Positions 1-64,000 of a stretch of DNA of 64,000 nt are shown in pieces; within the stretch, counting starts at the first letter, position 1, and every line of letters starts with the position of its first letter. Both the position numbers and the translations under genes were made by a program. Source of the stretch: Lactobacillus sp. CBA3605 (GTDB lineage Bacteria; Bacillota; Bacilli; Lactobacillales; Lactobacillaceae); the NCBI RefSeq assembly GCF_002970915.1, contig NZ_CP027190.1:1736001-1800000 (forward strand), in the 5' to 3' direction. Below the pieces are notes generated by a model, which was not told the DNA's origin, did no database searches, and was given only the letters and a program-made list of their open reading frames with translations.

Positions 1-666
1 GTCGCGAATAATATCATTTTGTTCTTTTTGAATCGTGGCAACAATATTTTGCATATAGGCATCATTTTGTTCGCCTAAGACGTTTTGTAAAATTTCGTCA
101 CCAACGGTTTCGTTAGTGTCGAACATATTTTTAATTTGACCCTGATTGATTTGAAATTGCCGTTTCTTAAGTAATTCGGTACTTTGTGTACCAGCCGGGG
201 CTTGATACTGAACCTGACCTAACGTCCCATTGTAGTAAACGGATGAGATGGGAGCCCGCCAATCATAGACGAGGAAGTTTTGGTCGGCGTCGACGAAAGA
301 AGCCGTGCCAATATATAGGCGTTCAGGTGTGTCATCTGGACTATCTTGAATATCAATGCGGCCAAAATAGGGCGAATTGCTGAGGTCTTTTAAGACGCCC
401 ACTTGCCGTTTTAAAATAGCTTCGGATTCAACTGCACGTTCCACCATTTGTTTTTGTTGTTGCAACGCAGCGTTGGTTTCAATGCGGTCATCCACTTCAA
501 AGGTATTGACGGAGTTATTATCACCATAGTTTTTCTGAATTACATCGGTTTCAAGATGGGCTTGGTTTAAGAGATGATCGGTCTGTTTAGACCGTGCCTT
601 AACCTGTTCAACGACTTGGTCCACCCGCTGTTGTTCTTGTTGCTGTTCTTGGTTTGATGTTGTCAC
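1..666 (-). CDS. helD: HelD-type UvrD-like helicase, N-terminal part (truncated by window edge)
   Basis: The minus-strand frame is open from a GTG at 666 to the window edge, giving 222 residues. A GGAGG at 676-680 lies 9 bases before the GTG. The N-terminus is Gln/Glu-rich and helical (a likely coiled coil). It is followed by the block IGTASFVDADQNFLVYDWRAP, typical of HelD/helicase IV proteins just before their split ATPase domain. In Firmicutes HelD binds RNA polymerase and helps release stalled enzyme from DNA or nucleic acids. The Walker motifs lie beyond the window, so the helicase core is inferred from the N-terminal block only. The gene diverges from the trpS leader and has its own consensus promoter. 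Confidence 0.85.
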   Translation of the reverse strand, partial: MTTSNQEQQQEQQRVDQVVEQVKARSKQTDHLLNQAHLETDVIQKNYGDNNSVNTFEVDDRIETNAALQQQKQMVERAVESEAILKRQVGVLKDLSNSPYFGRIDIQDSPDDTPERLYIGTASFVDADQNFLVYDWRAPISSVYYNGTLGQVQYQAPAGTQSTELLKKRQFQINQGQIKNMFDTNETVGDEILQNVLGEQNDAYMQNIVATIQKEQNDIIRD

Positions 667-710
667 TGATAACAGCCTCCAGTCTTAATTGTATCCATTT
701 TGCTTGAATA

Positions 711-739
711 ATTTTAGGCGGATTTAGGGGTAGTGTCAA
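711..739 (-). promoter_or_regulatory. Promoter of the helD-like gene
   Basis: On the minus strand TTGACA (739-734) and TAAAAT (716-711) are separated by 17 bases, a near-consensus vegetative promoter about 45 bases before the GTG start at 666. Confidence 0.75.
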
Positions 740-799
740 TTAAAGCGCCTGGGTTTAACTTAATTTACGAAAGTAGGTGCCGACTGCTTGGGATTTGTT

Positions 800-828
800 T
801 TGACAGCGGTGCGTGTAACGCTTAAACT
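800..828 (+). promoter_or_regulatory. Promoter of the trpS leader transcript
   Basis: TTGACA at 800-805 and TAAACT at 823-828 have a 17-base spacer. Transcription would start near 835, just before the T-box stem I region. Confidence 0.75.
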
Positions 829-837
829 AAAGGTAAA

Positions 838-1060
838 TGATCGTTGAAGAAAAGAACAGTAAGGCGTCCAAACAACAGAGACTTAGTGTGTGCTGAAAGC
901 TAAGATGGACTAATGAATTGGCTTTTTGGAGATTCGGTGAAAACCGGGAACCCACCCTTATCGGTTGAATGAGTGGCAGAATAAAATTCTGCAATTTAGG
1001 TGGTACCACGGTAATGCGTCCTAATTGACTATTGTTTTAGTTGATGAGGACGTTTTTTTT
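838..1060 (+). promoter_or_regulatory. T-box leader controlling trpS
   Basis: The leader carries the conserved T-box sequence AGGTGGTACCACGG at 998-1011. After it comes an intrinsic terminator whose stem CGTCCT (1017-1022) pairs with AGGACG (1047-1052) before eight Ts. Upstream is a stem I region with an AGAGA...GAAAGC distal segment near 880-900 and several TGG triplets (906, 919, 927). One of these could be the Trp specifier; 919-921 is my best guess. Uncharged tRNA-Trp would stabilise the antiterminator and switch on trpS. With the promoter and helD start, this fills the gene-free stretch 667-1077. Confidence 0.92.
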
Positions 1061-1062
1061 GA

Positions 1063-2094
<1,032 letters not shown>

Positions 2095-2139
2095 AACCTA
2101 AGTTCATTTAGGGTCATGTGTGAGTGTGAACATGAAATT

Positions 2140-2176
2140 GGCAGCCATTCTGGTTTTGAGAATGACTGCCGTTTTT
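2140..2176 (+). terminator. Terminator after trpS
   Basis: A 12-bp stem (2140-2151 with 2159-2170, one mismatch) is followed by G and six Ts. Confidence 0.85.
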
Positions 2177-2298
2177 TGGTTTCCCACCATCATTCAGCCA
2201 CCTAACCGTATTAATTGTGTTCAAGCGCTGTTTTCGCCAATCAGGTGGAAGCATGATAGAATGATAACCAATTATAATTGATAGAGGAGCGTTTAGTA

Positions 2299-3297
2299 GT
2301 GACAGAATCAACATTTTGGCAAGCGTTGGCGACGCAGGCCCGTTCAGAACAGCGACCATTTTTTACGATGGCACCAATGGAAGCCGTTAGTAATACTGTT
2401 TTTCGGCAGGTTGTCGCACAAGCGGCAGCGCCTGATGCTTTTTTCACTGAATTCGTCTATGCGCGCAGTGTTACAGATGCGACAACGAAGTTCCCCATAC
2501 ATGGGCGGCTATATGTAGCACCGGCAGAAACTAAGGCGCCGGTTGTCCAACTTTGGGGCCAGACACCGGCTGATTTTGCGACCGCGGCCATGGCGGTTAA
2601 GCAACAAGGGTTTCAAGCCATTGATTTAAATATGGGCTGCCCGGATGGCACGATTATTAAGCATCATGGTGGTAGTGACTTGATTCGACATCCTGATTGG
2701 GCGGTCGAATGTATTGCAGCGGCCAAAACGGCTGGCTTGGCGGTGAGTGTTAAGACGCGGTTAGGCTATAGCAAAGTTACTGAGTATCGCGCTTGGTTAA
2801 CAACGTTGTTACAACAAGATGTGGACCTATTAACGGTGCATTTGCGAACCAAGCAAGAGATGAGTAAAGTTGGCGCTCATTTTGAACTCATTGATGAGTT
2901 GATTCAATTGCGAGATGCGATTGCGCCACAGACTTTATTACAATTAAATGGAGATATTCCAGATTATCAAGCTGGGTTAGCTTTAGCGCAACAACATCCG
3001 GGATTAGATGGTATCATGATTGGCCGTGGGGTTTTTGCAAGTCCATTTGCATTTGCGAAACAACCACATCAGCAGACCTTAGCGGAGTTACTCGGGTTGC
3101 TACGACGGCAATTAGATTTGTTTGATGATTTTGCGACGCGCTATGATGTGCCGCGCTTTCCAGCCTTAAAACGGTTTTTTAAGATCTATGCCCGCCCAGA
3201 GTTAGGGGCAACGGCGTTACGGAACCAGTTGATGGCAGCGAAATCAACGACAGCTGTGCGGCAAATTTTGACTGATTTTGAAGCGCAATTAAGTTAA
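2299..3297 (+). CDS. dus: tRNA-dihydrouridine synthase
   Basis: This FMN-dependent enzyme reduces uridine to dihydrouridine in tRNA D-loops. The fold's landmarks are visible: an opening MAPMEAVSNTVFRQ strand, FTEFVYAR, the catalytic-cysteine block NMGCPDGTIIKHHGGS (Cys near residue 114) and the FMN phosphate-binding end MIGRGVFASPFAF. The protein is about 332 residues, normal for the family. I chose GTG 2299 because AGAGGAG at 2283-2289 sits 9 bases before it; an in-frame TTG at 2278 has no such site. Which uridine it modifies, and which Dus subgroup (DusC-like is possible), cannot be settled here. Confidence 0.92.
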   Translation: MTESTFWQALATQARSEQRPFFTMAPMEAVSNTVFRQVVAQAAAPDAFFTEFVYARSVTDATTKFPIHGRLYVAPAETKAPVVQLWGQTPADFATAAMAVKQQGFQAIDLNMGCPDGTIIKHHGGSDLIRHPDWAVECIAAAKTAGLAVSVKTRLGYSKVTEYRAWLTTLLQQDVDLLTVHLRTKQEMSKVGAHFELIDELIQLRDAIAPQTLLQLNGDIPDYQAGLALAQQHPGLDGIMIGRGVFASPFAFAKQPHQQTLAELLGLLRRQLDLFDDFATRYDVPRFPALKRFFKIYARPELGATALRNQLMAAKSTTAVRQILTDFEAQLS

Positions 3298-3307
3298 TAG
3301 TCAATCA

Positions 3308-3340
3308 GGCTCACGACTTTTAAATGTCGGGAGTCTTTTT
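3308..3340 (+). terminator. Terminator after dus
   Basis: A 10-bp imperfect stem (3308-3317 with 3326-3335) is followed by five Ts. Confidence 0.65.
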
Positions 3341-3428
3341 GATTGGCCTGCAACCTCACGCCCGCAACGCACCGGCTTTAATGTTAAAATAAAAATAATA
3401 ACTAAAATGTAAAGTGAGCGTGGTGTTG

Positions 3429-4346
3429 ATGGAAAACTTAGCAATTGTGGACTTGGGATCAAATTCGGCACGAATGGCAGTTAATCGCCTTCACCCCAAT
3501 GGCACGGTTGAAGAAATCAAACGCGTCAAAGAAGACACGCGGTTATCAAAAGGAATGGGGGCAGCCCATATCCTACAACCAGCGGCGATTGAGCGGACCA
3601 TCAAAGCCCTATTAAATTTTAAGCAATTGTATGTGCATTTACCGAATACCAAAGTCATCGGAATCACGACGGCGGCGGTTCGAATGGCTAAAAACCAGAC
3701 CGAGTTCTTGGATCGGGTTAAAAAGGAAGTGGGCTTAGACCTCCAAGTCTTGGCTGGTGACGATGAGGCCTACTATGATTACTTAGGCGTTGCGAACTCG
3801 TTAGTCATTCAGGATTGTTTGATTTTGGATACTGGTGGGGCCAGTTGTGAACTGATTTTAGTAAAAGACGGTCGCAAGCAACAATTGATTAGTGTGCCCT
3901 TTGGGGCGGTGACTCTATCGGAACAATTTCAACTTGATGATTTGGTGCCCGCAGCTAATCTATTTCGGGCGCAGATGTTTTTGCGCAATCGGTTGGCGGA
4001 TATTTGGTGGCTTAGTGAGGCTGTGCATTACCCGATTGTCTTATTGGGCGGGGCTAATCGGACGCTAGCACGAATCAATCGTCGGCGACAAAAAAAGTTA
4101 AAAGTAGAAGATATTCATGGGTATCGCTTAAAAACAGAAACGGTCTATCATACTTTTTTAGACTTATTAAACCGGTCGCGTCAAGGACGTCAGGATATTT
4201 CCGGGATGGAATATGGCCGGGCAGATATTATTGTCGGGGGCATGTTGCCGTTAGTCACCTTGTTACAAATGTTAGACAGTGACCGCGTGATTTTTTCAGA
4301 AAGTGGTGTCCGTGAAGGCATCATTTCAGAATATTTAAATCAGTAA
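3429..4346 (+). CDS. Ppx/GppA-family phosphatase (exopolyphosphatase-like)
   Basis: This member of the ASKHA ATPase-fold Ppx/GppA family hydrolyses polyphosphate ends or the pppGpp gamma-phosphate. The N-terminal phosphate-1 motif IVDLGSNSARM and the later DTGGASCELILVKDG motif are clear. At about 305 residues it matches the short, single-module members that lack the C-terminal HD region of E. coli Ppx. The ATG at 3429 gives a family-typical start (MENLAIVDLG), but a GTG at 3414 is also possible and neither has a strong ribosome-binding site. The HMG-CoA reductase gene follows after 27 bases, so they may be co-transcribed. Substrate is not resolved. Confidence 0.85.
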   Translation: MENLAIVDLGSNSARMAVNRLHPNGTVEEIKRVKEDTRLSKGMGAAHILQPAAIERTIKALLNFKQLYVHLPNTKVIGITTAAVRMAKNQTEFLDRVKKEVGLDLQVLAGDDEAYYDYLGVANSLVIQDCLILDTGGASCELILVKDGRKQQLISVPFGAVTLSEQFQLDDLVPAANLFRAQMFLRNRLADIWWLSEAVHYPIVLLGGANRTLARINRRRQKKLKVEDIHGYRLKTETVYHTFLDLLNRSRQGRQDISGMEYGRADIIVGGMLPLVTLLQMLDSDRVIFSESGVREGIISEYLNQ

Positions 4347-4373
4347 ACTGAATTTAAAGATAGGACTGATTAT

Positions 4374-5648
4374 ATGACGGCTGATTTTCGCCATTTTTAT
4401 CAAAAAGATTGGGCTGAACGGACGGCCTTAGTCGCTGAACAAGCGCAGTTGTCGGCAACGGAAACTGCGCTGTTTAAACAGCATTATGACCCTAAGCATC
4501 GTGAGATTATTGAGAATTATTTAACGGATTATGCGGTGCCGATGGGCGTAGCCGTGAACTTTGTTGTGGATGGCACGCCGCGGCTAGTGCCGATGGTGAC
4601 CGAAGAACCATCGGTGATTGCCGCAGCTAGTAACGGTGCCAAAATTGTGAAACGTGCCGGTGGCTTTAGCACGAGCGTGAGCCAACGTGAAATGATTGGT
4701 CAAATCGTATTGGAAAAAGTTGACGACGTGGTGGCAACTACACAACTGATTATGGCGCAGCAAACAGCACTTTTAGCTGTAGCGGATGCGGCCCATCCAA
4801 GTTTACAACGGCGTGGCGGTGGCGCCCGACAATTACGTATTCGGCGCTTAGGTCAGGGTTATTTATCAATTGATTTATTGGTTGATGTTCAAGCTGCGAT
4901 GGGTGCTAATATGCTAAATAGTATGTTGGAAGCCGTTGCCAAGTCGATTGGTGTGCTAACCAAACATAATGCGTTGATGAGTATCTTGTCTAACTATGCA
5001 ACGGCGAGCTTGGTTCGCGCCAGTTGTCGGCTACCAGTTAGTCTATTACAAGCGGGGCGTTATTCAGGTCAATTAGTGGCACAAAAGCTGGTAGCGGCCA
5101 GTACCGTGGCACAGTTAGACCCGTATCGGGCAACAACGCATAATAAAGGTATCATGAATGGAATTGATGCGGTCGCCATGGCAACGGGAAATGATTGGCG
5201 CGCGTTAGAGAGCGGGGCCCATGCGTATGCGGCCCGCGACGGTCAGTATCGGGGCCTGAGTACCTGGACATTGGCCGGAAAAGAGCTGGTTGGCACCTTA
5301 GAATTGCCGTTACCGGTGGGAATTGTCGGGGGGTCAATCAAAATTAATGCGCTGGCCCAACTGAATCAACGCTTATTGGGCGTGACGACGGCCACTGAAT
5401 TGGCTAAAACCATGGCAGCAGTAGGCTTAGGTCAAAACTTGGCGGCTTTGCGGGCGCTAGTGACAACTGGAATTCAACAAGGCCATATGCACTTGCAACT
5501 GAAATCGTTAGCGTTAGCGGCCGGTGCGACCACCGCTGAGTTACCAGTAGTATTGCAACGTTTGGAACAAGCACCGCAACAAGACTTAGCCACGACCCAA
5601 CAACTTATCGCCACTTTAAGGCAATCAAAGGAAGAGACGCATGACTAA
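4374..5648 (+). CDS. mvaA: Hydroxymethylglutaryl-CoA reductase, class II
   Basis: This enzyme interconverts HMG-CoA and mevalonate, the committed step of the mevalonate route to isopentenyl diphosphate used by lactobacilli. The 424-residue length fits bacterial class II enzymes. Recognisable blocks are GGFSTSVSQREMIGQI, the coenzyme-binding AAMGANMLNSM, NKGIMNGIDAVAMATGNDW (catalytic Lys/Asp region) and the C-terminal QQGHMHLQLKSLA holding the catalytic His. The ATG at 4374 follows ATAGGA. The stop overlaps the start of the next gene by 8 bases, so the two are probably translationally coupled. Confidence 0.95.
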   Translation: MTADFRHFYQKDWAERTALVAEQAQLSATETALFKQHYDPKHREIIENYLTDYAVPMGVAVNFVVDGTPRLVPMVTEEPSVIAAASNGAKIVKRAGGFSTSVSQREMIGQIVLEKVDDVVATTQLIMAQQTALLAVADAAHPSLQRRGGGARQLRIRRLGQGYLSIDLLVDVQAAMGANMLNSMLEAVAKSIGVLTKHNALMSILSNYATASLVRASCRLPVSLLQAGRYSGQLVAQKLVAASTVAQLDPYRATTHNKGIMNGIDAVAMATGNDWRALESGAHAYAARDGQYRGLSTWTLAGKELVGTLELPLPVGIVGGSIKINALAQLNQRLLGVTTATELAKTMAAVGLGQNLAALRALVTTGIQQGHMHLQLKSLALAAGATTAELPVVLQRLEQAPQQDLATTQQLIATLRQSKEETHD

Positions 5649-6600
5649 AATTAACTTAAATCAAGCAGTATCGGATTTATTAACAACGACGAATTCATTA
5701 TTTCCGGGGAATGTGACCGTAACTTTTGGTGAGACGGTTTCTGGATATGTGCGACATGACCAAGCGCAACAAGTGATGACGGCGGGGGACATTGAGATTC
5801 ATGTTAGCGATGTGACAGCGCCAAATTATACGGCATCACATGAACTCTTACATTTATTATTACTGTTACAAGGTTTTCCACAAGTGACCTTTAATCTAAC
5901 CACTAGAAATGATCAACTGGATGAACAGCTAATGGCAATCGCAATGGAATTGTATGATTTGGTGGCACACATTCTTGTGGTTCAAAAACAACGCCAACAT
6001 GCATTAATCGATGAGGATATTGAAGACCGCTACTTTAGTGGGGTTGCGGCAACGATTGATCCAGAAAATCCGCAAAAAACGGATGCGATGATGACATTAC
6101 GGTTGTTGACACTAACGGATTTGTTAGTCTTTTTTGATGGTCAACTGACGCCAACTCGAGCTGATAAAGTCGCCGCTGATTATCCACAAGCTTGGGCGGC
6201 TGCCCAACAGTTATATGCCGGGATGACGGCTAAGCCAGTGACCACACCTTTTGCGATGCGGCGTGCGGTCGTTAAATTGTTCAATGCGTTCGATGCCCAG
6301 ATGACGGCATGGCAGCTACCCTTACTACATGGTAGTGAATTCGTGACGGTTCAAAGTGTGTTGAGTGAACGGCAATTACGGTTAGAAGTGCGGCAATTAT
6401 TTGATGTTTATCATTCTGAAATGGTTGATAAGACCAAACATACACGTGCGTATATTGGGTTAAATAAAGGTGATCGGCAAAATGCGTTTGTCATTCCAGC
6501 GCCGGCCCAAAAACGGAGTGATGCTTTTTTCAAAACGCTATACGCAAAATCAGTAAAGGACTTATTAACTGAATTACAGGAACCGTTTACGATTCGATAA
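5641..6600 (+). CDS. Uncharacterised HELLH-motif protein (possibly the group annotated IpaB/EvcA family in lactobacilli)
   Basis: The function is not recognised with confidence. The 319-residue protein carries ASHELLHLLLLLQGFP with HELLH at residues 67-71, the HExxH pattern of zinc metallopeptidases. No signal peptide is seen, so it would be cytosolic. A third metal ligand is not obvious, although acidic and His-containing helices follow (LYDLVAHILV, near 100-115). The gene overlaps mvaA by 8 bases, with GGAAGAGA before ATG 5641, so it is made with HMG-CoA reductase. Similar proteins in lactobacilli are, from memory, labelled IpaB/EvcA family, a name that says nothing about activity. Peptidase activity is inference only. 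Confidence 0.7.
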   Translation: MTKINLNQAVSDLLTTTNSLFPGNVTVTFGETVSGYVRHDQAQQVMTAGDIEIHVSDVTAPNYTASHELLHLLLLLQGFPQVTFNLTTRNDQLDEQLMAIAMELYDLVAHILVVQKQRQHALIDEDIEDRYFSGVAATIDPENPQKTDAMMTLRLLTLTDLLVFFDGQLTPTRADKVAADYPQAWAAAQQLYAGMTAKPVTTPFAMRRAVVKLFNAFDAQMTAWQLPLLHGSEFVTVQSVLSERQLRLEVRQLFDVYHSEMVDKTKHTRAYIGLNKGDRQNAFVIPAPAQKRSDAFFKTLYAKSVKDLLTELQEPFTIR

Positions 6601-6645
6601 TGGTCGTAATGAAGGTTGTTAATTTTTTGAAGGGGTGACCGTTTG

Positions 6646-7488
6646 ATGATAACGATTGGGCTAACAACTTGGACGGAACATCCGCGCCTACTGGGCGGGA
6701 CGGACAAATTAACTTTAACGGAATATTCGGGTGTCTTGCCGGTAGTTGAAGTTGATACACCCTTCTATGGTATTCCCAAACCAAGTACTGTTGCCAAGTG
6801 GCAAAAAGCGGTCCCGGCCAGGTTTCAGTTTATTCTTAAGGCGAATCAAACGATGACCTTGCATGATTCGTATGAAGATGGTATTTCGATGGATGCTTTG
6901 AAATTAGCTTATCGAAATTATCGGGCCATGTTAAAACCATTGCTACAGCATCAGCAATTAAAGGCGATTTTATTCCAATTTCCACCGTTTTTCGAACGCT
7001 CAACGCGTAATTTTCATTATTTACAACGGATGGTGACTTGGCTACCAGGCTTACCAATTGCAGTTGAGTTCCGGAATCAAAGCTGGTATGAACCCGGTGT
7101 GAAGGACTCAGTTTTAAGTTTTTTAAAGGACTTAGGTATTATTCACGTGGTGGTCGACGAGCCGCACGCCTTAAATGATGGCGTTAGCTTAGAACCAGTG
7201 GTGACGAGCCCTAAGCTTGCCATGATACGGTTGCATGGGCGCAATCAAACTGGCTGGTCGACTAAAGGGCCTAACTGGCGGGGACAGCGGACCTTATACC
7301 GGTATAGCGATACCGAGTTAGCCGAGTTAAAAGTTTTAGTTGAACAGTTACAATCCCAGACCCAGGAGGTTTGTGTTATTTTCAATAATAATGCCGGTGG
7401 TGATGCCGCGGATAATGCATTGGCACTAAAGACGTTACTGGGCGTTTCTTTTGGTGATTTAGGGCCGCAGCAGTTGGATTTGTTTTAG
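6646..7488 (+). CDS. DUF72 family protein (YecE-like TIM barrel)
   Basis: The 280-residue product has the DUF72 pattern: an opening strand IGLTTWTEHP, EVDTPFYGIPKPSTVAKW, the KANQ segment, IAVEFRNQSWY and a C-terminal VCVIFNNNAGGDAADNA. The family forms a TIM-barrel-like fold of uncertain biochemical role, so no reaction is assigned. ATG 6646 is preferred over TTG 6643 because GAAGGGGTGA at 6629-6638 then has normal spacing. It follows the HELLH protein by 45 bases on the same strand and may belong to the same transcript. Confidence 0.88.
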   Translation: MITIGLTTWTEHPRLLGGTDKLTLTEYSGVLPVVEVDTPFYGIPKPSTVAKWQKAVPARFQFILKANQTMTLHDSYEDGISMDALKLAYRNYRAMLKPLLQHQQLKAILFQFPPFFERSTRNFHYLQRMVTWLPGLPIAVEFRNQSWYEPGVKDSVLSFLKDLGIIHVVVDEPHALNDGVSLEPVVTSPKLAMIRLHGRNQTGWSTKGPNWRGQRTLYRYSDTELAELKVLVEQLQSQTQEVCVIFNNNAGGDAADNALALKTLLGVSFGDLGPQQLDLF

Positions 7489-7593
7489 GTGCACAGAAGA
7501 ACACTAAAAGAACAGGGTGCATTGCCTAAAGTATGTTAATCTGAGCTTATAAGTATGGATAGCACGGATGAACTAATTTAGGAGGTAATCCCG

Positions 7594-7857
7594 GTGGGAA
7601 AAGTGGATTCTAAAGATAATAATTTGGCTTTAAATCGGCATAAGTTTGCTGAAATGGTTGTGAATTCTCATCGCGTTTCGGATGACTTAGATCCTGAAGC
7701 GATTGTTAAACGCAAATTAACCTTATATTTAACAGCCTACTATATGGCTGAAAGATTTAATAAATTAGAAGATGGTCATTTTCACGGTGAAATGGGAACG
7801 GCGCATTATCAAAAATTGCTACAACAGTTAAAAGATGAAAAATTTGGTGACTGGTAG
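7594..7857 (+). CDS. Small conserved-type protein of unknown function
   Basis: An 87-residue charged cytosolic protein begins at GTG 7594 behind a strong AGGAGGT at 7581-7587. It is predicted mostly helical, with no cysteines, no membrane segment and no motif I can name. It ends in a helix-rich acidic/basic tail (YQKLLQQLKDEKFGDW). It stands alone between the DUF72 gene and the citrate cluster and has its own terminator at 7879-7907. The strong ribosome-binding site and terminator support a real gene. Confidence 0.8.
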   Translation: MGKVDSKDNNLALNRHKFAEMVVNSHRVSDDLDPEAIVKRKLTLYLTAYYMAERFNKLEDGHFHGEMGTAHYQKLLQQLKDEKFGDW

Positions 7858-7878
7858 TCAAAGTAACCAGCTAAGCAA

Positions 7879-7907
7879 GCGTTTGAGCTAAACTCAGACG
7901 CTTTTTT
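7879..7907 (+). terminator. Terminator after the small unknown gene
   Basis: GCGTTTGAG (7879-7887) pairs with CTCAGACGC (7893-7901), one mismatch, followed by six Ts. Confidence 0.85.
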
Positions 7908-7976
7908 GTTGGCTACTATTCAATATTATGTTGGCTTTTAGCTGGAAGTGTTCTTTAAGTGTGTTTACCCGTAAAA

Positions 7977-7997
7977 ACGATATCGTAAACGCTTTCA
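7977..7997 (+). promoter_or_regulatory. Palindrome plus cre-like site upstream of the citrate transporter
   Basis: A perfect 10-bp palindrome ACGATATCGT (7977-7986) abuts CGTAAACGCTTTCA (7984-7997), which matches the CcpA cre pattern. A -10-like TATGCT follows at 8004-8009 with no good -35, as expected of an activator-dependent promoter. CcpA control and a second regulator at the palindrome are inferences. Confidence 0.6.
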
Positions 7998-8043
7998 ATA
8001 GACTATGCTGGGCATATAGAGAACCTAAGGAGGAGCTGAAATC

Positions 8044-9390
8044 ATGTTACTGACAATAATTTCTTATGCCATGATTGTCGTCTTCATGTTTATTATCATG
8101 AAGAAAAAGCTATCACCATTCACGGCATTAGTGCTAGTACCGTTAGTTTTTGCAATTATTGCGATGGTCGCCGGGGTTGCTAAAAAGGGAACCATCGGCG
8201 ATTTTGTTTTGGAAGGCATCAAGACCACTGCCAACACGGGAATTATGTTATTATTTGCTATTCTTTATTTTTCGATTATGTTAGATGCTGGTTTGTTTGA
8301 TCCGATTACTAAGAAAATGATTTATTTTGCAAAGGGCGATCCGATGAAAGTCTTGATTGCAACCGCAGTAGTGGCGGCTGCCGTTTCATTAAACGGTGAT
8401 GGGACCACGACGACCTTAATTTGTTGTTCTGCCTTTATTCCAATTTACAAAAAATTAAAGATGCGGATGATGAATTTAGGAGTCTTAGTCATTTTGCAGA
8501 ATACCATCATGAACTTATTGCCTTGGGGTGGCCCTACCGCACGGGCAATGGCTGTTTTAGATGTTGGCGCCAGCATCCTAGCCTATGTTTTGCCTGGCAT
8601 GATTTTGGCGTTACTTTACGTTACTTTTATCGTTGCGCCGAGTATGGGTAAAAAAGAACGTAAACGGTTGGGTGTTAAACAGTTAACCCCTGCAGAAATT
8701 GAAGCGATGACGCAAGTGACTGATCCTGAAGTTGCGGATATTCGACGGCCACAGAACTTTATTTTTAATGGCATTTTAACGATTGTACTGATTGCCTGGT
8801 TAGTCGCTGGTTCCTTTATTAAAGCGTTAGAGATGCCACCATTGCTTTTATTCTTAGTGGGGACTTGTATCGCGCTAATGGTTAATTATCCTAAATTAAA
8901 AGATCAGTCGAAACGCATTGGTGCTAATGGTGGCGACGCAGTTCAAGTTGTCATTTTAGTTTTTGCGGCAGGGGTCTTCATGGGGATTTTCCAAGGAACC
9001 GGGATGGCAACTGCTTTGGCCCAAAGTTTTACCCAAATTATCCCGCATCAATTGGCCGGTTTTTGGGGACTCGTCATTGCAGTTATTTCGGCACTCGGTA
9101 CCTTCTTCTTATCGAATGATGGGTTTTATTTCGGAGTCTTACCAGTCTTGGCCCAAGCTGGGCGAGCATATGGATTTACCAATATGCAAATGGCGTTAGC
9201 ATCGTTAATGGGTCAGGCGTTCCATTTGCTCAGTCCACTCGTGGCTTTTATCTACTTACTACTACGGTTAACTGGGTTAGACATGGGGGCTTGGCAAAAA
9301 GAAACGGCCAAATATGCCTTAGGCGTTTTCGCAATTTTCGTGGTAACAATTCTGTTAACGGGGCATATGCCATTTTATATTCCGCAATGA
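8044..9390 (+). CDS. Citrate transporter, CitMHS family
   Basis: A 448-residue integral membrane protein with about 12 hydrophobic segments, matching CitMHS secondary transporters that import citrate complexed to a divalent metal with protons. Family features include the conserved LNGDGTTTTLICCSAFIPIYKKL region, NTIMNLLPWGGPTARA in the first half and FFLSNDGFYFGVLPVLAQ in the second. ATG 8044 follows AAGGAGGAG. It heads the citrate cluster, so citrate import for fermentation is the natural role. Metal preference (Mg or Ca type) cannot be read from sequence. Confidence 0.92.
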   Translation: MLLTIISYAMIVVFMFIIMKKKLSPFTALVLVPLVFAIIAMVAGVAKKGTIGDFVLEGIKTTANTGIMLLFAILYFSIMLDAGLFDPITKKMIYFAKGDPMKVLIATAVVAAAVSLNGDGTTTTLICCSAFIPIYKKLKMRMMNLGVLVILQNTIMNLLPWGGPTARAMAVLDVGASILAYVLPGMILALLYVTFIVAPSMGKKERKRLGVKQLTPAEIEAMTQVTDPEVADIRRPQNFIFNGILTIVLIAWLVAGSFIKALEMPPLLLFLVGTCIALMVNYPKLKDQSKRIGANGGDAVQVVILVFAAGVFMGIFQGTGMATALAQSFTQIIPHQLAGFWGLVIAVISALGTFFLSNDGFYFGVLPVLAQAGRAYGFTNMQMALASLMGQAFHLLSPLVAFIYLLLRLTGLDMGAWQKETAKYALGVFAIFVVTILLTGHMPFYIPQ

Positions 9391-9404
9391 GCGTTAGTAA
9401 CAAA

Positions 9405-9417
9405 TGAAAGCGATTCA
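9405..9417 (+). promoter_or_regulatory. cre-like site between transporter and oad/cit genes
   Basis: TGAAAGCGATTCA, inside ATGAAAGCGATTCAT, closely matches the cre consensus. It lies in the 57-base gap before oadH and could repress the downstream part of the cluster by roadblock, or a local promoter. Confidence 0.65.
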
Positions 9418-9447
9418 TCTGACTACCGTGATAAGGAGGTGACAAGG

Positions 9448-9786
9448 ATGCCCAATTTTTTGCAACAATTATTTCATCATTCGACGGTACCAAGCACGAA
9501 GCCTTTGCCAGCTGTGGGTAGCAAAATTAATGAACTGAATAATGCTGAGTGGGAGGTCGTGCCAGAATATATTGCTGTTGATCCCCATGAACAAGTCATG
9601 CCGGCATTAATCGCCGCTAGCGTGGTGACTGATCAAGCGCCGAATAGTCACTTGGTTTTAAAACAGTTATCTGTTCAAAATCCTGAGGCCCAATTGGTGA
9701 GCATTATCACCAGTAGTTGTGCATTAGAGCTAGGCGATGGCACATTTGTTATTAAATCAATTAGAAAGCGAGTTGACCGGCACTAA
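9448..9786 (+). CDS. oadH: Oxaloacetate decarboxylase accessory subunit, OadH-like
   Basis: A 112-residue soluble-looking protein lies directly before the biotin carrier gene. The region from residue about 45 (PEYIAVDPHEQVMPALIAASVV) to the end (GDGTFVIKSIRKR) resembles small subunits found in sodium-pumping decarboxylase operons. Position and size match OadH of the Enterococcus faecalis oadHDB genes, which was assigned to the membrane decarboxylase complex there. ATG 9448 lies 7 bases after AAGGAGGT; the upstream GTG 9439 overlaps that site and is rejected. The stop TAA shares bases with the oadD ATG (TAATG), implying coupling. The assignment rests on context and modest resemblance. Confidence 0.7.
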   Translation: MPNFLQQLFHHSTVPSTKPLPAVGSKINELNNAEWEVVPEYIAVDPHEQVMPALIAASVVTDQAPNSHLVLKQLSVQNPEAQLVSIITSSCALELGDGTFVIKSIRKRVDRH

Positions 9787-10145
9787 TGTTACGTAAATTC
9801 AAAATTACAATTGACGGTAAAGAATATTTAGTTGAAATGGAAGAAATTGGTGGTCGCTCGTCACAACCAGTGGTCCCAGCCCCAGTAGCTGCAACGGTAG
9901 CGCCAGTTAAATCCTCACAACCAGCTGCGGATACTACTGCGATGGTAGCACCAATGCCAGGGGCAATTATAAAAATATTAGTGGCACCTGGTGATCAAGT
10001 GACCGAAAATCAACCACTAATGGTGTTAGAAGCGATGAAAATGGAAAATGAAATTGTGGCTAATCAAGCGGGAGTAGTAGCCGCCATCTATGTGACTAAA
10101 AATGATACGGTCAATGCCGGTGACGCGCTAATTAAACTTAGTTGA
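9786..10145 (+). CDS. oadD: Oxaloacetate decarboxylase biotin carrier subunit
   Basis: A 119-residue biotin carboxyl carrier protein. The N-terminal MLRKFKITIDGKEYLVEMEE strand is followed by a Pro/Ala/Val linker (about residues 27-50). A biotinyl domain then has the EAMKMEN motif, with Lys85 as the biotin site. It shuttles CO2 from OadA to the membrane subunit OadB. The carrier is a separate polypeptide rather than the C-terminus of OadA, as in enterococcal oad clusters. Its start overlaps the oadH stop. Confidence 0.93.
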   Translation: MLRKFKITIDGKEYLVEMEEIGGRSSQPVVPAPVAATVAPVKSSQPAADTTAMVAPMPGAIIKILVAPGDQVTENQPLMVLEAMKMENEIVANQAGVVAAIYVTKNDTVNAGDALIKLS

Positions 10146-10158
10146 AGGGAGTAAGACT

Positions 10159-11280
10159 GTGGAGACATTGATTCAAGGGATAACGTCAATTACCTTAGGC
10201 CAAATTGCGATGATGCTAATTGGTGGCATCTTAATTTATTTAGGCATCAAAAAAGAATATGAGCCAACTTTACTAGTTCCAATGGGACTAGGCGCTATTT
10301 TGGTGAACTTTCCTGATACAGGCGTTTTAACGCAAATCGTTGGAGGAACTAAAGCAGAAGGGGTCTTAGATGTTCTCTTTAAAGCCGGTATTACCACGGA
10401 GTTGTTTCCATTATTAATTTTCATCGGGATTGGTGCCATGATTGATTTTGGTCCCTTATTACAAAATCCATTTATGCTCTTATTTGGCGCTGCGGCTCAA
10501 TTTGGAATTTTCTTTGTCATTATCGTAGCCGTTTTATGTGGTTTTGATATTAAAGAAGCCGCCTCGATTGGTATTATCGGTGCGGCAGATGGGCCGACTG
10601 CAATTTTTGTTTCTAACCAGTTAGCTCAAAACTTACTGGGACCAATTACGGTGGCAGCCTATTCATATATGGCATTAGTCCCTATTATCCAACCATTGGC
10701 GATTAAAGCGGTCACCACCAAAAAAGAACGTCAAATTAGAATGACTTATAAGGCTGAAAGTGTTTCTAAAACGACAAAGATTCTGTTCCCAATAATCGTC
10801 ACTATTCTGGCGGGCTTTATTGCGCCAATCTCGTTACCGCTAGTTGGTTTTTTGATGTTTGGCAATCTATTGCGGGAATGTGGCGTTTTGGATCGGTTAG
10901 CAGCTACGGCGCAAAATGAATTGGTTAATATTGTCAGTATTTTATTAGGATTAACCATCTCCGTGAAATTACAAGCAGCACAATTCTTAAACTTACAAAC
11001 TTTGATGATTATTGCTTTTGGGTTAGTGGCATTCGTCATGGATTCCATTGGTGGCGTTTTGTTTGCCAAGTTATTAAATGTTTTTCGACAAGAAAAAATC
11101 AACCCCATGATTGGAGCTGCCGGCATTTCAGCGTTCCCAATGTCTAGTCGGGTTATCCAAAAAATGGCTTCAGATGAAGACCCTAAAAACTTTGTCTTGA
11201 TGTATGCCGTGGGGGCCAATGTTTCAGGCCAGATTGGCTCGGTCATTGCAGGTGGTCTATTGTTATCGTTCTTTATGTAG
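10159..11280 (+). CDS. oadB: Sodium-pumping oxaloacetate decarboxylase, beta subunit
   Basis: A 373-residue membrane protein of the OadB/GcdB/MmdB family. It decarboxylates carboxybiotin and couples this to sodium export. Family blocks include GIGAMIDFGPLL, the AASIGIIGAADGPTAIFVS segment holding the key Asp of the ion/proton pathway, and the C-terminal GANVSGQIGSVIAGG. The length is close to that of other beta subunits. GTG 10159 follows GAAGGGAG. It lies 13 bases after oadD and 15 bases before the small gamma-like gene. Confidence 0.95.
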   Translation: METLIQGITSITLGQIAMMLIGGILIYLGIKKEYEPTLLVPMGLGAILVNFPDTGVLTQIVGGTKAEGVLDVLFKAGITTELFPLLIFIGIGAMIDFGPLLQNPFMLLFGAAAQFGIFFVIIVAVLCGFDIKEAASIGIIGAADGPTAIFVSNQLAQNLLGPITVAAYSYMALVPIIQPLAIKAVTTKKERQIRMTYKAESVSKTTKILFPIIVTILAGFIAPISLPLVGFLMFGNLLRECGVLDRLAATAQNELVNIVSILLGLTISVKLQAAQFLNLQTLMIIAFGLVAFVMDSIGGVLFAKLLNVFRQEKINPMIGAAGISAFPMSSRVIQKMASDEDPKNFVLMYAVGANVSGQIGSVIAGGLLLSFFM

Positions 11281-11295
11281 AGAGGAGCCGGTACC

Positions 11296-11418
11296 ATGAT
11301 TGAAAATTTGAAAATTGCGTTTGAATTAATGGGTTTTGGCATGGGTGGCGTCTTCTTAGTGCTCTTTATTATTTTTCTGATTGCCAAGTTGCTATTGAAG
11401 CTGTTACCAGCTAAGTGA
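11296..11418 (+). CDS. Small OadG-like (gamma) membrane subunit
   Basis: A 40-residue protein encoded between oadB and citC. ATG 11296 follows AGAGGAG with good spacing and the ORF ends in TGA at 11418. One transmembrane helix (MGFGMGGVFLVLFIIFLIAK) precedes a short basic tail (LLLKLLPAK). The GMG...VF opening of the helix is typical of OadG gamma subunits, which anchor and assemble sodium-pumping decarboxylases, but the usual periplasmic/cytosolic extension and C-terminal His-rich tail are missing. Identity as a minimal gamma subunit is inferred from position and the helix. Confidence 0.72.
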   Translation: MIENLKIAFELMGFGMGGVFLVLFIIFLIAKLLLKLLPAK

Positions 11419-11425
11419 GGCCAAT

Positions 11426-12415
11426 ATGACAGTGTTAAAACAACTCTGGTTTCAATTTGAGCCAAGTGTAAAGCAACAATGGCGTGAGTTATTAGTCGCA
11501 GGACAATTAGTGCCGGATGAGCAGGTCGATTATACGGTTGGCATTTATGATGGATCGCAGTTAATTGGGACGGGGTCACTTTATCAAAACATCATTAAGT
11601 GTGTGGCGATTGACCCAGCGGCTACTCAGCAAAACCTGTTGGCACCACTAATTAAAGCCTTGTTGGATCAATTAACCGAGACCCAATATGAAGCGGCATT
11701 CGTGTATACCAAGCCTAAGACAGCGCCATATTTTGAAGCAATGGGATTTAAGGTGATTGTTACGACGGCCGAAGTGAGTCTATTAGAATGGGGCTATCCT
11801 AATTTTGATGATTATCAAGCTTACTTGCGTCGACATAAGCGCCCGAGTGATAATGCCGCTGCTATTGTGATGAATGCGAATCCATTTACGTTAGGGCATC
11901 AATATTTAATTGAGCAAGCCTTAAAAAGTAGTGATGTGGTTTATGTCTTTGTTGTTTCTGAGGATCGTTCTCAATTTAAAACAGCAACCCGCTTAGCGAT
12001 GGTTAGGCGAGCAGTTGCAATAAATCAGCGGGTCGTAGTTTTAGAAACAAACCATTATTTGGTTTCGAATGCGACTTTCCCGGCCTACTTTTTGAAAGAC
12101 CAAGCTAATTTAGCTGTTGCAAAAACGCAAGCCTGTTTAGATGCGACGTTATTTTTGACTAAAATCAAGCCAGTGCTGGCTATTCAACAACGATTTGTTG
12201 GCGCAGAACCGGATTCGCCAGTTACCCAGATTTATAACGATCAGATGGCTCAAGTTTTTGCTGATCAACTACCATTGACGGTTGTACCAAGATTACAACA
12301 AGCTGGTCGCCCTATTAGTGCAACTACCGTGCGGCAAGCGCTAGCAGTTGGTGATTGGGCCACTGTTGCACAACAAGTACCACCCATTAATAAGCAATTC
12401 TTGAAAGGAAGTTAG
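11426..12415 (+). CDS. citC: [Citrate (pro-3S)-lyase] ligase
   Basis: CitC acetylates the thiol of the citrate lyase acyl carrier protein using acetate and ATP, which activates the lyase. The 329-residue protein has an N-terminal acetyltransferase-like part (to about 130) and a nucleotidyltransferase part with NPFTLGHQYLIEQAL, the HxGH-type ATP site, near residues 153-167. It begins at ATG 11426, 7 bases after the oadG-like stop, and leads directly into citD after 3 bases. Confidence 0.95.
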   Translation: MTVLKQLWFQFEPSVKQQWRELLVAGQLVPDEQVDYTVGIYDGSQLIGTGSLYQNIIKCVAIDPAATQQNLLAPLIKALLDQLTETQYEAAFVYTKPKTAPYFEAMGFKVIVTTAEVSLLEWGYPNFDDYQAYLRRHKRPSDNAAAIVMNANPFTLGHQYLIEQALKSSDVVYVFVVSEDRSQFKTATRLAMVRRAVAINQRVVVLETNHYLVSNATFPAYFLKDQANLAVAKTQACLDATLFLTKIKPVLAIQQRFVGAEPDSPVTQIYNDQMAQVFADQLPLTVVPRLQQAGRPISATTVRQALAVGDWATVAQQVPPINKQFLKGS

Positions 12416-12418
12416 ACG

Positions 12419-12724
12419 ATGCAAACACCTCAAACCATTACCGTAGGAACCTTGGAATCAAGTGATTTAATGATTACCCTCAAACCGAATATCAGTGGCA
12501 TTCAAGTTGACCTAGAAAGTAACGTTAAAAAGCAATTTGGCACCCACATTACGACGCTAATTATTGAAACTTTACAGCACTTTGGTGTGACAGATATTCA
12601 AGTGATAGCTGTTGATAAAGGGGCTTTGGATTGTACGATTAAAGCCCGAACAATTGCGGCAATTTATCGGTTACAAGGGAAAACTGACTATGATTGGGAG
12701 GCGATTAACGCATGGCACGTTTAA
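12419..12724 (+). CDS. citD: Citrate lyase acyl carrier protein (gamma subunit)
   Basis: The 101-residue carrier holds the 2'-(5''-phosphoribosyl)-3'-dephospho-CoA prosthetic group. Ser14 in GTLESSDLMI matches the modified serine known from Klebsiella CitD. GAAAGGAAG precedes ATG 12419. The last codons overlap citE by 13 bases, a sign of tightly coupled synthesis of the lyase subunits. Confidence 0.96.
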   Translation: MQTPQTITVGTLESSDLMITLKPNISGIQVDLESNVKKQFGTHITTLIIETLQHFGVTDIQVIAVDKGALDCTIKARTIAAIYRLQGKTDYDWEAINAWHV

Positions 12725-13590
12725 GAAGAACCATGATGTTTGTCCCAGGAGCCAACCCGGCGATGTTGCGCGATGCCATCTTATATGGCGCCGACTCGAT
12801 TATGTTTGATTTAGAAGATGCCGTTTCATTAAAAGAAAAAGATACAGCACGTATATTAGTCTATTCCGCTTTAAAAACGTTCGATTATACGGCAGTTGAG
12901 ACCGTGGTGCGTGTGAATGCCTTGAATGCCGGTGGTAAGCAAGATATCGAAGCAATGATTTTAGGTGGAATTGATGTCATTCGTTTGCCGAAGACGGAAA
13001 CGGCGCAAGATATTGTGGCCGTTGATGAGACGATTACAGCCGTTGAAACTAAATATCAGTTAACCGTGGGCAAAACTAAAATGATGGCTGCGATTGAATC
13101 AGCTGAGGGTGTTTTGAATGCGCGTGAAATTGCTCAAGCATCTGATCGGATGATTGGTATCGCGTTAGGGGCCGAGGATTATGTGACAAGCCAGAAAACT
13201 CGGCGATACGCGGATGGGGCTGAATTGTTTTTTGCCCGTAATTATATTTTACATGCTGCTCGTGCTACTGGAATTGCCGCCATTGATACCGTTTATTCGG
13301 ACGTTGACAATGAAGCTGGTTTGCAACGTGAAACTGAATTAGTTAAGCAACTTGGATTCGATGGTAAGTCGGTTATTAATCCACGTCAGATTCCAATTAT
13401 TAATCGGGTTTATGCACCAACTAGTCAGGAAGTGCAAAAAGCGCAAGAAATGATGGCTGGAATTAAAGCAGCTGAAGCTAAAGGGGCTGGCGTGATTGCG
13501 GTGAATGGTCAGATGGTAGATAAGCCAGTAGTTGAACGAGCTGAGCGGGTCTTAGCTTTAGCAAAAGCAACTAATATGGAGGTGAACTAA
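12712..13590 (+). CDS. citE: Citrate lyase beta subunit (citryl-ACP lyase)
   Basis: CitE cleaves citryl-ACP into acetyl-ACP and oxaloacetate. The 292-residue TIM-barrel protein shows [14 protein letters not shown], the metal/acid motif [32 protein letters not shown] and LGAEDY, all typical of the CitE family. Its start lies inside citD (13-base overlap), with TTGGGAGGCG just upstream of the ATG. Confidence 0.97.
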
Positions 13591-13592
13591 AG

Positions 13593-15125
13593 ATGGTTGT
13601 TAATCAAGTGAAACGTGAGATTCCAGCAAAATATGCAACGCAATATGGGGTCTATACCGGTGAATTTACACATATTGAACACTACCAGGAGGCAACCCGC
13701 CGGATAAAGCCACTTCAGCCACATACTAGTAAATTAGTTGCCAGTATTCACGATGCCATTGTTAAGACTGGTTTAAAAGACGGGATGACGATTTCATTTC
13801 ATCATCATTTCCGGGAAGGCGATTATGTTATGAACTTGGTGTTGGCTGAAATTGCTAAGATGGGTATTAAAAACTTGTCCATTGCACCGAGTTCAATTGC
13901 TAATGTGCATGCGCCCTTAATTGACCATATCAAAAATGGTGTGGTGACTAATATTACTTCCAGTGGGTTACGTGATAAGGTTGGTGCGGCTATTTCCAGT
14001 GGTATTATGGCTAATCCAGTCGTTATTCGGTCACATGGAGGTCGCGCCCGGGCAATTGTACGAGGAGATATTCATATTGATATTGCTTTTTTAGGCGCAC
14101 CAAGTGCTGATATCTATGGCAATATTAACGGTACCCATGGCAAGGCCACTTGCGGTTCATTGGGGTATGCCATGGTTGATGCTAAGTATGCTGATCAAGT
14201 GGTCGCAATCACAGATACCTTAATGCCTTATCCCAATACCCCCATCAGCATTCCGCAAACCGATGTGGATTATGTGGTCCAAGTGGATGAAATCGGGGAT
14301 CCAGATGGCATTGCCAAAGGAGCTACCCGGTTTACTAAGAATCCGAAAGAATTATTAATTGCCGAATATGCAGCTAAAGTTATCACGGCTTCTAGCTATT
14401 TCAAAACTGGTTTTTCTTTTCAGACCGGAAGTGGCGGGGCGGCACTAGCAGTGAGCCGTTTTTTACGCCAAACGATGATTGATCAAAATGTTAAAGCGAG
14501 TTTTGCGCTTGGCGGCATTACCAATGCAATGGTTGAGATGCAAAAAGAAGGTCTGGTTGATAAGCTGATGGACGTGCAAGACTTTGATCACCCAGCAGCC
14601 ATTTCGTTGGCTGAGAATGCCAATCATTATGAAATCGATGCGACCATGTATGCCTCGCCTTTGAGCAAAGGGGCTGTCATTAATCAATTAGATGTGGCAA
14701 TCTTATCAGCGTTAGAAATTGATACTGACTTTAACGTTAACGTTATTACGGGGTCAGATGGTGTTTTGCGAGGTGCTTCCGGTGGCCATTGTGATACGAG
14801 TGCCGCTTGCAAGTTAAGCATGGTGATTGCACCGGTAGTTCGTGGTTGCATCCCAACTATTGTAGATGCAGTAACGACTGTGATTACGCCAGGTGCTAGT
14901 GTTGACGTGGTTGTGACTGAACTAGGAATTGCGATTAATCCACAACGACCAGACTTAATTGCAATGTTTAAAGACTTAAAGGTTCCTCAATTAACGATTA
15001 CAGAACTTAAAGACCGAGCGTATGCGATTACTGGCGTACCAGCTAAGATTGAACATGGTGATCAAACCGTAGCCTTAATTGAATATCGGGATGGGACCTT
15101 AATTGATGTGGTTAAAAATGTCTAA
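13593..15125 (+). CDS. citF: Citrate lyase alpha subunit (citrate:acetyl-ACP transferase)
   Basis: CitF swaps acetyl for citryl on the carrier protein. The 510-residue length and the blocks [37 protein letters not shown] and [11 protein letters not shown] are those of CitF. ATG 13593 has GGAGGTGA 7 bases upstream at 13578-13585. The stop overlaps the citX ATG. Confidence 0.97.
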
Positions 15126-15666
15126 GTCATTTCAGAATTTGACTGGGCCAGTCATTACCTTACCACAAATGTTAGCGACTAGGGATTGGCGGTCTGCCCA
15201 ACAATTAAAGCTGTTGCAAACTTACCTTGGCACAACTTTAATTTGGTCTTCCGTCCGGATTCCAGGGCCGATTAAAACCGGTCCACGGCTCGTGACTGCG
15301 TACCAAACGGTATTGGCACACTTAAATCAATATTATGGGCTGCGAGTACTGGCATCAGGGCAATTTAATCGGGCCACAGGCTTCGAGTTTTACTTGATTT
15401 TGGATCAAACTGCCAGCAGGGTTAAGCGGCACTTAATTATGATTGAACAGTCTCCTGGTTTTAGTCAATTGTGTGACTTAGACGTCTTAACATTAGTTAA
15501 TAACCAGTTACACCAGACTAATCGGCACGGCTTGGATTTACCGGTGCGTCCCTGTTTGATTTGTGGTGCAGATGCTAAAGTTTGTAGTCGATCACGTCGG
15601 CATGGGTTAATTGATGTTCAGCGGACCATTGATGAGATTATCACAGTAGGGTGGCGAGAAATTTGA
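15118..15666 (+). CDS. citX: Apo-citrate lyase phosphoribosyl-dephospho-CoA transferase
   Basis: CitX transfers the ribosylated dephospho-CoA made by CitG onto apo-CitD. The 182-residue protein has [16 protein letters not shown] near the N-terminus and a conserved C-terminal [19 protein letters not shown] block with paired cysteines. ATG 15118 overlaps the citF stop; an earlier ATG at 15103 would lie inside citF and lacks support. Its end overlaps oadA by about 16 bases. Confidence 0.94.
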
Positions 15667-17063
15667 GTAAGCAAAAAGTTGAACTTACGGAAACAGTTTT
15701 ACGTGATGGGCAGCAAAGCTTAATTGCGACGCGGATGCCAATCACGGATATGGTACCGATTTTGGATAAATTAGACCAAGCTGGCTATCATGCGTTAGAG
15801 GTCTGGGGCGGGGCGACTTTTGATGCTTGTTTACGTTATTTAGATGAAGATCCTTGGGAACGATTACGGGTTATTCGCCAGCACACACACCATACGAAGC
15901 TACAAATGTTACTGCGGGGGCAAAATATTCTGGGTTATAAAAATTATGCTGATGACGTTGTGACGGCTTTTGTGCAAAAATCATTAGCGAATGGGATTGA
16001 TATTATTCGGATGTTTGATGCTTTAAATGATACCCGTAACTTAAAAACGGCTTTAGCTGCGACCAAAAAATATGGTGGGCATGCCCAAATGACGATTGCG
16101 TATACAACTAGTGACTTTCATACGATTCCATATTACGTTAAGCTGGCTAAAGAAATGACGGCGATGGGGGCCGATTCACTATGTATTAAGGACATGGCGG
16201 GTATTTTAACGCCACAGCGGGCTTACGATTTAGTTAGCGAATTAAAAGCCACCATCACGATTCCAATTGAAATCCATACCCATGCGACAAGTGGGATTGC
16301 GACGATGACTTATTTAAAAGCCATTGAAGCTGGTGCTGATATTATTGATACGGCAAGTTCACCATTCGCTGGTGGAACTAGTCAGCCAGCTACGGAATCA
16401 ATGTTAGTCGCTTTGAAAGACTTAGGTTATGACTTACGGGTTAATCCAACGTTAGCGGCTGAAATTGCAGCCTATTTTGCGCCAATTCGGGATCGGTTTC
16501 GTCAAGCCGGTGGTCTAAATCCTAAAGTGATGGACGTTCAACCGAAATCCCTACGTTATCAGGTTCCTGGTGGAATGTTATCTAATTTGTTGGCACAGCT
16601 TAAAGATGCGGGTCAAGCGGCATTGTATGAGCAGGTCTTGAATGAAGTCCCTAAAGTTCGTGCTGATTTGGGCTATCCACCGTTGGTAACGCCCTTATCG
16701 CAGATGGTCGGGACCCAATCTTTGATGAATGTGATGAGCGGTGAGCGCTATCAGTTAATTCCAAATGAAATAAAAGACTATGTTCGTGGCTTATATGGGC
16801 GGCCACCAGTGGCAATTGCGCCGGCGATGATCAAGAAAATCATCGGTGATGAACGCCCAATTACGACTCGACCCGCGGATGACATTGCCCCTCAATTACC
16901 GAAATTCAAAGCTGAAATTGGCGATTACGCCCATAGTTTAGAAGATGTTTTAACTTATGGGTTGTTCCCAGATCAAGGGCGCGACTTCTTAGGGCGGCGT
17001 GAAGATCGGTTTTATGATGTGCCCGTTCAAAAGATTAAACTTGAGTTTACGTCCGAAAGTTAA
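15651..17063 (+). CDS. oadA: Oxaloacetate decarboxylase alpha subunit (carboxyltransferase)
   Basis: OadA moves the carboxyl of oxaloacetate onto biotin and releases pyruvate. The DRE-TIM fold is clear: ETVLRDGQQSLIATRM, SLCIKDMAGIL (carboxylated-lysine position) and EIHTHATSG (metal histidines), followed by the conserved carboxylase domain. At 470 residues it stops before a biotinyl domain, which is instead supplied by OadD. GTG 15651 is used; TTG 15663 is an alternative ([12 protein letters not shown]). It overlaps citX and closes the operon before a terminator at 17083-17112. Confidence 0.95.
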   Translation: MARNLSKQKVELTETVLRDGQQSLIATRMPITDMVPILDKLDQAGYHALEVWGGATFDACLRYLDEDPWERLRVIRQHTHHTKLQMLLRGQNILGYKNYADDVVTAFVQKSLANGIDIIRMFDALNDTRNLKTALAATKKYGGHAQMTIAYTTSDFHTIPYYVKLAKEMTAMGADSLCIKDMAGILTPQRAYDLVSELKATITIPIEIHTHATSGIATMTYLKAIEAGADIIDTASSPFAGGTSQPATESMLVALKDLGYDLRVNPTLAAEIAAYFAPIRDRFRQAGGLNPKVMDVQPKSLRYQVPGGMLSNLLAQLKDAGQAALYEQVLNEVPKVRADLGYPPLVTPLSQMVGTQSLMNVMSGERYQLIPNEIKDYVRGLYGRPPVAIAPAMIKKIIGDERPITTRPADDIAPQLPKFKAEIGDYAHSLEDVLTYGLFPDQGRDFLGRREDRFYDVPVQKIKLEFTSES

Positions 17064-17082
17064 CGAAAAGGGTTACTGAAAA

Positions 17083-17112
17083 AGCCGGAGATTACAGCTC
17101 CGAGCTTTTTTA
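17083..17112 (+). terminator. Terminator after the oad/cit operon
   Basis: AGCCGGAG (17083-17090) pairs with CTCCGAGCT (17098-17106) with one mismatch, followed by a run of Ts. Confidence 0.75.
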
Positions 17113-17140
17113 GTCTAAAAAACTATTCTTTGCACACTCC

Positions 17141-17168
17141 GGGTAACGCTTACATACTCTGATATAAT
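17141..17168 (+). promoter_or_regulatory. Promoter of the GntR regulator with overlapping cre-like site
   Basis: An extended -10 (TG at 17160-17161, TATAAT at 17163-17168) lies just downstream of GGGTAACGCTTACAT (17141-17155), a cre-like sequence. This suggests CcpA control of the regulator as well as of the structural genes. Confidence 0.6.
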
Positions 17169-17191
17169 AGAAAGAAATAGGAGAAAAGCAA

Positions 17192-17887
17192 ATGGATGCT
17201 ACCGTGCAAGCAGTTGCTAATAATTTAGATTTGTCACAGAACAAGCCCCTCAAAGATGCGCTTTTTGATGCGCTACGGAAAACGATTATTTTAGGTGACA
17301 TTTCGGCTGGAACGCACATTAATGAAAAAAAGTTATCGGAAGAATTAAATGTTAGTCGGACCCCCATTCGGCATGCATTGCGACGGTTAGCTAGTGAAAA
17401 TTTAGTTGAAAGTATTCCTGGTGTTAGCATGGTTGTACGAGGTATTACGATTAAAGATGCTTATGAAATTTTTGATATCCGCAAAGAGTTAGACTCGCTG
17501 GCGACCCGCAAAGCGATGTTGCGGATGACAGCGGCTGATTTTACAACGTTGCGTGAGCTCTTGGAACAGACCGAGCGAGAATTGGATGAAGTCCCAGATA
17601 TTATGATGATTAGCTATTTTACTGATTTTAACCAGTTTATTTATCAGCATTGTGACATGCCCCATCTCGTGACAATCGTTTTTAAATTACAAGCTTACTT
17701 AGTTTATTTTCGCGATATCTCAATTGTGTCTCGTGAGCGCCGAGGTTTGGCGCTACAAGAACATTGGCGAATTTATCAAGCAATGGTTAATCAGGACGAG
17801 GTTCAGATTAATTTAATTATTCGTGAACATTTGGGACAATCGCTACAGTTTATCATTAAAGAAATGAGGGCACACAACCTTGATTAA
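17192..17887 (+). CDS. citO: GntR-family (FadR/FCD type) regulator of citrate genes, CitO-like
   Basis: The 231-residue protein has an N-terminal winged helix (KKLSEELNVSRTPIRHALRRLASENLVESIPG) and an all-helical FCD ligand-binding domain with Asp/His metal-site candidates (about residues 90-225). In Enterococcus faecalis a protein of this type, CitO, activates the citrate operons when citrate is present. Here it sits downstream of oadA with its own promoter and overlaps citG by 8 bases. The citrate-activator role is inferred from family and position. Confidence 0.83.
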   Translation: MDATVQAVANNLDLSQNKPLKDALFDALRKTIILGDISAGTHINEKKLSEELNVSRTPIRHALRRLASENLVESIPGVSMVVRGITIKDAYEIFDIRKELDSLATRKAMLRMTAADFTTLRELLEQTERELDEVPDIMMISYFTDFNQFIYQHCDMPHLVTIVFKLQAYLVYFRDISIVSRERRGLALQEHWRIYQAMVNQDEVQINLIIREHLGQSLQFIIKEMRAHNLD

Positions 17888-18770
17888 TACGCATGACTTG
17901 ACGGTGTTGCCACGTTTAGCGCAACAATCGCTGCTAATTGAGGTATCCCTAGCGCCGAAACCGGGATTAGTGGATCCCTTTTCAGCGGGGGCCCATGTTG
18001 ATATGGACTATGATCTGTTTTTGACCAGTATTCAAGCCTGGTCACCATATTTAAAACAATACTTGACGATTGGTGCAACATGTCCGACGCTGACGACTTT
18101 ATTTACGGCGTTGCGGCAAGTAGGTGCACAAGGGGAAACTGCGATGTTAGCGGCAACGCATCAAATTAATACCCATAAGGGCGCTAATTTTTCTTACGCT
18201 ATCTTATTGGGAGCATTGGGATGGTGTTTAAAGACGCAAACACTAAAGCAATTGTGTGAGCAGCGCTTTACAGCGGTTTTTAAGACGGTCCAAATGATGA
18301 CAACGGGCATCACGGCCGCGGATTTTGCGCATGTTTTAGCTAAACCACATTGGTCATATGGTGAGGCACTCTATGTAAAGGAAGGGGTAACGGGAATTCG
18401 TGGTGAAGCTGAGGCTGGTTACCCCATGTTACAAAACGTCGCCTTACCATTTTTAGCACAGCACGCTACGCTACCAATGACCTTACGTTATTTGCAACTA
18501 ATGGTTTATCTAATGGCAACGCTCGAAGATGTCAATCTTTTGCATCGGGGTGGGCGGTCCGGATTAATACGGGTTCAACAGGCGGCTCAGGCTATTTTAG
18601 ATCAAGGCTTAACGACGGCCCTGGACTGGACGCAAGCGTTAAATAGTCTGGATCAACAGCTCATTAACTGGCACTTGAGTCCTGGTGGTACCGCTGATTT
18701 ATTGGCGCTAAGTATTTTCTTTGACCAAGTGAGGGTATCACCGTTATCATGGGATGTAATCGCTAAGTGA
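17880..18770 (+). CDS. citG: Triphosphoribosyl-dephospho-CoA synthase
   Basis: CitG makes 2'-(5''-triphosphoribosyl)-3'-dephospho-CoA from ATP and dephospho-CoA, the precursor attached to CitD by CitX. The 296-residue protein has the family blocks APKPGLVDPFSAGAHVDMD, THKGANFSYAILLG and EDVNLLHRGGRSGL. The start is TTG 17880, preceded by GAGGG and overlapping the regulator stop; no in-frame ATG lies near. It completes the lyase maturation set. Confidence 0.93.
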   Translation: MINTHDLTVLPRLAQQSLLIEVSLAPKPGLVDPFSAGAHVDMDYDLFLTSIQAWSPYLKQYLTIGATCPTLTTLFTALRQVGAQGETAMLAATHQINTHKGANFSYAILLGALGWCLKTQTLKQLCEQRFTAVFKTVQMMTTGITAADFAHVLAKPHWSYGEALYVKEGVTGIRGEAEAGYPMLQNVALPFLAQHATLPMTLRYLQLMVYLMATLEDVNLLHRGGRSGLIRVQQAAQAILDQGLTTALDWTQALNSLDQQLINWHLSPGGTADLLALSIFFDQVRVSPLSWDVIAK

Positions 18771-18829
18771 TCTAAACAGGAAGTATGATACAATTAGAAA
18801 GAATTTAGCTAAAATGATATTATAAGTAA

Positions 18830-20908
<2,079 letters not shown>

Positions 20909-20922
20909 ACATGGCTGCTTGA

Positions 20923-20957
20923 GAGCTTGGGATAATTAAAATCCAAGCTCTTTTTTT
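20923..20957 (+). terminator. Terminator after metG
   Basis: GAGCTTGG (20923-20930) and CCAAGCTC form the stem of a hairpin extended by GAT/ATC, followed by seven Ts. Confidence 0.9.
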
Positions 20958-21097
20958 ACCACTGAAGTTTGATTGTTGAAAGGTTGGCCTAAGACGGTTA
21001 GCGGGTGCTTGCGTTGCATGGTAAAATCAATTAAGATACATTTTGGGTCAGCCGATGATAGTTGTCGGGTTGACGAAAGTTAGAAAGGGGCCGTGAC

Positions 21098-21874
21098 ATG
21101 CGGATTTTTGATTCCCATACCCATTTAAACAGTGAAGAATTTATTAACGAAGTTCCCAAGTATTTAGCCCAAGCGAAAGCGTTAGACGTGGTCCGGATGG
21201 CAATTGTGGGGTCAAATACGCAATTGAACGCTGCTGCCATTAAGTTAGCGACCACGTATCCTGAATTAGTAGCCATTGTTGGTTGGCATCCTGAAGATGC
21301 TAAAGATTATACTAAAGCAGCGGAGACCCAATTAATTGACCAACTGCAATTGCCAGAAGTTGTGGCGGTTGGCGAGATTGGACTGGATTATCATTGGGAT
21401 ACGTCACCGCAAGCCGTGCAACGAACGGTTTTTGCCCGGCAAGTGGCGATTGCTAAAGACTTACATTTACCAATTTCGGTGCATAATCGTGACGCCTTTG
21501 AAGATACTTATCAGATTTTAAAGGCGGCTGATGTCCGCGATATTGGTGGGGTCATGCATAGCTTTAACGGTGACCCGGAATGGCTCAAAAAGTTTTTGGA
21601 TTTGGGTATGCACATCTCATATAGTGGTGTGGCGTCATTCAAGCATGCTGATGACGTGCATGCGTCGGTCCAACAAACACCGAGTGATCGGTTGTTGGTT
21701 GAGACTGATGCGCCGTATCTAACGCCCGAACCTTATCGGGGCAAGCAAAATGAACCCGGTTATACGCATTACGTGGTGAATGCCGTGGCGAAATTACGAG
21801 CAACGACGCCCACCGAAATTGCCGCCCAAACTTATCAAAATGCAGAGGAATTATTTAAGATTGAAAAAGATTAA
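21098..21874 (+). CDS. tatD: TatD-family metal-dependent deoxyribonuclease
   Basis: The 258-residue amidohydrolase-fold protein has the metal-binding motifs FDSHTHLNS at the N-terminus, VGEIGLDYHW, PISVHNRDAF, GGVMHSFNG and LVETDAPYL. TatD nucleases act in DNA repair or turnover. The order metG-tatD-rnmV-rsmA is standard for Firmicutes. ATG 21098 follows AGAAAGGGG. The 3' end overlaps rnmV by 14 bases. Confidence 0.95.
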   Translation: MRIFDSHTHLNSEEFINEVPKYLAQAKALDVVRMAIVGSNTQLNAAAIKLATTYPELVAIVGWHPEDAKDYTKAAETQLIDQLQLPEVVAVGEIGLDYHWDTSPQAVQRTVFARQVAIAKDLHLPISVHNRDAFEDTYQILKAADVRDIGGVMHSFNGDPEWLKKFLDLGMHISYSGVASFKHADDVHASVQQTPSDRLLVETDAPYLTPEPYRGKQNEPGYTHYVVNAVAKLRATTPTEIAAQTYQNAEELFKIEKD

Positions 21875-22427
21875 AGAAGTTATTGTCGTCGAAGGTAAGG
21901 ACGATACGAAACGGTTAGCGTTAGCGGTGAATGCCGATACGATTGAAACGAATGGCTCGGCAGTTTCAGCGGCGACCGTGGCACAAATCAAACGATTACA
22001 AGCTAGCCGTGGCGTGATTGTTTTTACAGATCCAGATTTCTCAGGTGAACGGATTCGGCGGATTGTTTCGGCGGCCGTTCCTGGGGTCCAGCATGCCTTT
22101 TTACCGCGCAAAGCGGGAGTGCCCACCAAAGCGGGTGGGAGCTTAGGTGTGGAACACGCTAGTCCAGCAGCAATTCGGACGGCCTTAGCCAATCTGTACA
22201 CTGAAAATTTGAGTGAACCGACGACCCTGATTACTAAAACTGATTTGATTCAGGCTGGTTTATTAGCTGGCCCCGCTGCTCGTCAGCGCCGAGAACAGCT
22301 CGGTGAATTACTAAAAATCGGCTACGTGAATGGCAAGCAATTGCCTAAGCGGTTGCAATTGTTTCAAGTGCAACCAGCTGATTTTTGGCAGGCCGTCGCA
22401 CAATTACACACAGAGGAGACAAAATGA
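21861..22427 (+). CDS. rnmV: Ribonuclease M5 (5S rRNA maturation)
   Basis: RNase M5 trims 5S rRNA precursor in low-GC Gram-positives. The 188-residue protein opens with the Toprim motif VIVVEGKDDTKRL and the acidic FTDPDFSGERIRR, followed by the M5 C-terminal domain. The start chosen is TTG 21861 (LKKIKEVIVVEGKD) with AGAGGA upstream; the longer frame from 21780 only adds residues translated out of frame from tatD. The stop overlaps the rsmA ATG (ATGA). Confidence 0.94.
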   Translation: MKKIKEVIVVEGKDDTKRLALAVNADTIETNGSAVSAATVAQIKRLQASRGVIVFTDPDFSGERIRRIVSAAVPGVQHAFLPRKAGVPTKAGGSLGVEHASPAAIRTALANLYTENLSEPTTLITKTDLIQAGLLAGPAARQRREQLGELLKIGYVNGKQLPKRLQLFQVQPADFWQAVAQLHTEETK

Positions 22428-23317
22428 GTAAAGAAATTGATATTGCAAATCCCGCCCGTACGCAAGCCATCATTAATTCATATGGTTTACGTGTTAAGAA
22501 AAGTTTGGGTCAAAACTTTCTAACTGACCAAAATGTGTTGCATAATATTGTCGCCATTGCTGACATTAGTCCTGAAGATAATGTCATTGAAATCGGCCCC
22601 GGAATTGGGTCTTTGACTGAATATTTAGCCCGTGCGGCGCATCAAGTACTAGCCTTTGAAATTGATGATCGCTTATTGCCAATTTTAGATGAAACGTTAG
22701 CTGATTATGACAATATTGATGTGGTTAACCAAGATATTTTGAAAACTGATTTACCGGCAATGATTCAGGCGCACTTAGACCCCACGCGGCCTTTAAAATT
22801 GGTGGCTAATCTACCTTACTATATTACGACGCCAATTTTAATGAATTTATTGGCGGGCGATGTTAAGTTTGAGAACATTGTGGTCATGATGCAAAAAGAA
22901 GTTGCCGATCGGTTGTCAGCGGAACCAGGGACTAAGGCGTACGGTTCTTTGACGATTGCAGTCCAATATCGGATGGCTGCAGAACTTGCACTAGTGGTGC
23001 CCCGCACCGTTTTTGTGCCAGCTCCCAATGTGGATTCAGCGATTGTGAAGTTAACGGCGTTACCAACGCGGACCCACGTGCCATTTGATGAAGCGGCGTT
23101 CTTTAAGGTCGTTAAGGCCGGTTTTGCCCATCGGCGCAAGAATTTATGGAATAATTTACAGAGCTTATTTGGGAAACAACCAGAAACACGAACGTTAATC
23201 CAAGCTGCTTTGGATCAGGCTGAAATTGATCCAAAAATTCGGGCGGAACGTCTGACGGTCGATACGTTTATTACCTTGACGGATGCCTTACATGCGGTTG
23301 GCCTAATTGGCCTATAA
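22424..23317 (+). CDS. rsmA: 16S rRNA dimethyladenosine transferase
   Basis: RsmA/KsgA dimethylates two adjacent adenines near the 3' end of 16S rRNA during 30S assembly. The 297-residue protein shows KKSLGQNFLTD, the SAM site IEIGPGIGSLTEYL, the NLPYYITTPI motif IV and FVPAPNVDSAIV. ATG 22424 has CAGAGGAGA 5-10 bases upstream and overlaps the rnmV stop by four bases. Confidence 0.97.
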   Translation: MSKEIDIANPARTQAIINSYGLRVKKSLGQNFLTDQNVLHNIVAIADISPEDNVIEIGPGIGSLTEYLARAAHQVLAFEIDDRLLPILDETLADYDNIDVVNQDILKTDLPAMIQAHLDPTRPLKLVANLPYYITTPILMNLLAGDVKFENIVVMMQKEVADRLSAEPGTKAYGSLTIAVQYRMAAELALVVPRTVFVPAPNVDSAIVKLTALPTRTHVPFDEAAFFKVVKAGFAHRRKNLWNNLQSLFGKQPETRTLIQAALDQAEIDPKIRAERLTVDTFITLTDALHAVGLIGL

Positions 23318-23352
23318 AACAGTTGCACATTAGAAAACCTTGTGATATAATA

Positions 23353-23381
23353 TTGACTTTTTCGTGAAAAGCTAGTATAGT
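23353..23381 (+). promoter_or_regulatory. Promoter of veg
   Basis: TTGACT (23353-23358) and TATAGT (23376-23381) are 17 bases apart. The veg promoter of Bacillus is likewise known to be strong. Confidence 0.8.
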
Positions 23382-23405
23382 AGTTTCACATGAGGAGGTT
23401 TCTGA

Positions 23406-23657
23406 ATGCCAATTTCACTAGCTGCAATTAAAGATAAGCTTGACGCTCGCATTGGGCAACACATGAAAGTCGTTGCCCAAGCGGGCCGTAAAAAGACCAC
23501 TGAACGTCATGGTATCTTGAAAGAAACGTACCGTTCTGTATTTGTCGTTGATTTAGACCAACAGGAAAACTCTTTTGAACGGGTCTCATACAGTTACACG
23601 GATGTGTTAACGAAAAACGTTCAAATCGCCTTTGAAGATGAAACAACTGAAGCTTAA
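23406..23657 (+). CDS. veg: Veg family protein
   Basis: The 83-residue basic protein matches Veg: an N-terminal helix (LAAIKDKLDARIGQHM), an SH3-like strand set (GRKKTTERHGILKETYRSVFVVDLD) and the SFERVSYSYTDVLT end. In Bacillus subtilis Veg stimulates biofilm gene expression; its molecular action is unclear. ATG 23406 follows GAGGAGG. Gene position between rsmA and ispE is conserved. Confidence 0.93.
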   Translation: MPISLAAIKDKLDARIGQHMKVVAQAGRKKTTERHGILKETYRSVFVVDLDQQENSFERVSYSYTDVLTKNVQIAFEDETTEA

Positions 23658-23683
23658 TTCGCCACGTGCGAACTCTCAATACT

Positions 23684-23706
23684 AAGACCCGCAGCAAGGT
23701 CTTTTT
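23684..23706 (+). terminator. Terminator after veg
   Basis: AAGACC (23684-23689) pairs with GGTCTT (23698-23703), followed by Ts; a short stem. Confidence 0.65.
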
Positions 23707-23787
23707 ATTTTGCCCTGATATTAGTATAATTGTATCAAAGTAAGATAACGACCCAGATAATCGCGGTCATAAAAGAGGGTGAGACGC

Positions 23788-24654
23788 GTGCAGATCGTGG
23801 AAAAAGCGCCGGCAAAAATCAACTTGGGCTTAGATACGTTGTTTGAACATCAAAACGGTGCCAAGGAATGGAATATGGTGATGACGTCGGTTGATTTGGC
23901 CGATTACGTGCAGATTGAGACCCTGACTGCCAATCGGATTGAAGTGGCGACCGATAGTGGCTTTTTGCCGAACGATCGGCGAAATCTCGCTTTTCAAGCG
24001 GTAAGTTTATTAAAACGCCAATATCATATTCGGAGTGGTGTGCGGATTAAAATAAAAAAAGCGATTCCAGTTGCGGCCGGATTAGGTGGCGGTTCCTCGG
24101 ATGCTGCTGCCGTTTTACGGGGGTTGAATCGGTTGTGGGAACTTAATTTAGATTTAGCCACCCTGGCCCGCTTAGGATTACAGATTGATTCGGACGTTCC
24201 CTATTGTGTTTATAGTCAGACCGCTCATGTGACTGGCAAAGGAGAATTAGTGCGACCACTACCCAAGTTGCCACCATTGTGGATTGTACTCGCCAAGCCT
24301 AAAATCAGCGTCTCTACGCCGAACATCTTACGGCAGATTGATTATCGGCAATTAACCACGCACCCGGAAATCCCGGGATTAATTGCTGGTGTCCAAACGG
24401 GCAATTTAGAACAGATTTTTCAACATATGGGTAACGTGTTAGAGCCCATCACGGCTAATCGTTATCCAGAAATCATGCAAATTAAACAACAATTATTAAC
24501 TTTTGGGGCGGATGCAGCGCAGATGAGTGGCACGGGACCAACGGTGTTTGGCGTCTGTCGCAAGCGTTCGCGCGCCCAGCGCGTCTATAACTCGCTCAAG
24601 GGTTTTTGTCGGGAAGTTTATCTGGTTCGCCCGGTGAATCTAACAGATCGTTAA
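23788..24654 (+). CDS. ispE: 4-diphosphocytidyl-2-C-methyl-D-erythritol kinase homologue
   Basis: The 288-residue GHMP kinase has Lys10 in EKAPAKINLGLD, the ATP loop PVAAGLGGGSSDAAAV and the catalytic DSDVPYC, so the active site looks intact. IspE phosphorylates CDP-methylerythritol in the MEP isoprenoid route. This genome carries mvaA of the mevalonate route, so a full MEP pathway is unlikely and the true substrate is open. Position between veg and purR is conserved from Bacillus. GTG 23788 is preferred over GTG 23779 because AGAGGGTGA then has good spacing. Confidence 0.9.
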   Translation: MQIVEKAPAKINLGLDTLFEHQNGAKEWNMVMTSVDLADYVQIETLTANRIEVATDSGFLPNDRRNLAFQAVSLLKRQYHIRSGVRIKIKKAIPVAAGLGGGSSDAAAVLRGLNRLWELNLDLATLARLGLQIDSDVPYCVYSQTAHVTGKGELVRPLPKLPPLWIVLAKPKISVSTPNILRQIDYRQLTTHPEIPGLIAGVQTGNLEQIFQHMGNVLEPITANRYPEIMQIKQQLLTFGADAAQMSGTGPTVFGVCRKRSRAQRVYNSLKGFCREVYLVRPVNLTDR

Positions 24655-24667
24655 GAGCAATCATTAA

Positions 24668-24703
24668 AGCGGGTGACTTAATTGGTCAGCACCGCTTTTT
24701 TTT
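24668..24703 (+). terminator. Terminator after ispE
   Basis: AGCGGGTGAC (24668-24677) pairs with GTCAGCACCGCT (24685-24696) with small bulges, followed by eight Ts. Confidence 0.75.
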
Positions 24704-24775
24704 GTTATGCAATGGCTGAACCCAGCATAAGTGGGGTGAGGTGTGGTTAAATTGAAATAAATGAGGTGGATGATA

Positions 24776-25723
24776 ATGAAGCAAACAACTAAATTAGGGT
24801 TAACTTTAGCGGGAGTGGTTGGTGCAACGACCTATGCCGGTGCATTGCTTGGTGGTGCTGTTGCCTATCAGGTCGCCATGCACGTGAGTGACGAACAAAA
24901 AAAGCGTGGTCAACAGTTATCGCGGTCAGAAAATACTGAAATCGAAAATTTTTGGTACGATAAACACCCACAACAACAATGGCAGTTGCAAAGCTTTGAT
25001 GGCTTGAACTTAGTTGCCACGTATCTACCCAATCCTCAAGCGAACGGGCGATTGGTTATTTTAGCCCATGGTCTCAACCATTCACGTGAACAGATGATTC
25101 CCTATGCTCGTATTTTTATGAGTCTGGGGTACGCCGTGCTGATGCCAGATGCGCGCGCCTTTGGTGATAGTGATGGGCATACAATTGGTTATGGCTGGTT
25201 AGATCGGTTGGATTATGATCGCTGGATTACCATGGCCTTGACGCAATTAGGCACTGACATCGAAATCGTTTTGATGGGGATTTCGATGGGGGCGGCGACG
25301 GTTATGGCGACTAGCGGCGACCCTTTGCCCGAAAATGTTAAAGCAATTGTGGAAGATAGTGGTTATGCAGATTTATATGATGAAGCCAAATTTCGATTGA
25401 CGCATCAATTTCATTTGCCAGCTTACCCAATCATGCCGCTGGCTAATCAAATTGCGCGTCGCAGTGCCGGCTATGCGTTCAATGATGGGCACATTTTACA
25501 GCAGGTCCAAACGGGGGCTTTGCCGATTCTGATTATTCATGGGATGCATGATACAACGGTACCGGTCCGCAATGCGCACCAACTTTATAATCGGGTGGCG
25601 CAACAAAAAGGCCTGTACATTGATGCCGATGCGGGCCACGTCCAAGCGGTTCGGACGCATCCAGATCGGTATCAAGCCGTGGTAAGTGAATTTTTAACTG
25701 AACAAGTGGGACTAACCTCCTAA
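24776..25723 (+). CDS. Membrane-anchored alpha/beta hydrolase
   Basis: The 315-residue product begins with an N-terminal hydrophobic segment (about residues 6-35, LGLTLAGVVGATTYAGALLGGAVAY), probably a membrane anchor. An alpha/beta hydrolase domain follows with ILAHGLNHSREQM (oxyanion region), the nucleophile elbow GISMGAA, an acid near HGMHDTTVP and the catalytic His in DAGHVQAV. Substrate is unknown; related lactobacillus proteins are usually called extracellular or surface hydrolases. ATG 24776 with GAGGTGG upstream is preferred to ATG 24761. Confidence 0.88.
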   Translation: MKQTTKLGLTLAGVVGATTYAGALLGGAVAYQVAMHVSDEQKKRGQQLSRSENTEIENFWYDKHPQQQWQLQSFDGLNLVATYLPNPQANGRLVILAHGLNHSREQMIPYARIFMSLGYAVLMPDARAFGDSDGHTIGYGWLDRLDYDRWITMALTQLGTDIEIVLMGISMGAATVMATSGDPLPENVKAIVEDSGYADLYDEAKFRLTHQFHLPAYPIMPLANQIARRSAGYAFNDGHILQQVQTGALPILIIHGMHDTTVPVRNAHQLYNRVAQQKGLYIDADAGHVQAVRTHPDRYQAVVSEFLTEQVGLTS

Positions 25724-25764
25724 ATAGTTGGGCCAGTCAGTTTACATGCCGGCAGAGCTAAGTT

Positions 25765-25791
25765 AACGCGATCAAGCTGGTCGCGTTTTTT
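25765..25791 (+). terminator. Terminator after the alpha/beta hydrolase
   Basis: AACGCGA (25765-25771) pairs with TCGCGTT (25781-25787) before a T run. Confidence 0.8.
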
Positions 25792-25808
25792 GGAGTGGAA
25801 TTGACCTG

Positions 25809-25836
25809 TTGACAAATTGGCGGTTTCAGGTAAACT
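25809..25836 (+). promoter_or_regulatory. Promoter of the zinc ABC operon
   Basis: TTGACA (25809-25814) and TAAACT (25831-25836) are 16 bases apart, directly before the Zur-type palindrome. Confidence 0.7.
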
Positions 25837-25837
25837 A

Positions 25838-25858
25838 AAATAGTAATCATTACTATTT
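25838..25858 (+). promoter_or_regulatory. Zur-type operator (21-bp perfect palindrome)
   Basis: The 21-bp sequence is perfectly palindromic about position 25848 (half-site AAATAGTAAT). It fits the Firmicute Zur box pattern AAATnGTAATnATTACnATTT. It overlaps the -10/+1 region, so Zur with zinc would block transcription of the transporter genes. Confidence 0.85.
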
Positions 25859-25887
25859 ACCTTATTTAGAGAGATGGGGGTTAGACT

Positions 25888-26580
25888 ATGACGGAACCCT
25901 TAATAGCCGTCCAACATTTGGAAATTAGTTTTCCAAATAACCAGGTTTTTAAAGATTTAGATTTTAAGATTCAACGCGGTGATTTTTTGACTGTTATTGG
26001 TGAAAATGGCGTTGGTAAAACGACTTTAATTCGAGCCTTGTTAGGCATGTTGAAGCCTAGCGCGGGTCAGATTAAGTATTATCCCAATAAAGCCGCAATT
26101 AAAGTAGGTTATGTACCTCAATTTCGTAATTTGGATCAAGAATATCCGTTAACTATTGAAGATTTTGTGGGCTTGAATGTGCGGGGCTGGTTACCTTGGT
26201 TATCAAAGGCGGAACACCAACAAGTGCAGACTGCAATGGCGGTGACTAACGTCAAAAAAATCAAGCAACGCCAACTCGGGATGGCATCCGGTGGTGAAAA
26301 ACAGAGGGCTTACTTAGCGCAAGCTATTGTTGAACAACCACAACTGCTGATTCTCGATGAGTCGACTGCGAGTTTAGATAACGAAATGAAATATGAATTA
26401 TTAGATTTGGTTCAAAACTTGAATCAAACAAGTGATATTACCGTGGTATTTGTGACCCATGATTTTCCGTTAGCAAAGCAATATGCCAAGCATTATTTGG
26501 CGCTGAAGCCAGGGTATCAACAGTTTGGCTCGATTGACGAGATGTCGGTGGCCCAACTAAAGGAGGTCACAAATGTTTAG
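25888..26580 (+). CDS. znuC: Zinc ABC transporter, ATP-binding protein
   Basis: The 230-residue ATPase has Walker A GENGVGKTTL, Q-loop YVPQFRNL, signature MASGGEKQRAYLAQA and Walker B LLILDESTAS. It belongs to the manganese/zinc importer subgroup and powers uptake with the permease encoded next. Zinc rather than manganese is inferred from the Zur-type operator. The stop lies 8 bases into znuB. No substrate-binding lipoprotein gene is adjacent. Confidence 0.92.
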   Translation: MTEPLIAVQHLEISFPNNQVFKDLDFKIQRGDFLTVIGENGVGKTTLIRALLGMLKPSAGQIKYYPNKAAIKVGYVPQFRNLDQEYPLTIEDFVGLNVRGWLPWLSKAEHQQVQTAMAVTNVKKIKQRQLGMASGGEKQRAYLAQAIVEQPQLLILDESTASLDNEMKYELLDLVQNLNQTSDITVVFVTHDFPLAKQYAKHYLALKPGYQQFGSIDEMSVAQLKEVTNV

Positions 26581-27370
26581 TTTAGCTTTTATGCGGAACG
26601 CCTATTTTGCTGGGACGTTTATTGCAATTATTTGTGGCACTATCGGCGTCTTTGTGATTGCCCGTAATTTGTCATTTTTGACGCATACCTTATCTGAAAT
26701 TGGATTCGCCGGTGCCGCTTTTGGGATTTTTATGGGCTGGACGGCGTTGACTGGGATGCTGATTTTTACGGTCATTAGTTCGGTGATTGTCGGTCAGATG
26801 AGTGTAAAGCAGTCACGACGTGAAGCCTCGATTTCGGCTATTTCGGCATTGTTTATTGGACTAGGAATTTTGTTTTTATCGCTGTCAAATCAAACGTCGA
26901 GTTACGCCACCAGTATTTTATTTGGTAGTGTAATTGGGATTGCCCAAGCGGATGTCATCCGGGTAGCCGTATTGTCAGGATTGGTTATTCTAGTGATGTT
27001 GGGGTTATATCGTCCCTTAAAATTCGATTCTTTCGATGCGATTGGCGCTAAAGTCAGTGGCCTGTGGACGACGGCAATTTCAGTGGTTTTCCTCGTTTTA
27101 GTAGCCATGAGTGTTAGTGTGGCCGCCCAGATTGTTGGGTCCTTGTTAATTTTCATTCTGTTAACATTACCGGCAGCTGCGGCACGTTACTTTGTGCATA
27201 CTGTCAGCAAAATGATTGGGTTATCAATTGTTTTTGCACTGATTGGGGTCTGGCTGGGCCTGTATCTGAGTTACGTGACGAATCTACCGGTCAGTTTCTT
27301 TATTGCTTCAATCGAGTGTCTTTTTTATTTTTCGGCTTTAGGTTACCAACGATTACGGGTTGGCAGTTAA
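26573..27370 (+). CDS. znuB: Zinc ABC transporter, permease
   Basis: The 265-residue ABC-3 family permease has about 7-8 hydrophobic segments. Conserved spots include IARNLSFLTHTLSEIGFAGAA and the VVAAQIVGSLLIFILLTLPAAAAR-like region near residue 175-205. It forms the channel for metal import with ZnuC. Start ATG 26573 follows AAAGGAGGT and overlaps znuC. A terminator follows at 27383. Confidence 0.92.
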   Translation: MFSLAFMRNAYFAGTFIAIICGTIGVFVIARNLSFLTHTLSEIGFAGAAFGIFMGWTALTGMLIFTVISSVIVGQMSVKQSRREASISAISALFIGLGILFLSLSNQTSSYATSILFGSVIGIAQADVIRVAVLSGLVILVMLGLYRPLKFDSFDAIGAKVSGLWTTAISVVFLVLVAMSVSVAAQIVGSLLIFILLTLPAAAARYFVHTVSKMIGLSIVFALIGVWLGLYLSYVTNLPVSFFIASIECLFYFSALGYQRLRVGS

Positions 27371-27382
27371 CTTGGGTCGTCT

Positions 27383-27425
27383 AGACGTGCACCGACGGCT
27401 AAGCCGTTAGTACGCGTCTTTTTTT
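27383..27425 (+). terminator. Terminator after znuB
   Basis: AGACGTGC (27383-27390) pairs with ACGCGTCT (27412-27419), with inner ACGGCT/AGCCGT pairing, then seven Ts. Confidence 0.85.
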
Positions 27426-27487
27426 GATTGTTCTCAATTTAACCAAAAATTTAGATGTTTAATCACTATTTAACGAATGATATTAAG

Positions 27488-27543
27488 AAATTCCGATTGT
27501 TTTCTAAAAAGATAGCAAAAGATTACCTAATTTCCGAACGTTT
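27488..27543 (+). promoter_or_regulatory. PurBox-like sites upstream of purR
   Basis: ATTTCCGAACGTTT (27530-27543) matches the PurR box AWWWCCGAACWWT. A weaker copy with CCGATT lies at 27488-27500. Their position before purR suggests autoregulation through PRPP-responsive PurR. Confidence 0.65.
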
Positions 27544-27597
27544 GTGTTATCATTTTGCATAGACTTTAAAAAAGATGATTTAGGTTGAGGTGGAAAC

Positions 27598-28434
27598 ATG
27601 AAAGTACGTAGAAGCGAACGTTTAATTGATATGACGCGCTATTTGTTGGAACGACCCCATACATTGGTCTCGTTAACTTATTTTGCGGCGCGTTACGAAT
27701 CGGCGAAATCTTCCATTAGTGAAGACTTAACGATTTTGAAACGCACCTTCCAGATGCGCGGTACCGGGATTCTAGAAACGATTCCAGGCGCTGCGGGAGG
27801 CGCTCGCTTTATTCCTTATATCTTAAAAGAAGAAGCCCAAACATTTATTGATAAAATGACGGACTTAGTTGCTGACAAGGATCGGGTTTTACCCGGCGGC
27901 TATATTTACTTATCCGATATTTTGGGGCAACCAGAAATTTTGCGGCAAGTGGGTCGAGTGATTGCAACGCAATACTTGAATCAAAAAATTGACGCAGTGA
28001 TGACGGTAGCTACCAAGGGAATTCCAATTGCCCAGAGTGTGGCAACGTATTTGAACGTGCCATTTGTGATTGTCCGTAACGATTCTAAAATTACCGAAGG
28101 TTCTACGGTTAGCGTGAACTATGTTTCCGGTTCTTCTGAACGCATTAAAAAAATGGAATTATCGAAGCGTAGTCTAACCGAAGGCGCCAATGTTTTAATT
28201 GTGGATGACTTTATGAAAGGTGGCGGCACGATTAACGGGATGAAGACGTTAATTGAAGAATTTGATGCTAATTTGATTGGCATTACCGTCTTTGCCGAAG
28301 CGGCCTTTACGGGTAATCGGTTGATTGATGACTATACGTCATTGTTACAGGTCACTAATGTTAATGATAATGAAAAAGCAATCAAAGTCATTCCTGGTAA
28401 CTATTTAGAGAAGGTTTTTGGAGCGGAGGTCTAA
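27598..28434 (+). CDS. purR: Purine operon repressor
   Basis: The 278-residue protein has an N-terminal winged helix (to about residue 75) and a phosphoribosyltransferase-like domain with the PRPP motif VLIVDDFMKGGGTINGM. In Bacillus PurR binds PurBox DNA and is released by PRPP. ATG 27598 follows TTGAGGTGG. It sits between the zinc genes and glmU; the ispE-purR-glmU-prs order is conserved, with insertions here. Confidence 0.95.
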   Translation: MKVRRSERLIDMTRYLLERPHTLVSLTYFAARYESAKSSISEDLTILKRTFQMRGTGILETIPGAAGGARFIPYILKEEAQTFIDKMTDLVADKDRVLPGGYIYLSDILGQPEILRQVGRVIATQYLNQKIDAVMTVATKGIPIAQSVATYLNVPFVIVRNDSKITEGSTVSVNYVSGSSERIKKMELSKRSLTEGANVLIVDDFMKGGGTINGMKTLIEEFDANLIGITVFAEAAFTGNRLIDDYTSLLQVTNVNDNEKAIKVIPGNYLEKVFGAEV

Positions 28435-28501
28435 AGGCCATGTTTTTGAACCTATTCTTTGGTATGATTAAGTGAATTGAAGACTAAGGAGAAATTTTGT
28501 T

Positions 28502-29884
28502 ATGACAACCAAAAATGCTATCATCATGGCCGCTGGTAAAGGGACCCGGATGAAATCCAAGTTAGTCAAAGTGCTCCACCAAGTTTGTGGTAAGGCGATG
28601 GTTGACCACGTGTTGACCCAAGTTGAAGCCACTTCGATGAATAAGATTGTGACCATTGTGGGTCATGGTGCTAAGGACGTGGAGTCGGCTTTAGGTGACC
28701 GGACCTATTATGCGGAGCAAACGTCCCAATTAGGGACCGGTCATGCTGTCTTACAAGCTGAAGATTTATTACGCGATGCTGACGGGATGACTTTGATTGT
28801 GAGTGGGGATACCCCGTTATTCCGCGCTGAAACTTTCCAAGAGTTGTTTGAATACCACCAGGCAAAGAAGGCCGCTGGGACCGTGTTGACTTCAGAAGCC
28901 CCTGATCCACAAGGGTATGGACGCGTTGTTCGGAATCATTTAGGCATTGTTGAAAAAATTGTTGAACAAAAAGATGCGACTAAAGCTGAGCAAGCGATTC
29001 ATGAAATCAATACCGGCGTTTACTGTTTTGATAATCAGAAATTATTTGCGGCGTTACATCAAGTGACCAATGATAATGCGCAAGGTGAATATTATTTAAC
29101 TGATGTGATTCAGATTATGAAGGCGCAAGGCGATATTGTTGCCGCTTACCGGATGAGTGATTTTGATGAATCCATGGGTGTTAATACGCGAGCAGCATTA
29201 GCCCAAGCCACGAAGGTTATGCAAGAACGAATTAATACAGCGCATATGGCTAATGGGGTGTCAATCATTGATCCCGCAGCGACGTATATTGATGCTGGTG
29301 TTAAGATTGGAGCCGATACGGTTGTGGAACCTGGGGTCTTAATTAAAGGTCAGACGACGATTGGTTCAGATTGTTTTATTGGCGCACATTCAGAAATTCA
29401 TGATATGACGATTGAAGACCGGGTGACCGTTACGTCGTCATTCTTAGAAGATTCCATCATGCATGCGGATAGCAATATTGGGCCTTATAGTCATTTACGA
29501 CCACAAGCTGAGATTGGGGAACATGTCCACTTAGGTAACTTTGTGGAAGTGAAGAAAGCCCAAATCGGCGCGCGGACAAAGGTAGGTCACTTAACTTATG
29601 TTGGTGATGCGACTTTAGGTCAGGATATTAACGTTGGCTGTGGTGTGGTCTTTATCAATTATGATGGCGTTAATAAACATCATACTAACGTTGGTGATGC
29701 AGCTTTCATCGGTAGCAATTCCAATGTTATTGCACCAGTTGAAGTTGCCGATCATTCCTTTATCGCGGCTGGTTCGACGATTACGGACGATGTTAATTTC
29801 CACGACATGGCGATTGCACGTGCCCGTCAAACCAATAAACCAGACTATTGGAAAAAATTACCACATGAACCAGAAAATAATTAG
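28502..29884 (+). CDS. glmU: Bifunctional GlcN-1-P acetyltransferase / GlcNAc-1-P uridyltransferase
   Basis: GlmU makes UDP-GlcNAc for peptidoglycan and teichoic acids. The 460-residue protein has the uridyltransferase domain with [13 protein letters not shown] at the N-terminus and DTPLF near residue 105. From about residue 250 a left-handed beta-helix of hexapeptide repeats carries the acetyltransferase site ([19 protein letters not shown]). ATG 28502 follows AAGGAG. A long hairpin at 29929 ends the transcript. Confidence 0.97.
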
Positions 29885-29928
29885 ACCGTAATTAAAAATA
29901 AATCAGGGGCATAATGCTGATTTAAACG

Positions 29929-29982
29929 AAAAGTTGCTAGGAAAGACTCGTTTTTGAGTCTTTCCTAGCAACTTTTGTTTTA
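29929..29982. terminator. Bidirectional terminator with 21-bp perfect stem
   Basis: Positions 29929-29949 and 29956-29976 are exact reverse complements around a 6-base loop. T-rich sequence follows on the plus strand and A-rich sequence on the other side. It separates glmU from the convergent regulator pseudogene. A smaller hairpin (29900-29906 with 29917-29923) precedes it. Confidence 0.9.
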
Positions 29983-30043
29983 CAGGCCGGTTAAGTCAAA
30001 ATAATTAAGCTGTTAATCATCGCAACAAAACCAAGGCAATCAT

Positions 30044-30943
30044 TTAATTCAGCTTGCCTTTTCGGTAGGCTTGGGCTTCCAGCTGGCGTACTTGAATAAT
30101 TGTCCGTAAATTCGTATCAATAATCGGCCGATGTAGTCGTTCGACTGCCATGAGTTTTTTGAGCGTTGTTTGACCAGTAGTTGCGTCGCCAAAATAAAGA
30201 GCCCAGATGGCTAACCAAAATTGACGACCGATGCGGCCATCCCAATTTAAGCGGGTTGGATCGAGTGCTTGAAATTTAGTTGCCAAAGCACGGGCACAAT
30301 CAAATTCGCGCCAGTTAAGGTAAGTTTGCAACACAGTCCCATAGTAGTCAATCAAGTCATTTAAAACGTGGAATGGATCACCAAATGTCGTTTGTTACCG
30401 GGAGCAATTTTGTTCCATTTTAAGGGTAAAGTCAGCTAGCGCTGCAATGCCGGCGTCACTTGCGACTAAGGCGGGGAGCAAGCTGACTAATTTTAATTCT
30501 TGTACCGTCCAAGTCTTTGTTTGACGTAAGTGTTGATAGGCCGGTTGGACAGCGGCGGTGAGGGGCATCTGTCGATGATCAAAGGCAATCAAACGGATAC
30601 TTGTATAGCTAGCAATCAGTCGTTCGTAAGTTTTGGGACTATGCTGATGGTCACGCACCCAATCAGTTAGAAAAGTAAAGTTTTGGTCACGATAGGCCTG
30701 AGTAGTGATTAGCAAGGCTCGGTCAAGTGGTGAAGACTGATAGTGTTGCGCAATAAACCGGTATTCGTCAACTGAGACACCTAGATTATCTAGGATGGCG
30801 AAGAGTTTCGTCGCTGCGATATCATGCTGTCCATGCTCGAAGCGGGTTGCAAAGGATCGCGAGACGATGCCAGTATAGATTTCTTTTTGAGAAAAGCCCT
30901 TATCTAAACGAATTTGTTTGACTGTTAGACCGAGAGTTTTCAT
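30044..30943 (-). pseudogene. Rgg/GadR/MutR-like transcriptional regulator broken by one in-frame stop
   Basis: ATG 30943 follows AAGGAGG and opens an Xre-type helix-turn-helix (LTVKQIRLDKGFSQKEIYTG, then FARFEHGQ-like RSFATRFEHGQHDI), with a helical TPR-like domain after it, as in Rgg-family peptide-responsive regulators. The frame is stopped by TAA at 30397-30395 after 182 codons. It then runs on without any further stop to 30044, giving about 299 codons, a normal Rgg length. One change (for example CAA to TAA) would explain it. The truncated N-terminal product might still bind DNA. It is divergent from an MFS exporter gene, its likely target. Confidence 0.8.
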
Positions 30944-31043
30944 TGTAACCTCCTTAATGTGGCCTATATGCCACCTAATTAATCGTTGTAACACGACTAT
31001 GGCACGTAAACTAAGGTTTAGTCAATTAGGGAGGTCTTGAAAA

Positions 31044-32261
31044 TTGCACACAATACTGAGAAATCGAACCGTCCAAACGCTAGTTAGCGCCAACCTTTTT
31101 TCAACGTTGGGGGTCAGTTTGTTTAATATTATTTTGTTAACCTATGCCAAGAGTTTTACGCAGCCCAAATTATTGGTTTCAGTCGTGTCAGTGGCAACCG
31201 TTTTACCAAGTGTTTTTGGTGTTCTGGTTGGTCGAGCGGCGGATCAGACTAAGCGGAAGCCACGGTTGATGATTCAGACCAAATTAGTGCAAGCGGCCTT
31301 GTATTTAGTGTTAGCCCAAGTGATTAATCAGCATGTCGTTTGGGTTTTTTACGTGGTCGTTGCCATTAATATGAGTTCTGATACGATTGGTAATTACGGT
31401 AGTAGTTTGTTTACCCTAGTGTTGCAGGGCCGCATCGTTACTAGCAATCGACAACAGGCGTTGGGTCTGAATCAGAGTGTCAGTACATTGGTTCAGCCAG
31501 TTGGGCAAGCGTGCGGGGTTGCCGTAATGGCGGCAACACATAACTATGCACTCGCAGGCGACTTGAATGCCATTGCCTTTTTACTGTCGGCGGTCTGCTT
31601 GCAACTTGGTCACGCAACGCTAAAAATGCCAGCGACTAGCCAATTATCAGTACCACGCTCCCAGCAGCATGTGTGGCCGGCTTTGCAACCAGTATTACGT
31701 GACGTGATGCAACTATCGGCGGTTAGTGGATTAGGGCTTGTGATGGGGTGCAATCTGTTGGCCAACGGCTTAACCGCAACGTTGAATTTATTCTTTATTA
31801 ATCGAGCTGATCAGTTACCAGTCAGCTATAGTGTTGCTATTCTATTAGTGAATTTTGGCTTTGTTGGTGGAACGGTAGTTGGTGGTCTGACAAAACAAAC
31901 TTGGGTAGATCGACTCAGTATACGGCAGCTCATCATCAGCATTGCTGGCTGTTTGGCGAGTGAGTTTCTCGTGCTACTGGTATATCCACATTTGTGGGCG
32001 ATTTTGCTAGCCACCTTTAGCTTGGCCTGTTTGACTGGTAAATTGGATCCTAAGTTTTTTGCTTTAATTATGGTCAAAGCCGATCCGCAGCAACTAGGCG
32101 CAATTTTTGGTTTGATTAGTACGGTCGTCATGTTGGCAACGCCAATCGGCAGCTTGGGATTTGTTTTAAGCTATAATATCGGGGGCGCAACGGCGACTTT
32201 TGCGGTCGGGCTGATTCTAGCATTAGTAACACTGGGGTGGCTTCAGTTGGCAAAATTGTGA
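31044..32261 (+). CDS. MFS transporter
   Basis: A 405-residue protein with about 10-12 membrane segments and the MFS loop pattern VGRAADQTKRKPRLM after helix 2. It resembles drug or metabolite exporters of the major facilitator superfamily; substrate is unknown. The start is TTG 31044 with GGGAGG at 31029-31034. It is transcribed away from the broken Rgg-like regulator 100 bases upstream, a typical regulator/exporter pair, so its control may be altered by the regulator's stop codon. Confidence 0.85.
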   Translation: MHTILRNRTVQTLVSANLFSTLGVSLFNIILLTYAKSFTQPKLLVSVVSVATVLPSVFGVLVGRAADQTKRKPRLMIQTKLVQAALYLVLAQVINQHVVWVFYVVVAINMSSDTIGNYGSSLFTLVLQGRIVTSNRQQALGLNQSVSTLVQPVGQACGVAVMAATHNYALAGDLNAIAFLLSAVCLQLGHATLKMPATSQLSVPRSQQHVWPALQPVLRDVMQLSAVSGLGLVMGCNLLANGLTATLNLFFINRADQLPVSYSVAILLVNFGFVGGTVVGGLTKQTWVDRLSIRQLIISIAGCLASEFLVLLVYPHLWAILLATFSLACLTGKLDPKFFALIMVKADPQQLGAIFGLISTVVMLATPIGSLGFVLSYNIGGATATFAVGLILALVTLGWLQLAKL

Positions 32262-32612
32262 CTTGCATGGAAGCTAACCTGAAGTTGCCGTTTTATCAGC
32301 GTTGAACAGGATGATCGAAGTAGCGGCATTAAAAACAAAGATGTTAGCGCAAAAGTCATCAGAGTATCCAGCCAAAGATGAATCGAAATTTGTGATAACG
32401 GTTTCGTTTTGTTTGGGTTAAGTCGGTATACTCGTAAAATCCGAACGAATTTCACCTCACGAAACTTTAATATTAAAGTAACAACGGCGCTGAAAACCCG
32501 AAATAGCCACTGCTAGCCCAGTCTAATGCAATTTATAACGGTTAGGGGGGCTTGCTTTTCGGCCCCAAAATGCATATTATTTATATGTAATAAGTTTTGA
32601 ATGGAGGAAATT
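32262..32612 (+). other. Gene-free leader region of prs with PurBox-like sequence
   Basis: No ORF of note lies in this 351-base gap. AAATCCGAACGAAT (32437-32450) resembles the PurR box seen before purR, and a GTTTGGG (32411-32417) in the opposite orientation lies about 30 bases upstream. A G-run/C-run hairpin (about 32545-32567) and AT-rich -10-like sequences occur nearer prs. PurR control of prs is plausible but not proven. Confidence 0.45.
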
Positions 32613-33593
32613 ATGTCAGAACAGTATTTTGATCCAAAGTTGAAGATTTTTGCTTTGAATTCAAATAAACCATTGGCAGAAAAAATTGCTGAAGCCGTTG
32701 GTGTTAAGTTAGGTAAGACATCCGTCGATCGGTTTAGCGATGGCGAAATTCGTATTAACATTGAGGAAAGTATTCGTGGTGACCAAGTTTACATCATCCA
32801 ATCGACCTCAGCACCAGTTAATGATAACCTAATGGAATTATTGATTATGATTGATGCGTTACGGCGAGCTAGTGCTAAGACCATCAACGTGGTCATCCCT
32901 TATTATGGGTATGCACGCCAAGACCGCAAAGCGCGTTCGCGGGAACCAATCACTGCCAAGCTAGTTGCTAACATGCTGGAAACAGCTGGCGCAACCCGGA
33001 TTTTGGCACTTGATTTACATGCTGCTCAAATTCAAGGATTTTTTGATATCCCATTGGATCATTTAATGGGAGCGCCGCTGTTGGCTGACTATTTCTTAAC
33101 GCATCACTTAGCTGAAAATGCCGTTGTGGTTTCACCAGATCATGGTGGGGTGACGCGGGCTCGGAAGTTAGCTGAATTCTTGAAGGCCCCAATTGCCATT
33201 ATTGACAAACGTCGACCACGGGCTAACGTTGCAGAAGTTATGAACATTATCGGTGATGTGAAGGGCAAACGGGCCATCATGATTGATGATATGATTGATA
33301 CTGCTGGGACGATTACTTTGGGGGCGCAAGCCTTGATGGATGCTGGTGCTACGGATGTTTATGCCAGTTGTACGCATCCAGTACTTTCAGGTCCAGCGAT
33401 TGAACGGATTGAAAAGTCACCTATCAAAAAATTGATTGTGACGGATTCGATTGCTTTACCAGCTGAAAAGCAGATTGATAAGATTGTTCAAGTTTCCGTT
33501 GGACAATTGATGGGTCAAGCCATTAAGTTCATTCATGAAAACAAACCAGTTAGTCCATTGTTCAAAAATCGGTTCCATAACGAAGAAAACTAG
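32613..33593 (+). CDS. prs: Ribose-phosphate pyrophosphokinase
   Basis: Prs makes PRPP from ribose 5-phosphate and ATP for nucleotide, His and Trp synthesis. The 326-residue protein has the class I signatures: [28 protein letters not shown] and the PRPP loop [15 protein letters not shown] 32613 has GGAGG at 32603-32607; the ATG at 32601 overlaps that site and is rejected. A strong terminator follows. Confidence 0.97.
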
Positions 33594-33609
33594 ACTAATT
33601 TTTAATGAC

Positions 33610-33643
33610 AAAGTGTTTGGGCAATTACCCAAACACTTTTTTT
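33610..33643 (+). terminator. Terminator after prs
   Basis: AAGTGTTTGGG pairs perfectly with CCCAAACACTT around a short loop, followed by seven Ts. Confidence 0.92.
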
Positions 33644-33725
33644 GGTGCTAAATTAAGTTAAAATCTGCAATTAGGGTTGTTTTTAGCTACAATGGAAGTA
33701 TTGGACTAAAGGGAGGTGGGGTGAC

Positions 33726-34748
33726 ATGAATTGGTTTTATTGGGGCAGTTTAGCGTTGGTCATTGCGATTACGCTACAATTGACGGATCGGCGGCGCTGG
33801 TTAACGGGGTATTTTGTGAGTGCCGCGATTATTGGATTGACCCTAGCAGCTTATCGGACGGTTAGCAATCAAGCTAGTCCCCTTTGGCAATTTATTATTG
33901 TGGGGCTAAAGCTAGTGGGTTATCTGGTGTTACCAATCCTCGTATTGGTCGTGGCCCTAAGCTTTATTCGGTATAGTTATCGCTTAATTCGCAAAGAGGG
34001 CTGGCACTTACATTATAGTTTGTTAGCAATCGTTGGTGTTTTATTGGTTGCCATGCTTGGGTTATTGGCATTAAATGGCTTGTGCTGGCAGCAACGATGG
34101 CTCTGGGAATTATTAGGGCTAGCGTTAGTGTTAACCGCCTATTTTGCGGCTGGATTTTTGGCCTATTTAGTCGCGGGTGTGACGACTCGGTTAGGTCGGC
34201 GCGGGCCGGTCGATGCAATTATTGTGTTAGGTGCTGGCTTAATGCCGGATGGTCGACCAACGCGCACGTTAAGTTATCGATTGAAAGCGGCGGCTAAATT
34301 TTATCGTGGGCAACGTGCGCAATATCATCAACCAATTAAGTTAATTGTTTCGGGTGGTCAAGGTCCAGATGAAATCATGGCTGAAAGTACGGCTATGCGT
34401 CAATATTTAGTGGCGCTAGGGATACCAGTTGATGTGATTCAAGAAGAAAATCAATCGACTTCGACGCTTGAAAATCTAAAATTTTCGCACACTTGGTTGG
34501 TCAAACGCCAGCCCTTTTATCGGGCAGTCGTGGTGACCAGCGATTACCATGTGCTTCGTGCTAATATTTTAGCACGCCGGTTACGTTTGAATATAGTTAG
34601 CCGAGGATCGCGGACACCGTGGTATTATGTTCCCTTTGCGATGTTTCGTGAGTATTTGGCCTTGATTGTGTTATATCATTGGGCTAACTTGGTTGCGGTT
34701 ATTGGATTGATTCTGATTTACGGGGCCTGGTTAGTAAAGTTAATTTAG
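33726..34748 (+). CDS. YdcF/SanA-like DUF218 membrane protein
   Basis: A 340-residue protein with about five N-terminal membrane segments (residues 1-155). A cytosolic or surface DUF218 domain follows (PVDAIIVLGAGLMPDGRPT, LIVSGGQGPDE, STSTLENLKFS, VVVTSDYHVLRANILARR), and then a final hydrophobic helix. DUF218 proteins are implicated in envelope functions but have no settled reaction. ATG 33726 follows GGGAGGTGGGG. Confidence 0.9.
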   Translation: MNWFYWGSLALVIAITLQLTDRRRWLTGYFVSAAIIGLTLAAYRTVSNQASPLWQFIIVGLKLVGYLVLPILVLVVALSFIRYSYRLIRKEGWHLHYSLLAIVGVLLVAMLGLLALNGLCWQQRWLWELLGLALVLTAYFAAGFLAYLVAGVTTRLGRRGPVDAIIVLGAGLMPDGRPTRTLSYRLKAAAKFYRGQRAQYHQPIKLIVSGGQGPDEIMAESTAMRQYLVALGIPVDVIQEENQSTSTLENLKFSHTWLVKRQPFYRAVVVTSDYHVLRANILARRLRLNIVSRGSRTPWYYVPFAMFREYLALIVLYHWANLVAVIGLILIYGAWLVKLI

Positions 34749-34794
34749 GTTAGCGCGGTGGTTTTGAGAAAATAGGTGGCATTGTTAACGTTAA

Positions 34795-34803
34795 TGTTAT
34801 AAT
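34795..34803 (+). promoter_or_regulatory. Extended -10 promoter of the lipoprotein gene
   Basis: TGTTATAAT gives an extended -10 at 34795-34803. Because the in-frame ATG at 34802 falls inside it, the GTG at 34832 is the better start. Confidence 0.6.
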
Positions 34804-34831
34804 GGACGAAGTTAAAAGGGAGGGATTTGCC

Positions 34832-35830
34832 GTGGATCTTACACATCGACCACGTTTGGGGCTGATGGTGATCATCTTATTTGGGCTTTTCACTTTGTCG
34901 GGTTGTGCGCCAATTTCGCGGAGTGCAACGAATCGTTCAACTACTGCTGGAACGACCACGCACAGTAACGCAACGGTTTTGACCAAGGCGAATCAACAAA
35001 TTTCGCACCAAAAAATTGCAGCGGCGCTACAAACATTGGCGGCCGCTAAGACGTCAAATGCAACGATTGATAATTTGACGACGGGTTTAAAGCATTATCA
35101 AAAAGCGGCGGATGCTTTAAGTGATAATGAATTGAGCTTAGCCAAGGGCTATTTTGAGACGTTGACTGCTTATCAAGGCACCACTGATGCCACTTTTATT
35201 AAAGCGCGCGCTGAACTGGTTCATCAGTATCAGCAAGTTAAGTTAGCGAACAGCTATTATAATGCGGCCCGTGATGAGCTAAGTGTGCATGCGCTAGCTC
35301 GTTCGAAAACGGCGATTGATAAGTTAGACCAAATTGATCCTGTTCACCCAGTTATCAAACAATTACAGAAAAAAGCACTGGCAATGAAGCAAGCCATTAT
35401 GAACTATGAAGCGTCGCAATCAACCAGTTCAGGGCAAGCAAGTTCGGCAGTCGCTAGTACAAGTACCACTAGCAGCAGTCAGACTGCTACCACGAGTACA
35501 ACCAGTTCAAGTAGTATTGCTGAGAGCAGTACGAGTAGTAGTACTGCTAGTACAAGTAGTGAGACGGCGACGAGCCAAGCTAACGAAGCGACCAGTAGCA
35601 TGAGCAGTAGTGCGGTCTCTGATCAGGCTATTTTGAGTGAATTTAAGGCGGCGGCAACGGTCACGTTTTCCAAGTCAGACCAGTTCAATGTGCTTGCTAG
35701 GACGAGTCATTATTATCAGATTGAAGTCATTCATGCAACTGATACCGTGGCGACAAGTACGACCGACATTTATCGGTATTACCCAACGAGTGGGCAAGTT
35801 GAGCAACAAGCTAACCATGATTCAGAATAA
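34832..35830 (+). CDS. Ser/Thr-rich lipoprotein of unknown function
   Basis: A 332-residue secreted protein. The signal peptide (LGLMVIILFGLFTLSGC) ends in a lipobox, so Cys24 or so would be lipid-modified and anchored to the membrane. A helical TPR-like region (about residues 50-185) follows, then a low-complexity Ser/Thr/Ala linker of about 70 residues, then a short C-terminal beta-rich domain (FKAAATVTFSKSDQFNVLARTSHYYQIEV). GTG 34832 has AAAAGGGAGGG upstream. Function is not recognised; a wall- or envelope-associated role is inferred. Confidence 0.82.
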   Translation: MDLTHRPRLGLMVIILFGLFTLSGCAPISRSATNRSTTAGTTTHSNATVLTKANQQISHQKIAAALQTLAAAKTSNATIDNLTTGLKHYQKAADALSDNELSLAKGYFETLTAYQGTTDATFIKARAELVHQYQQVKLANSYYNAARDELSVHALARSKTAIDKLDQIDPVHPVIKQLQKKALAMKQAIMNYEASQSTSSGQASSAVASTSTTSSSQTATTSTTSSSSIAESSTSSSTASTSSETATSQANEATSSMSSSAVSDQAILSEFKAAATVTFSKSDQFNVLARTSHYYQIEVIHATDTVATSTTDIYRYYPTSGQVEQQANHDSE

Positions 35831-35836
35831 GTTAAA

Positions 35837-35874
35837 CACAAAAACGAGCCTGATTTTTCAGGCTCGTTTTTGTG
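35837..35874. terminator. Bidirectional terminator between lipoprotein and HAD genes
   Basis: A perfect 14-bp stem (AAAAACGAGCCTGA with its complement) has T-runs on both strands, between convergent genes. Confidence 0.92.
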
Positions 35875-35882
35875 ATTTGCGG

Positions 35883-36695
35883 TTATTTAGCGAGGGCCCA
35901 AGTATTAATGGCGTGGGCGACGCCGTCTTGAACGTTGGTTTTAGTTTCGTATTTAGCGAGCGCCTTTGCTTGGGGAATTGCATTGCCCATTGCAACGCTG
36001 TTCGTTGCATACTTAAGCATGCTGAGATCATTGCCTTGATCACCGATGGCCATCACTTCATCCGCCGTGAAGCCTAATCGTTCAGCGAGTACTTGTAAGG
36101 TCCGACCTTTACTAGCTTCAGGATTCATCAATTCTAAAAAGTAAGCTTCTGATTGGACCAGGTAATAACGGTCATAAATTTCAGCTGGAATCTTTTTAAT
36201 GGCCGCTGTTAGAATCTGGGGGTCATCAATGAACATACATTTTACAATCGGCAAATCAGACCGCATCTGTTCGGCAGTCCGGTAACGGACTGGCATATTA
36301 ACTAAGAAGCTTTCGCCGACTGTATAAGGACTGATGTTAGCATTGGCGGTATAGATGTGGTCTTCACTTTCGACGTGACAATGAACGCCAATCTTCCGAC
36401 TCAACGCTTCGATATCAATATAATCATTGTGCGACAGCGTCAAACTGGTAATGATGCGGCCTTCCACGGTTTGAGCCATGGCCCCATTGAAGGTTACGAC
36501 GTATTCGTCATCTCCGGTAATGGCTAATTGTTTCAGAAAAGGGGTGACGCCGCTTAAGGGACGGCCGGTGCAGAGTACTACTTTGATTCCTTGAGCCCGG
36601 GCTGCTTGCACGGCCTGAATGGTTGCTGGATTGAGTTCACTGTGTTCGTTTAGTAGGGTGCCATCCATATCGATGGCAATGAGCTTAACTGACAT
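35883..36695 (-). CDS. HAD-superfamily sugar/nucleotide phosphatase, Cof type
   Basis: The 270-residue hydrolase has motif I IAIDMDGTLLNE, motif II CTGRPL, motif III Lys near ASKGRTLQVLAERLG and motif IV GDQGNDLSML, with a type IIB cap between. It belongs to the Cof/YidA group, which dephosphorylates sugar phosphates or flavin-type substrates; the substrate here is unknown. Start ATG 36695 follows GGAGGAATTAG. It is upstream of a bidirectional terminator. Confidence 0.93.
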   Translation of the reverse strand: MSVKLIAIDMDGTLLNEHSELNPATIQAVQAARAQGIKVVLCTGRPLSGVTPFLKQLAITGDDEYVVTFNGAMAQTVEGRIITSLTLSHNDYIDIEALSRKIGVHCHVESEDHIYTANANISPYTVGESFLVNMPVRYRTAEQMRSDLPIVKCMFIDDPQILTAAIKKIPAEIYDRYYLVQSEAYFLELMNPEASKGRTLQVLAERLGFTADEVMAIGDQGNDLSMLKYATNSVAMGNAIPQAKALAKYETKTNVQDGVAHAINTWALAK

Positions 36696-36727
36696 TAGAC
36701 TAATTCCTCCATGTAAAATAATAACTG

Positions 36728-38074
36728 CTAAATAATTAACCGATCATTTTGAATATGTTGCTGAAAAGCTTGATAGATTGGATCAAATAAGTCAACCTCA
36801 GCTGTCCGACTCAACATTTCTTTGGGAAAGAAGAAGCGCCGATCGCCAGAGACTTTCCCAGTAATCGCCCGGACGAGATCGCTGACTGTTGAGAGTTCAA
36901 CTAAGCTGCCGTCTTCTTGCATTAATTCAATCTGTGTCCGCGGCTTTTTCATCTTAGGGTCATAAGCATCATAGGGTAAGTCATAACTATCATTAGTATC
37001 AGTGTAATAATGACTATTAAACCCTGCTCGTTCGATTAAAGTTTGTAGTTTTGGGACGAGCGATTGGGTCTGTACATCAATCCGGGCAGATTTTAATGGC
37101 CGGCGATCTAAAAAGCGCATGGCTAAATCGGCTAAAATTGGATCCTGACTATCACGCCAGTGGGTAAAGTAAGTATTTAAAACGCCATCGTCTAAGCGCA
37201 AATAGTCTTGTAACGTAAAGTTGTGGTTAAAAAAGGGTAATAGCATATAAGGGGTAGCTTCAGCATCGGTCGCATGACTTTGATAAAGTTCATTGGCACG
37301 TTCCAATAAGTGGTCTAAAATGACCTCCATCGAACGTGAGACCGGATGGAAGTACACTTGCATGTACATTTGAAAGCGACTAACAATATAATCCTCAACC
37401 GCATGCATGCCTTCCATTGCGAATGTAATGCCGCCTTGATAGGGGTGCATCACCCGTAAAATACGAGTTAAATCAAAATTACCGTAATTAGTACCGGTGA
37501 AATAAGAATCCCGTAATAAATAATCCATGCGGTCAGCATCAATTTGACTGGAAATCATTTGGACGACTTGTGGATTTGGGTAAGTTTTTTGAATAACTGC
37601 AGCAACCTGACTTGGGAATTCTGGGGCCACTTGCCGTAACACTTGATTCACTTCAGTTTCCGGCGACGTCAAGATTTTGACGGTCAGGGCTTCGTGGTCG
37701 GTATGGAAAATATGTTCAAAAGTATGCGAGTATGCGCCATGGCCGATGTCATGGAGTAAAGCGGCACACAATGTGACGAGGCGTTCACGGTCATCCCAAC
37801 CGCCATCACCAGGGATCTTGGTTGGGTAATTGCGTTCAAAGTTATCACAGATACGTCGACTAACTTCATAAACGCCCAAACAATGGCCAAAGCGTGAATG
37901 CTCAGCGCCATGAAAAGTTAATGATGTGGTGCCTAATTGCTTGATGCGACGCAACCGCTGAAATTCAGATGTGTTAATAAGGTCTAGAATCACTTGATGC
38001 TGAATATAAACGTAGTCATGGACAGGGTCGCGAAAGACCTTTTCCATGGGCAATAATTGATTACGATATGACAA
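36728..38074 (-). CDS. HD-domain phosphohydrolase (YwfO-like)
   Basis: The 448-residue protein carries an HD domain: FHGAEHSRFGHCLGVYEVSRR, the LLHDIGHGAYSHTFEH metal motif and DADRMDYLLRDSYFTG, the pattern of dNTP triphosphohydrolase-like proteins such as Bacillus YwfO. It probably removes triphosphate or phosphate from nucleotides; the exact substrate is unknown. The start is TTG 38074 with GGAGG at 38086-38082. The octanoyltransferase-like gene ends 23 bases upstream, so the two are likely co-transcribed. Confidence 0.9.
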   Translation of the reverse strand: MSYRNQLLPMEKVFRDPVHDYVYIQHQVILDLINTSEFQRLRRIKQLGTTSLTFHGAEHSRFGHCLGVYEVSRRICDNFERNYPTKIPGDGGWDDRERLVTLCAALLHDIGHGAYSHTFEHIFHTDHEALTVKILTSPETEVNQVLRQVAPEFPSQVAAVIQKTYPNPQVVQMISSQIDADRMDYLLRDSYFTGTNYGNFDLTRILRVMHPYQGGITFAMEGMHAVEDYIVSRFQMYMQVYFHPVSRSMEVILDHLLERANELYQSHATDAEATPYMLLPFFNHNFTLQDYLRLDDGVLNTYFTHWRDSQDPILADLAMRFLDRRPLKSARIDVQTQSLVPKLQTLIERAGFNSHYYTDTNDSYDLPYDAYDPKMKKPRTQIELMQEDGSLVELSTVSDLVRAITGKVSGDRRFFFPKEMLSRTAEVDLFDPIYQAFQQHIQNDRLII

Positions 38075-38097
38075 CTAAATGCCTCCGTTCACTAATT

Positions 38098-38901
38098 TTA
38101 TTTAAGGCGCTCTTGACGGCGTCGCATTTGCTGATAGGCGTGGGTTAAGTGTGCTTGAAACTCAGGCTCAGCGATTAACCGTGGTAATTTTTGCCGGTCA
38201 ACGACGCCGTGTTGTCCGAGGACAGTATCGAAGCGCTGAATGACCGTTTGGACTGTTAATGGCCGGTGTAATTGATCGGCCATGGTCGTCATGACTTGCG
38301 GGTCCACCTGAGGAAAGCGATCGTCCAACTGACCCGCTAAACTTGTTTGATAGAATTGTTGGACGAGCTGACCCCGCTGGGCTTGATTGCCATTCACACT
38401 AAGATAGAGCATGATGACTAATGCGGAAGCCGTTCGGCGTTGTGACATACCGGCAATTTTTTGACCTGCAATACTTAAATCATAAGCACCCGGACAATAA
38501 GAGTGTGTGATTTCGCCGGCTTGAATTGGCCAGGCTGGCCAAACGGCTTGCACATAACTCGTCATGAGCTGATAAGCTGCTTCAATGGAATAGTCGGCCC
38601 GTTGTGCTGGTAAAAAGAGTGACACATTCAGCACGCCGGGGTCGGCGACAACAGCTAAACCACCCGAGTTACGCAACAGTGTCCGATAGCCGGCAGCGTT
38701 AAGGGTCGTGAGACCGGTCTTTAAAGCGGGCAGTTGTTGATCAAGCAAACCTAGGATGACTGTTTGGGGCAGCTGCCAATAATGAACCAGTGGTTGCTGA
38801 ATTTCAGCAGTTAACCATAATAAAGCATTCGTATAAGCAAAGCTGTCCACGATTTCGTCAGGCTGGTAAAATTGTGTTAAAGTTGCAATAGTTGATTGCA
38901 T
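38098..38901 (-). CDS. lipL: Lipoate-protein ligase/octanoyltransferase family protein (LipL-like)
   Basis: The 267-residue BPL/LplA-fold protein has LRNSGGLAVVADPGVLNVSL and the diagnostic HSYCPGAYDLSIAGQKIAG, where Cys136 and Lys148 match the amidotransferase LipL (YwfL) of Bacillus. LipL moves octanoyl or lipoyl from GcvH to E2 subunits. The adjacent ywfO-like gene gives the same neighbourhood theme. A lipoate ligase role is the alternative. ATG 38901 follows GAGGGGATGAC. Confidence 0.8.
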   Translation of the reverse strand: MQSTIATLTQFYQPDEIVDSFAYTNALLWLTAEIQQPLVHYWQLPQTVILGLLDQQLPALKTGLTTLNAAGYRTLLRNSGGLAVVADPGVLNVSLFLPAQRADYSIEAAYQLMTSYVQAVWPAWPIQAGEITHSYCPGAYDLSIAGQKIAGMSQRRTASALVIMLYLSVNGNQAQRGQLVQQFYQTSLAGQLDDRFPQVDPQVMTTMADQLHRPLTVQTVIQRFDTVLGQHGVVDRQKLPRLIAEPEFQAHLTHAYQQMRRRQERLK

Positions 38902-39217
38902 GACGGTGTCATCCCCTCAAAATATCGGTTACAACGTTAATTATACTCGAAAAGTAAGCACCACGCAGGGCAATTACTGGATAGATTGATTTTTAGGCAA
39001 TTTTAGTGGCATGGCTTATAATTAAACTAGCATGTCGTAACGGCGATTAGGCTCTAATTTGACTAGTGAGGTGTGGTTAATTAGCCGAATCCGAGGCTGG
39101 TTATTGCTGGTTTTGGTTTGAGCGTTTAGAATAGCATTTAAGTGACTTAATAAGGTTGGTTTCAAGTTTGGTTATTGACTGGTAACTTGAAACGGCTACT
39201 GATAAGGAGGAACAGTG
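38902..39217 (+). other. Gene-free region before the DUF1934 gene: promoter-like element and leader hairpin
   Basis: TATAAT at 39017-39022 is a likely plus-strand -10 with a poor -35. Near the end a 10-bp perfect inverted repeat (39159-39168 with 39184-39193, 15-base loop) ends 10 bases before the AAGGAGG site at 39204. No ORF was seen. The hairpin could affect translation of the DUF1934 gene. Confidence 0.45.
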
Positions 39218-39655
39218 ATGGATGATTTAACAACGGGGGTCCCGGTGGCGATCCATCTGGAGACCCAAGCGATACAAGCAGGTGATACCGCCAATTATGC
39301 CCTGGATGTTGATGGTCAGTTAGTACAGATGGGGGACGCTTTTTATTTGCGGTACAAAGAAGTGAGCGATGATGCGGCGCCCGTCCCCGTAACCATCAAG
39401 CTGGTTTCCAATGGCGATGTGGTCTTAACGCGGAGTGCTGAAAATCGGTTGCGGCTCCATTTTTCCAATGGCAAACGGATTCAAGCCCGTTATCGGACGC
39501 CGATGGGTATTTTGCCGGTCGACACGGTGACACCGATGCTACGCGTCCGGTTGCGAGAACGCCCATTTTCAGGCGAAGTCAACGTTAACTATCAGTTATA
39601 CGCAGGTGAACAACCGATTGGCGACTACAAGCTACGATTGCAATTTACAGCTTGA
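39218..39655 (+). CDS. DUF1934 family protein (YwiB-like)
   Basis: The 145-residue protein is a predicted beta-barrel of the DUF1934/YwiB family, recognised by the lipocalin-like strand pattern DVDGQLVQMGDAFYLRYKEV, VTIKLVSNGDVVLTR and the C-terminal GEVNVNYQLYAGEQPIGDYKLRL. The biochemical function is unknown. ATG 39218 lies 7 bases after AAGGAGG. It precedes rpoE, as in related Firmicutes. Confidence 0.88.
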   Translation: MDDLTTGVPVAIHLETQAIQAGDTANYALDVDGQLVQMGDAFYLRYKEVSDDAAPVPVTIKLVSNGDVVLTRSAENRLRLHFSNGKRIQARYRTPMGILPVDTVTPMLRVRLRERPFSGEVNVNYQLYAGEQPIGDYKLRLQFTA

Positions 39656-39699
39656 TTTGGTATGATGAACTGTAAACTGTGGAAAGGACGTGCACCAGT

Positions 39700-40320
39700 T
39701 TGGAACTAAAACAATTTGATGGACAGAAAAAGTCCGAATTATCTTTAATCGAGGTTGGTCATGCGATTTTGTCGCAACATGGCGATGCCATGGGCTTTGC
39801 CGACTTAGCTAATGCGGTACAAACTTATTTGGGTAAAAGTGACGAAGAAATTCGGGAGCGTTTATCACAATTTTATACCGATTTAAACATCGATGGTAGT
39901 TTCATTTCGCTCGGTGACAATATGTGGGGCCTGCGTGCATGGTACCCATTTGAATCCATTGACGAAGCGGTTATCCATACCGACGACGATGAGGATGAAG
40001 ATCGGCCTAAGCGTAAAAAGCGGAAGAAGGTTAATGCTTTCTTAGCAGACGCCGGGGACGATGACGACGTGATTGATTACGATGACGACGATCCTGAAGA
40101 CGATGATAACTACGATGATGATGACGATCAGGCCGATGACGATGATGATTCGGCTAGCGCCAGCAAGTATGATGATTTATCAGGTGTCGATGATACCGAT
40201 GATGATGATGCAGCTGACGAAACGTTGCCAGATGGTATTGAAGGGCAATTATCAGAGTTGAACGATGACGATGATGACGACGACTTCGATGATGATGACA
40301 GCGAAACCGAAAACAAGTAG
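39700..40320 (+). CDS. rpoE: RNA polymerase delta subunit
   Basis: The delta subunit binds core RNA polymerase in Firmicutes and aids promoter selectivity and recycling. The N-terminal ~90 residues fold as the HARE-HTH domain (SLIEVGHAILSQHG, RLSQFYTDLNIDGSFISLGDNMWGLRAWYP). The rest is a highly acidic tail dominated by Asp, after a short basic patch (RPKRKKRKK). The start is TTG 39700 (LELKQFDGQKK) with AAAGGA upstream; the GTG at 39679 lies before that site. The tail is encoded by GAT/GAC repeats (about 40040-40310), prone to length change. Confidence 0.95.
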   Translation: MELKQFDGQKKSELSLIEVGHAILSQHGDAMGFADLANAVQTYLGKSDEEIRERLSQFYTDLNIDGSFISLGDNMWGLRAWYPFESIDEAVIHTDDDEDEDRPKRKKRKKVNAFLADAGDDDDVIDYDDDDPEDDDNYDDDDDQADDDDDSASASKYDDLSGVDDTDDDDAADETLPDGIEGQLSELNDDDDDDDFDDDDSETENK

Positions 40321-40340
40321 ACTATTTGCTGGGATTTAAC

Positions 40341-42105
<1,765 letters not shown>

Positions 42106-42118
42106 CGATTGAATAAAT

Positions 42119-42148
42119 GAGTTTGGGGCAACCCAGACTTATTTTTTT
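42119..42148 (+). terminator. Terminator after pyrG
   Basis: AGTTTGGG pairs with CCCAGACT (one G-T pair) around GCAA, followed by a T-rich run. The rest of the gap to murA (42149-42323) is AT-rich, with no ORF. Confidence 0.75.
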
Positions 42149-42323
42149 GGCAAAAAAAGTTAAAATCAGTAATGAAAACGGTTAAATTTATTAAGTTTAA
42201 AATTTTATGCGCAAAAAAGATTACAGTTTCCTGATATTGGTTGTTTTTTTGCATGACATTCTTTATTATGGTTATTGATTGTATGATACAGTGTGACACT
42301 TATTTAGCGAGGAAAGTTATGTT

Positions 42324-43604
42324 ATGAAAAAAATGATTATCCATGGCGGAAAACGACTTTCTGGGGAATTAACGATCGGTGGCGCAAAAAATAGTACCGT
42401 CGCACTGATTCCTGCTGCGATTTTAGCAGACACTCCGGTCCGATTTGATACGGTTCCGCACATCTTAGACGTACACAATTTAAAAATTATTCTGGAATCG
42501 ATGAATGTCCATTCCACTTTTGAAAATGATGTTTTAACGATTGATCCAACGCATATTAATGAATCTGAATTACCAAGTCACGCAATTAAAAGCTTGCGGG
42601 CCTCTTATTATTTTATGGGCGCATTACTCGGGCGATTTAATCGAGCAACCGTCACATTCCCAGGTGGGGATAATATCGGTCCGCGTCCAATTGACCAGCA
42701 CATCAAAGGGTTTAAGGCTCTGGGTGCCAACGTTGTCGAGAAAAATGATTCCGTTTTTATTTCGACGGGTACGGAAGGCTTACATGGTGCCCGTATCTTT
42801 TTAGACGTCGTCTCAGTTGGGGCAACGATTAACATTATCTTGGCCGCCGTCAAAGCACACGGGACGACGACTATTGAGAATGCTGCTAAAGAACCTGAAA
42901 TTATTGATTTAGCTACGTTTTTGAATAACTTAGGGGCCAAAGTTCGCGGTGCCGGTACGGATGTTATCCGGATTGAAGGCGTGGACTCATTACGGTCACG
43001 CGCAACCCACACGATTATTCCCGATCGGATTGAGACTGGGACTTATTTGTCATTAGCTGCTGCTATGGGCGATGGCGTCTTATTAAAGAATGTGATTCCA
43101 GAACACATGGAGTCCTTCACGGCTAAAATGCTCGAAATGGGTGTTGATCTACAGATTAATGAAGATAGTATTTATGTACCTCGTGTTGGGGAATTAAGCC
43201 CAGTGCGGGTTAAGACGATGACCTATCCGGGCTTTGCCACGGATTTACAACAACCGATTACCCCACTTTTGTTGCGGGCTAACGGCAGTAGTGTCGTCAT
43301 TGATACGATTTATCCACAACGGACGCAACACATTGCGCAACTAAGAAAAATGGGCGCTAATATTCACGTTCAAGATAACTTAATTGTGGTGGGCCATTCA
43401 GCTCATCTGCAAGGTGCGCACGTGGAAGCTGGCGAAATCCGTTCGGGTGCGGCCCTAATGATTGCTGGACTAATTGCCAATGGAACAACTGAAATTTCTC
43501 GCGCCGATAACATTTTACGTGGTTATGACCGAGTGGTTGAAAAGTTGCATACGTTAGGTGCAGATGTCGAAATTGCAACTGACGAACAAGTTCCTGAGGG
43601 CTAA
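42324..43604 (+). CDS. murA: UDP-N-acetylglucosamine 1-carboxyvinyltransferase with Asp at the fosfomycin-target position
   Basis: MurA performs the first committed step of peptidoglycan synthesis, transferring enolpyruvate from PEP to UDP-GlcNAc. The 426-residue protein has GGAKNSTVAL (catalytic Lys), the loop FPGGDNIGPRPIDQH and later RTQHIAQLRKMGAN. In most bacteria the loop reads PGGC; here residue 116 is Asp (GAT at 42669-42671). Enzymes with Asp at this place (Mycobacterium, Chlamydia) are active and insensitive to fosfomycin. The position before rho matches the murZ/murAB copy of Bacillus. A second murA may exist elsewhere. Confidence 0.95.
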   Translation: MKKMIIHGGKRLSGELTIGGAKNSTVALIPAAILADTPVRFDTVPHILDVHNLKIILESMNVHSTFENDVLTIDPTHINESELPSHAIKSLRASYYFMGALLGRFNRATVTFPGGDNIGPRPIDQHIKGFKALGANVVEKNDSVFISTGTEGLHGARIFLDVVSVGATINIILAAVKAHGTTTIENAAKEPEIIDLATFLNNLGAKVRGAGTDVIRIEGVDSLRSRATHTIIPDRIETGTYLSLAAAMGDGVLLKNVIPEHMESFTAKMLEMGVDLQINEDSIYVPRVGELSPVRVKTMTYPGFATDLQQPITPLLLRANGSSVVIDTIYPQRTQHIAQLRKMGANIHVQDNLIVVGHSAHLQGAHVEAGEIRSGAALMIAGLIANGTTEISRADNILRGYDRVVEKLHTLGADVEIATDEQVPEG

Positions 43605-43639
43605 AGCCGCTCATCATAAGCTGAGAAAGAGCAGTGATA

Positions 43640-44929
43640 ATGGAAAAGATTCTAACAATGCATGACCTTGAGCAAAAGACCCTCAAGGAAATTTATACTT
43701 ATGCGCGTGACTATAAAATTCAATATTATTCACAGATGAATAAAAAAGAATTGTCATTAGCAGTTTTAAGGGAACAAGATAAGAAGCGCGGCTTTGTCCA
43801 AATGGAGGGTGTCCTCGAAATAATTGGGCAAGAGGGCTACGGCTTTTTGCGTCCAATTAATTATGGCCCTTCCCAAGAAGATATTTACATTTCGCAATCA
43901 CAAATTCATCGTTTTGGGTTGCGCAATGGGGATTATGTCGCTGGTCAAGCCCGGCCACCCAAGCCTAGTGAACGGTATTATGGGCTGATGCGCGTAGGAA
44001 CCGTTAATGGCAAAGATCCGAATGAGGCGAAACAGCGGCCCCATTTTCCAGCGCTAACGCCGCTATATCCAGAACGCCAGATTAAGCTGAGTACCAATAA
44101 GCAAACGTTATCAACTCGGTTGATTGATACATTTGTGCCGATTGGCTTCGGACAACGAGGCTTAATTGTTGCGCCACCTAAGGCCGGTAAAACAACCTTG
44201 CTCAAAAATATTGCCAATGGGATTATGACGAATTATCCCCAGGCAAAATTAATTATGTTATTAATTGATGAACGGCCAGAAGAAGTTACTGATTTGGAAC
44301 GCTCGATTAAAGGTGAAGTTGTGAGCTCGACTTTCGATCAGCAACCGCAAAACCATGTCCGCGTAGCGGAACTGGTCTTGGAGCGTGCGCGTCGCTTAGT
44401 GGAAGATAAACAAGATGTGGTTATCTTGTTAGATTCAATCACGCGGTTGACGCGTGCATATAATTTAACGATGCCTTCTAGTGGGCGTACATTATCCGGT
44501 GGTTTAGACCCGACGGCTTTCTATAAGCCTAAGCGGTTCTTCGGTTCAGCCCGAAATATTGAAGAGGGCGGTAGTCTGACAATCTTAGGGACGGCGTTAG
44601 TCGAAACGGGTAGTCGGATGGATGATATGATTTATGAGGAATTTAAGGGAACTGGTAACTCGGAGTTACAGCTTTCCCGGGAATTGGCCGAACGACGGGT
44701 CTTCCCTGCACTGGATTTGAAACAATCCAGTACGCGAAAAGAAGAACTCTTGTTACGGCAGGCTAATTTAGAGCCAGTCTGGCAATTACGGCGGTCAATG
44801 ACGGGGAATGCGTTAGAATATACGGAACAGATTCTCCAATTCTTAAAGCATACCGAGACGAATACGGCTTTCTTACATGATTTAGGCAGTCTTAAATTTA
44901 ATCCAGCTAGTCGGCGGTCACATAGATAA
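43640..44929 (+). CDS. rho: Transcription termination factor Rho
   Basis: Rho is a hexameric RNA-dependent ATPase that ends transcription. The ~430-residue protein has an N-terminal helical domain, the cold-shock-like RNA-binding domain ([19 protein letters not shown]), the P-loop [13 protein letters not shown], Walker [12 protein letters not shown] and the Q-loop region [24 protein letters not shown] 43640 is preferred to GTG 43634. It follows murA by 35 bases and precedes rpmE2. Confidence 0.96.
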
Positions 44930-44932
44930 CCG

Positions 44933-44961
44933 TTGCGTGTCGCGCGGATTCATGATAAAAT
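44933..44961 (+). promoter_or_regulatory. Promoter of rpmE2
   Basis: TTGCGT (44933-44938) and TAAAAT (44956-44961) are separated by 17 bases, giving rpmE2 its own transcript with a leader of about 65 bases. Confidence 0.6.
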
Positions 44962-45031
44962 ATTTAGCGTTGATTAAAACTATGATAATCTCTGTCTCAG
45001 CAAATGATTCAGGGCAAAGGAGCGTAATATT

Positions 45032-45277
45032 ATGCAAAAAGGAATTCATCCAGATTACCACCAAGTGGTTTTCCAAGATTCAACAACTGGCTTTAAGTTT
45101 ATCTCTGGTTCAACAGCAACGTCTGACGAAACTGTTGAATGGGAAGATGGTAACACTTACCCATTAATCCGGGTTGAAGTTACTTCGGACTCACATCCTT
45201 TCTACACTGGTAAGCAAAAGTTTACCAAGGTCGATGGTGCGGTCGATCGTTTCAACAAGAAATATGGTCTCAAATAA
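45032..45277 (+). CDS. rpmE2: 50S ribosomal protein L31 type B
   Basis: The 81-residue L31 begins [16 protein letters not shown] and has no cysteines, so it is the zinc-free type B form, with the inserted segment typical of that class. L31 bridges the subunits on the 50S. ATG 45032 follows AAAGGAG at 45016-45022. The gene lies after rho, as in many Firmicutes. No Zur-type box was found before it, unlike some zinc-controlled type B genes. Confidence 0.95.
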
Positions 45278-45293
45278 GCGTTTATTTAATGAA

Positions 45294-45325
45294 AAGCCAG
45301 CCGAATTATCGGTTGGCTTTTTTTG
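45294..45325 (+). terminator. Terminator after rpmE2
   Basis: AAGCCAGCCGA (45294-45304) pairs with TCGGTTGGCTT (45309-45319) with one G-T pair, followed by Ts. Confidence 0.9.
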
Positions 45326-45344
45326 TACTGTTTAGACGTATATC

Positions 45345-45371
45345 AAAAACGCCGTCCTAATTGGACGGCGC
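45345..45371 (-). terminator. Minus-strand terminator after the baeRF-like gene
   Basis: CGCCGTCC (45350-45357) and GGACGGCG (45363-45370) form a perfect stem; on the minus strand it is followed by five Ts. Confidence 0.8.
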
Positions 45372-45389
45372 TGACTTAGTATTTTAGAA

Positions 45390-46529
45390 TTAGTAACGTA
45401 ATAACGCTAAGGCGGCAGTTTCAACTGGCATCCGATCGGCCGGGATAATTCGAATCTGGCCTTGCTTACTCATGACCACATCGACTAAATCGTCGATTAA
45501 GTTATCTGGCATGGTCAACTCGGTGGTTTGGACTTGGCCGCTAGCGGTAATCGTTCCGCTAACTTGAGCATCGGCAGCGACGATTAAGGTATCAATCCGA
45601 CCAGCCAAGGCGGGTTGAATCATGTCAAATGGATCATCCAAAGCTAATTGTCGCGATTTGGCATTATCATAACGGGTTAAGAGAATGTCCGTTAATTCAG
45701 TATGCCATTTCTTCTGAATCGGAGCGGTTGCCGCTTGGATTTCCGTTAAGGATAGGTCATTTGGCGACGTCTCGATTAATAAGTGTTGCGACAAGTATGG
45801 ATTTTTACTGAGCTTCCGGAAGGCGGCTTGATTGTTCCCTAAACTCATTAAGATTAATGGGCGTTGTGACGCTTGTGAGTAGTGGGTTAAACAATACTGG
45901 TCGACCTGTAAGAAGTAGTTGCGTTGGTCAATTTCACGTTCTTCAGCCTTGGCATTATGGCCGTGGTAGTTTAAACCGTGAGCCGGGCTTGAGTTAAAGT
46001 TTAAGTCACCACCACGTTTTTCAGACCCTAATGCTTTTTTCAGCGTGGTAGGAGCGTCATCTGGTAACGGTACTGCCATCAACTGACCTTGGCGTTGTTG
46101 ATAAAGCGCCATTGTAGTTTCACTTAGGGCTAGTAGGTCAAAATCAAATTCATTTTGCCGGTCCGCTAAGATTGGTCGAATCGCCGGCATACTATTGACG
46201 ATGACCTGATTATCAGTGGGTGTTTGTAAATCGAAAATTAATAGTTGTTGGGCGTTAGCAATCAAGCCAGTTTGTGGGCCAGTATGCTTTAACCAGAAAC
46301 TATTGTCATTAGCTAATTGATCGAATTGGACTTGGAACGGTCGAAAACTCGTTTTAGGAAAGCGTTGTGCTAATTGTTCCTGAGCGTCACTCACGAGTTG
46401 TTTAAATTGTAAACGGCGTCGGTTCAAATCATTTAAAACGGCTTCTGTGTTCAGATAGATGGCGATGAATGGTCCAGCATCGCGTTGTTGCATTAATTGG
46501 TTAAGATCATTTTTTACCATGATATCCAT
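45390..46529 (-). CDS. baeRF-like protein (eRF1-fold, unknown function)
   Basis: The 379-residue cytosolic protein resembles bacterial archaeo-eukaryotic release factor-like (baeRF) proteins: an N-terminal strand-helix part (FIAIYLNTEAVLND), a central KRGGDLNFNSSPAHGLNYHGH and AKAEEREIDQRNYFLQVDQY segment, and a C-terminal part with GRIDTLIVAADAQVSG. Such proteins are proposed to act at the ribosome, but no activity is established for this group. ATG 46529 is used; ATG 46520 is an alternative. It stands alone on the minus strand with its own terminator. Confidence 0.7.
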   Translation of the reverse strand: MDIMVKNDLNQLMQQRDAGPFIAIYLNTEAVLNDLNRRRLQFKQLVSDAQEQLAQRFPKTSFRPFQVQFDQLANDNSFWLKHTGPQTGLIANAQQLLIFDLQTPTDNQVIVNSMPAIRPILADRQNEFDFDLLALSETTMALYQQRQGQLMAVPLPDDAPTTLKKALGSEKRGGDLNFNSSPAHGLNYHGHNAKAEEREIDQRNYFLQVDQYCLTHYSQASQRPLILMSLGNNQAAFRKLSKNPYLSQHLLIETSPNDLSLTEIQAATAPIQKKWHTELTDILLTRYDNAKSRQLALDDPFDMIQPALAGRIDTLIVAADAQVSGTITASGQVQTTELTMPDNLIDDLVDVVMSKQGQIRIIPADRMPVETAALALLRY

Positions 46530-46726
46530 AGGTCCAACCTACTTTCTTTTAGTTGATGTTAATAGCATAACAGACCAAGTATCGATTATGCAAATATTAT
46601 GAACTGGATAAGCAATAATTAATTGGTGAAAAACATTTGAGAACGAGACTTTCTTATTAGCGCTAATTAAGGTATATTTACGTTGAACCGTGATGATAAT
46701 GGTTAAGTATTGGGGGAGGTCTGGCG

Positions 46727-47431
46727 ATGCAGCCAAAGAAAAAAACAGGCTTAAAGTGGTTAGGACGAGGCATTTTCGTGATTTTGATTGCCTTATCATT
46801 AGCTTTGATTTTTAATGAACAGATCAAGGATCAAATGGTCAGCTCATATGCACCAAAGATTACTGCTAAATCTGTCAAAAAGAATACCAAAAAAAAGGGT
46901 GATTTTGATTTTACTAAAGTGAAGTCACTCGATTTTCAAACGGTGGCTAAGGCCCGCTTGAGTAAGTCCGCAGTCAATGTGGTGGGTTCGATTGCGATTC
47001 CGTCGATTGACTTATACTTACCGATTGGTAAAGGTGTCAGTAATGCGACACTTGCACTTTCAGCAGGTACGTTGAAAGCTAATCAGACCATGGGGGCTGG
47101 TAACTATGCGTTAGCGGGTCATCATATGATTAAGCACGGCGCATTGTTCAGCCCACTCTACTATAAGAGTCAAGTTGGCCAAATGATTTATTTAACGGAT
47201 GCACAACATATTTATGCTTATAAGACGACACAACGTCGATTTATTGCTGCGACGGACGTAGCGGTGATTAATGATGTCCCTGGTCAATCACTGATTACAT
47301 TGATTACGTGTGATAAAACGGGTGCGGGACGATTGATGATTCGGGGCCAATATGTCCAAAAATGGGCCTTTACCCAAGCGCCCGCAGCTGTACAAAAGTC
47401 ATTTGAGAGTCATTTCAATAACAAATATTAA
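46727..47431 (+). CDS. srtA: Class A sortase
   Basis: Sortase A joins LPxTG surface proteins to the cell wall. The 234-residue protein has an N-terminal membrane anchor (about residues 13-29). Its catalytic triad is His in ALAGHHMIKHG (132/133), Cys195 in TLITCDKTGAG and a conserved Arg just after it (RLMIRG). ATG 46727 follows GGGGGAGGT. No LPxTG substrate gene is near, as is usual for the housekeeping sortase. Confidence 0.94.
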   Translation: MQPKKKTGLKWLGRGIFVILIALSLALIFNEQIKDQMVSSYAPKITAKSVKKNTKKKGDFDFTKVKSLDFQTVAKARLSKSAVNVVGSIAIPSIDLYLPIGKGVSNATLALSAGTLKANQTMGAGNYALAGHHMIKHGALFSPLYYKSQVGQMIYLTDAQHIYAYKTTQRRFIAATDVAVINDVPGQSLITLITCDKTGAGRLMIRGQYVQKWAFTQAPAAVQKSFESHFNNKY

Positions 47432-47513
47432 ATTTTGAGCCGCTAAGTGTTGTTAGGCGTTAATTCACGGTACAATAGGACTAGTATCAGATTTTATGAG
47501 GAGGTTACACTTG

Positions 47514-48074
47514 ATGGTTGGATTAATTATTATTGCAGTCGTGTTAGTCTTGGTGGCAATCTATGCAATTATCTATAACGGCATTGTTAAAGCCCGGATG
47601 TATACCCAAGAAGCTTGGAGTCAAATCGACGTTCAGCTAAAACGTCGGAGTGATTTAATTCCGAACTTAGTGAGTACCGTTAAAGGGTATGCGAAGCACG
47701 AAAAAAGTACTTTGGAACAAGTTGTCGCGTTACGAAATCAATTAACCCAGGTTCCTAGTGGTGATCATCAGCAATCCATGGCGGTTTCTGATCAATTAAC
47801 GGGGTCATTGAAAAGTATCTTTGCTCTCGCTGAGAACTATCCTGATTTGAAAGCAAACCAGGAATTCAGCAAGTTAATGGAAGAATTAACGAATTCAGAA
47901 AATAAAATTGCCTATTCACGGCAGTTATTTAACTCAAGTGCGGCTAGTTACAACATGAAATTGCAACAATTCCCATCTAATTTAGTGGCTGGGGTGCATC
48001 ATTTCCAACCAACTGAATTCTTAACGGTACCAGAAGCTGAAAAAGCTGCACCAACCGTTTCATTTGATGATTAG
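47514..48074 (+). CDS. lemA: LemA family protein
   Basis: The 186-residue protein has an N-terminal membrane helix ([23 protein letters not shown]) and the LemA coiled-coil motif with [28 protein letters not shown] and [19 protein letters not shown]. The LemA function is unclear; the gene is often paired with htpX, as here (11 bases apart). ATG 47514 is chosen after GAGGAGG; TTG 47511 is possible, and ATG 47496 overlaps the ribosome-binding site. Confidence 0.93.
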
Positions 48075-48085
48075 AGGTTACGCCC

Positions 48086-48988
48086 ATGTTATTTGAGCAA
48101 ATTGCCCGCAATAAGCGGCACACGGTTTACGTGATGGCCGCTTTTGTCGTGTTAGTGGCTGTAATTGGTGCGGCGGTGGGCTATGTGTTTTTTGATAGTG
48201 CCGTGGCTGGACTCGTGATGGCCCTGATTGTGGCGTTAGTTTATATTGGTATTATGGTTGGTCAGTCGACCAATGTGGTCATGAATATGAATCATGCGCG
48301 TGAAATTCAGCAAGTTGACGAGGCACCTGAGCTTTGGCATATGGTTGAAGATATGGCGCTAGTCGCGAAAGTGCCAATGCCGCGTGTCTTCATTATTGAG
48401 GATGCCAGTCCGAATGCGTTTGCGACTGGTAATAATCCGGAACATGCTGCCGTGGCAGTCACTACTGGTATTCAAGCCAGCTTGAACCGAGAAGAATTAG
48501 AAGGCGTTATCGGGCATGAAATGACGCATGTACGAAATTATGATATTCGGCTACAAACAATTGCGTTAGCTTTGACAGCAGCAATCAGCTTACTCGTTAA
48601 TTGGGGATTAAATTCCTTTTGGTGGGGTGGTGGTCGACGTCGACGTGATGACGATCGTGACGGTAGCAATGGGTTACAAGTGATTTTGATGGTGGTTGCG
48701 GTGATTGTCATTATCTTGGCACCAATTGCAGCTAGTTTAGTGCAGTTGGCGTTATCACGTAACCGTGAGTATTTAGCGGATGCTGGGAGCGTTGAGTTGA
48801 CCCGTAATCCACAAGGGTTGATTGAGGCACTAACGAAGATTGATGATAGCCAGCCAATGCAAAAAGCGGACCCGAGCAGTGCGGCATTATATATTTCGGA
48901 TCCCTTTAAAGCCAAGCGTTCTTGGACCCATTTATTTGATACGCATCCGCCCATGGCTGATCGTATTGAACGATTAAAGCAGATGTGA
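48086..48988 (+). CDS. htpX: Membrane zinc metalloprotease HtpX
   Basis: HtpX degrades damaged membrane proteins. The 300-residue protein has two N-terminal membrane helices, the HEMTH zinc motif at residues 144-148, two further hydrophobic segments and the third-ligand region [17 protein letters not shown] short basic/acidic loop ([13 protein letters not shown]) lies between helices. It is co-directional with lemA and probably co-transcribed with it. Confidence 0.95.
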
Positions 48989-49014
48989 ATCATCCCAAAT
49001 AGACAGTTGAAAGA

Positions 49015-49803
49015 GTGAGTCGGTTGCAACGCAGATATATTTACGCGAATTTAGAAAAGCTTGATAATTTAGTATTCGCTTATGGTATTGACCAAAGTGA
49101 TTTTGTGCATGGCATTAAACGGTTGCCCGCTAACTTAGTTTCACTGGTCGGGGTAGACGATGAAGAGCATGCCGTTAATGCGCATACTGGTTTAAACGTG
49201 ATTAATGATGAAAATGAGATTCGCCGTTATTTATTGCAGAGCCATTCGACCGTGGTTAAATGGATGGATTACGATGAAATCGGTGATTTAGATTTTTTGA
49301 CGGCCACGGAAATTGCTGAATTACTTTATCTGGGCCATATGAATCGGCCGATTCGCTCGCCATTCAATTACAAGTTGCGCAATCATTACGTTTTCTTGGA
49401 GCAACGTAATGGTGGGATTAAACTATACTTCTATTATATTTCGGCTTTTAGTCACGTTCTGAGTGCGTCGATTGTCCGCCATACTTTAGCGGCATATCGT
49501 GGTCGGCGGATGTTTATGCGGAGCTTACAAGTGCCGCGGGTCCCAGAAGCCATTTTAAAACAATTAGTCCGGTTGATGCCAGATGGTCTCTTTATCTATT
49601 TTGACCAATCCATGGTCCGGCAACGGCAATTACTAGTGCCTGTGCATACCAAATTGGCGAATGATGATATCGAGGTGTTTGATCCCGCAAGAAGTGAAGA
49701 ATCAAGGCGGACCCATAACGTGGCGACGTTGCGATTTAATTTAAATTCTGGTGAATGGGGTCTTCAGATTCATGATAAAACGGCTTTTGAAGATCATTTA
49801 TAA
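49015..49803 (+). CDS. Conserved-type cytosolic protein of unknown function
   Basis: A 262-residue protein that I do not recognise. It has no signal peptide or membrane helix. Its centre is rich in aromatic residues (LEQRNGGIKLYFYYISAFSH) and its second half has RLMPDGLFIYFDQS and a C-terminal strand pair (VATLRFNLNSGEWGLQIHDK). It starts at GTG 49015 or TTG 49024 (the latter has AAAGAGTGAG closer). It follows htpX after 26 bases and has its own terminator, so co-transcription with lemA-htpX is likely. Confidence 0.75.
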   Translation: MSRLQRRYIYANLEKLDNLVFAYGIDQSDFVHGIKRLPANLVSLVGVDDEEHAVNAHTGLNVINDENEIRRYLLQSHSTVVKWMDYDEIGDLDFLTATEIAELLYLGHMNRPIRSPFNYKLRNHYVFLEQRNGGIKLYFYYISAFSHVLSASIVRHTLAAYRGRRMFMRSLQVPRVPEAILKQLVRLMPDGLFIYFDQSMVRQRQLLVPVHTKLANDDIEVFDPARSEESRRTHNVATLRFNLNSGEWGLQIHDKTAFEDHL

Positions 49804-49819
49804 AGTGAGTTAATGGAAT

Positions 49820-49863
49820 GGGGTAACCGCGTCGTCTGAGAAAGACTGCTGGTTACCCCTTTT
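49820..49863 (+). terminator. Terminator after the unknown gene
   Basis: GGGGTAACC (49820-49828) pairs perfectly with GGTTACCCC (49851-49859), followed by TTTT. Confidence 0.8.
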
Positions 49864-50020
49864 GTTTATGAGCGTTCATAGAGTCCGGCCTAGCAAAGTG
49901 GTATAATTTTTATGCGAGTAGCCAAAATTAAACTGGCAAGACGAGATAGTGGCACAATTAGTCAGAAGAACGGTTTTCTATCACTATTATAGGAAAACCA
50001 TGAATGGAGCGTTTATTTTT

Positions 50021-51397
50021 ATGAAGATGCAAGTGACTGAAATTGCGAAGGCCGTGCAAGCCGAAAATATGACTCAAGCCTGGCCAAATGTGAGTGTAAC
50101 AGGTGTTGCTTTCGATAGCCGTCAGCTAAAAGCGGGTGACTTATTTATCCCGTTAATCGGGGCTAATGATGGCCACCAATTCATTCAAAGTGCCATCGAT
50201 CATGGCGCCGTGGCAACTTTATGGGCCAGTGATCATGCGACCAGTGCACCAACCGAGCTACCGGTGATTTTAGTGGCTGACACGTTGGTTGCCTTGCAAC
50301 AATTAGGTCAGTATTATTTAAAAAAAATCAATCCCAAAGTAGTCGCAGTAACGGGTAGTAATGGCAAAACGACCACTAAGGATATGATTGCCAACGTTTT
50401 GAGCACGCAATATAACGTGACTAAGACCCATGCCAACTTTAACAATCAAATTGGGGTGCCGATTACGTTATTGAGTATGGAACCCAATACGGAAGTGGTC
50501 GTTGTTGAAATGGGCATGGATCATTTTGGTGAATTGGACTTTCTAAGTCGGTTAGTTCAGCCAGATGTGGCCGTTATTACGATGATTGGAGAAGCGCACA
50601 TTGAATTCTTTGGCACGCGCGATAAGATTGCCGATGCGAAGATGGAAATCGTGCACGGCTTAAAGGCGGATGGTGCCTTCATTTATAATGGTGATGAACC
50701 ATTATTGACTGCCCGCGCTGCGACCGTTGAGCAACGGCAGCGAACCTTTGGATTGGCAGCTACGAACACGTTAGTAGGGAGTGCGGTTCAAACGAGCCGA
50801 GCAACGACGCAGTTCAAAGCGAGCCTTTGGCCAACCGAAACGTATACGATTCCGATGATGGGCGCTTATAATGTTAATAATGCCTTGGCGGCTTTACTAG
50901 TTGCAGATACGTTCCATATTCGGCCAGCGGCGGCGCAAAAAGCGTTAGCGAGTTTTGTGCCAACTGAAAACCGGACTGAATGGTTAACGGGTCAGCAAGG
51001 CGAAGCTATCTTAAGCGATGTTTATAATTCTAATCCTACTGCTGCCAAGCGTGTTTTGGCTGCCTTTTCCGCCATTCCAACTAAGGGACAACGGATCGTG
51101 GTTTTAGGGGATATGTTGGAACTAGGTAGTCAGGCCGATGCGTTACATGCCAGCCTAGCCAGTGAACTTGATCCGACGATGATTCAGAGTGTCTATCTTA
51201 ACGGACAACATATGCAAGTCTTGGCACAGGACCTAACGGCAAAGTACCCGGCAGCGGCGATTCACTATTATCCGACGGCAGAACAGCCCCAACTGATTGC
51301 AGATTTAAAGCAAGTTGTCACGGCTGATGATGAAGTGTTACTTAAGGGGAGCCATGGCATTCACTTGGAGAATGTCCTAGCGGCCCTCGAAGCTTAG
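50021..51397 (+). CDS. murF: UDP-MurNAc-tripeptide-D-alanyl-D-alanine ligase
   Basis: MurF adds D-Ala-D-Ala (or D-Ala-D-Lac in vancomycin-resistant lactobacilli) to the UDP-MurNAc tripeptide. The 458-residue protein has the Mur ligase N-domain (GVAFDSRQLKAGDLFIPL), the ATP loop VVAVTGSNGKTTTKDM, NNQIGVP and the C-terminal domain (SDVYNSNPTA). ATG 50021 gives the family-typical start; ATG 50000, with AGGA upstream, is a possible longer form. It is followed by the DEAD-box gene. Confidence 0.95.
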   Translation: MKMQVTEIAKAVQAENMTQAWPNVSVTGVAFDSRQLKAGDLFIPLIGANDGHQFIQSAIDHGAVATLWASDHATSAPTELPVILVADTLVALQQLGQYYLKKINPKVVAVTGSNGKTTTKDMIANVLSTQYNVTKTHANFNNQIGVPITLLSMEPNTEVVVVEMGMDHFGELDFLSRLVQPDVAVITMIGEAHIEFFGTRDKIADAKMEIVHGLKADGAFIYNGDEPLLTARAATVEQRQRTFGLAATNTLVGSAVQTSRATTQFKASLWPTETYTIPMMGAYNVNNALAALLVADTFHIRPAAAQKALASFVPTENRTEWLTGQQGEAILSDVYNSNPTAAKRVLAAFSAIPTKGQRIVVLGDMLELGSQADALHASLASELDPTMIQSVYLNGQHMQVLAQDLTAKYPAAAIHYYPTAEQPQLIADLKQVVTADDEVLLKGSHGIHLENVLAALEA

Positions 51398-51672
51398 GTT
51401 ACAAATTAAATAATTAATGTAAATTAATTATTTAGTTTACAAGCCACTGGTGATTGGCCGGGAAGTGGTGACGCTAACATGAGTTTAACCGAGTGAGTCG
51501 TCGCTTTGACCGCCAGGGCTCGCTCTTGCTAATTTATAATAACCGGTGTATGATAATTTAGTTGTACTATTTGAAAGTCAGACCGTTGGCTTACATGACA
51601 GCGCCTCACGGGGAACGGATTTTTTCCTAGCTGCCAGTAATCCCATGGTGTCATCCTTAGGAGGAAATATAT
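51398..51672 (+). other. Leader region of the DEAD-box helicase gene, with AT-only inverted repeat and promoter
   Basis: An 11-bp perfect AT-only inverted repeat (51408-51418 with 51423-51433) follows murF. Further on, TTGCTA (51526-51531) and TATGAT (51549-51554), 17 bases apart, form a promoter. This leaves an untranslated leader of about 110 bases before TTG 51673. Long leaders on cold-shock helicase genes are often regulatory. Confidence 0.55.
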
Positions 51673-53280
51673 TTGAAGTTTACAGAACTAGGCTTATCTG
51701 ATAGCCTACTTAAAGCAGTTAATCGAGCAGGTTATGAGGAAGCAACCCCAATTCAAGCTGAAACCATTCCAATGGTTCTTGAGGGGAAAGACGTGATTGG
51801 ACAAGCTCAAACCGGTACTGGTAAAACCGCCGCGTTTGCACTGCCAATCCTACAACGGTTGGATTTTGACAATCCCAACATCCAAGCGTTAGTTATTTCA
51901 CCAACACGTGAATTAGCAATCCAAACCCAGGAAGAAATCTTCCGGTTAGGTAAAGACGAACGCGCTAAAGTGCAAGTCGTCTATGGCGGGGCTGACATTC
52001 GCCGTCAAATCAGAAACTTAAAACAGCATCCCCAAGTAATTGTTGGGACGCCGGGCCGATTATTAGATCATATTCGTCGTGGAACTGTTAAGTTAGACCA
52101 CGTGCGGATGATGGTTTTAGATGAAGCCGATGAAATGTTAGACATGGGTTTCTTGGATGATATTGAATCAATCATCAAACAAGTTCCTAGCGAACGTCAA
52201 ACTATGATGTTCTCAGCCACGATGCCACCAGAAATTAAGCGCATCGGGGTTCAGTTCATGAACGAACCACATCACGTTAAGATTAAATCAAAAGAAATGA
52301 CCGCTGATACGGTTGATCAATATTACGTTAAAGCTAAAGAATTTGAAAAATTCGATATTATGACACGTTTATTCGATGTTCAGTCACCTGATTTAACGAT
52401 TGTCTTTGGTCGGACGAAGCGTCGAGTTGATGAATTATCAAAGGGTCTTGAAGCGCGTGGTTACAACGCTGCTGGGATTCATGGTGATTTGAGTCAACAA
52501 CGCCGGACGCAAATCATGCGTCAATTCAAAGCAGGTCAATTGGATATCTTAGTTGCTACTGATGTTGCAGCCCGGGGCTTAGATGTCTCTGGGGTTACCC
52601 ATGTGTACAACTATGATATTCCTCAAGATCCTGACAGTTATGTTCACCGGGTTGGCCGGACAGGCCGGGCCGGACACAAAGGGGTTTCTTTAACCTTTGT
52701 GACGCCTAATGAAATGGAATACTTGCGGGTTATCGAAAAGTTAACCAAGAAGCGGATGTTACCATTGAAGCCACCAACTGACGATGAAGCCTTTGCTGGT
52801 CAAATCGCAGCTGCTGAAGCTAATGTAGATACGTTAGTTGCTAAGACTGCTACTGAAAAGTATGCGGATCAAGCAGCTGAACTATTACAAAAGTATGATG
52901 CGACTGATTTAGTGGCAGCGCTATTGAATGATTTAACGAAGGACGACGCAACTGCCGTTCCAGTTAAAATCACTCCAGAACGCCCATTACCTCGCCATAA
53001 AGGCGGCGGCGGTGGTAACCGTCGTAGTGGCGGTTATCGCGGTGGTAATCGTAACCGTAATCGTAGTAGTAATGGCGGTAGTCGTGGTGGTAACGGTGGC
53101 GGCAGTAGCCGTGGCGGTTATCGCGGTGGCAATCGTGACCGTGACAATAGTCATGGCGATCATAAGAGCGGTGGCTACAAGAGCCGGAGCCGTGAAGATA
53201 ATCGCAGTAATAACCGGAATCATGATGATGGCCGTAAGCAAAGTAGCAAGCGGAACTTCACGATTCGGACTAACGATTAA
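51673..53280 (+). CDS. cshA: DEAD-box ATP-dependent RNA helicase
   Basis: CshA-type helicases unwind RNA in ribosome assembly and mRNA decay, chiefly in the cold. The 535-residue protein has the Q motif (ATPIQAETIP), AQTGTGKT, PTRELAIQ, VLDEADEML, MFSATMP and HRVGRTGRAG. From about residue 440 there is a Gly/Arg/Asn-rich tail with repeated RGGNR-like units (DNA 53000-53260) that would bind RNA. The start is TTG 51673 with AGGAGG upstream. The tail repeat produces misleading ORFs in other frames. Confidence 0.96.
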   Translation: MKFTELGLSDSLLKAVNRAGYEEATPIQAETIPMVLEGKDVIGQAQTGTGKTAAFALPILQRLDFDNPNIQALVISPTRELAIQTQEEIFRLGKDERAKVQVVYGGADIRRQIRNLKQHPQVIVGTPGRLLDHIRRGTVKLDHVRMMVLDEADEMLDMGFLDDIESIIKQVPSERQTMMFSATMPPEIKRIGVQFMNEPHHVKIKSKEMTADTVDQYYVKAKEFEKFDIMTRLFDVQSPDLTIVFGRTKRRVDELSKGLEARGYNAAGIHGDLSQQRRTQIMRQFKAGQLDILVATDVAARGLDVSGVTHVYNYDIPQDPDSYVHRVGRTGRAGHKGVSLTFVTPNEMEYLRVIEKLTKKRMLPLKPPTDDEAFAGQIAAAEANVDTLVAKTATEKYADQAAELLQKYDATDLVAALLNDLTKDDATAVPVKITPERPLPRHKGGGGGNRRSGGYRGGNRNRNRSSNGGSRGGNGGGSSRGGYRGGNRDRDNSHGDHKSGGYKSRSREDNRSNNRNHDDGRKQSSKRNFTIRTND

Positions 53281-53334
53281 GCTAACTCATTAAAATAACC
53301 AACTGAACTCGTTGATAAGCGGGGTTCAATTGAA

Positions 53335-53363
53335 AAGCCGAGCGTTTTGCTCGGCTTTTTTTG
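53335..53363 (+). terminator. Terminator after cshA
   Basis: AAGCCGAGC (53335-53343) and GCTCGGCTT (53349-53357) form a perfect stem with following Ts. Confidence 0.92.
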
Positions 53364-53529
53364 TACTGTAAATGCTAAAATTAGGCTATCAATTCGGCGT
53401 GAACACAACGTTAATGCTGAGATTAAATGGTCTTCACGGTGACGTGAAAAGATTGCGTGCTAGCAGGCCTGTTACAAAGTTACGGACTGTGGTAAATTGG
53501 AACTATTGGATTTGAAAGGCGATGGGGAC

Positions 53530-53892
53530 GTGATCTACGGAACTGGCATTGATTTAACTGAATTAACGCGAATTGCAACTATTTTACAAAAAGGGTTGCA
53601 GTTACCCAGTAAAGTGTTGACCCCAGCTGAATTGGCTGTTTTTAACGCCTATGGTGCTAAGCGACAAATTGAATTTTTGGCGGGACGCTTTTCAGCTAAA
53701 GAAGCATATAGTAAGGCATTCGGAACGGGGATTGGTGCGGAAGTCAGCTTTCAGGATATTGAAATTTTAGACAACCCGATGGGACGGCCAGAGATTAAGC
53801 ACCATCCATTTAATGGTTCGGCCTGGGTTTCGATTTCACATACTGATCAGCTCGTCATGACCCAAGTTATTTTGGAAAGAGGCAATGTGTGA
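53530..53892 (+). CDS. acpS: Holo-[acyl-carrier-protein] synthase
   Basis: AcpS attaches 4'-phosphopantetheine to the acyl carrier protein of fatty acid synthesis. The 120-residue protein shows [33 protein letters not shown] and SISHTDQLV, the three family blocks. GTG 53530 with AAAGGCGA 7 bases upstream is preferred to the longer frame from 53497. The TGA stop shares a base with the alr ATG (TGATG), so the two are coupled. Confidence 0.94.
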
Positions 53893-55019
53893 TGGTTGTA
53901 ATTGGGGAACATCGCCACACGCAAGTCAAAGTGGACTTGCAGGCAATTAAACATAATATTAATGAAGAAATGGCTCGTAAAGATCCGTTGACGGAACTAT
54001 GGGCAGTGGTCAAGGCTAATGGCTATGGTCATGGAATTATTCAAGTAGCGCAGGCGGCGCAAGCAGCTGGCGCAACGGGCTTTTGTGTCGCAATTTTGGA
54101 TGAAGCGTTGGCGTTACGGGCGGCTGGTTTAACCGCCCCAATCTTAGTGTTAGGGATTACGGAACCAGAATATGCACCTTTGATTGCTGAAAAAAACATT
54201 TCAGTAGCAGTCGGCTCGCAAGTTTGGTTAACCCAAGCCGCAGCCGTTTTGGCAGCCAACACGGTTAAGCCCGCGCTGCAAGTGCATTTAGCATTAGATA
54301 CCGGGATGGGAAGAATTGGTTTTCAAACGCCAGCTGAATTAGCGGCGGCGGTCGCAGCTTTGCGTGCCGAACCAGAGTGCTTTGATTTTGCCGGACTCTT
54401 TACTCATTTTGCAACGGCCGATCAGTCTGATGACACTTATTTTAATCAGCAATTAACGACCTGGAAGCAGTTAATTGCGGCGGTTGATGAGTTGCCACGC
54501 TATGTTCATGTTTCTAACTCGGCCACCAGCTTATGGCATCAGGCTTGTAATGGTAACATGATTCGGTTTGGCGTGGCCTTATATGGCTTGAATCCCGCCG
54601 GTCAGGCTTTGAGTGCGCCATATACGTTACAACCAGCATTGTCATTAACGGCTGAGTTAACGTTCGTCAAAAAGTTGGCGCGAGGCAAGTCCGTCAGCTA
54701 TGGCGCAACCTATACTGCCAGTGAGTCGGAATGGATTGGCACGGTCCCGATTGGGTACGCTGATGGCTATGAACGCCGCTTGCAAGGATTCCATGTTCTA
54801 ATCGATGGTCAGTTTTGTGAAATCGTTGGGCGGGTCTGCATGGATCAATTGATGGTTCGACTCCCATATCAGTTAGCGGTGGGTACCAAGGTAACGCTGA
54901 TTGGGACTGATGGTGCCAACATGATTACCTTACAAGCAATGGCTGATTATTGTCAGACCATCCACTATGAAATTGCCTGTGGACTGGCGACGCGCTTGCC
55001 ACGAGTTTATACGGATTAA
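53892..55019 (+). CDS. alr: Alanine racemase
   Basis: Alr makes D-alanine for peptidoglycan and teichoic acid with PLP. The 375-residue enzyme has the PLP lysine in [11 protein letters not shown] (about residue 40), MGRIGF, the Tyr of [11 protein letters not shown] and VCMDQLM. ATG 53892 is preferred over GTG 53889, with AGAGG upstream. The order acpS-alr-mazF mirrors Bacillus, except that the antitoxin gene is missing between alr and mazF. Confidence 0.97.
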
Positions 55020-55023
55020 GGTT

Positions 55024-55053
55024 AGCCGGGGCGGTCAGTGCCTCGGCTTTTTT
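55024..55053 (+). terminator. Terminator after alr
   Basis: AGCCGGGGC (55024-55032) pairs with GCCTCGGCT (55040-55048) with one G-T pair, then Ts. Confidence 0.85.
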
Positions 55054-55149
55054 AGTGGTTTGATTGTGAAAGCTTGATTTAAACGATAATAAGTCCCAAG
55101 TTAAAGGTGCCCATTGGACCAAGTGGAAGTGTAGTCGGTTAGTAAACGG

Positions 55150-55192
55150 TTGCTAAAAGCTAAGGGTTCATGCTATTATGAGTAGCATGAAC
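55150..55192 (+). promoter_or_regulatory. mazF promoter with 10-bp inverted repeat over the -10
   Basis: TTGCTA (55150-55155) and TATTAT (55174-55179) are 18 bases apart. GTTCATGCTA (55166-55175) and TAGCATGAAC (55183-55192) are perfect inverted repeats flanking the -10. The placement suits a repressor operator. Confidence 0.6.
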
Positions 55193-55265
55193 GGCTAGGA
55201 TGGACCGGTATATTGGGGAGATGCATGCTAGTAATTTGGTCACAGGATTAAAGGGAGATGAGGCG

Positions 55266-55658
55266 ATGACCACCGCTGATATTAAGCGTGGTGATATCTT
55301 TTATGCCGATTTATCGCCAGTTGTGGGGTCCGAGCAGGGCGGCATGCGACCGGTATTAATCGTACAGAATAACGTTGGTAATCATTATAGTCCGACTGTC
55401 ATTGTTGCGGCAATTACAGCGAAAGTTCAAAAGGCAAAGATGCCCACGCATGTGAACATCAATGCGGCGCATACTGGCATTGAAAAAAATTCAGTTGTCT
55501 TGTTGGAACAGGTTCGGACGTTAGATAAACAACGGCTAAAAGATCGCGTAACGCACTTAGATGAACAAACGATGCAACGGGTTGATAGTGCGCTCCAGGT
55601 TAGTGTTGGCTTAGCTGATCGCACGAAGCATCGTTCACGGCGTACCATGCAATCCTAA
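55266..55658 (+). CDS. mazF: MazF/EndoA-type mRNA interferase without adjacent antitoxin
   Basis: The 130-residue protein matches the PemK/MazF fold: [41 protein letters not shown] and the [14 protein letters not shown] strand. MazF cleaves mRNA at short sequence sites. ATG 55266 follows GATGAGG; a longer in-frame start at 55200 is less likely. In Bacillus the antitoxin EndoAI is encoded just upstream, but the 246-base gap here has no antitoxin-like ORF. Confidence 0.92.
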
Positions 55659-55715
55659 TAAGGCATGGGGATTAGTCATTTACATAATTGATCCGTTTTG
55701 GGGAATCGAACAAAG

Positions 55716-55758
55716 AGCATTAAGATTAGCCGTTTGGGGCTAGTCTTAATGCTTTTTT
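55716..55758. terminator. Bidirectional terminator between mazF and carB
   Basis: A 16-bp stem (55716-55731 with 55738-55753, one mismatch) is followed by six Ts and overlaps the carB stop codon on the other strand. Confidence 0.88.
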
Positions 55759-58700
55759 ATGCTTCAACAGTATTCTGATTAACTTGTACTAAGGTTTTTA
55801 AAGTATCCAGGGCGGTCACTAATGGTTGGGCCTGATTTAAAGCCCAATTGGTGAGTAGATTTTGTGCGGTCGGGTCCAGTGAAAAACTGACCGCTTTGGT
55901 TGTGACGGGGAAGTCGGTTGTAGTTGTTACAACGGTGATTGGGACCGGGTACAATGCTAACCATTGTTGGACGTTAGGTTGTGCTATCGTGAAAGCATCC
56001 GTAATAATGCCATCACTTAGTTGCCAATTATCTAATTGATAACTGTCAGCCATAGCCGCTTGCCAAGCACTGGCAAAGGTTGCGCCTAAACCGATGGTTT
56101 CGCCAGTTGATTTCATCGCGGGGCTTAGAATAGTTGGCATTGCTGGCAACTTATTGAAAGAAAAGACGGGTGCTTTAATTGCAACCTGGTCGCTAATCGG
56201 GTAGATGCCCGCTGGTAAGCCAATGTTAGCCAAGGTTTGTCCCAAAATTAACTGCGTCGCTAATTGCGCAAGTGGTAAATGGGTGACTTTGCTCATAAAT
56301 GGCACGGTTCGGCTGGCCCGGGGATTAACATCAATCACATTAATACCCTGTTTAGTCACCACAAACTGAATATTGAGGAGCCCTACGCAATGAAGTGCTC
56401 GGCTTAGTTCGATCGCAATATTCACGATGGTCTGTTGAGTTGCGGTGGATAAATGTTGTGGCGGATAGACGGCGATGGAATCGCCAGAATGAATCCCCGC
56501 TCCCTCGATGTGGGTCATGATACCTGGAATACAACTGTTTTGACCGTCGGATAAAACGTCTACTTCGCATTCTAGTCCGGATAAGTAGTGATCCATTAAA
56601 ATTGGGGCACCTTGACCAGCAGCCAAAGCAGCGTTAATGACGGGGGTCAGTTCTGCTTCAGTGTGGACGATTGCCATGGCACGGCCACCGAGTACGAAAC
56701 TAGGTCGCACAAGTAAAGGATAGCCAATTGCTTGAGCTGCTGGGTGGGCGGCAGCTAAGGTGGTAATGGTTGTGCCAGTCGCTTGGGCAATCTGGTGGGT
56801 GTGGAGTAAGTTGGCGAAATCATGCCGGTTTTCAGTGAGATCAGTGGCTGCGACACTTGTACCTAGAATATTAACTCCATGATCAGCTAATGCTTTTGCT
56901 AAGTTAATGGCCGTCTGGCCGCCAAACTGCACGATGACGCCACGTGGTTGTTCTAATTCAATAATCGGTAGTAAAGCTTCTAAAGTTAATGGTTCAAAGT
57001 AGAGTTTATCCGAGCTTGAAAAATCAGTCGAAACGGTTTCAGGATTATTGTTGACGACAATAGCGTGATAACCAGCTTGTTGAATGGCTTTAACACAGTG
57101 CACGGTAGTGTAATCAAATTCAATTCCCTGACCAATCCGGATTGGGCCAGAGCCTAAAACTAAAATGCTATTGCCGAGTGGTTGACTTTCGTTAACTTCT
57201 CCGAATGCTGTACTGTAAAAATAAGGTGTCGTACTCGCAAATTCACCTGCACATGTATCGACCATATGATAGACAAGTGGGTGTTGTGCAGTTGTGGCCC
57301 TAATTTCAGCGGTTGTCCAACCGGAATAATAGTGACAGGTGGCTAACGATAAACCGTATTTTTTGGCCGTTAGGAGGTTAGCAGTTGTAGGGTGGTCAAC
57401 AAGTGCCTGGGCTAACTGCATAATGTGTTGTATTTTGCATAAAAAGAATGGGGTAATTTTCGTTAATTCAGCCAATTTTACTAAGGGCCAGCCGTGAGCA
57501 AAAGCTGCGCAGAGATAGAATAACCGCTGGTCAGTTGGTTTTTGTAAGGCTGTCAAAAATTCGGCTGTCGTAATTGGACCAGTGGGTTGTAAGGTTGTTT
57601 GCAAAGTGGCGGTGGTCTCTAAGGAGGCGACCGCTTTTAACGTCGCTTCTTCAATAGTCGTGCCAATTGCCATGACTTCACCGGTGGCCTTCATCTGGGT
57701 GCCTAAATGCGCATCCGCCGTGGGAAACTTATCAAATGCAAAACGCGGAATTTTTGCGACCACGTAATCTAAAGCCGGTTCAAAGGCTGCGTAAGTCGTC
57801 TGGGTCACTGGATTTTTAATTTCAGATAGGTTCAAACCGACCGCAATTTCAGCGGCAATTTTTGCAATGGGGTAGCCGGTGGCTTTAGACGCTAGTGCTG
57901 AGGATCGACTGACTCGCGGATTGACTTCGATAATATAATATTGGTTACTGGCCGGGTCTTGGGCTAATTGAACATTGCAGCCGCCTTTAATATCTAAGGC
58001 GTCAACAATGGTTAATGCTGCGTTACGTAAGTTCTGATATTCAGTGTCACTTAAAGTTTGTGCCGGGGCATAGACAATCGAATCACCGGTGTGAATCCCA
58101 ACGGGGTCGAAATTTTCCATACTGCAAACAACAATTTTGGTGCCTACATTGTCGCGCATGACTTCAAATTCAATTTCTTTAAAGCCAGCGATGCTCTGTT
58201 CAATTAAACATTCCGTGACAGGAGAGAGGGTTAAGCCTCGCTGTAAAATTTGAGTTAGTGCGGTGGCGTTTGTTGCAATACCACCACCAAAGCCACCTAA
58301 CGTAAAAGCAGGCCGAACAATTACGGGGTAGCCGATTTGTTCGGCAAAGGTTAGCGCAGTTGCGATGTGATGAACGGTTGTACTAGCAGGTGTGGGTTGA
58401 TGCAACGTCGTCATTAAGGCTTTAAATGCTGCGCGATCTTCAGCTTGATTAATCGTTTTTAATGAAGTTCCGAGTAATTGAATGTGGAGTCGAGTTAAGA
58501 CACCTGCTTGATCTAAAGCCATCGCTAAGTTGAGGGCAGTTTGCCCGCCAAGTGTTGGGAGTAGGGCATCGGGTTGAGTCTGTTCTAAAATTTTAGTAAC
58601 GCTCGGTAGGGTCAATGGTTTTAAGAAAACTTCATCGGCGGTATCGGTGTCCGTCATAATAGTGGCTGGATTAGAGTTAATTAAGATAACGTGGTAGCCA

Positions 58701-58819
58701 GTAGCTTTTAAACTCAAACAAGCCTGGGTGCCGGCATAATCAAATTCAGCTGCCTGGCCGATTTTAATGGGGCCGGAACCGATGACAACAATTGAATGGA
58801 TGTTAATATTTTTAGGCAT
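55757..58819 (-). CDS. carB: Carbamoyl-phosphate synthase large subunit, arginine-type
   Basis: CarB makes carbamoyl phosphate from bicarbonate, ATP and ammonia supplied by CarA. The 1020-residue protein has two ATP-grasp halves: [21 protein letters not shown] at the start and [23 protein letters not shown] sequence near residue 530. The C-terminus is about 50 residues shorter than E. coli CarB, and the MGS-like allosteric domain looks degenerate. ATG 58819 follows AAGGAGG. Pairing with argF points to arginine synthesis; lactobacilli often have a second pyrimidine-type copy. Confidence 0.95.
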
Positions 58820-59882
58820 TAAGCATAGCCTCCTTTTGTAAGACGGCAATAAATTGATCGAAAAACTGACCAGCTTCTTGTGGACCTGGGTGGGCCTCAG
58901 GATGAAATTGGACAGACATGACGGTTGCTTGGGGTAATGCCAGGCCTTCAACACTGCTGTCGTTGAGTTCGGTGTAGGTGACATGTAGTGGCGTGGTTGT
59001 TAACGAGGCTGGGTCAACAGCATAATCATGATTTTGTGCGGTCATAATGACTTGCCCGGTTGCGGTAGCTTGTACCGGATGATTTAAGCCGTGATGGCCA
59101 AAGGGCAATTGATAGGTTTTGGCCCCATAAGCCAGTGCAATTAATTGGTGTCCGAGACAAATACCAGCCAAGGGATAATGTTGTGCGAGTTGTCGAATTA
59201 ACGGTAATATCGCAGCATAATGTTGTGGGTTTCCAGGACCGTTTGAAAGTAGGACGCCATCAGGGTGGTAAGCCTGAATGGTTTTAAAAGAACTGGTTGC
59301 AGGTAACACACTGACTTGGCAACCACGGGCTTGCAATGCAGTAGTAATGGCCTGCTTTTCGCCAAAGTCTAGGACGATTAAGTGGTGAGCGGATTGCGTG
59401 GGTAAGTTGGCTGGTAATGGTTTAGGGATGAGTTGCTTTAAAGGCGCCATCGCCAAAGTTGCATTAAAGTCGGTCACTGGTTGATTGCTGAGAATTGCCA
59501 TTTGAGTGCCAGTTGTCCGTAGATGAGTAGTTAATGAACGGGTATCCACATCTTTAATTCCAGGAATATGATGAGTTAACAAGAAGTTATCGAGTGATTG
59601 ACGGCTGGTGTAGTGGTCAGCGAAATCAGTCAATTCATGGACAATCACCGCTTGTGTGCCGAGCGTCGCTGACTGGTTAACGGTAGGATCGATGCCGTAA
59701 TTACCAATTAGGGGATAAGTGAAAGCAATGAGCTGATTGAGGTAGGAAGGGTCAGTGATGGTTTCCTGGTAACCGGTCATCCCAGTGTTAAAGACGAGCG
59801 GACCAGCACCTATCACATTGAGATCGCCAAAGCCTGTGCCCGTCCATTGCGTACCATCAGCTAACGTTAAAAATTTCTGCAT
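58812..59882 (-). CDS. carA: Carbamoyl-phosphate synthase small subunit
   Basis: CarA is the glutaminase that feeds ammonia to CarB. The 356-residue protein has the N-terminal domain ([17 protein letters not shown]) and a class I amidotransferase domain with nucleophile [12 protein letters not shown] and the His/Glu pair in [14 protein letters not shown] 59882 follows AGAAAGGTCGTG. The 3' end overlaps carB by 8 bases. The gene diverges from argF across a region with operator-like palindromes. Confidence 0.96.
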
Positions 59883-59935
59883 CCGACCACGACCTTTCTA
59901 ATGAAATGATTAAAACTGTTTTTTCGTATGGGACT

Positions 59936-59964
59936 AGTAAACAATTATTTCAATGAAATGTCAA
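59936..59964 (-). promoter_or_regulatory. carA promoter
   Basis: On the minus strand TTGACA (59964-59959) and TTTACT (59941-59936) are 17 bases apart. A palindrome ATTTCAATGAAAT (59948-59960) lies in the spacer. Confidence 0.7.
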
Positions 59965-60046
59965 GCCTGTTTATACATTATTTATGCATAAATCCAATTT
60001 AATGTGACGCAATATTCAAAATAATCGCTATTTATGAATATATTAT
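59948..60046. promoter_or_regulatory. ARG-box-like palindromes between carA and argF
   Basis: ATTTCAATGAAAT (59948-59960) and the perfect 14-bp ATTTATGCATAAAT (59980-59993) lie in the shared divergent region. TATTTATGAATATATTAT (60029-60046) near the argF side overlaps a -10-like TATTAT. They resemble ArgR-family operators; arginine repression of both directions is inferred. Confidence 0.55.
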
Positions 60047-60148
60047 CATAGAGAGCTTGCATCTAATGGACGATTAGAATATAGTGTGAAATAAGCGTGT
60101 GTTAGTGATGGTTGGACGATTAAGTCAATTGGAAGTGGAGTGGATTTG

Positions 60149-61168
60149 ATGAATCATTTTGAAGGTCGGTCATTTTTAAAGGAAATAGATTACACATCAG
60201 CGGAGTTAACTTATTTAATTGATTTTGCGATTCATTTAAAAGCGCTAAAGCAACACCATATTCCGCATCCTTATTTACAAGGTAAAAATATTGCTTTGCT
60301 ATTTGAAAAAGCGTCAACTCGAACCCGCTCGGCATTCACCGTTGCGGCCAATGACCTGGGAGCGCATCCGGAGTTCCTGGGACAGGCGGACATTCAGTTA
60401 GGAAAAAAAGAATCGGTTATTGATACAGCCAAAGTGTTGGGTAGCATGTTTGATGGCATTGAATTTCGCGGTTTTGACCAAAAAACGGTTGCACAGTTGG
60501 CCGAATATAGTGGGGTACCAGTGTGGAATGGCTTAACCGATACTTGGCATCCCACGCAAATGATTGCGGATTTTATGACTTTGAAAGAACATTTTGGGCA
60601 TTTAGCGGGATTGACGTTAACTTACGTCGGTGATGGCCGCAATAATATGGCGAACAGTCTGTTAGTTACGGGTGCAATGTTGGGTGTCAACGTGAAGATT
60701 GGTGCGCCAACCGACTTACAACCGGCACCTGAAATTGTTGCGATTGCGCAACAACTAGCGGCTAAAAGTGGGAGTCAGTTGCTGATTACTGCAGATCCGC
60801 AACAAGCTGTCGCTCAAGCGGATGCCTTGTATACGGATGTTTGGGTGTCGATGGGTGAAAAAGTTGATTATGGGTCACGCATTCAGGCGCTATTGCCATT
60901 TCAGCTTAATACGGCCTTAGTTGCCGCAACCGGGAAAACCACAACGGTTGTGATGCATTGCTTGCCAGCGATTCATGATCAGCAAACCGTCATTGGTGCA
61001 AAATTAGGTCAACAATTTGATTTGGATGCGGTCGAAATTACCGATGCCGTCTTCAATGGCCCCCAAGCGGTCATTTTTCAAGAAGCTGGAAATCGAATGC
61101 CTGCGATTAAAGCCATCATGGCGGCCAGTCTGGGTCATTTATTTATTCCAGATCAGCTTTTTAGTTAA
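60149..61168 (+). CDS. argF: Ornithine carbamoyltransferase
   Basis: ArgF joins carbamoyl phosphate and ornithine to citrulline. The 339-residue enzyme has the carbamoyl-phosphate motif [12 protein letters not shown], the ornithine-side [12 protein letters not shown] and [12 protein letters not shown] 60149 with GTGGAG upstream is preferred to GTG 60140. Lying divergent from carAB, it is likely the anabolic enzyme rather than the arginine-deiminase (arcB) one, and shares the intergenic operators. Confidence 0.95.
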
Positions 61169-61221
61169 GCGGCCCTTGCGATAGGGTTGTGCCAGTGCTA
61201 CGATGGAATCCGCTGTAAAAA

Positions 61222-61262
61222 ATACGTGGTTCGTAACCATCCCACGTTAAAAAACTAGGAGG
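61222..61262 (+). promoter_or_regulatory. preQ1-I riboswitch upstream of queT
   Basis: The stem ACGTGG (61224-61229) with CCACGT (61242-61247) is followed by the A-rich tail TTAAAAAACTAGGAGG (61247-61262). The tail folds back as the pseudoknot and contains the ribosome-binding site. The size and layout match preQ1 class I aptamers that block translation when preQ1 is bound. Confidence 0.85.
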
Positions 61263-61272
61263 ATTTTGTAAC

Positions 61273-61782
61273 ATGACGCAATCAAAAATTCGGCCGTGGA
61301 TTATTAATGCTTTAGTCGCGGCTATTTATATCGTTTTATCTGTTGGTCCAGCTGCTTTTAACTTAGCTTCGGGCGCCATTCAATTCCGTGTTTCGGAAGG
61401 CCTGAATCATCTGGTCGTCTTTAACCGGAAATATATTTGGGGGATTGTGGCGGGGGTTATCTTATTTGATGCATTTGGCCCAGGAGCTAGCTTACTAAAC
61501 GTGGTCTTTGGTGGGGCGCAATCGCTAATTGCCTTGTTAGTTGTGAGTTGGCTTGGCCCGAAACTCACTAAAGTTTGGCAACGCTTGGTCTTGAATATTA
61601 TTTTATTCACTATTTCAATGTGCATGATTGCTTGGATGTTAATGCTAGTTGGCGGAGCGACCGCTTTTTGGCCAACTTACTTAACGACGGCCCTTTCTGA
61701 ATTCATTATCATGACAATTACGGCGCCCATTATGGTCGGTTTGAATCGTATCTTACAATTTAGTGACCGAATTAGTCGGTAA
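61273..61782 (+). CDS. queT: QueT family queuosine-precursor transporter (ECF S component)
   Basis: The 169-residue membrane protein has about five to six hydrophobic segments. The family blocks AAIYIVLSVGPAAFNLASGAIQFRVSEGLNHL and LLNVVFGGAQSLIALLVVSWL are those of QueT, which takes up queuosine precursors with a shared ECF energising module encoded elsewhere. ATG 61273 follows AGGAGG, which is part of the preQ1 riboswitch, so uptake is shut down when precursor is abundant. Confidence 0.93.
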   Translation: MTQSKIRPWIINALVAAIYIVLSVGPAAFNLASGAIQFRVSEGLNHLVVFNRKYIWGIVAGVILFDAFGPGASLLNVVFGGAQSLIALLVVSWLGPKLTKVWQRLVLNIILFTISMCMIAWMLMLVGGATAFWPTYLTTALSEFIIMTITAPIMVGLNRILQFSDRISR

Positions 61783-61787
61783 CTTTA

Positions 61788-61824
61788 AAAAGCTGGTCGG
61801 CAATTACTTGTCTGACCAGCTTTT
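61788..61824 (+). terminator. Terminator after queT
   Basis: AAAAGCTGGTC (61788-61798) and GACCAGCTTTT (61814-61824) form a perfect 11-bp stem ending in Ts. Confidence 0.85.
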
Positions 61825-61945
61825 AAAATTCTCAAGAATATGTTGACTATTTATTGGTATCCGGGCTTGATGACACTAGGTAGATTCATAGCCTTAAAAT
61901 CATCAGCAATTGTGTTCCTTACGAGTAATTAAAGCAAGCATGATA

Positions 61946-62013
61946 TACGATAATCCTATAAAAGTGGACGTTCTTATTTCTTTTCGTAATTGTTTAATTA
62001 TTGGGCTTATACT
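61946..62013 (+). promoter_or_regulatory. Plantaricin-type regulated promoter of the bacteriocin operon
   Basis: TACGATAAT (61946-61954) and GACGTTCTT (61967-61975) match the plantaricin repeat TACGTTAAT at 8 and 6 of 9 positions and are spaced by exactly 12 bases. TATACT (62008-62013) lies 32 bases further on as the -10; no good -35 is present. The layout matches the site before the pheromone gene. The rest of 61825-62056 shows no ORF. Confidence 0.7.
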
Positions 62014-62056
62014 AATTTTGTTCCAAAGAGTGATGGAGAAAATTAGGGGGGAATAG

Positions 62057-62299
62057 ATGATGATCAAAAAAATGCGAGGTTTATCAAGTTATACTGGACT
62101 CGGGAATCTGAATACGATGGCTTCAACACAATTGGCGACGGTTACGGGTGGAAAGATTGTTAAATATATGACGGTTGGGCCGTTTACACTTTATAAAAAT
62201 ACTAAAACTGGAAAAATCACTCGTCGTCAAACGACGAGTACTGCAAGTTGGACAGCCAAGACGATGGCGTTTGGTTGGGCTAAATCTTTTCACGGATAA
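62057..62299 (+). CDS. Lactococcin B-like bacteriocin precursor with double-glycine leader
   Basis: The 80-residue precursor ends its leader at VTGG (residues 29-32) and would release a 48-residue cationic peptide starting KIVKYM. The mature part follows lactococcin B from GP at residues 9-10 through YKxTxTGK and TAS to GWxKxFH at the end; by hand, against the remembered sequence, about half the positions are identical. The single Cys of lactococcin B is Arg here, so the peptide has no cysteine. AGGGGGG precedes ATG 62057; ATG 62060 is also possible. The leader is longer than usual (about 32 residues). Lactococcins A and B act on the mannose phosphotransferase system, so that target is the inference. 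Confidence 0.85.
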   Translation: MMIKKMRGLSSYTGLGNLNTMASTQLATVTGGKIVKYMTVGPFTLYKNTKTGKITRRQTTSTASWTAKTMAFGWAKSFHG

Positions 62300-62365
62300 T
62301 TAAAATACTATAAACGTGGCTTAGTAATTTGAATTTTGTGGGGGAAAGTATAGGAGACTGATAAA

Positions 62366-62632
62366 ATGAAAAAAAAGATCGATATTCTTAATACCTTGGA
62401 TGTTTTAATTAAGGATCCAACTATTTCAAAGGTTGAACGGCAATTGTTATCAGATGCTAAGCTTGCGCTTGCTAAGGGAATCTACGATGAAAAGGTTGCC
62501 GCAACCTTAAAATCTCAGCTTTCCAAGTTAGCATTGGCGAAGAATTTAACACCGGTACTCGTGCCATTTTTCACTGAGCTTTCTCGCCAATATCTTGGTA
62601 CTGGTAAGCGTGGGATGCTCTATACGATATAG
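62366..62632 (+). CDS. Bacteriocin immunity protein (EntA_Immun-like)
   Basis: An 88-residue, Lys-rich, all-helical protein directly follows the bacteriocin gene with AGGAG before ATG 62366. The pattern of four amphipathic helices and a loose C-terminus (LGTGKRGMLYTI) is that of immunity proteins of the enterocin A / lactococcin A type, which protect the producer by locking the bacteriocin on its mannose-PTS receptor. The helix content and position are the evidence; sequence similarity to known immunity proteins is weak by eye. A terminator follows at 62659. Confidence 0.8.
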   Translation: MKKKIDILNTLDVLIKDPTISKVERQLLSDAKLALAKGIYDEKVAATLKSQLSKLALAKNLTPVLVPFFTELSRQYLGTGKRGMLYTI

Positions 62633-62658
62633 TAGTAAATTATTGAGATTTAATGAGT

Positions 62659-62708
62659 AGCAGCTTGATCATTCGGAACTAATTCGGAATGATTAAGTTG
62701 CTATTTTA
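62659..62708 (+). terminator. Terminator after the bacteriocin operon
   Basis: A 16-bp stem (62659-62674 with 62687-62702, two G-T pairs) is followed by ATTTTA. It separates the bacteriocin genes from the regulatory operon. Confidence 0.75.
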
Positions 62709-62740
62709 ATGAGAAAAGGGCAAATATAAGTGATTTTTCT

Positions 62741-62809
62741 GACGTTAATGCATCAAATATGTACGTTTATACAAATATAATAATAAAAATAAAAATTATG
62801 TTATATTAT
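62741..62809 (+). promoter_or_regulatory. Plantaricin-type regulated promoter of the pheromone/kinase operon
   Basis: GACGTTAAT (62741-62749) and TACGTTTAT (62762-62770) each match TACGTTAAT at 8 of 9 positions with a 12-base spacer. TATATTAT (62802-62809) follows after 31 bases as the -10 region. This is the geometry of response-regulator sites in the plantaricin regulon. Confidence 0.85.
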
Positions 62810-62836
62810 CATTATAAATATGAGGAGATGAATGAA

Positions 62837-62989
62837 ATGACTAATTTTAGCAATATTAATAAGTATCAAGATTTGAATCAGGGAGAACTACAACGGGTTA
62901 CAGGTGGAAAGAAGTACGGTAACGATTTAACTATGGGAGTATCTATTGTTCGAAAAGTAAAAAAGCTTATCAAAAAGACGTTTAGATAA
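62837..62989 (+). CDS. PlnA-like peptide pheromone precursor
   Basis: The 50-residue precursor has a double-glycine leader of 24 residues (ending VTGG) and a 26-residue mature peptide, the same mature length as plantaricin A. The mature C-terminal half is amphipathic and strongly basic; it shares the L-x-MG and VKKLxKK core with plantaricin A. It would be secreted, sensed by the adjacent kinase and so induce the bacteriocin genes. ATG 62837 has GAGGAG 9 bases upstream; upstream ATGs fall within that site or the operator. The KYGN stretch is not a pediocin motif, since there are no cysteines. Confidence 0.85.
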   Translation: MTNFSNINKYQDLNQGELQRVTGGKKYGNDLTMGVSIVRKVKKLIKKTFR

Positions 62990-63009
62990 AGTGAAATTTG
63001 GTGGTTTTA

Positions 63010-64000
63010 ATGATTGAACCCAGTATTATGGTTGGTCTTTTACAGATGTTTTTTCTGATTTTTGGTGTTATGTTCATTTATACGTTCACTATTCAAAGTA
63101 TTAATTTTTGGTCTTTAGTAAAAACTATCGTGTTTAGTATCTGTTTTGCCCTTGTTGGTGGCATCATAAATGATGGTCTTTTTTTGATGGTTTTTGGTTA
63201 TATGTTCTTCTCTGAGTGGGTCAGACAACGAACCCTTAAGATGGATTTTGGACGCTTAAACATTTTGTTGCTATTAATATCGTTACAAAATTTAATTTTG
63301 TCGTTTTCATCAGCGATAAGCAAGTTAATTTTATTTAACATAATGAAGAGTCGTTCTTTAGTAGCATTGTCTAGAGCTGGTACCTTGTTTGTGATTGTTG
63401 AAGTAGGAATTGTGTATACAATTGCACTATTTTTATTGGAGGTATCACTAAAGTACATACGAAAACATCCTGATGTGATAATACAAGTACGACAACTAAA
63501 AATTGATGCTAGAATTTTCGTTATCTTATTTGTATTATTTTTCTCAATTGAATTATTGTTAATGATTAGTGATATGGAAGGTGTTACAGCCAAAATTCAA
63601 ATGACGTTACTTTTCACCTTTACGTTAATGGTTGGGTTGATGGGCTCACAAATGGGATTTATTATAAGAACCTATGCTCGACAACAAGCACTTGAAAATG
63701 AAAAATTGCAAAACCAACAATTGAATAATTATTTGAAGAGCATTGAGCAACAATACATGGCATTAAGACGGTTTAAACATGATTATCGGAATTTGATAAT
63801 TAGTTTAACTGTTAAAAATGAAGACCAAGATATTAGAAGTACAGATGATTATCTAACTAATTTAAAAAAACAAGCTATGCCATCGGTTGATTTGGATGAT
63901 TCTCAAATTGTACAAGTCCAGAATTTAGGAAATGAAGCTGTTAAAGGTTTAATCGTACAGAAATTTTTTGATGCAAGAAAACGCGGTGTGAAATTGAATA
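63010..64000 (+). CDS. Peptide-sensing histidine kinase, AgrC/PlnB type (truncated by window edge)
   Basis: ATG 63010, behind a weak GGTGG, opens a frame of 330 codons that runs off the window. The first ~220 residues hold about six membrane segments. A coiled linker follows, then LRRFKHDYRNLIISL with the phosphorylated His, as in the HPK10 kinases that sense secreted peptides (AgrC, PlnB, ComD). The start is 20 bases after the pheromone gene, so they form one operon. The ATPase domain, response regulator(s) and probably the ABC transporter lie to the right. Codon use is AT-richer than in the upstream genes. Confidence 0.88.
   Translation, partial: MIEPSIMVGLLQMFFLIFGVMFIYTFTIQSINFWSLVKTIVFSICFALVGGIINDGLFLMVFGYMFFSEWVRQRTLKMDFGRLNILLLLISLQNLILSFSSAISKLILFNIMKSRSLVALSRAGTLFVIVEVGIVYTIALFLLEVSLKYIRKHPDVIIQVRQLKIDARIFVILFVLFFSIELLLMISDMEGVTAKIQMTLLFTFTLMVGLMGSQMGFIIRTYARQQALENEKLQNQQLNNYLKSIEQQYMALRRFKHDYRNLIISLTVKNEDQDIRSTDDYLTNLKKQAMPSVDLDDSQIVQVQNLGNEAVKGLIVQKFFDARKRGVKLN

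Follow-up and report, generated by a model that had tools for sequence, protein, structure and literature searches.

A predicted lactococcin B-like bacteriocin gene with a likely immunity gene, probably the left cassette of a plantaricin-type regulon, in a genome assembly without a C39 exporter

Results

The window analysed here, the whole 64,000-nucleotide stretch of Lactobacillus sp. CBA3605 DNA, carries near its right end two adjacent plus-strand open reading frames, 62057 to 62299 (80 aa, ATG start) and 62366 to 62632 (88 aa), both present as the original prediction had claimed. The first encodes a lactococcin B (LcnB)-like bacteriocin precursor, which matches the Pfam Lactococcin profile PF04369 at 42.3 bits (profile search, E 8.3e-11, cut-off 23.1). 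A second ATG at 62060, from which the precursor would have 79 residues, lies by eye 8 nt 3' of an AGGGGGG run, a better spacing than that of the first ATG. Direct reading of the sequence gives a double-glycine leader (62057 to 62152, +) that ends at residue 32 in ...LATVTGG and is followed by K33. Double-glycine leaders obey a rule of hydrophobic positions, and here the hydrophobic residues lie at -4, -7, -12 and -15. At 32 residues (31 from the second ATG) the leader is, as had been noted, unusually long, those of relatives having 18 to 25. The predicted mature peptide (62153 to 62296, +) is a 48-mer with a computed average mass of 5429.3 and pI of 10.8 when unmodified.

The mature 48-mer aligns with LcnB without gaps, 23 of 47 positions being identical, and GP, YKxTxTGK, QT, TAS and GWxKxFH stand in the LcnB register with the core retained as YKNTKTGK...QT...GWAKSFH. 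Two departures named in the original prediction are likewise seen in the alignment, one additional Gly at the C-terminus and Arg for Cys at position 24, where relatives carry Tyr or Met. Positively charged residues at that position reportedly weaken LcnB. The role of LcnB residue 24 is the subject of Venema et al. (1996). BLASTP against LcnB gave 23/42 identical residues (55%), and so both comparisons proposed with the original prediction, BLASTP and HMMER, returned a significant match. A tblastn search of plasmid records reached genes of the lactococcin family at E 5e-12, all 19 records with a match being from Lactococcus. Given the E values of this search and of the PF04369 profile, the precursor is not a chance match, and a chance ORF is further ruled out by the matches to LcnB and of the immunity gene. 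A phage or viral gene was also rejected, there being zero matches among phages or viral contigs; the NCBIfam profiles gave zero matches above cut-off for either the bacteriocin or the immunity frame.

The second frame (62366 to 62632, +) follows directly, the position in which an immunity-type gene had been predicted, and its 88-residue product matches EntA_Immun PF08951 at 29.8 bits (E 7.5e-07, cut-off 22.1). Its model is a predicted four-helix bundle with pLDDT 80.2, falling under 50 in the C-terminal residues 80-88. Foldseek placed MMP1188, of unknown function, first, LciA (5LFI, 30% identity over 71 columns) at rank 4 and PedB (2IP6) at rank 7, all of these matches being weak (E > 0.4), and in a sequence search LciA was first of nine weak matches (E 0.58). 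Directly 5' of the gene there is no repeat pair of the type described below (best score 10), which fits co-transcription with the bacteriocin gene. The 88-residue protein is likely, judged by sequence, the cognate immunity protein and of the EntA/LciA type. The profile, plasmid and genus searches thus bear out the proposal that a genome of Lactiplantibacillus type encodes an LcnB-like precursor and, after it, an immunity protein. Judged by its predicted products, 62057 to 62632 adds a new peptide to the LcnB-like bacteriocins of class IId, together with its likely immunity protein.

The model of the bacteriocin is of low confidence (mean pLDDT 55.9) and has strands at 34-40, 43-48 and 54-58 and a helix at 62-75; with it Foldseek ranked an SH3 domain best and LcnA (lactococcin A, 8hfs_A) second, weakly (E 0.93). 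With E 0.0035, a profile built from five LcnB-like sequences reached lactococcin A of the mannose phosphotransferase (Man-PTS) complex 8HFS; the next-best matches were unrelated glucokinases at 0.027. In PMC11403280, LcnA is described as docking on Man-PTS IIC/IID and opening a pore, LcnA- and LcnB-like peptides as limited in their action to Man-PTS lacking region alpha, and the LcnB-like candidates HB19 and HB20 as inactive, HB19 being also one residue longer than LcnB. In the strain's own genome the Man-PTS IIC of one of three EII-Sor loci (C1:1848405-1849106; positions beyond the right end of the window carry the prefix C1) has the region-alpha motif GGQGRAG, so that the producer may have no need of an immunity gene if the rule stated in PMC11403280 holds. 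The region alpha of this IIC, the extra residue that the 48-mer shares with the inactive HB19 and the Arg at a position that is Cys in LcnB and Tyr or Met in relatives would all suit a peptide that has diverged and acts through a different receptor, or has none, rather than an LcnB-type Man-PTS toxin. We consider this unlikely in view of the retained core and of an immunity protein of the EntA kind that counts LciA among its weak structural matches, and the 48-mer is treated below as an LcnB-like bacteriocin.

The two genes stand leftmost in the 4.7 kb between queT and a CBS-domain gene, where all frames of the locus are open. On the same strand follow a PlnA-like inducing peptide precursor (62837 to 62989; 50 aa, GG leader of 24 residues, mature 26-mer), a PlnB-like GHKL histidine kinase (first part at 63010 to 64000, running to C1:1800353) and a PlnC-like LytTR regulator (C1:1800358-1801110), consecutive as in PlnABC-type loci. 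The opposite strand carries a CPBP protease gene (C1:1801190-1801978) and genes for two GG peptides (C1:1801979-1802155 and C1:1802173-1802325; L004:5979-6325 in the 18-kb stretch that holds the locus). Two-peptide bacteriocins are mature GG peptides with GxxxG. Both GG peptides here mature to 32 residues with GxxxG, and beside the CPBP gene they would make up a probable two-peptide bacteriocin, one of them matching Bacteriocin_IIc below cut-off; plasmid records searched with both peptides gave zero matches.

Two plantaricin loci of the genus served for comparison, L017 (genome G016) and L018 (G011), to which the regulator is 51-53%, the kinase 42-43% (42.5% to that of L017) and the inducer 39% identical, in the last case over 41 aa to the inducer of L017. 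To the annotated plantaricin A precursor of NZ_CP113422.1 the inducer is 41% identical over 41 aa; it falls below the cut-off of PF03047 ComC. NZ_CP113422.1 is a mobilizable L. plantarum plasmid with inducer, kinase and regulator, with CPBP, PlnF and PlnE on the opposite strand, and with exporter and HlyD genes. The order in L017 is similar, with two regulators. What marks L017 as a plantaricin locus is the 98-100% identity of its plnE, plnF, exporter and HlyD genes to those annotated on the plasmid; the labels PlnA to PlnD are applied to L017 as well. Among the genus genomes, the nearest match found for the kinase (52%) lies in G018, at L051:6965-14786, with an adjoining regulator that is 63% identical; GG peptides, a C39 exporter and an accessory protein are also encoded there.

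The locus has a GC content of 33% against 44% in its flanks. By gene the values are 41% for the bacteriocin, 39% for the immunity gene and 31-34% for inducer, kinase and regulator, and as the pair is thus nearer to the flanks than the regulators are, cassette and regulon may have separate histories. The pair makes up the left cassette of a plantaricin-type regulon that was probably acquired.

A plantaricin promoter repeat, TACGTTAAT, is given in PMC2714321 as occurring in tandem pairs. Pairs were scored against it over 18 positions, with the 12-bp spacing taken from L017 and L018, and all three operons of the locus have one. That of the bacteriocin gene, TACGATAAT-N12-GACGTTCTT (61946 to 61975, +), is the weakest at 14/18 and ends 81 bp 5' of the first ATG, with a TATACT noted by eye 3' of it at 62008-62013; GACGTTAAT-N12-TACGTTTAT (62741 to 62770, +; 16/18) stands 5' of the inducer gene, and the pair of the opposite-strand operon (C1:1802406-1802435) scores 15/18. 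At a score of at least 14 the 5.2-kb stretch holds three pairs where 0.12 are expected (0.5 if spacings of 11-13 are all allowed), and at a score of at least 13 it holds five where 1.27 are expected. Markov resamples put the probability of a best score of at least 14 within 130 bp at 0.0015 for the bacteriocin promoter, the corresponding chances being under 0.00005 for the inducer and 0.00005 for the opposite operon. A fourth pair of score 14, at L004 position 8074, lies outside the locus and is taken as chance. The pairs are putative binding repeats of the LytTR regulator, and the bacteriocin and immunity genes are apparently under plantaricin-type quorum sensing.

The genes are ordered as in plantaricin loci up to the point at which an exporter operon would be expected, and the next gene encodes the core CBS protein. 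Across all 4 contigs of the strain's assembly, which total 2,552,584 bases and carry a completeness rating of 100%, the Peptidase_C39 profile PF03412 has 0 matches, the same profile being positive in 8 of 14 control genomes and 6 of 21 genus genomes. The full C39 exporter of G018 as query matched 60 places in the genome, with all alignments running from residue 156 on, so that the N-terminal peptidase part is covered by none, and the frames of the seven ABC_membrane proteins are of 585 to 646 residues against 716 for the G018 exporter. An HlyD-type accessory query gave zero matches in the genome, in a search that had no positive control, and the 18-kb stretch (L004) around the locus has no match to the exporter gene of NZ_CP113422.1 or to its HlyD gene. 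With no exporter found, the locus is most likely silent in killing, the exporter operon having been lost at its right edge, or dependent on the exporter of an unassembled plasmid, and the peptide is probably not secreted unless such an unsampled plasmid supplies one.

Normal secretion on induction, by an exporter encoded on a plasmid missing from the assembly, would agree with the open frames of the chromosomal locus, which suggest a functional locus more than one long in decay. That the strain has plasmids is plausible, since its assembly adds to the 2.49-Mb contig three smaller ones totalling 57,675 bases, and the mobilizable L. plantarum plasmid carries a whole plantaricin-type module, C39-type exporter and HlyD protein included; against this stand the completeness rating of an assembly with the C39 domain on none of its contigs and the absence of C39 also from both further genomes that have LcnB-like genes, G012 and that of L. 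xiangfangensis (G020). We think it rather improbable that the bacteriocin is exported in this way, and keep to a locus that is either silent or reliant on such a plasmid.

A search of 5.8 billion proteins returned three, the window's own precursor and the metagenomic P0002 and P0003 (longest contigs 1,496 and 1,712 bases), each identical to the window 48-mer at 34 of 48 mature positions; the rarity of the peptide rests on this search, which is not exhaustive since neither LcnB nor the L. xiangfangensis peptide was among its results. PF04369 matches 3 of the 21 genus genomes (the window genome, G020 and G012) and 7 of 397 genomes in the Lactobacillaceae, where the four from outside the genus (five matched places) were rejected as LcnB-like, no LcnB core being visible by eye in their frames. 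A scan of named genomes returned one locus from seven pattern matches, that of L. xiangfangensis LMG 26013 (G020), whose mature peptide is identical to the window's at 20 of 48 positions. This peptide was printed in 2017 as potential class IId (PMC5471241, Table 7), and among open-access papers, as far as their text could be searched, peptide sequence strings were matched in that one only, for the L. xiangfangensis peptide. A known plantaricin was thus rejected as an identity for the window peptide, none that has been described matching it, at over 90% or otherwise, among the matches and open-access papers listed. The original prediction, which knew of no described plantaricin of this kind, holds, among those listed, as regards any more than 90% identical and is limited as regards relatives, one having been in print since 2017 (PMC5471241). 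The window peptide is therefore not the first of its kind in the genus; what the present analysis adds is its setting within a plantaricin-type regulon, in an assembly that has no C39 exporter.

The sister genomes differ in what they have kept. L. xiangfangensis has open peptide and immunity frames and a best 12-bp-spaced pair of 12/18. G012 has a TAA within its LcnB-like frame and an open immunity frame, and the upstream repeat pair (16/18) is immediately preceded by a 25-residue piece that shares 72% identity with the final part of the L017 regulator of PlnC type (E 2e-07, two loci having been searched). Among matches at E 1e-10, no kinase in G012 or G020 exceeds 28% identity. The distance from queT to the CBS gene is 58 to 4192 bp in all 20 other genus genomes, and among these 20 stretches a search with the locus proteins (E 1e-3) found the immunity gene alone, and in G019 alone. 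The flanks in G019 are nearly those of the window genome (QueT 100%, CBS 100%, Ldh 99.7%, Pth 98.2%, Ldt 96.7%), and at the same queT-CBS site it has an orphan immunity gene (L021:1465-1755) of 61% identity, preceded by a plantaricin-type repeat pair (14/18), with bacteriocin, inducer and kinase genes absent beside it. From these four genomes it looks as though production was lost repeatedly and immunity retained.

PlnB-like kinases (at least 40% identity, nearly full length) occur in eight genus genomes, five with C39 and three, those of the window, G007 and G013, without. G007 has two such kinases (44% and 40%) and zero C39 matches; G013 has kinases of 41%, 34% and 33% and a partial one, again with zero C39 matches. 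The locus might then be kept mainly for defence, the kinase hearing the inducers of neighbours and turning immunity on, with the bacteriocin genes as decaying passengers. The lone immunity gene and its repeat pair in G019, the combination in G012 of a stopped LcnB-like frame with an open immunity gene, a repeat pair and a regulator remnant, and the recurrence of kinases without exporter in three of the eight genomes would suit such a history. The bacteriocin and inducer genes of the window genome are nevertheless intact, and L. xiangfangensis has an intact peptide gene without a clear repeat pair or a close kinase, so that we hold this explanation to be possible and somewhat doubtful. A bolder version, to which we would give less credence than to any other alternative raised here, is a listening post without exporter, in which a mute plantaricin-type circuit would detect inducers or the peptides of relatives and turn on both LcnB-like and two-peptide immunity, the intact bacteriocin genes having been recently disarmed or their products being released by a non-C39 route.

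Discussion

The reading that we prefer, and put at about 80%, is that of a class IId LcnB-like bacteriocin with its likely immunity protein, encoded by the left cassette of a plantaricin-type regulon, probably acquired, that is without an exporter of its own and therefore most likely silent or plasmid-dependent. We infer how regulation, receptor, pore and immunity would work. An external PlnA-like peptide would be sensed by the kinase, and the LytTR regulator would then bind the paired repeats and turn on all three operons: that of the bacteriocin with its immunity gene, the regulatory one, and a second bacteriocin operon of two-peptide type. A C39 ABC exporter, where supplied, would remove the leader by cleavage behind GG and export the 48-mer, whose three-stranded N-terminal sheet would dock on the mannose phosphotransferase IIC/IID of the target cell while its C-terminal helix opens a pore. 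In the producer the immunity protein would block this pore action.

The window peptide enlarges a very small group, PMC11403280 counting just 3 or 4 LcnB-like members and two tested candidates that were inactive. The natural Arg, Tyr and Met at position 24 provide ready-made peptides for probing the role of that position. Moreover, four Lactiplantibacillus genomes present in turn an intact locus, an orphan pair, a stop-bearing bacteriocin gene with intact immunity gene, and an immunity gene alone at the same site, a comparison that makes loss of production with kept immunity directly testable in lactic acid bacteria.

Among known systems, LcnB and LciB of Lactococcus plasmids (e.g. NZ_CP016736.2) share with the window pair the PF04369 family, the gapless core with 23/47 identities and an immunity gene directly after that of the bacteriocin. 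The window peptide is set apart by Arg for Cys24, the extra C-terminal Gly and a leader of 32 rather than 21 residues, and whereas LcnB on NZ_CP016736.2 lies directly behind an exporter and an HlyD gene, both are absent at the window locus. LciB moreover reaches just 15 bits on PF08951, under the cut-off, and the window immunity protein lies above it. LcnA with LciA and Man-PTS (8HFS), and LciA itself (5LFI), are linked to the pair by the profile match at E 0.0035 and by the weak LciA matches of the immunity protein; they are distant in sequence, and the fold match of the bacteriocin model to LcnA is weak. P0002 and P0003 have the same mature length and the 34/48 identity, and differ in their 18-residue leaders and in Tyr at position 24. 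L. xiangfangensis LMG 26013 is closer in setting, being of the same genus with a PF04369 precursor, a PF08951 immunity gene about 40% identical and no C39, and differs in the low mature identity (20/48), in a location on a contig other than that of queT, and in having no kinase above 28%.

The pln regulons of L017 and NZ_CP113422.1 agree with the window locus in the order of inducer, kinase and regulator, in the CPBP gene and two GG peptides on the opposite strand, and in TACGTTAAT pairs 12 bp apart, the plnE, plnF and CPBP genes of the plasmid giving zero matches to the window locus at E 1e-3. The two architectures diverge at their ends: the exporter operon is found in the pln regulons and is missing from the window locus, and the LcnB-like cassette on the left belongs to the window locus only.
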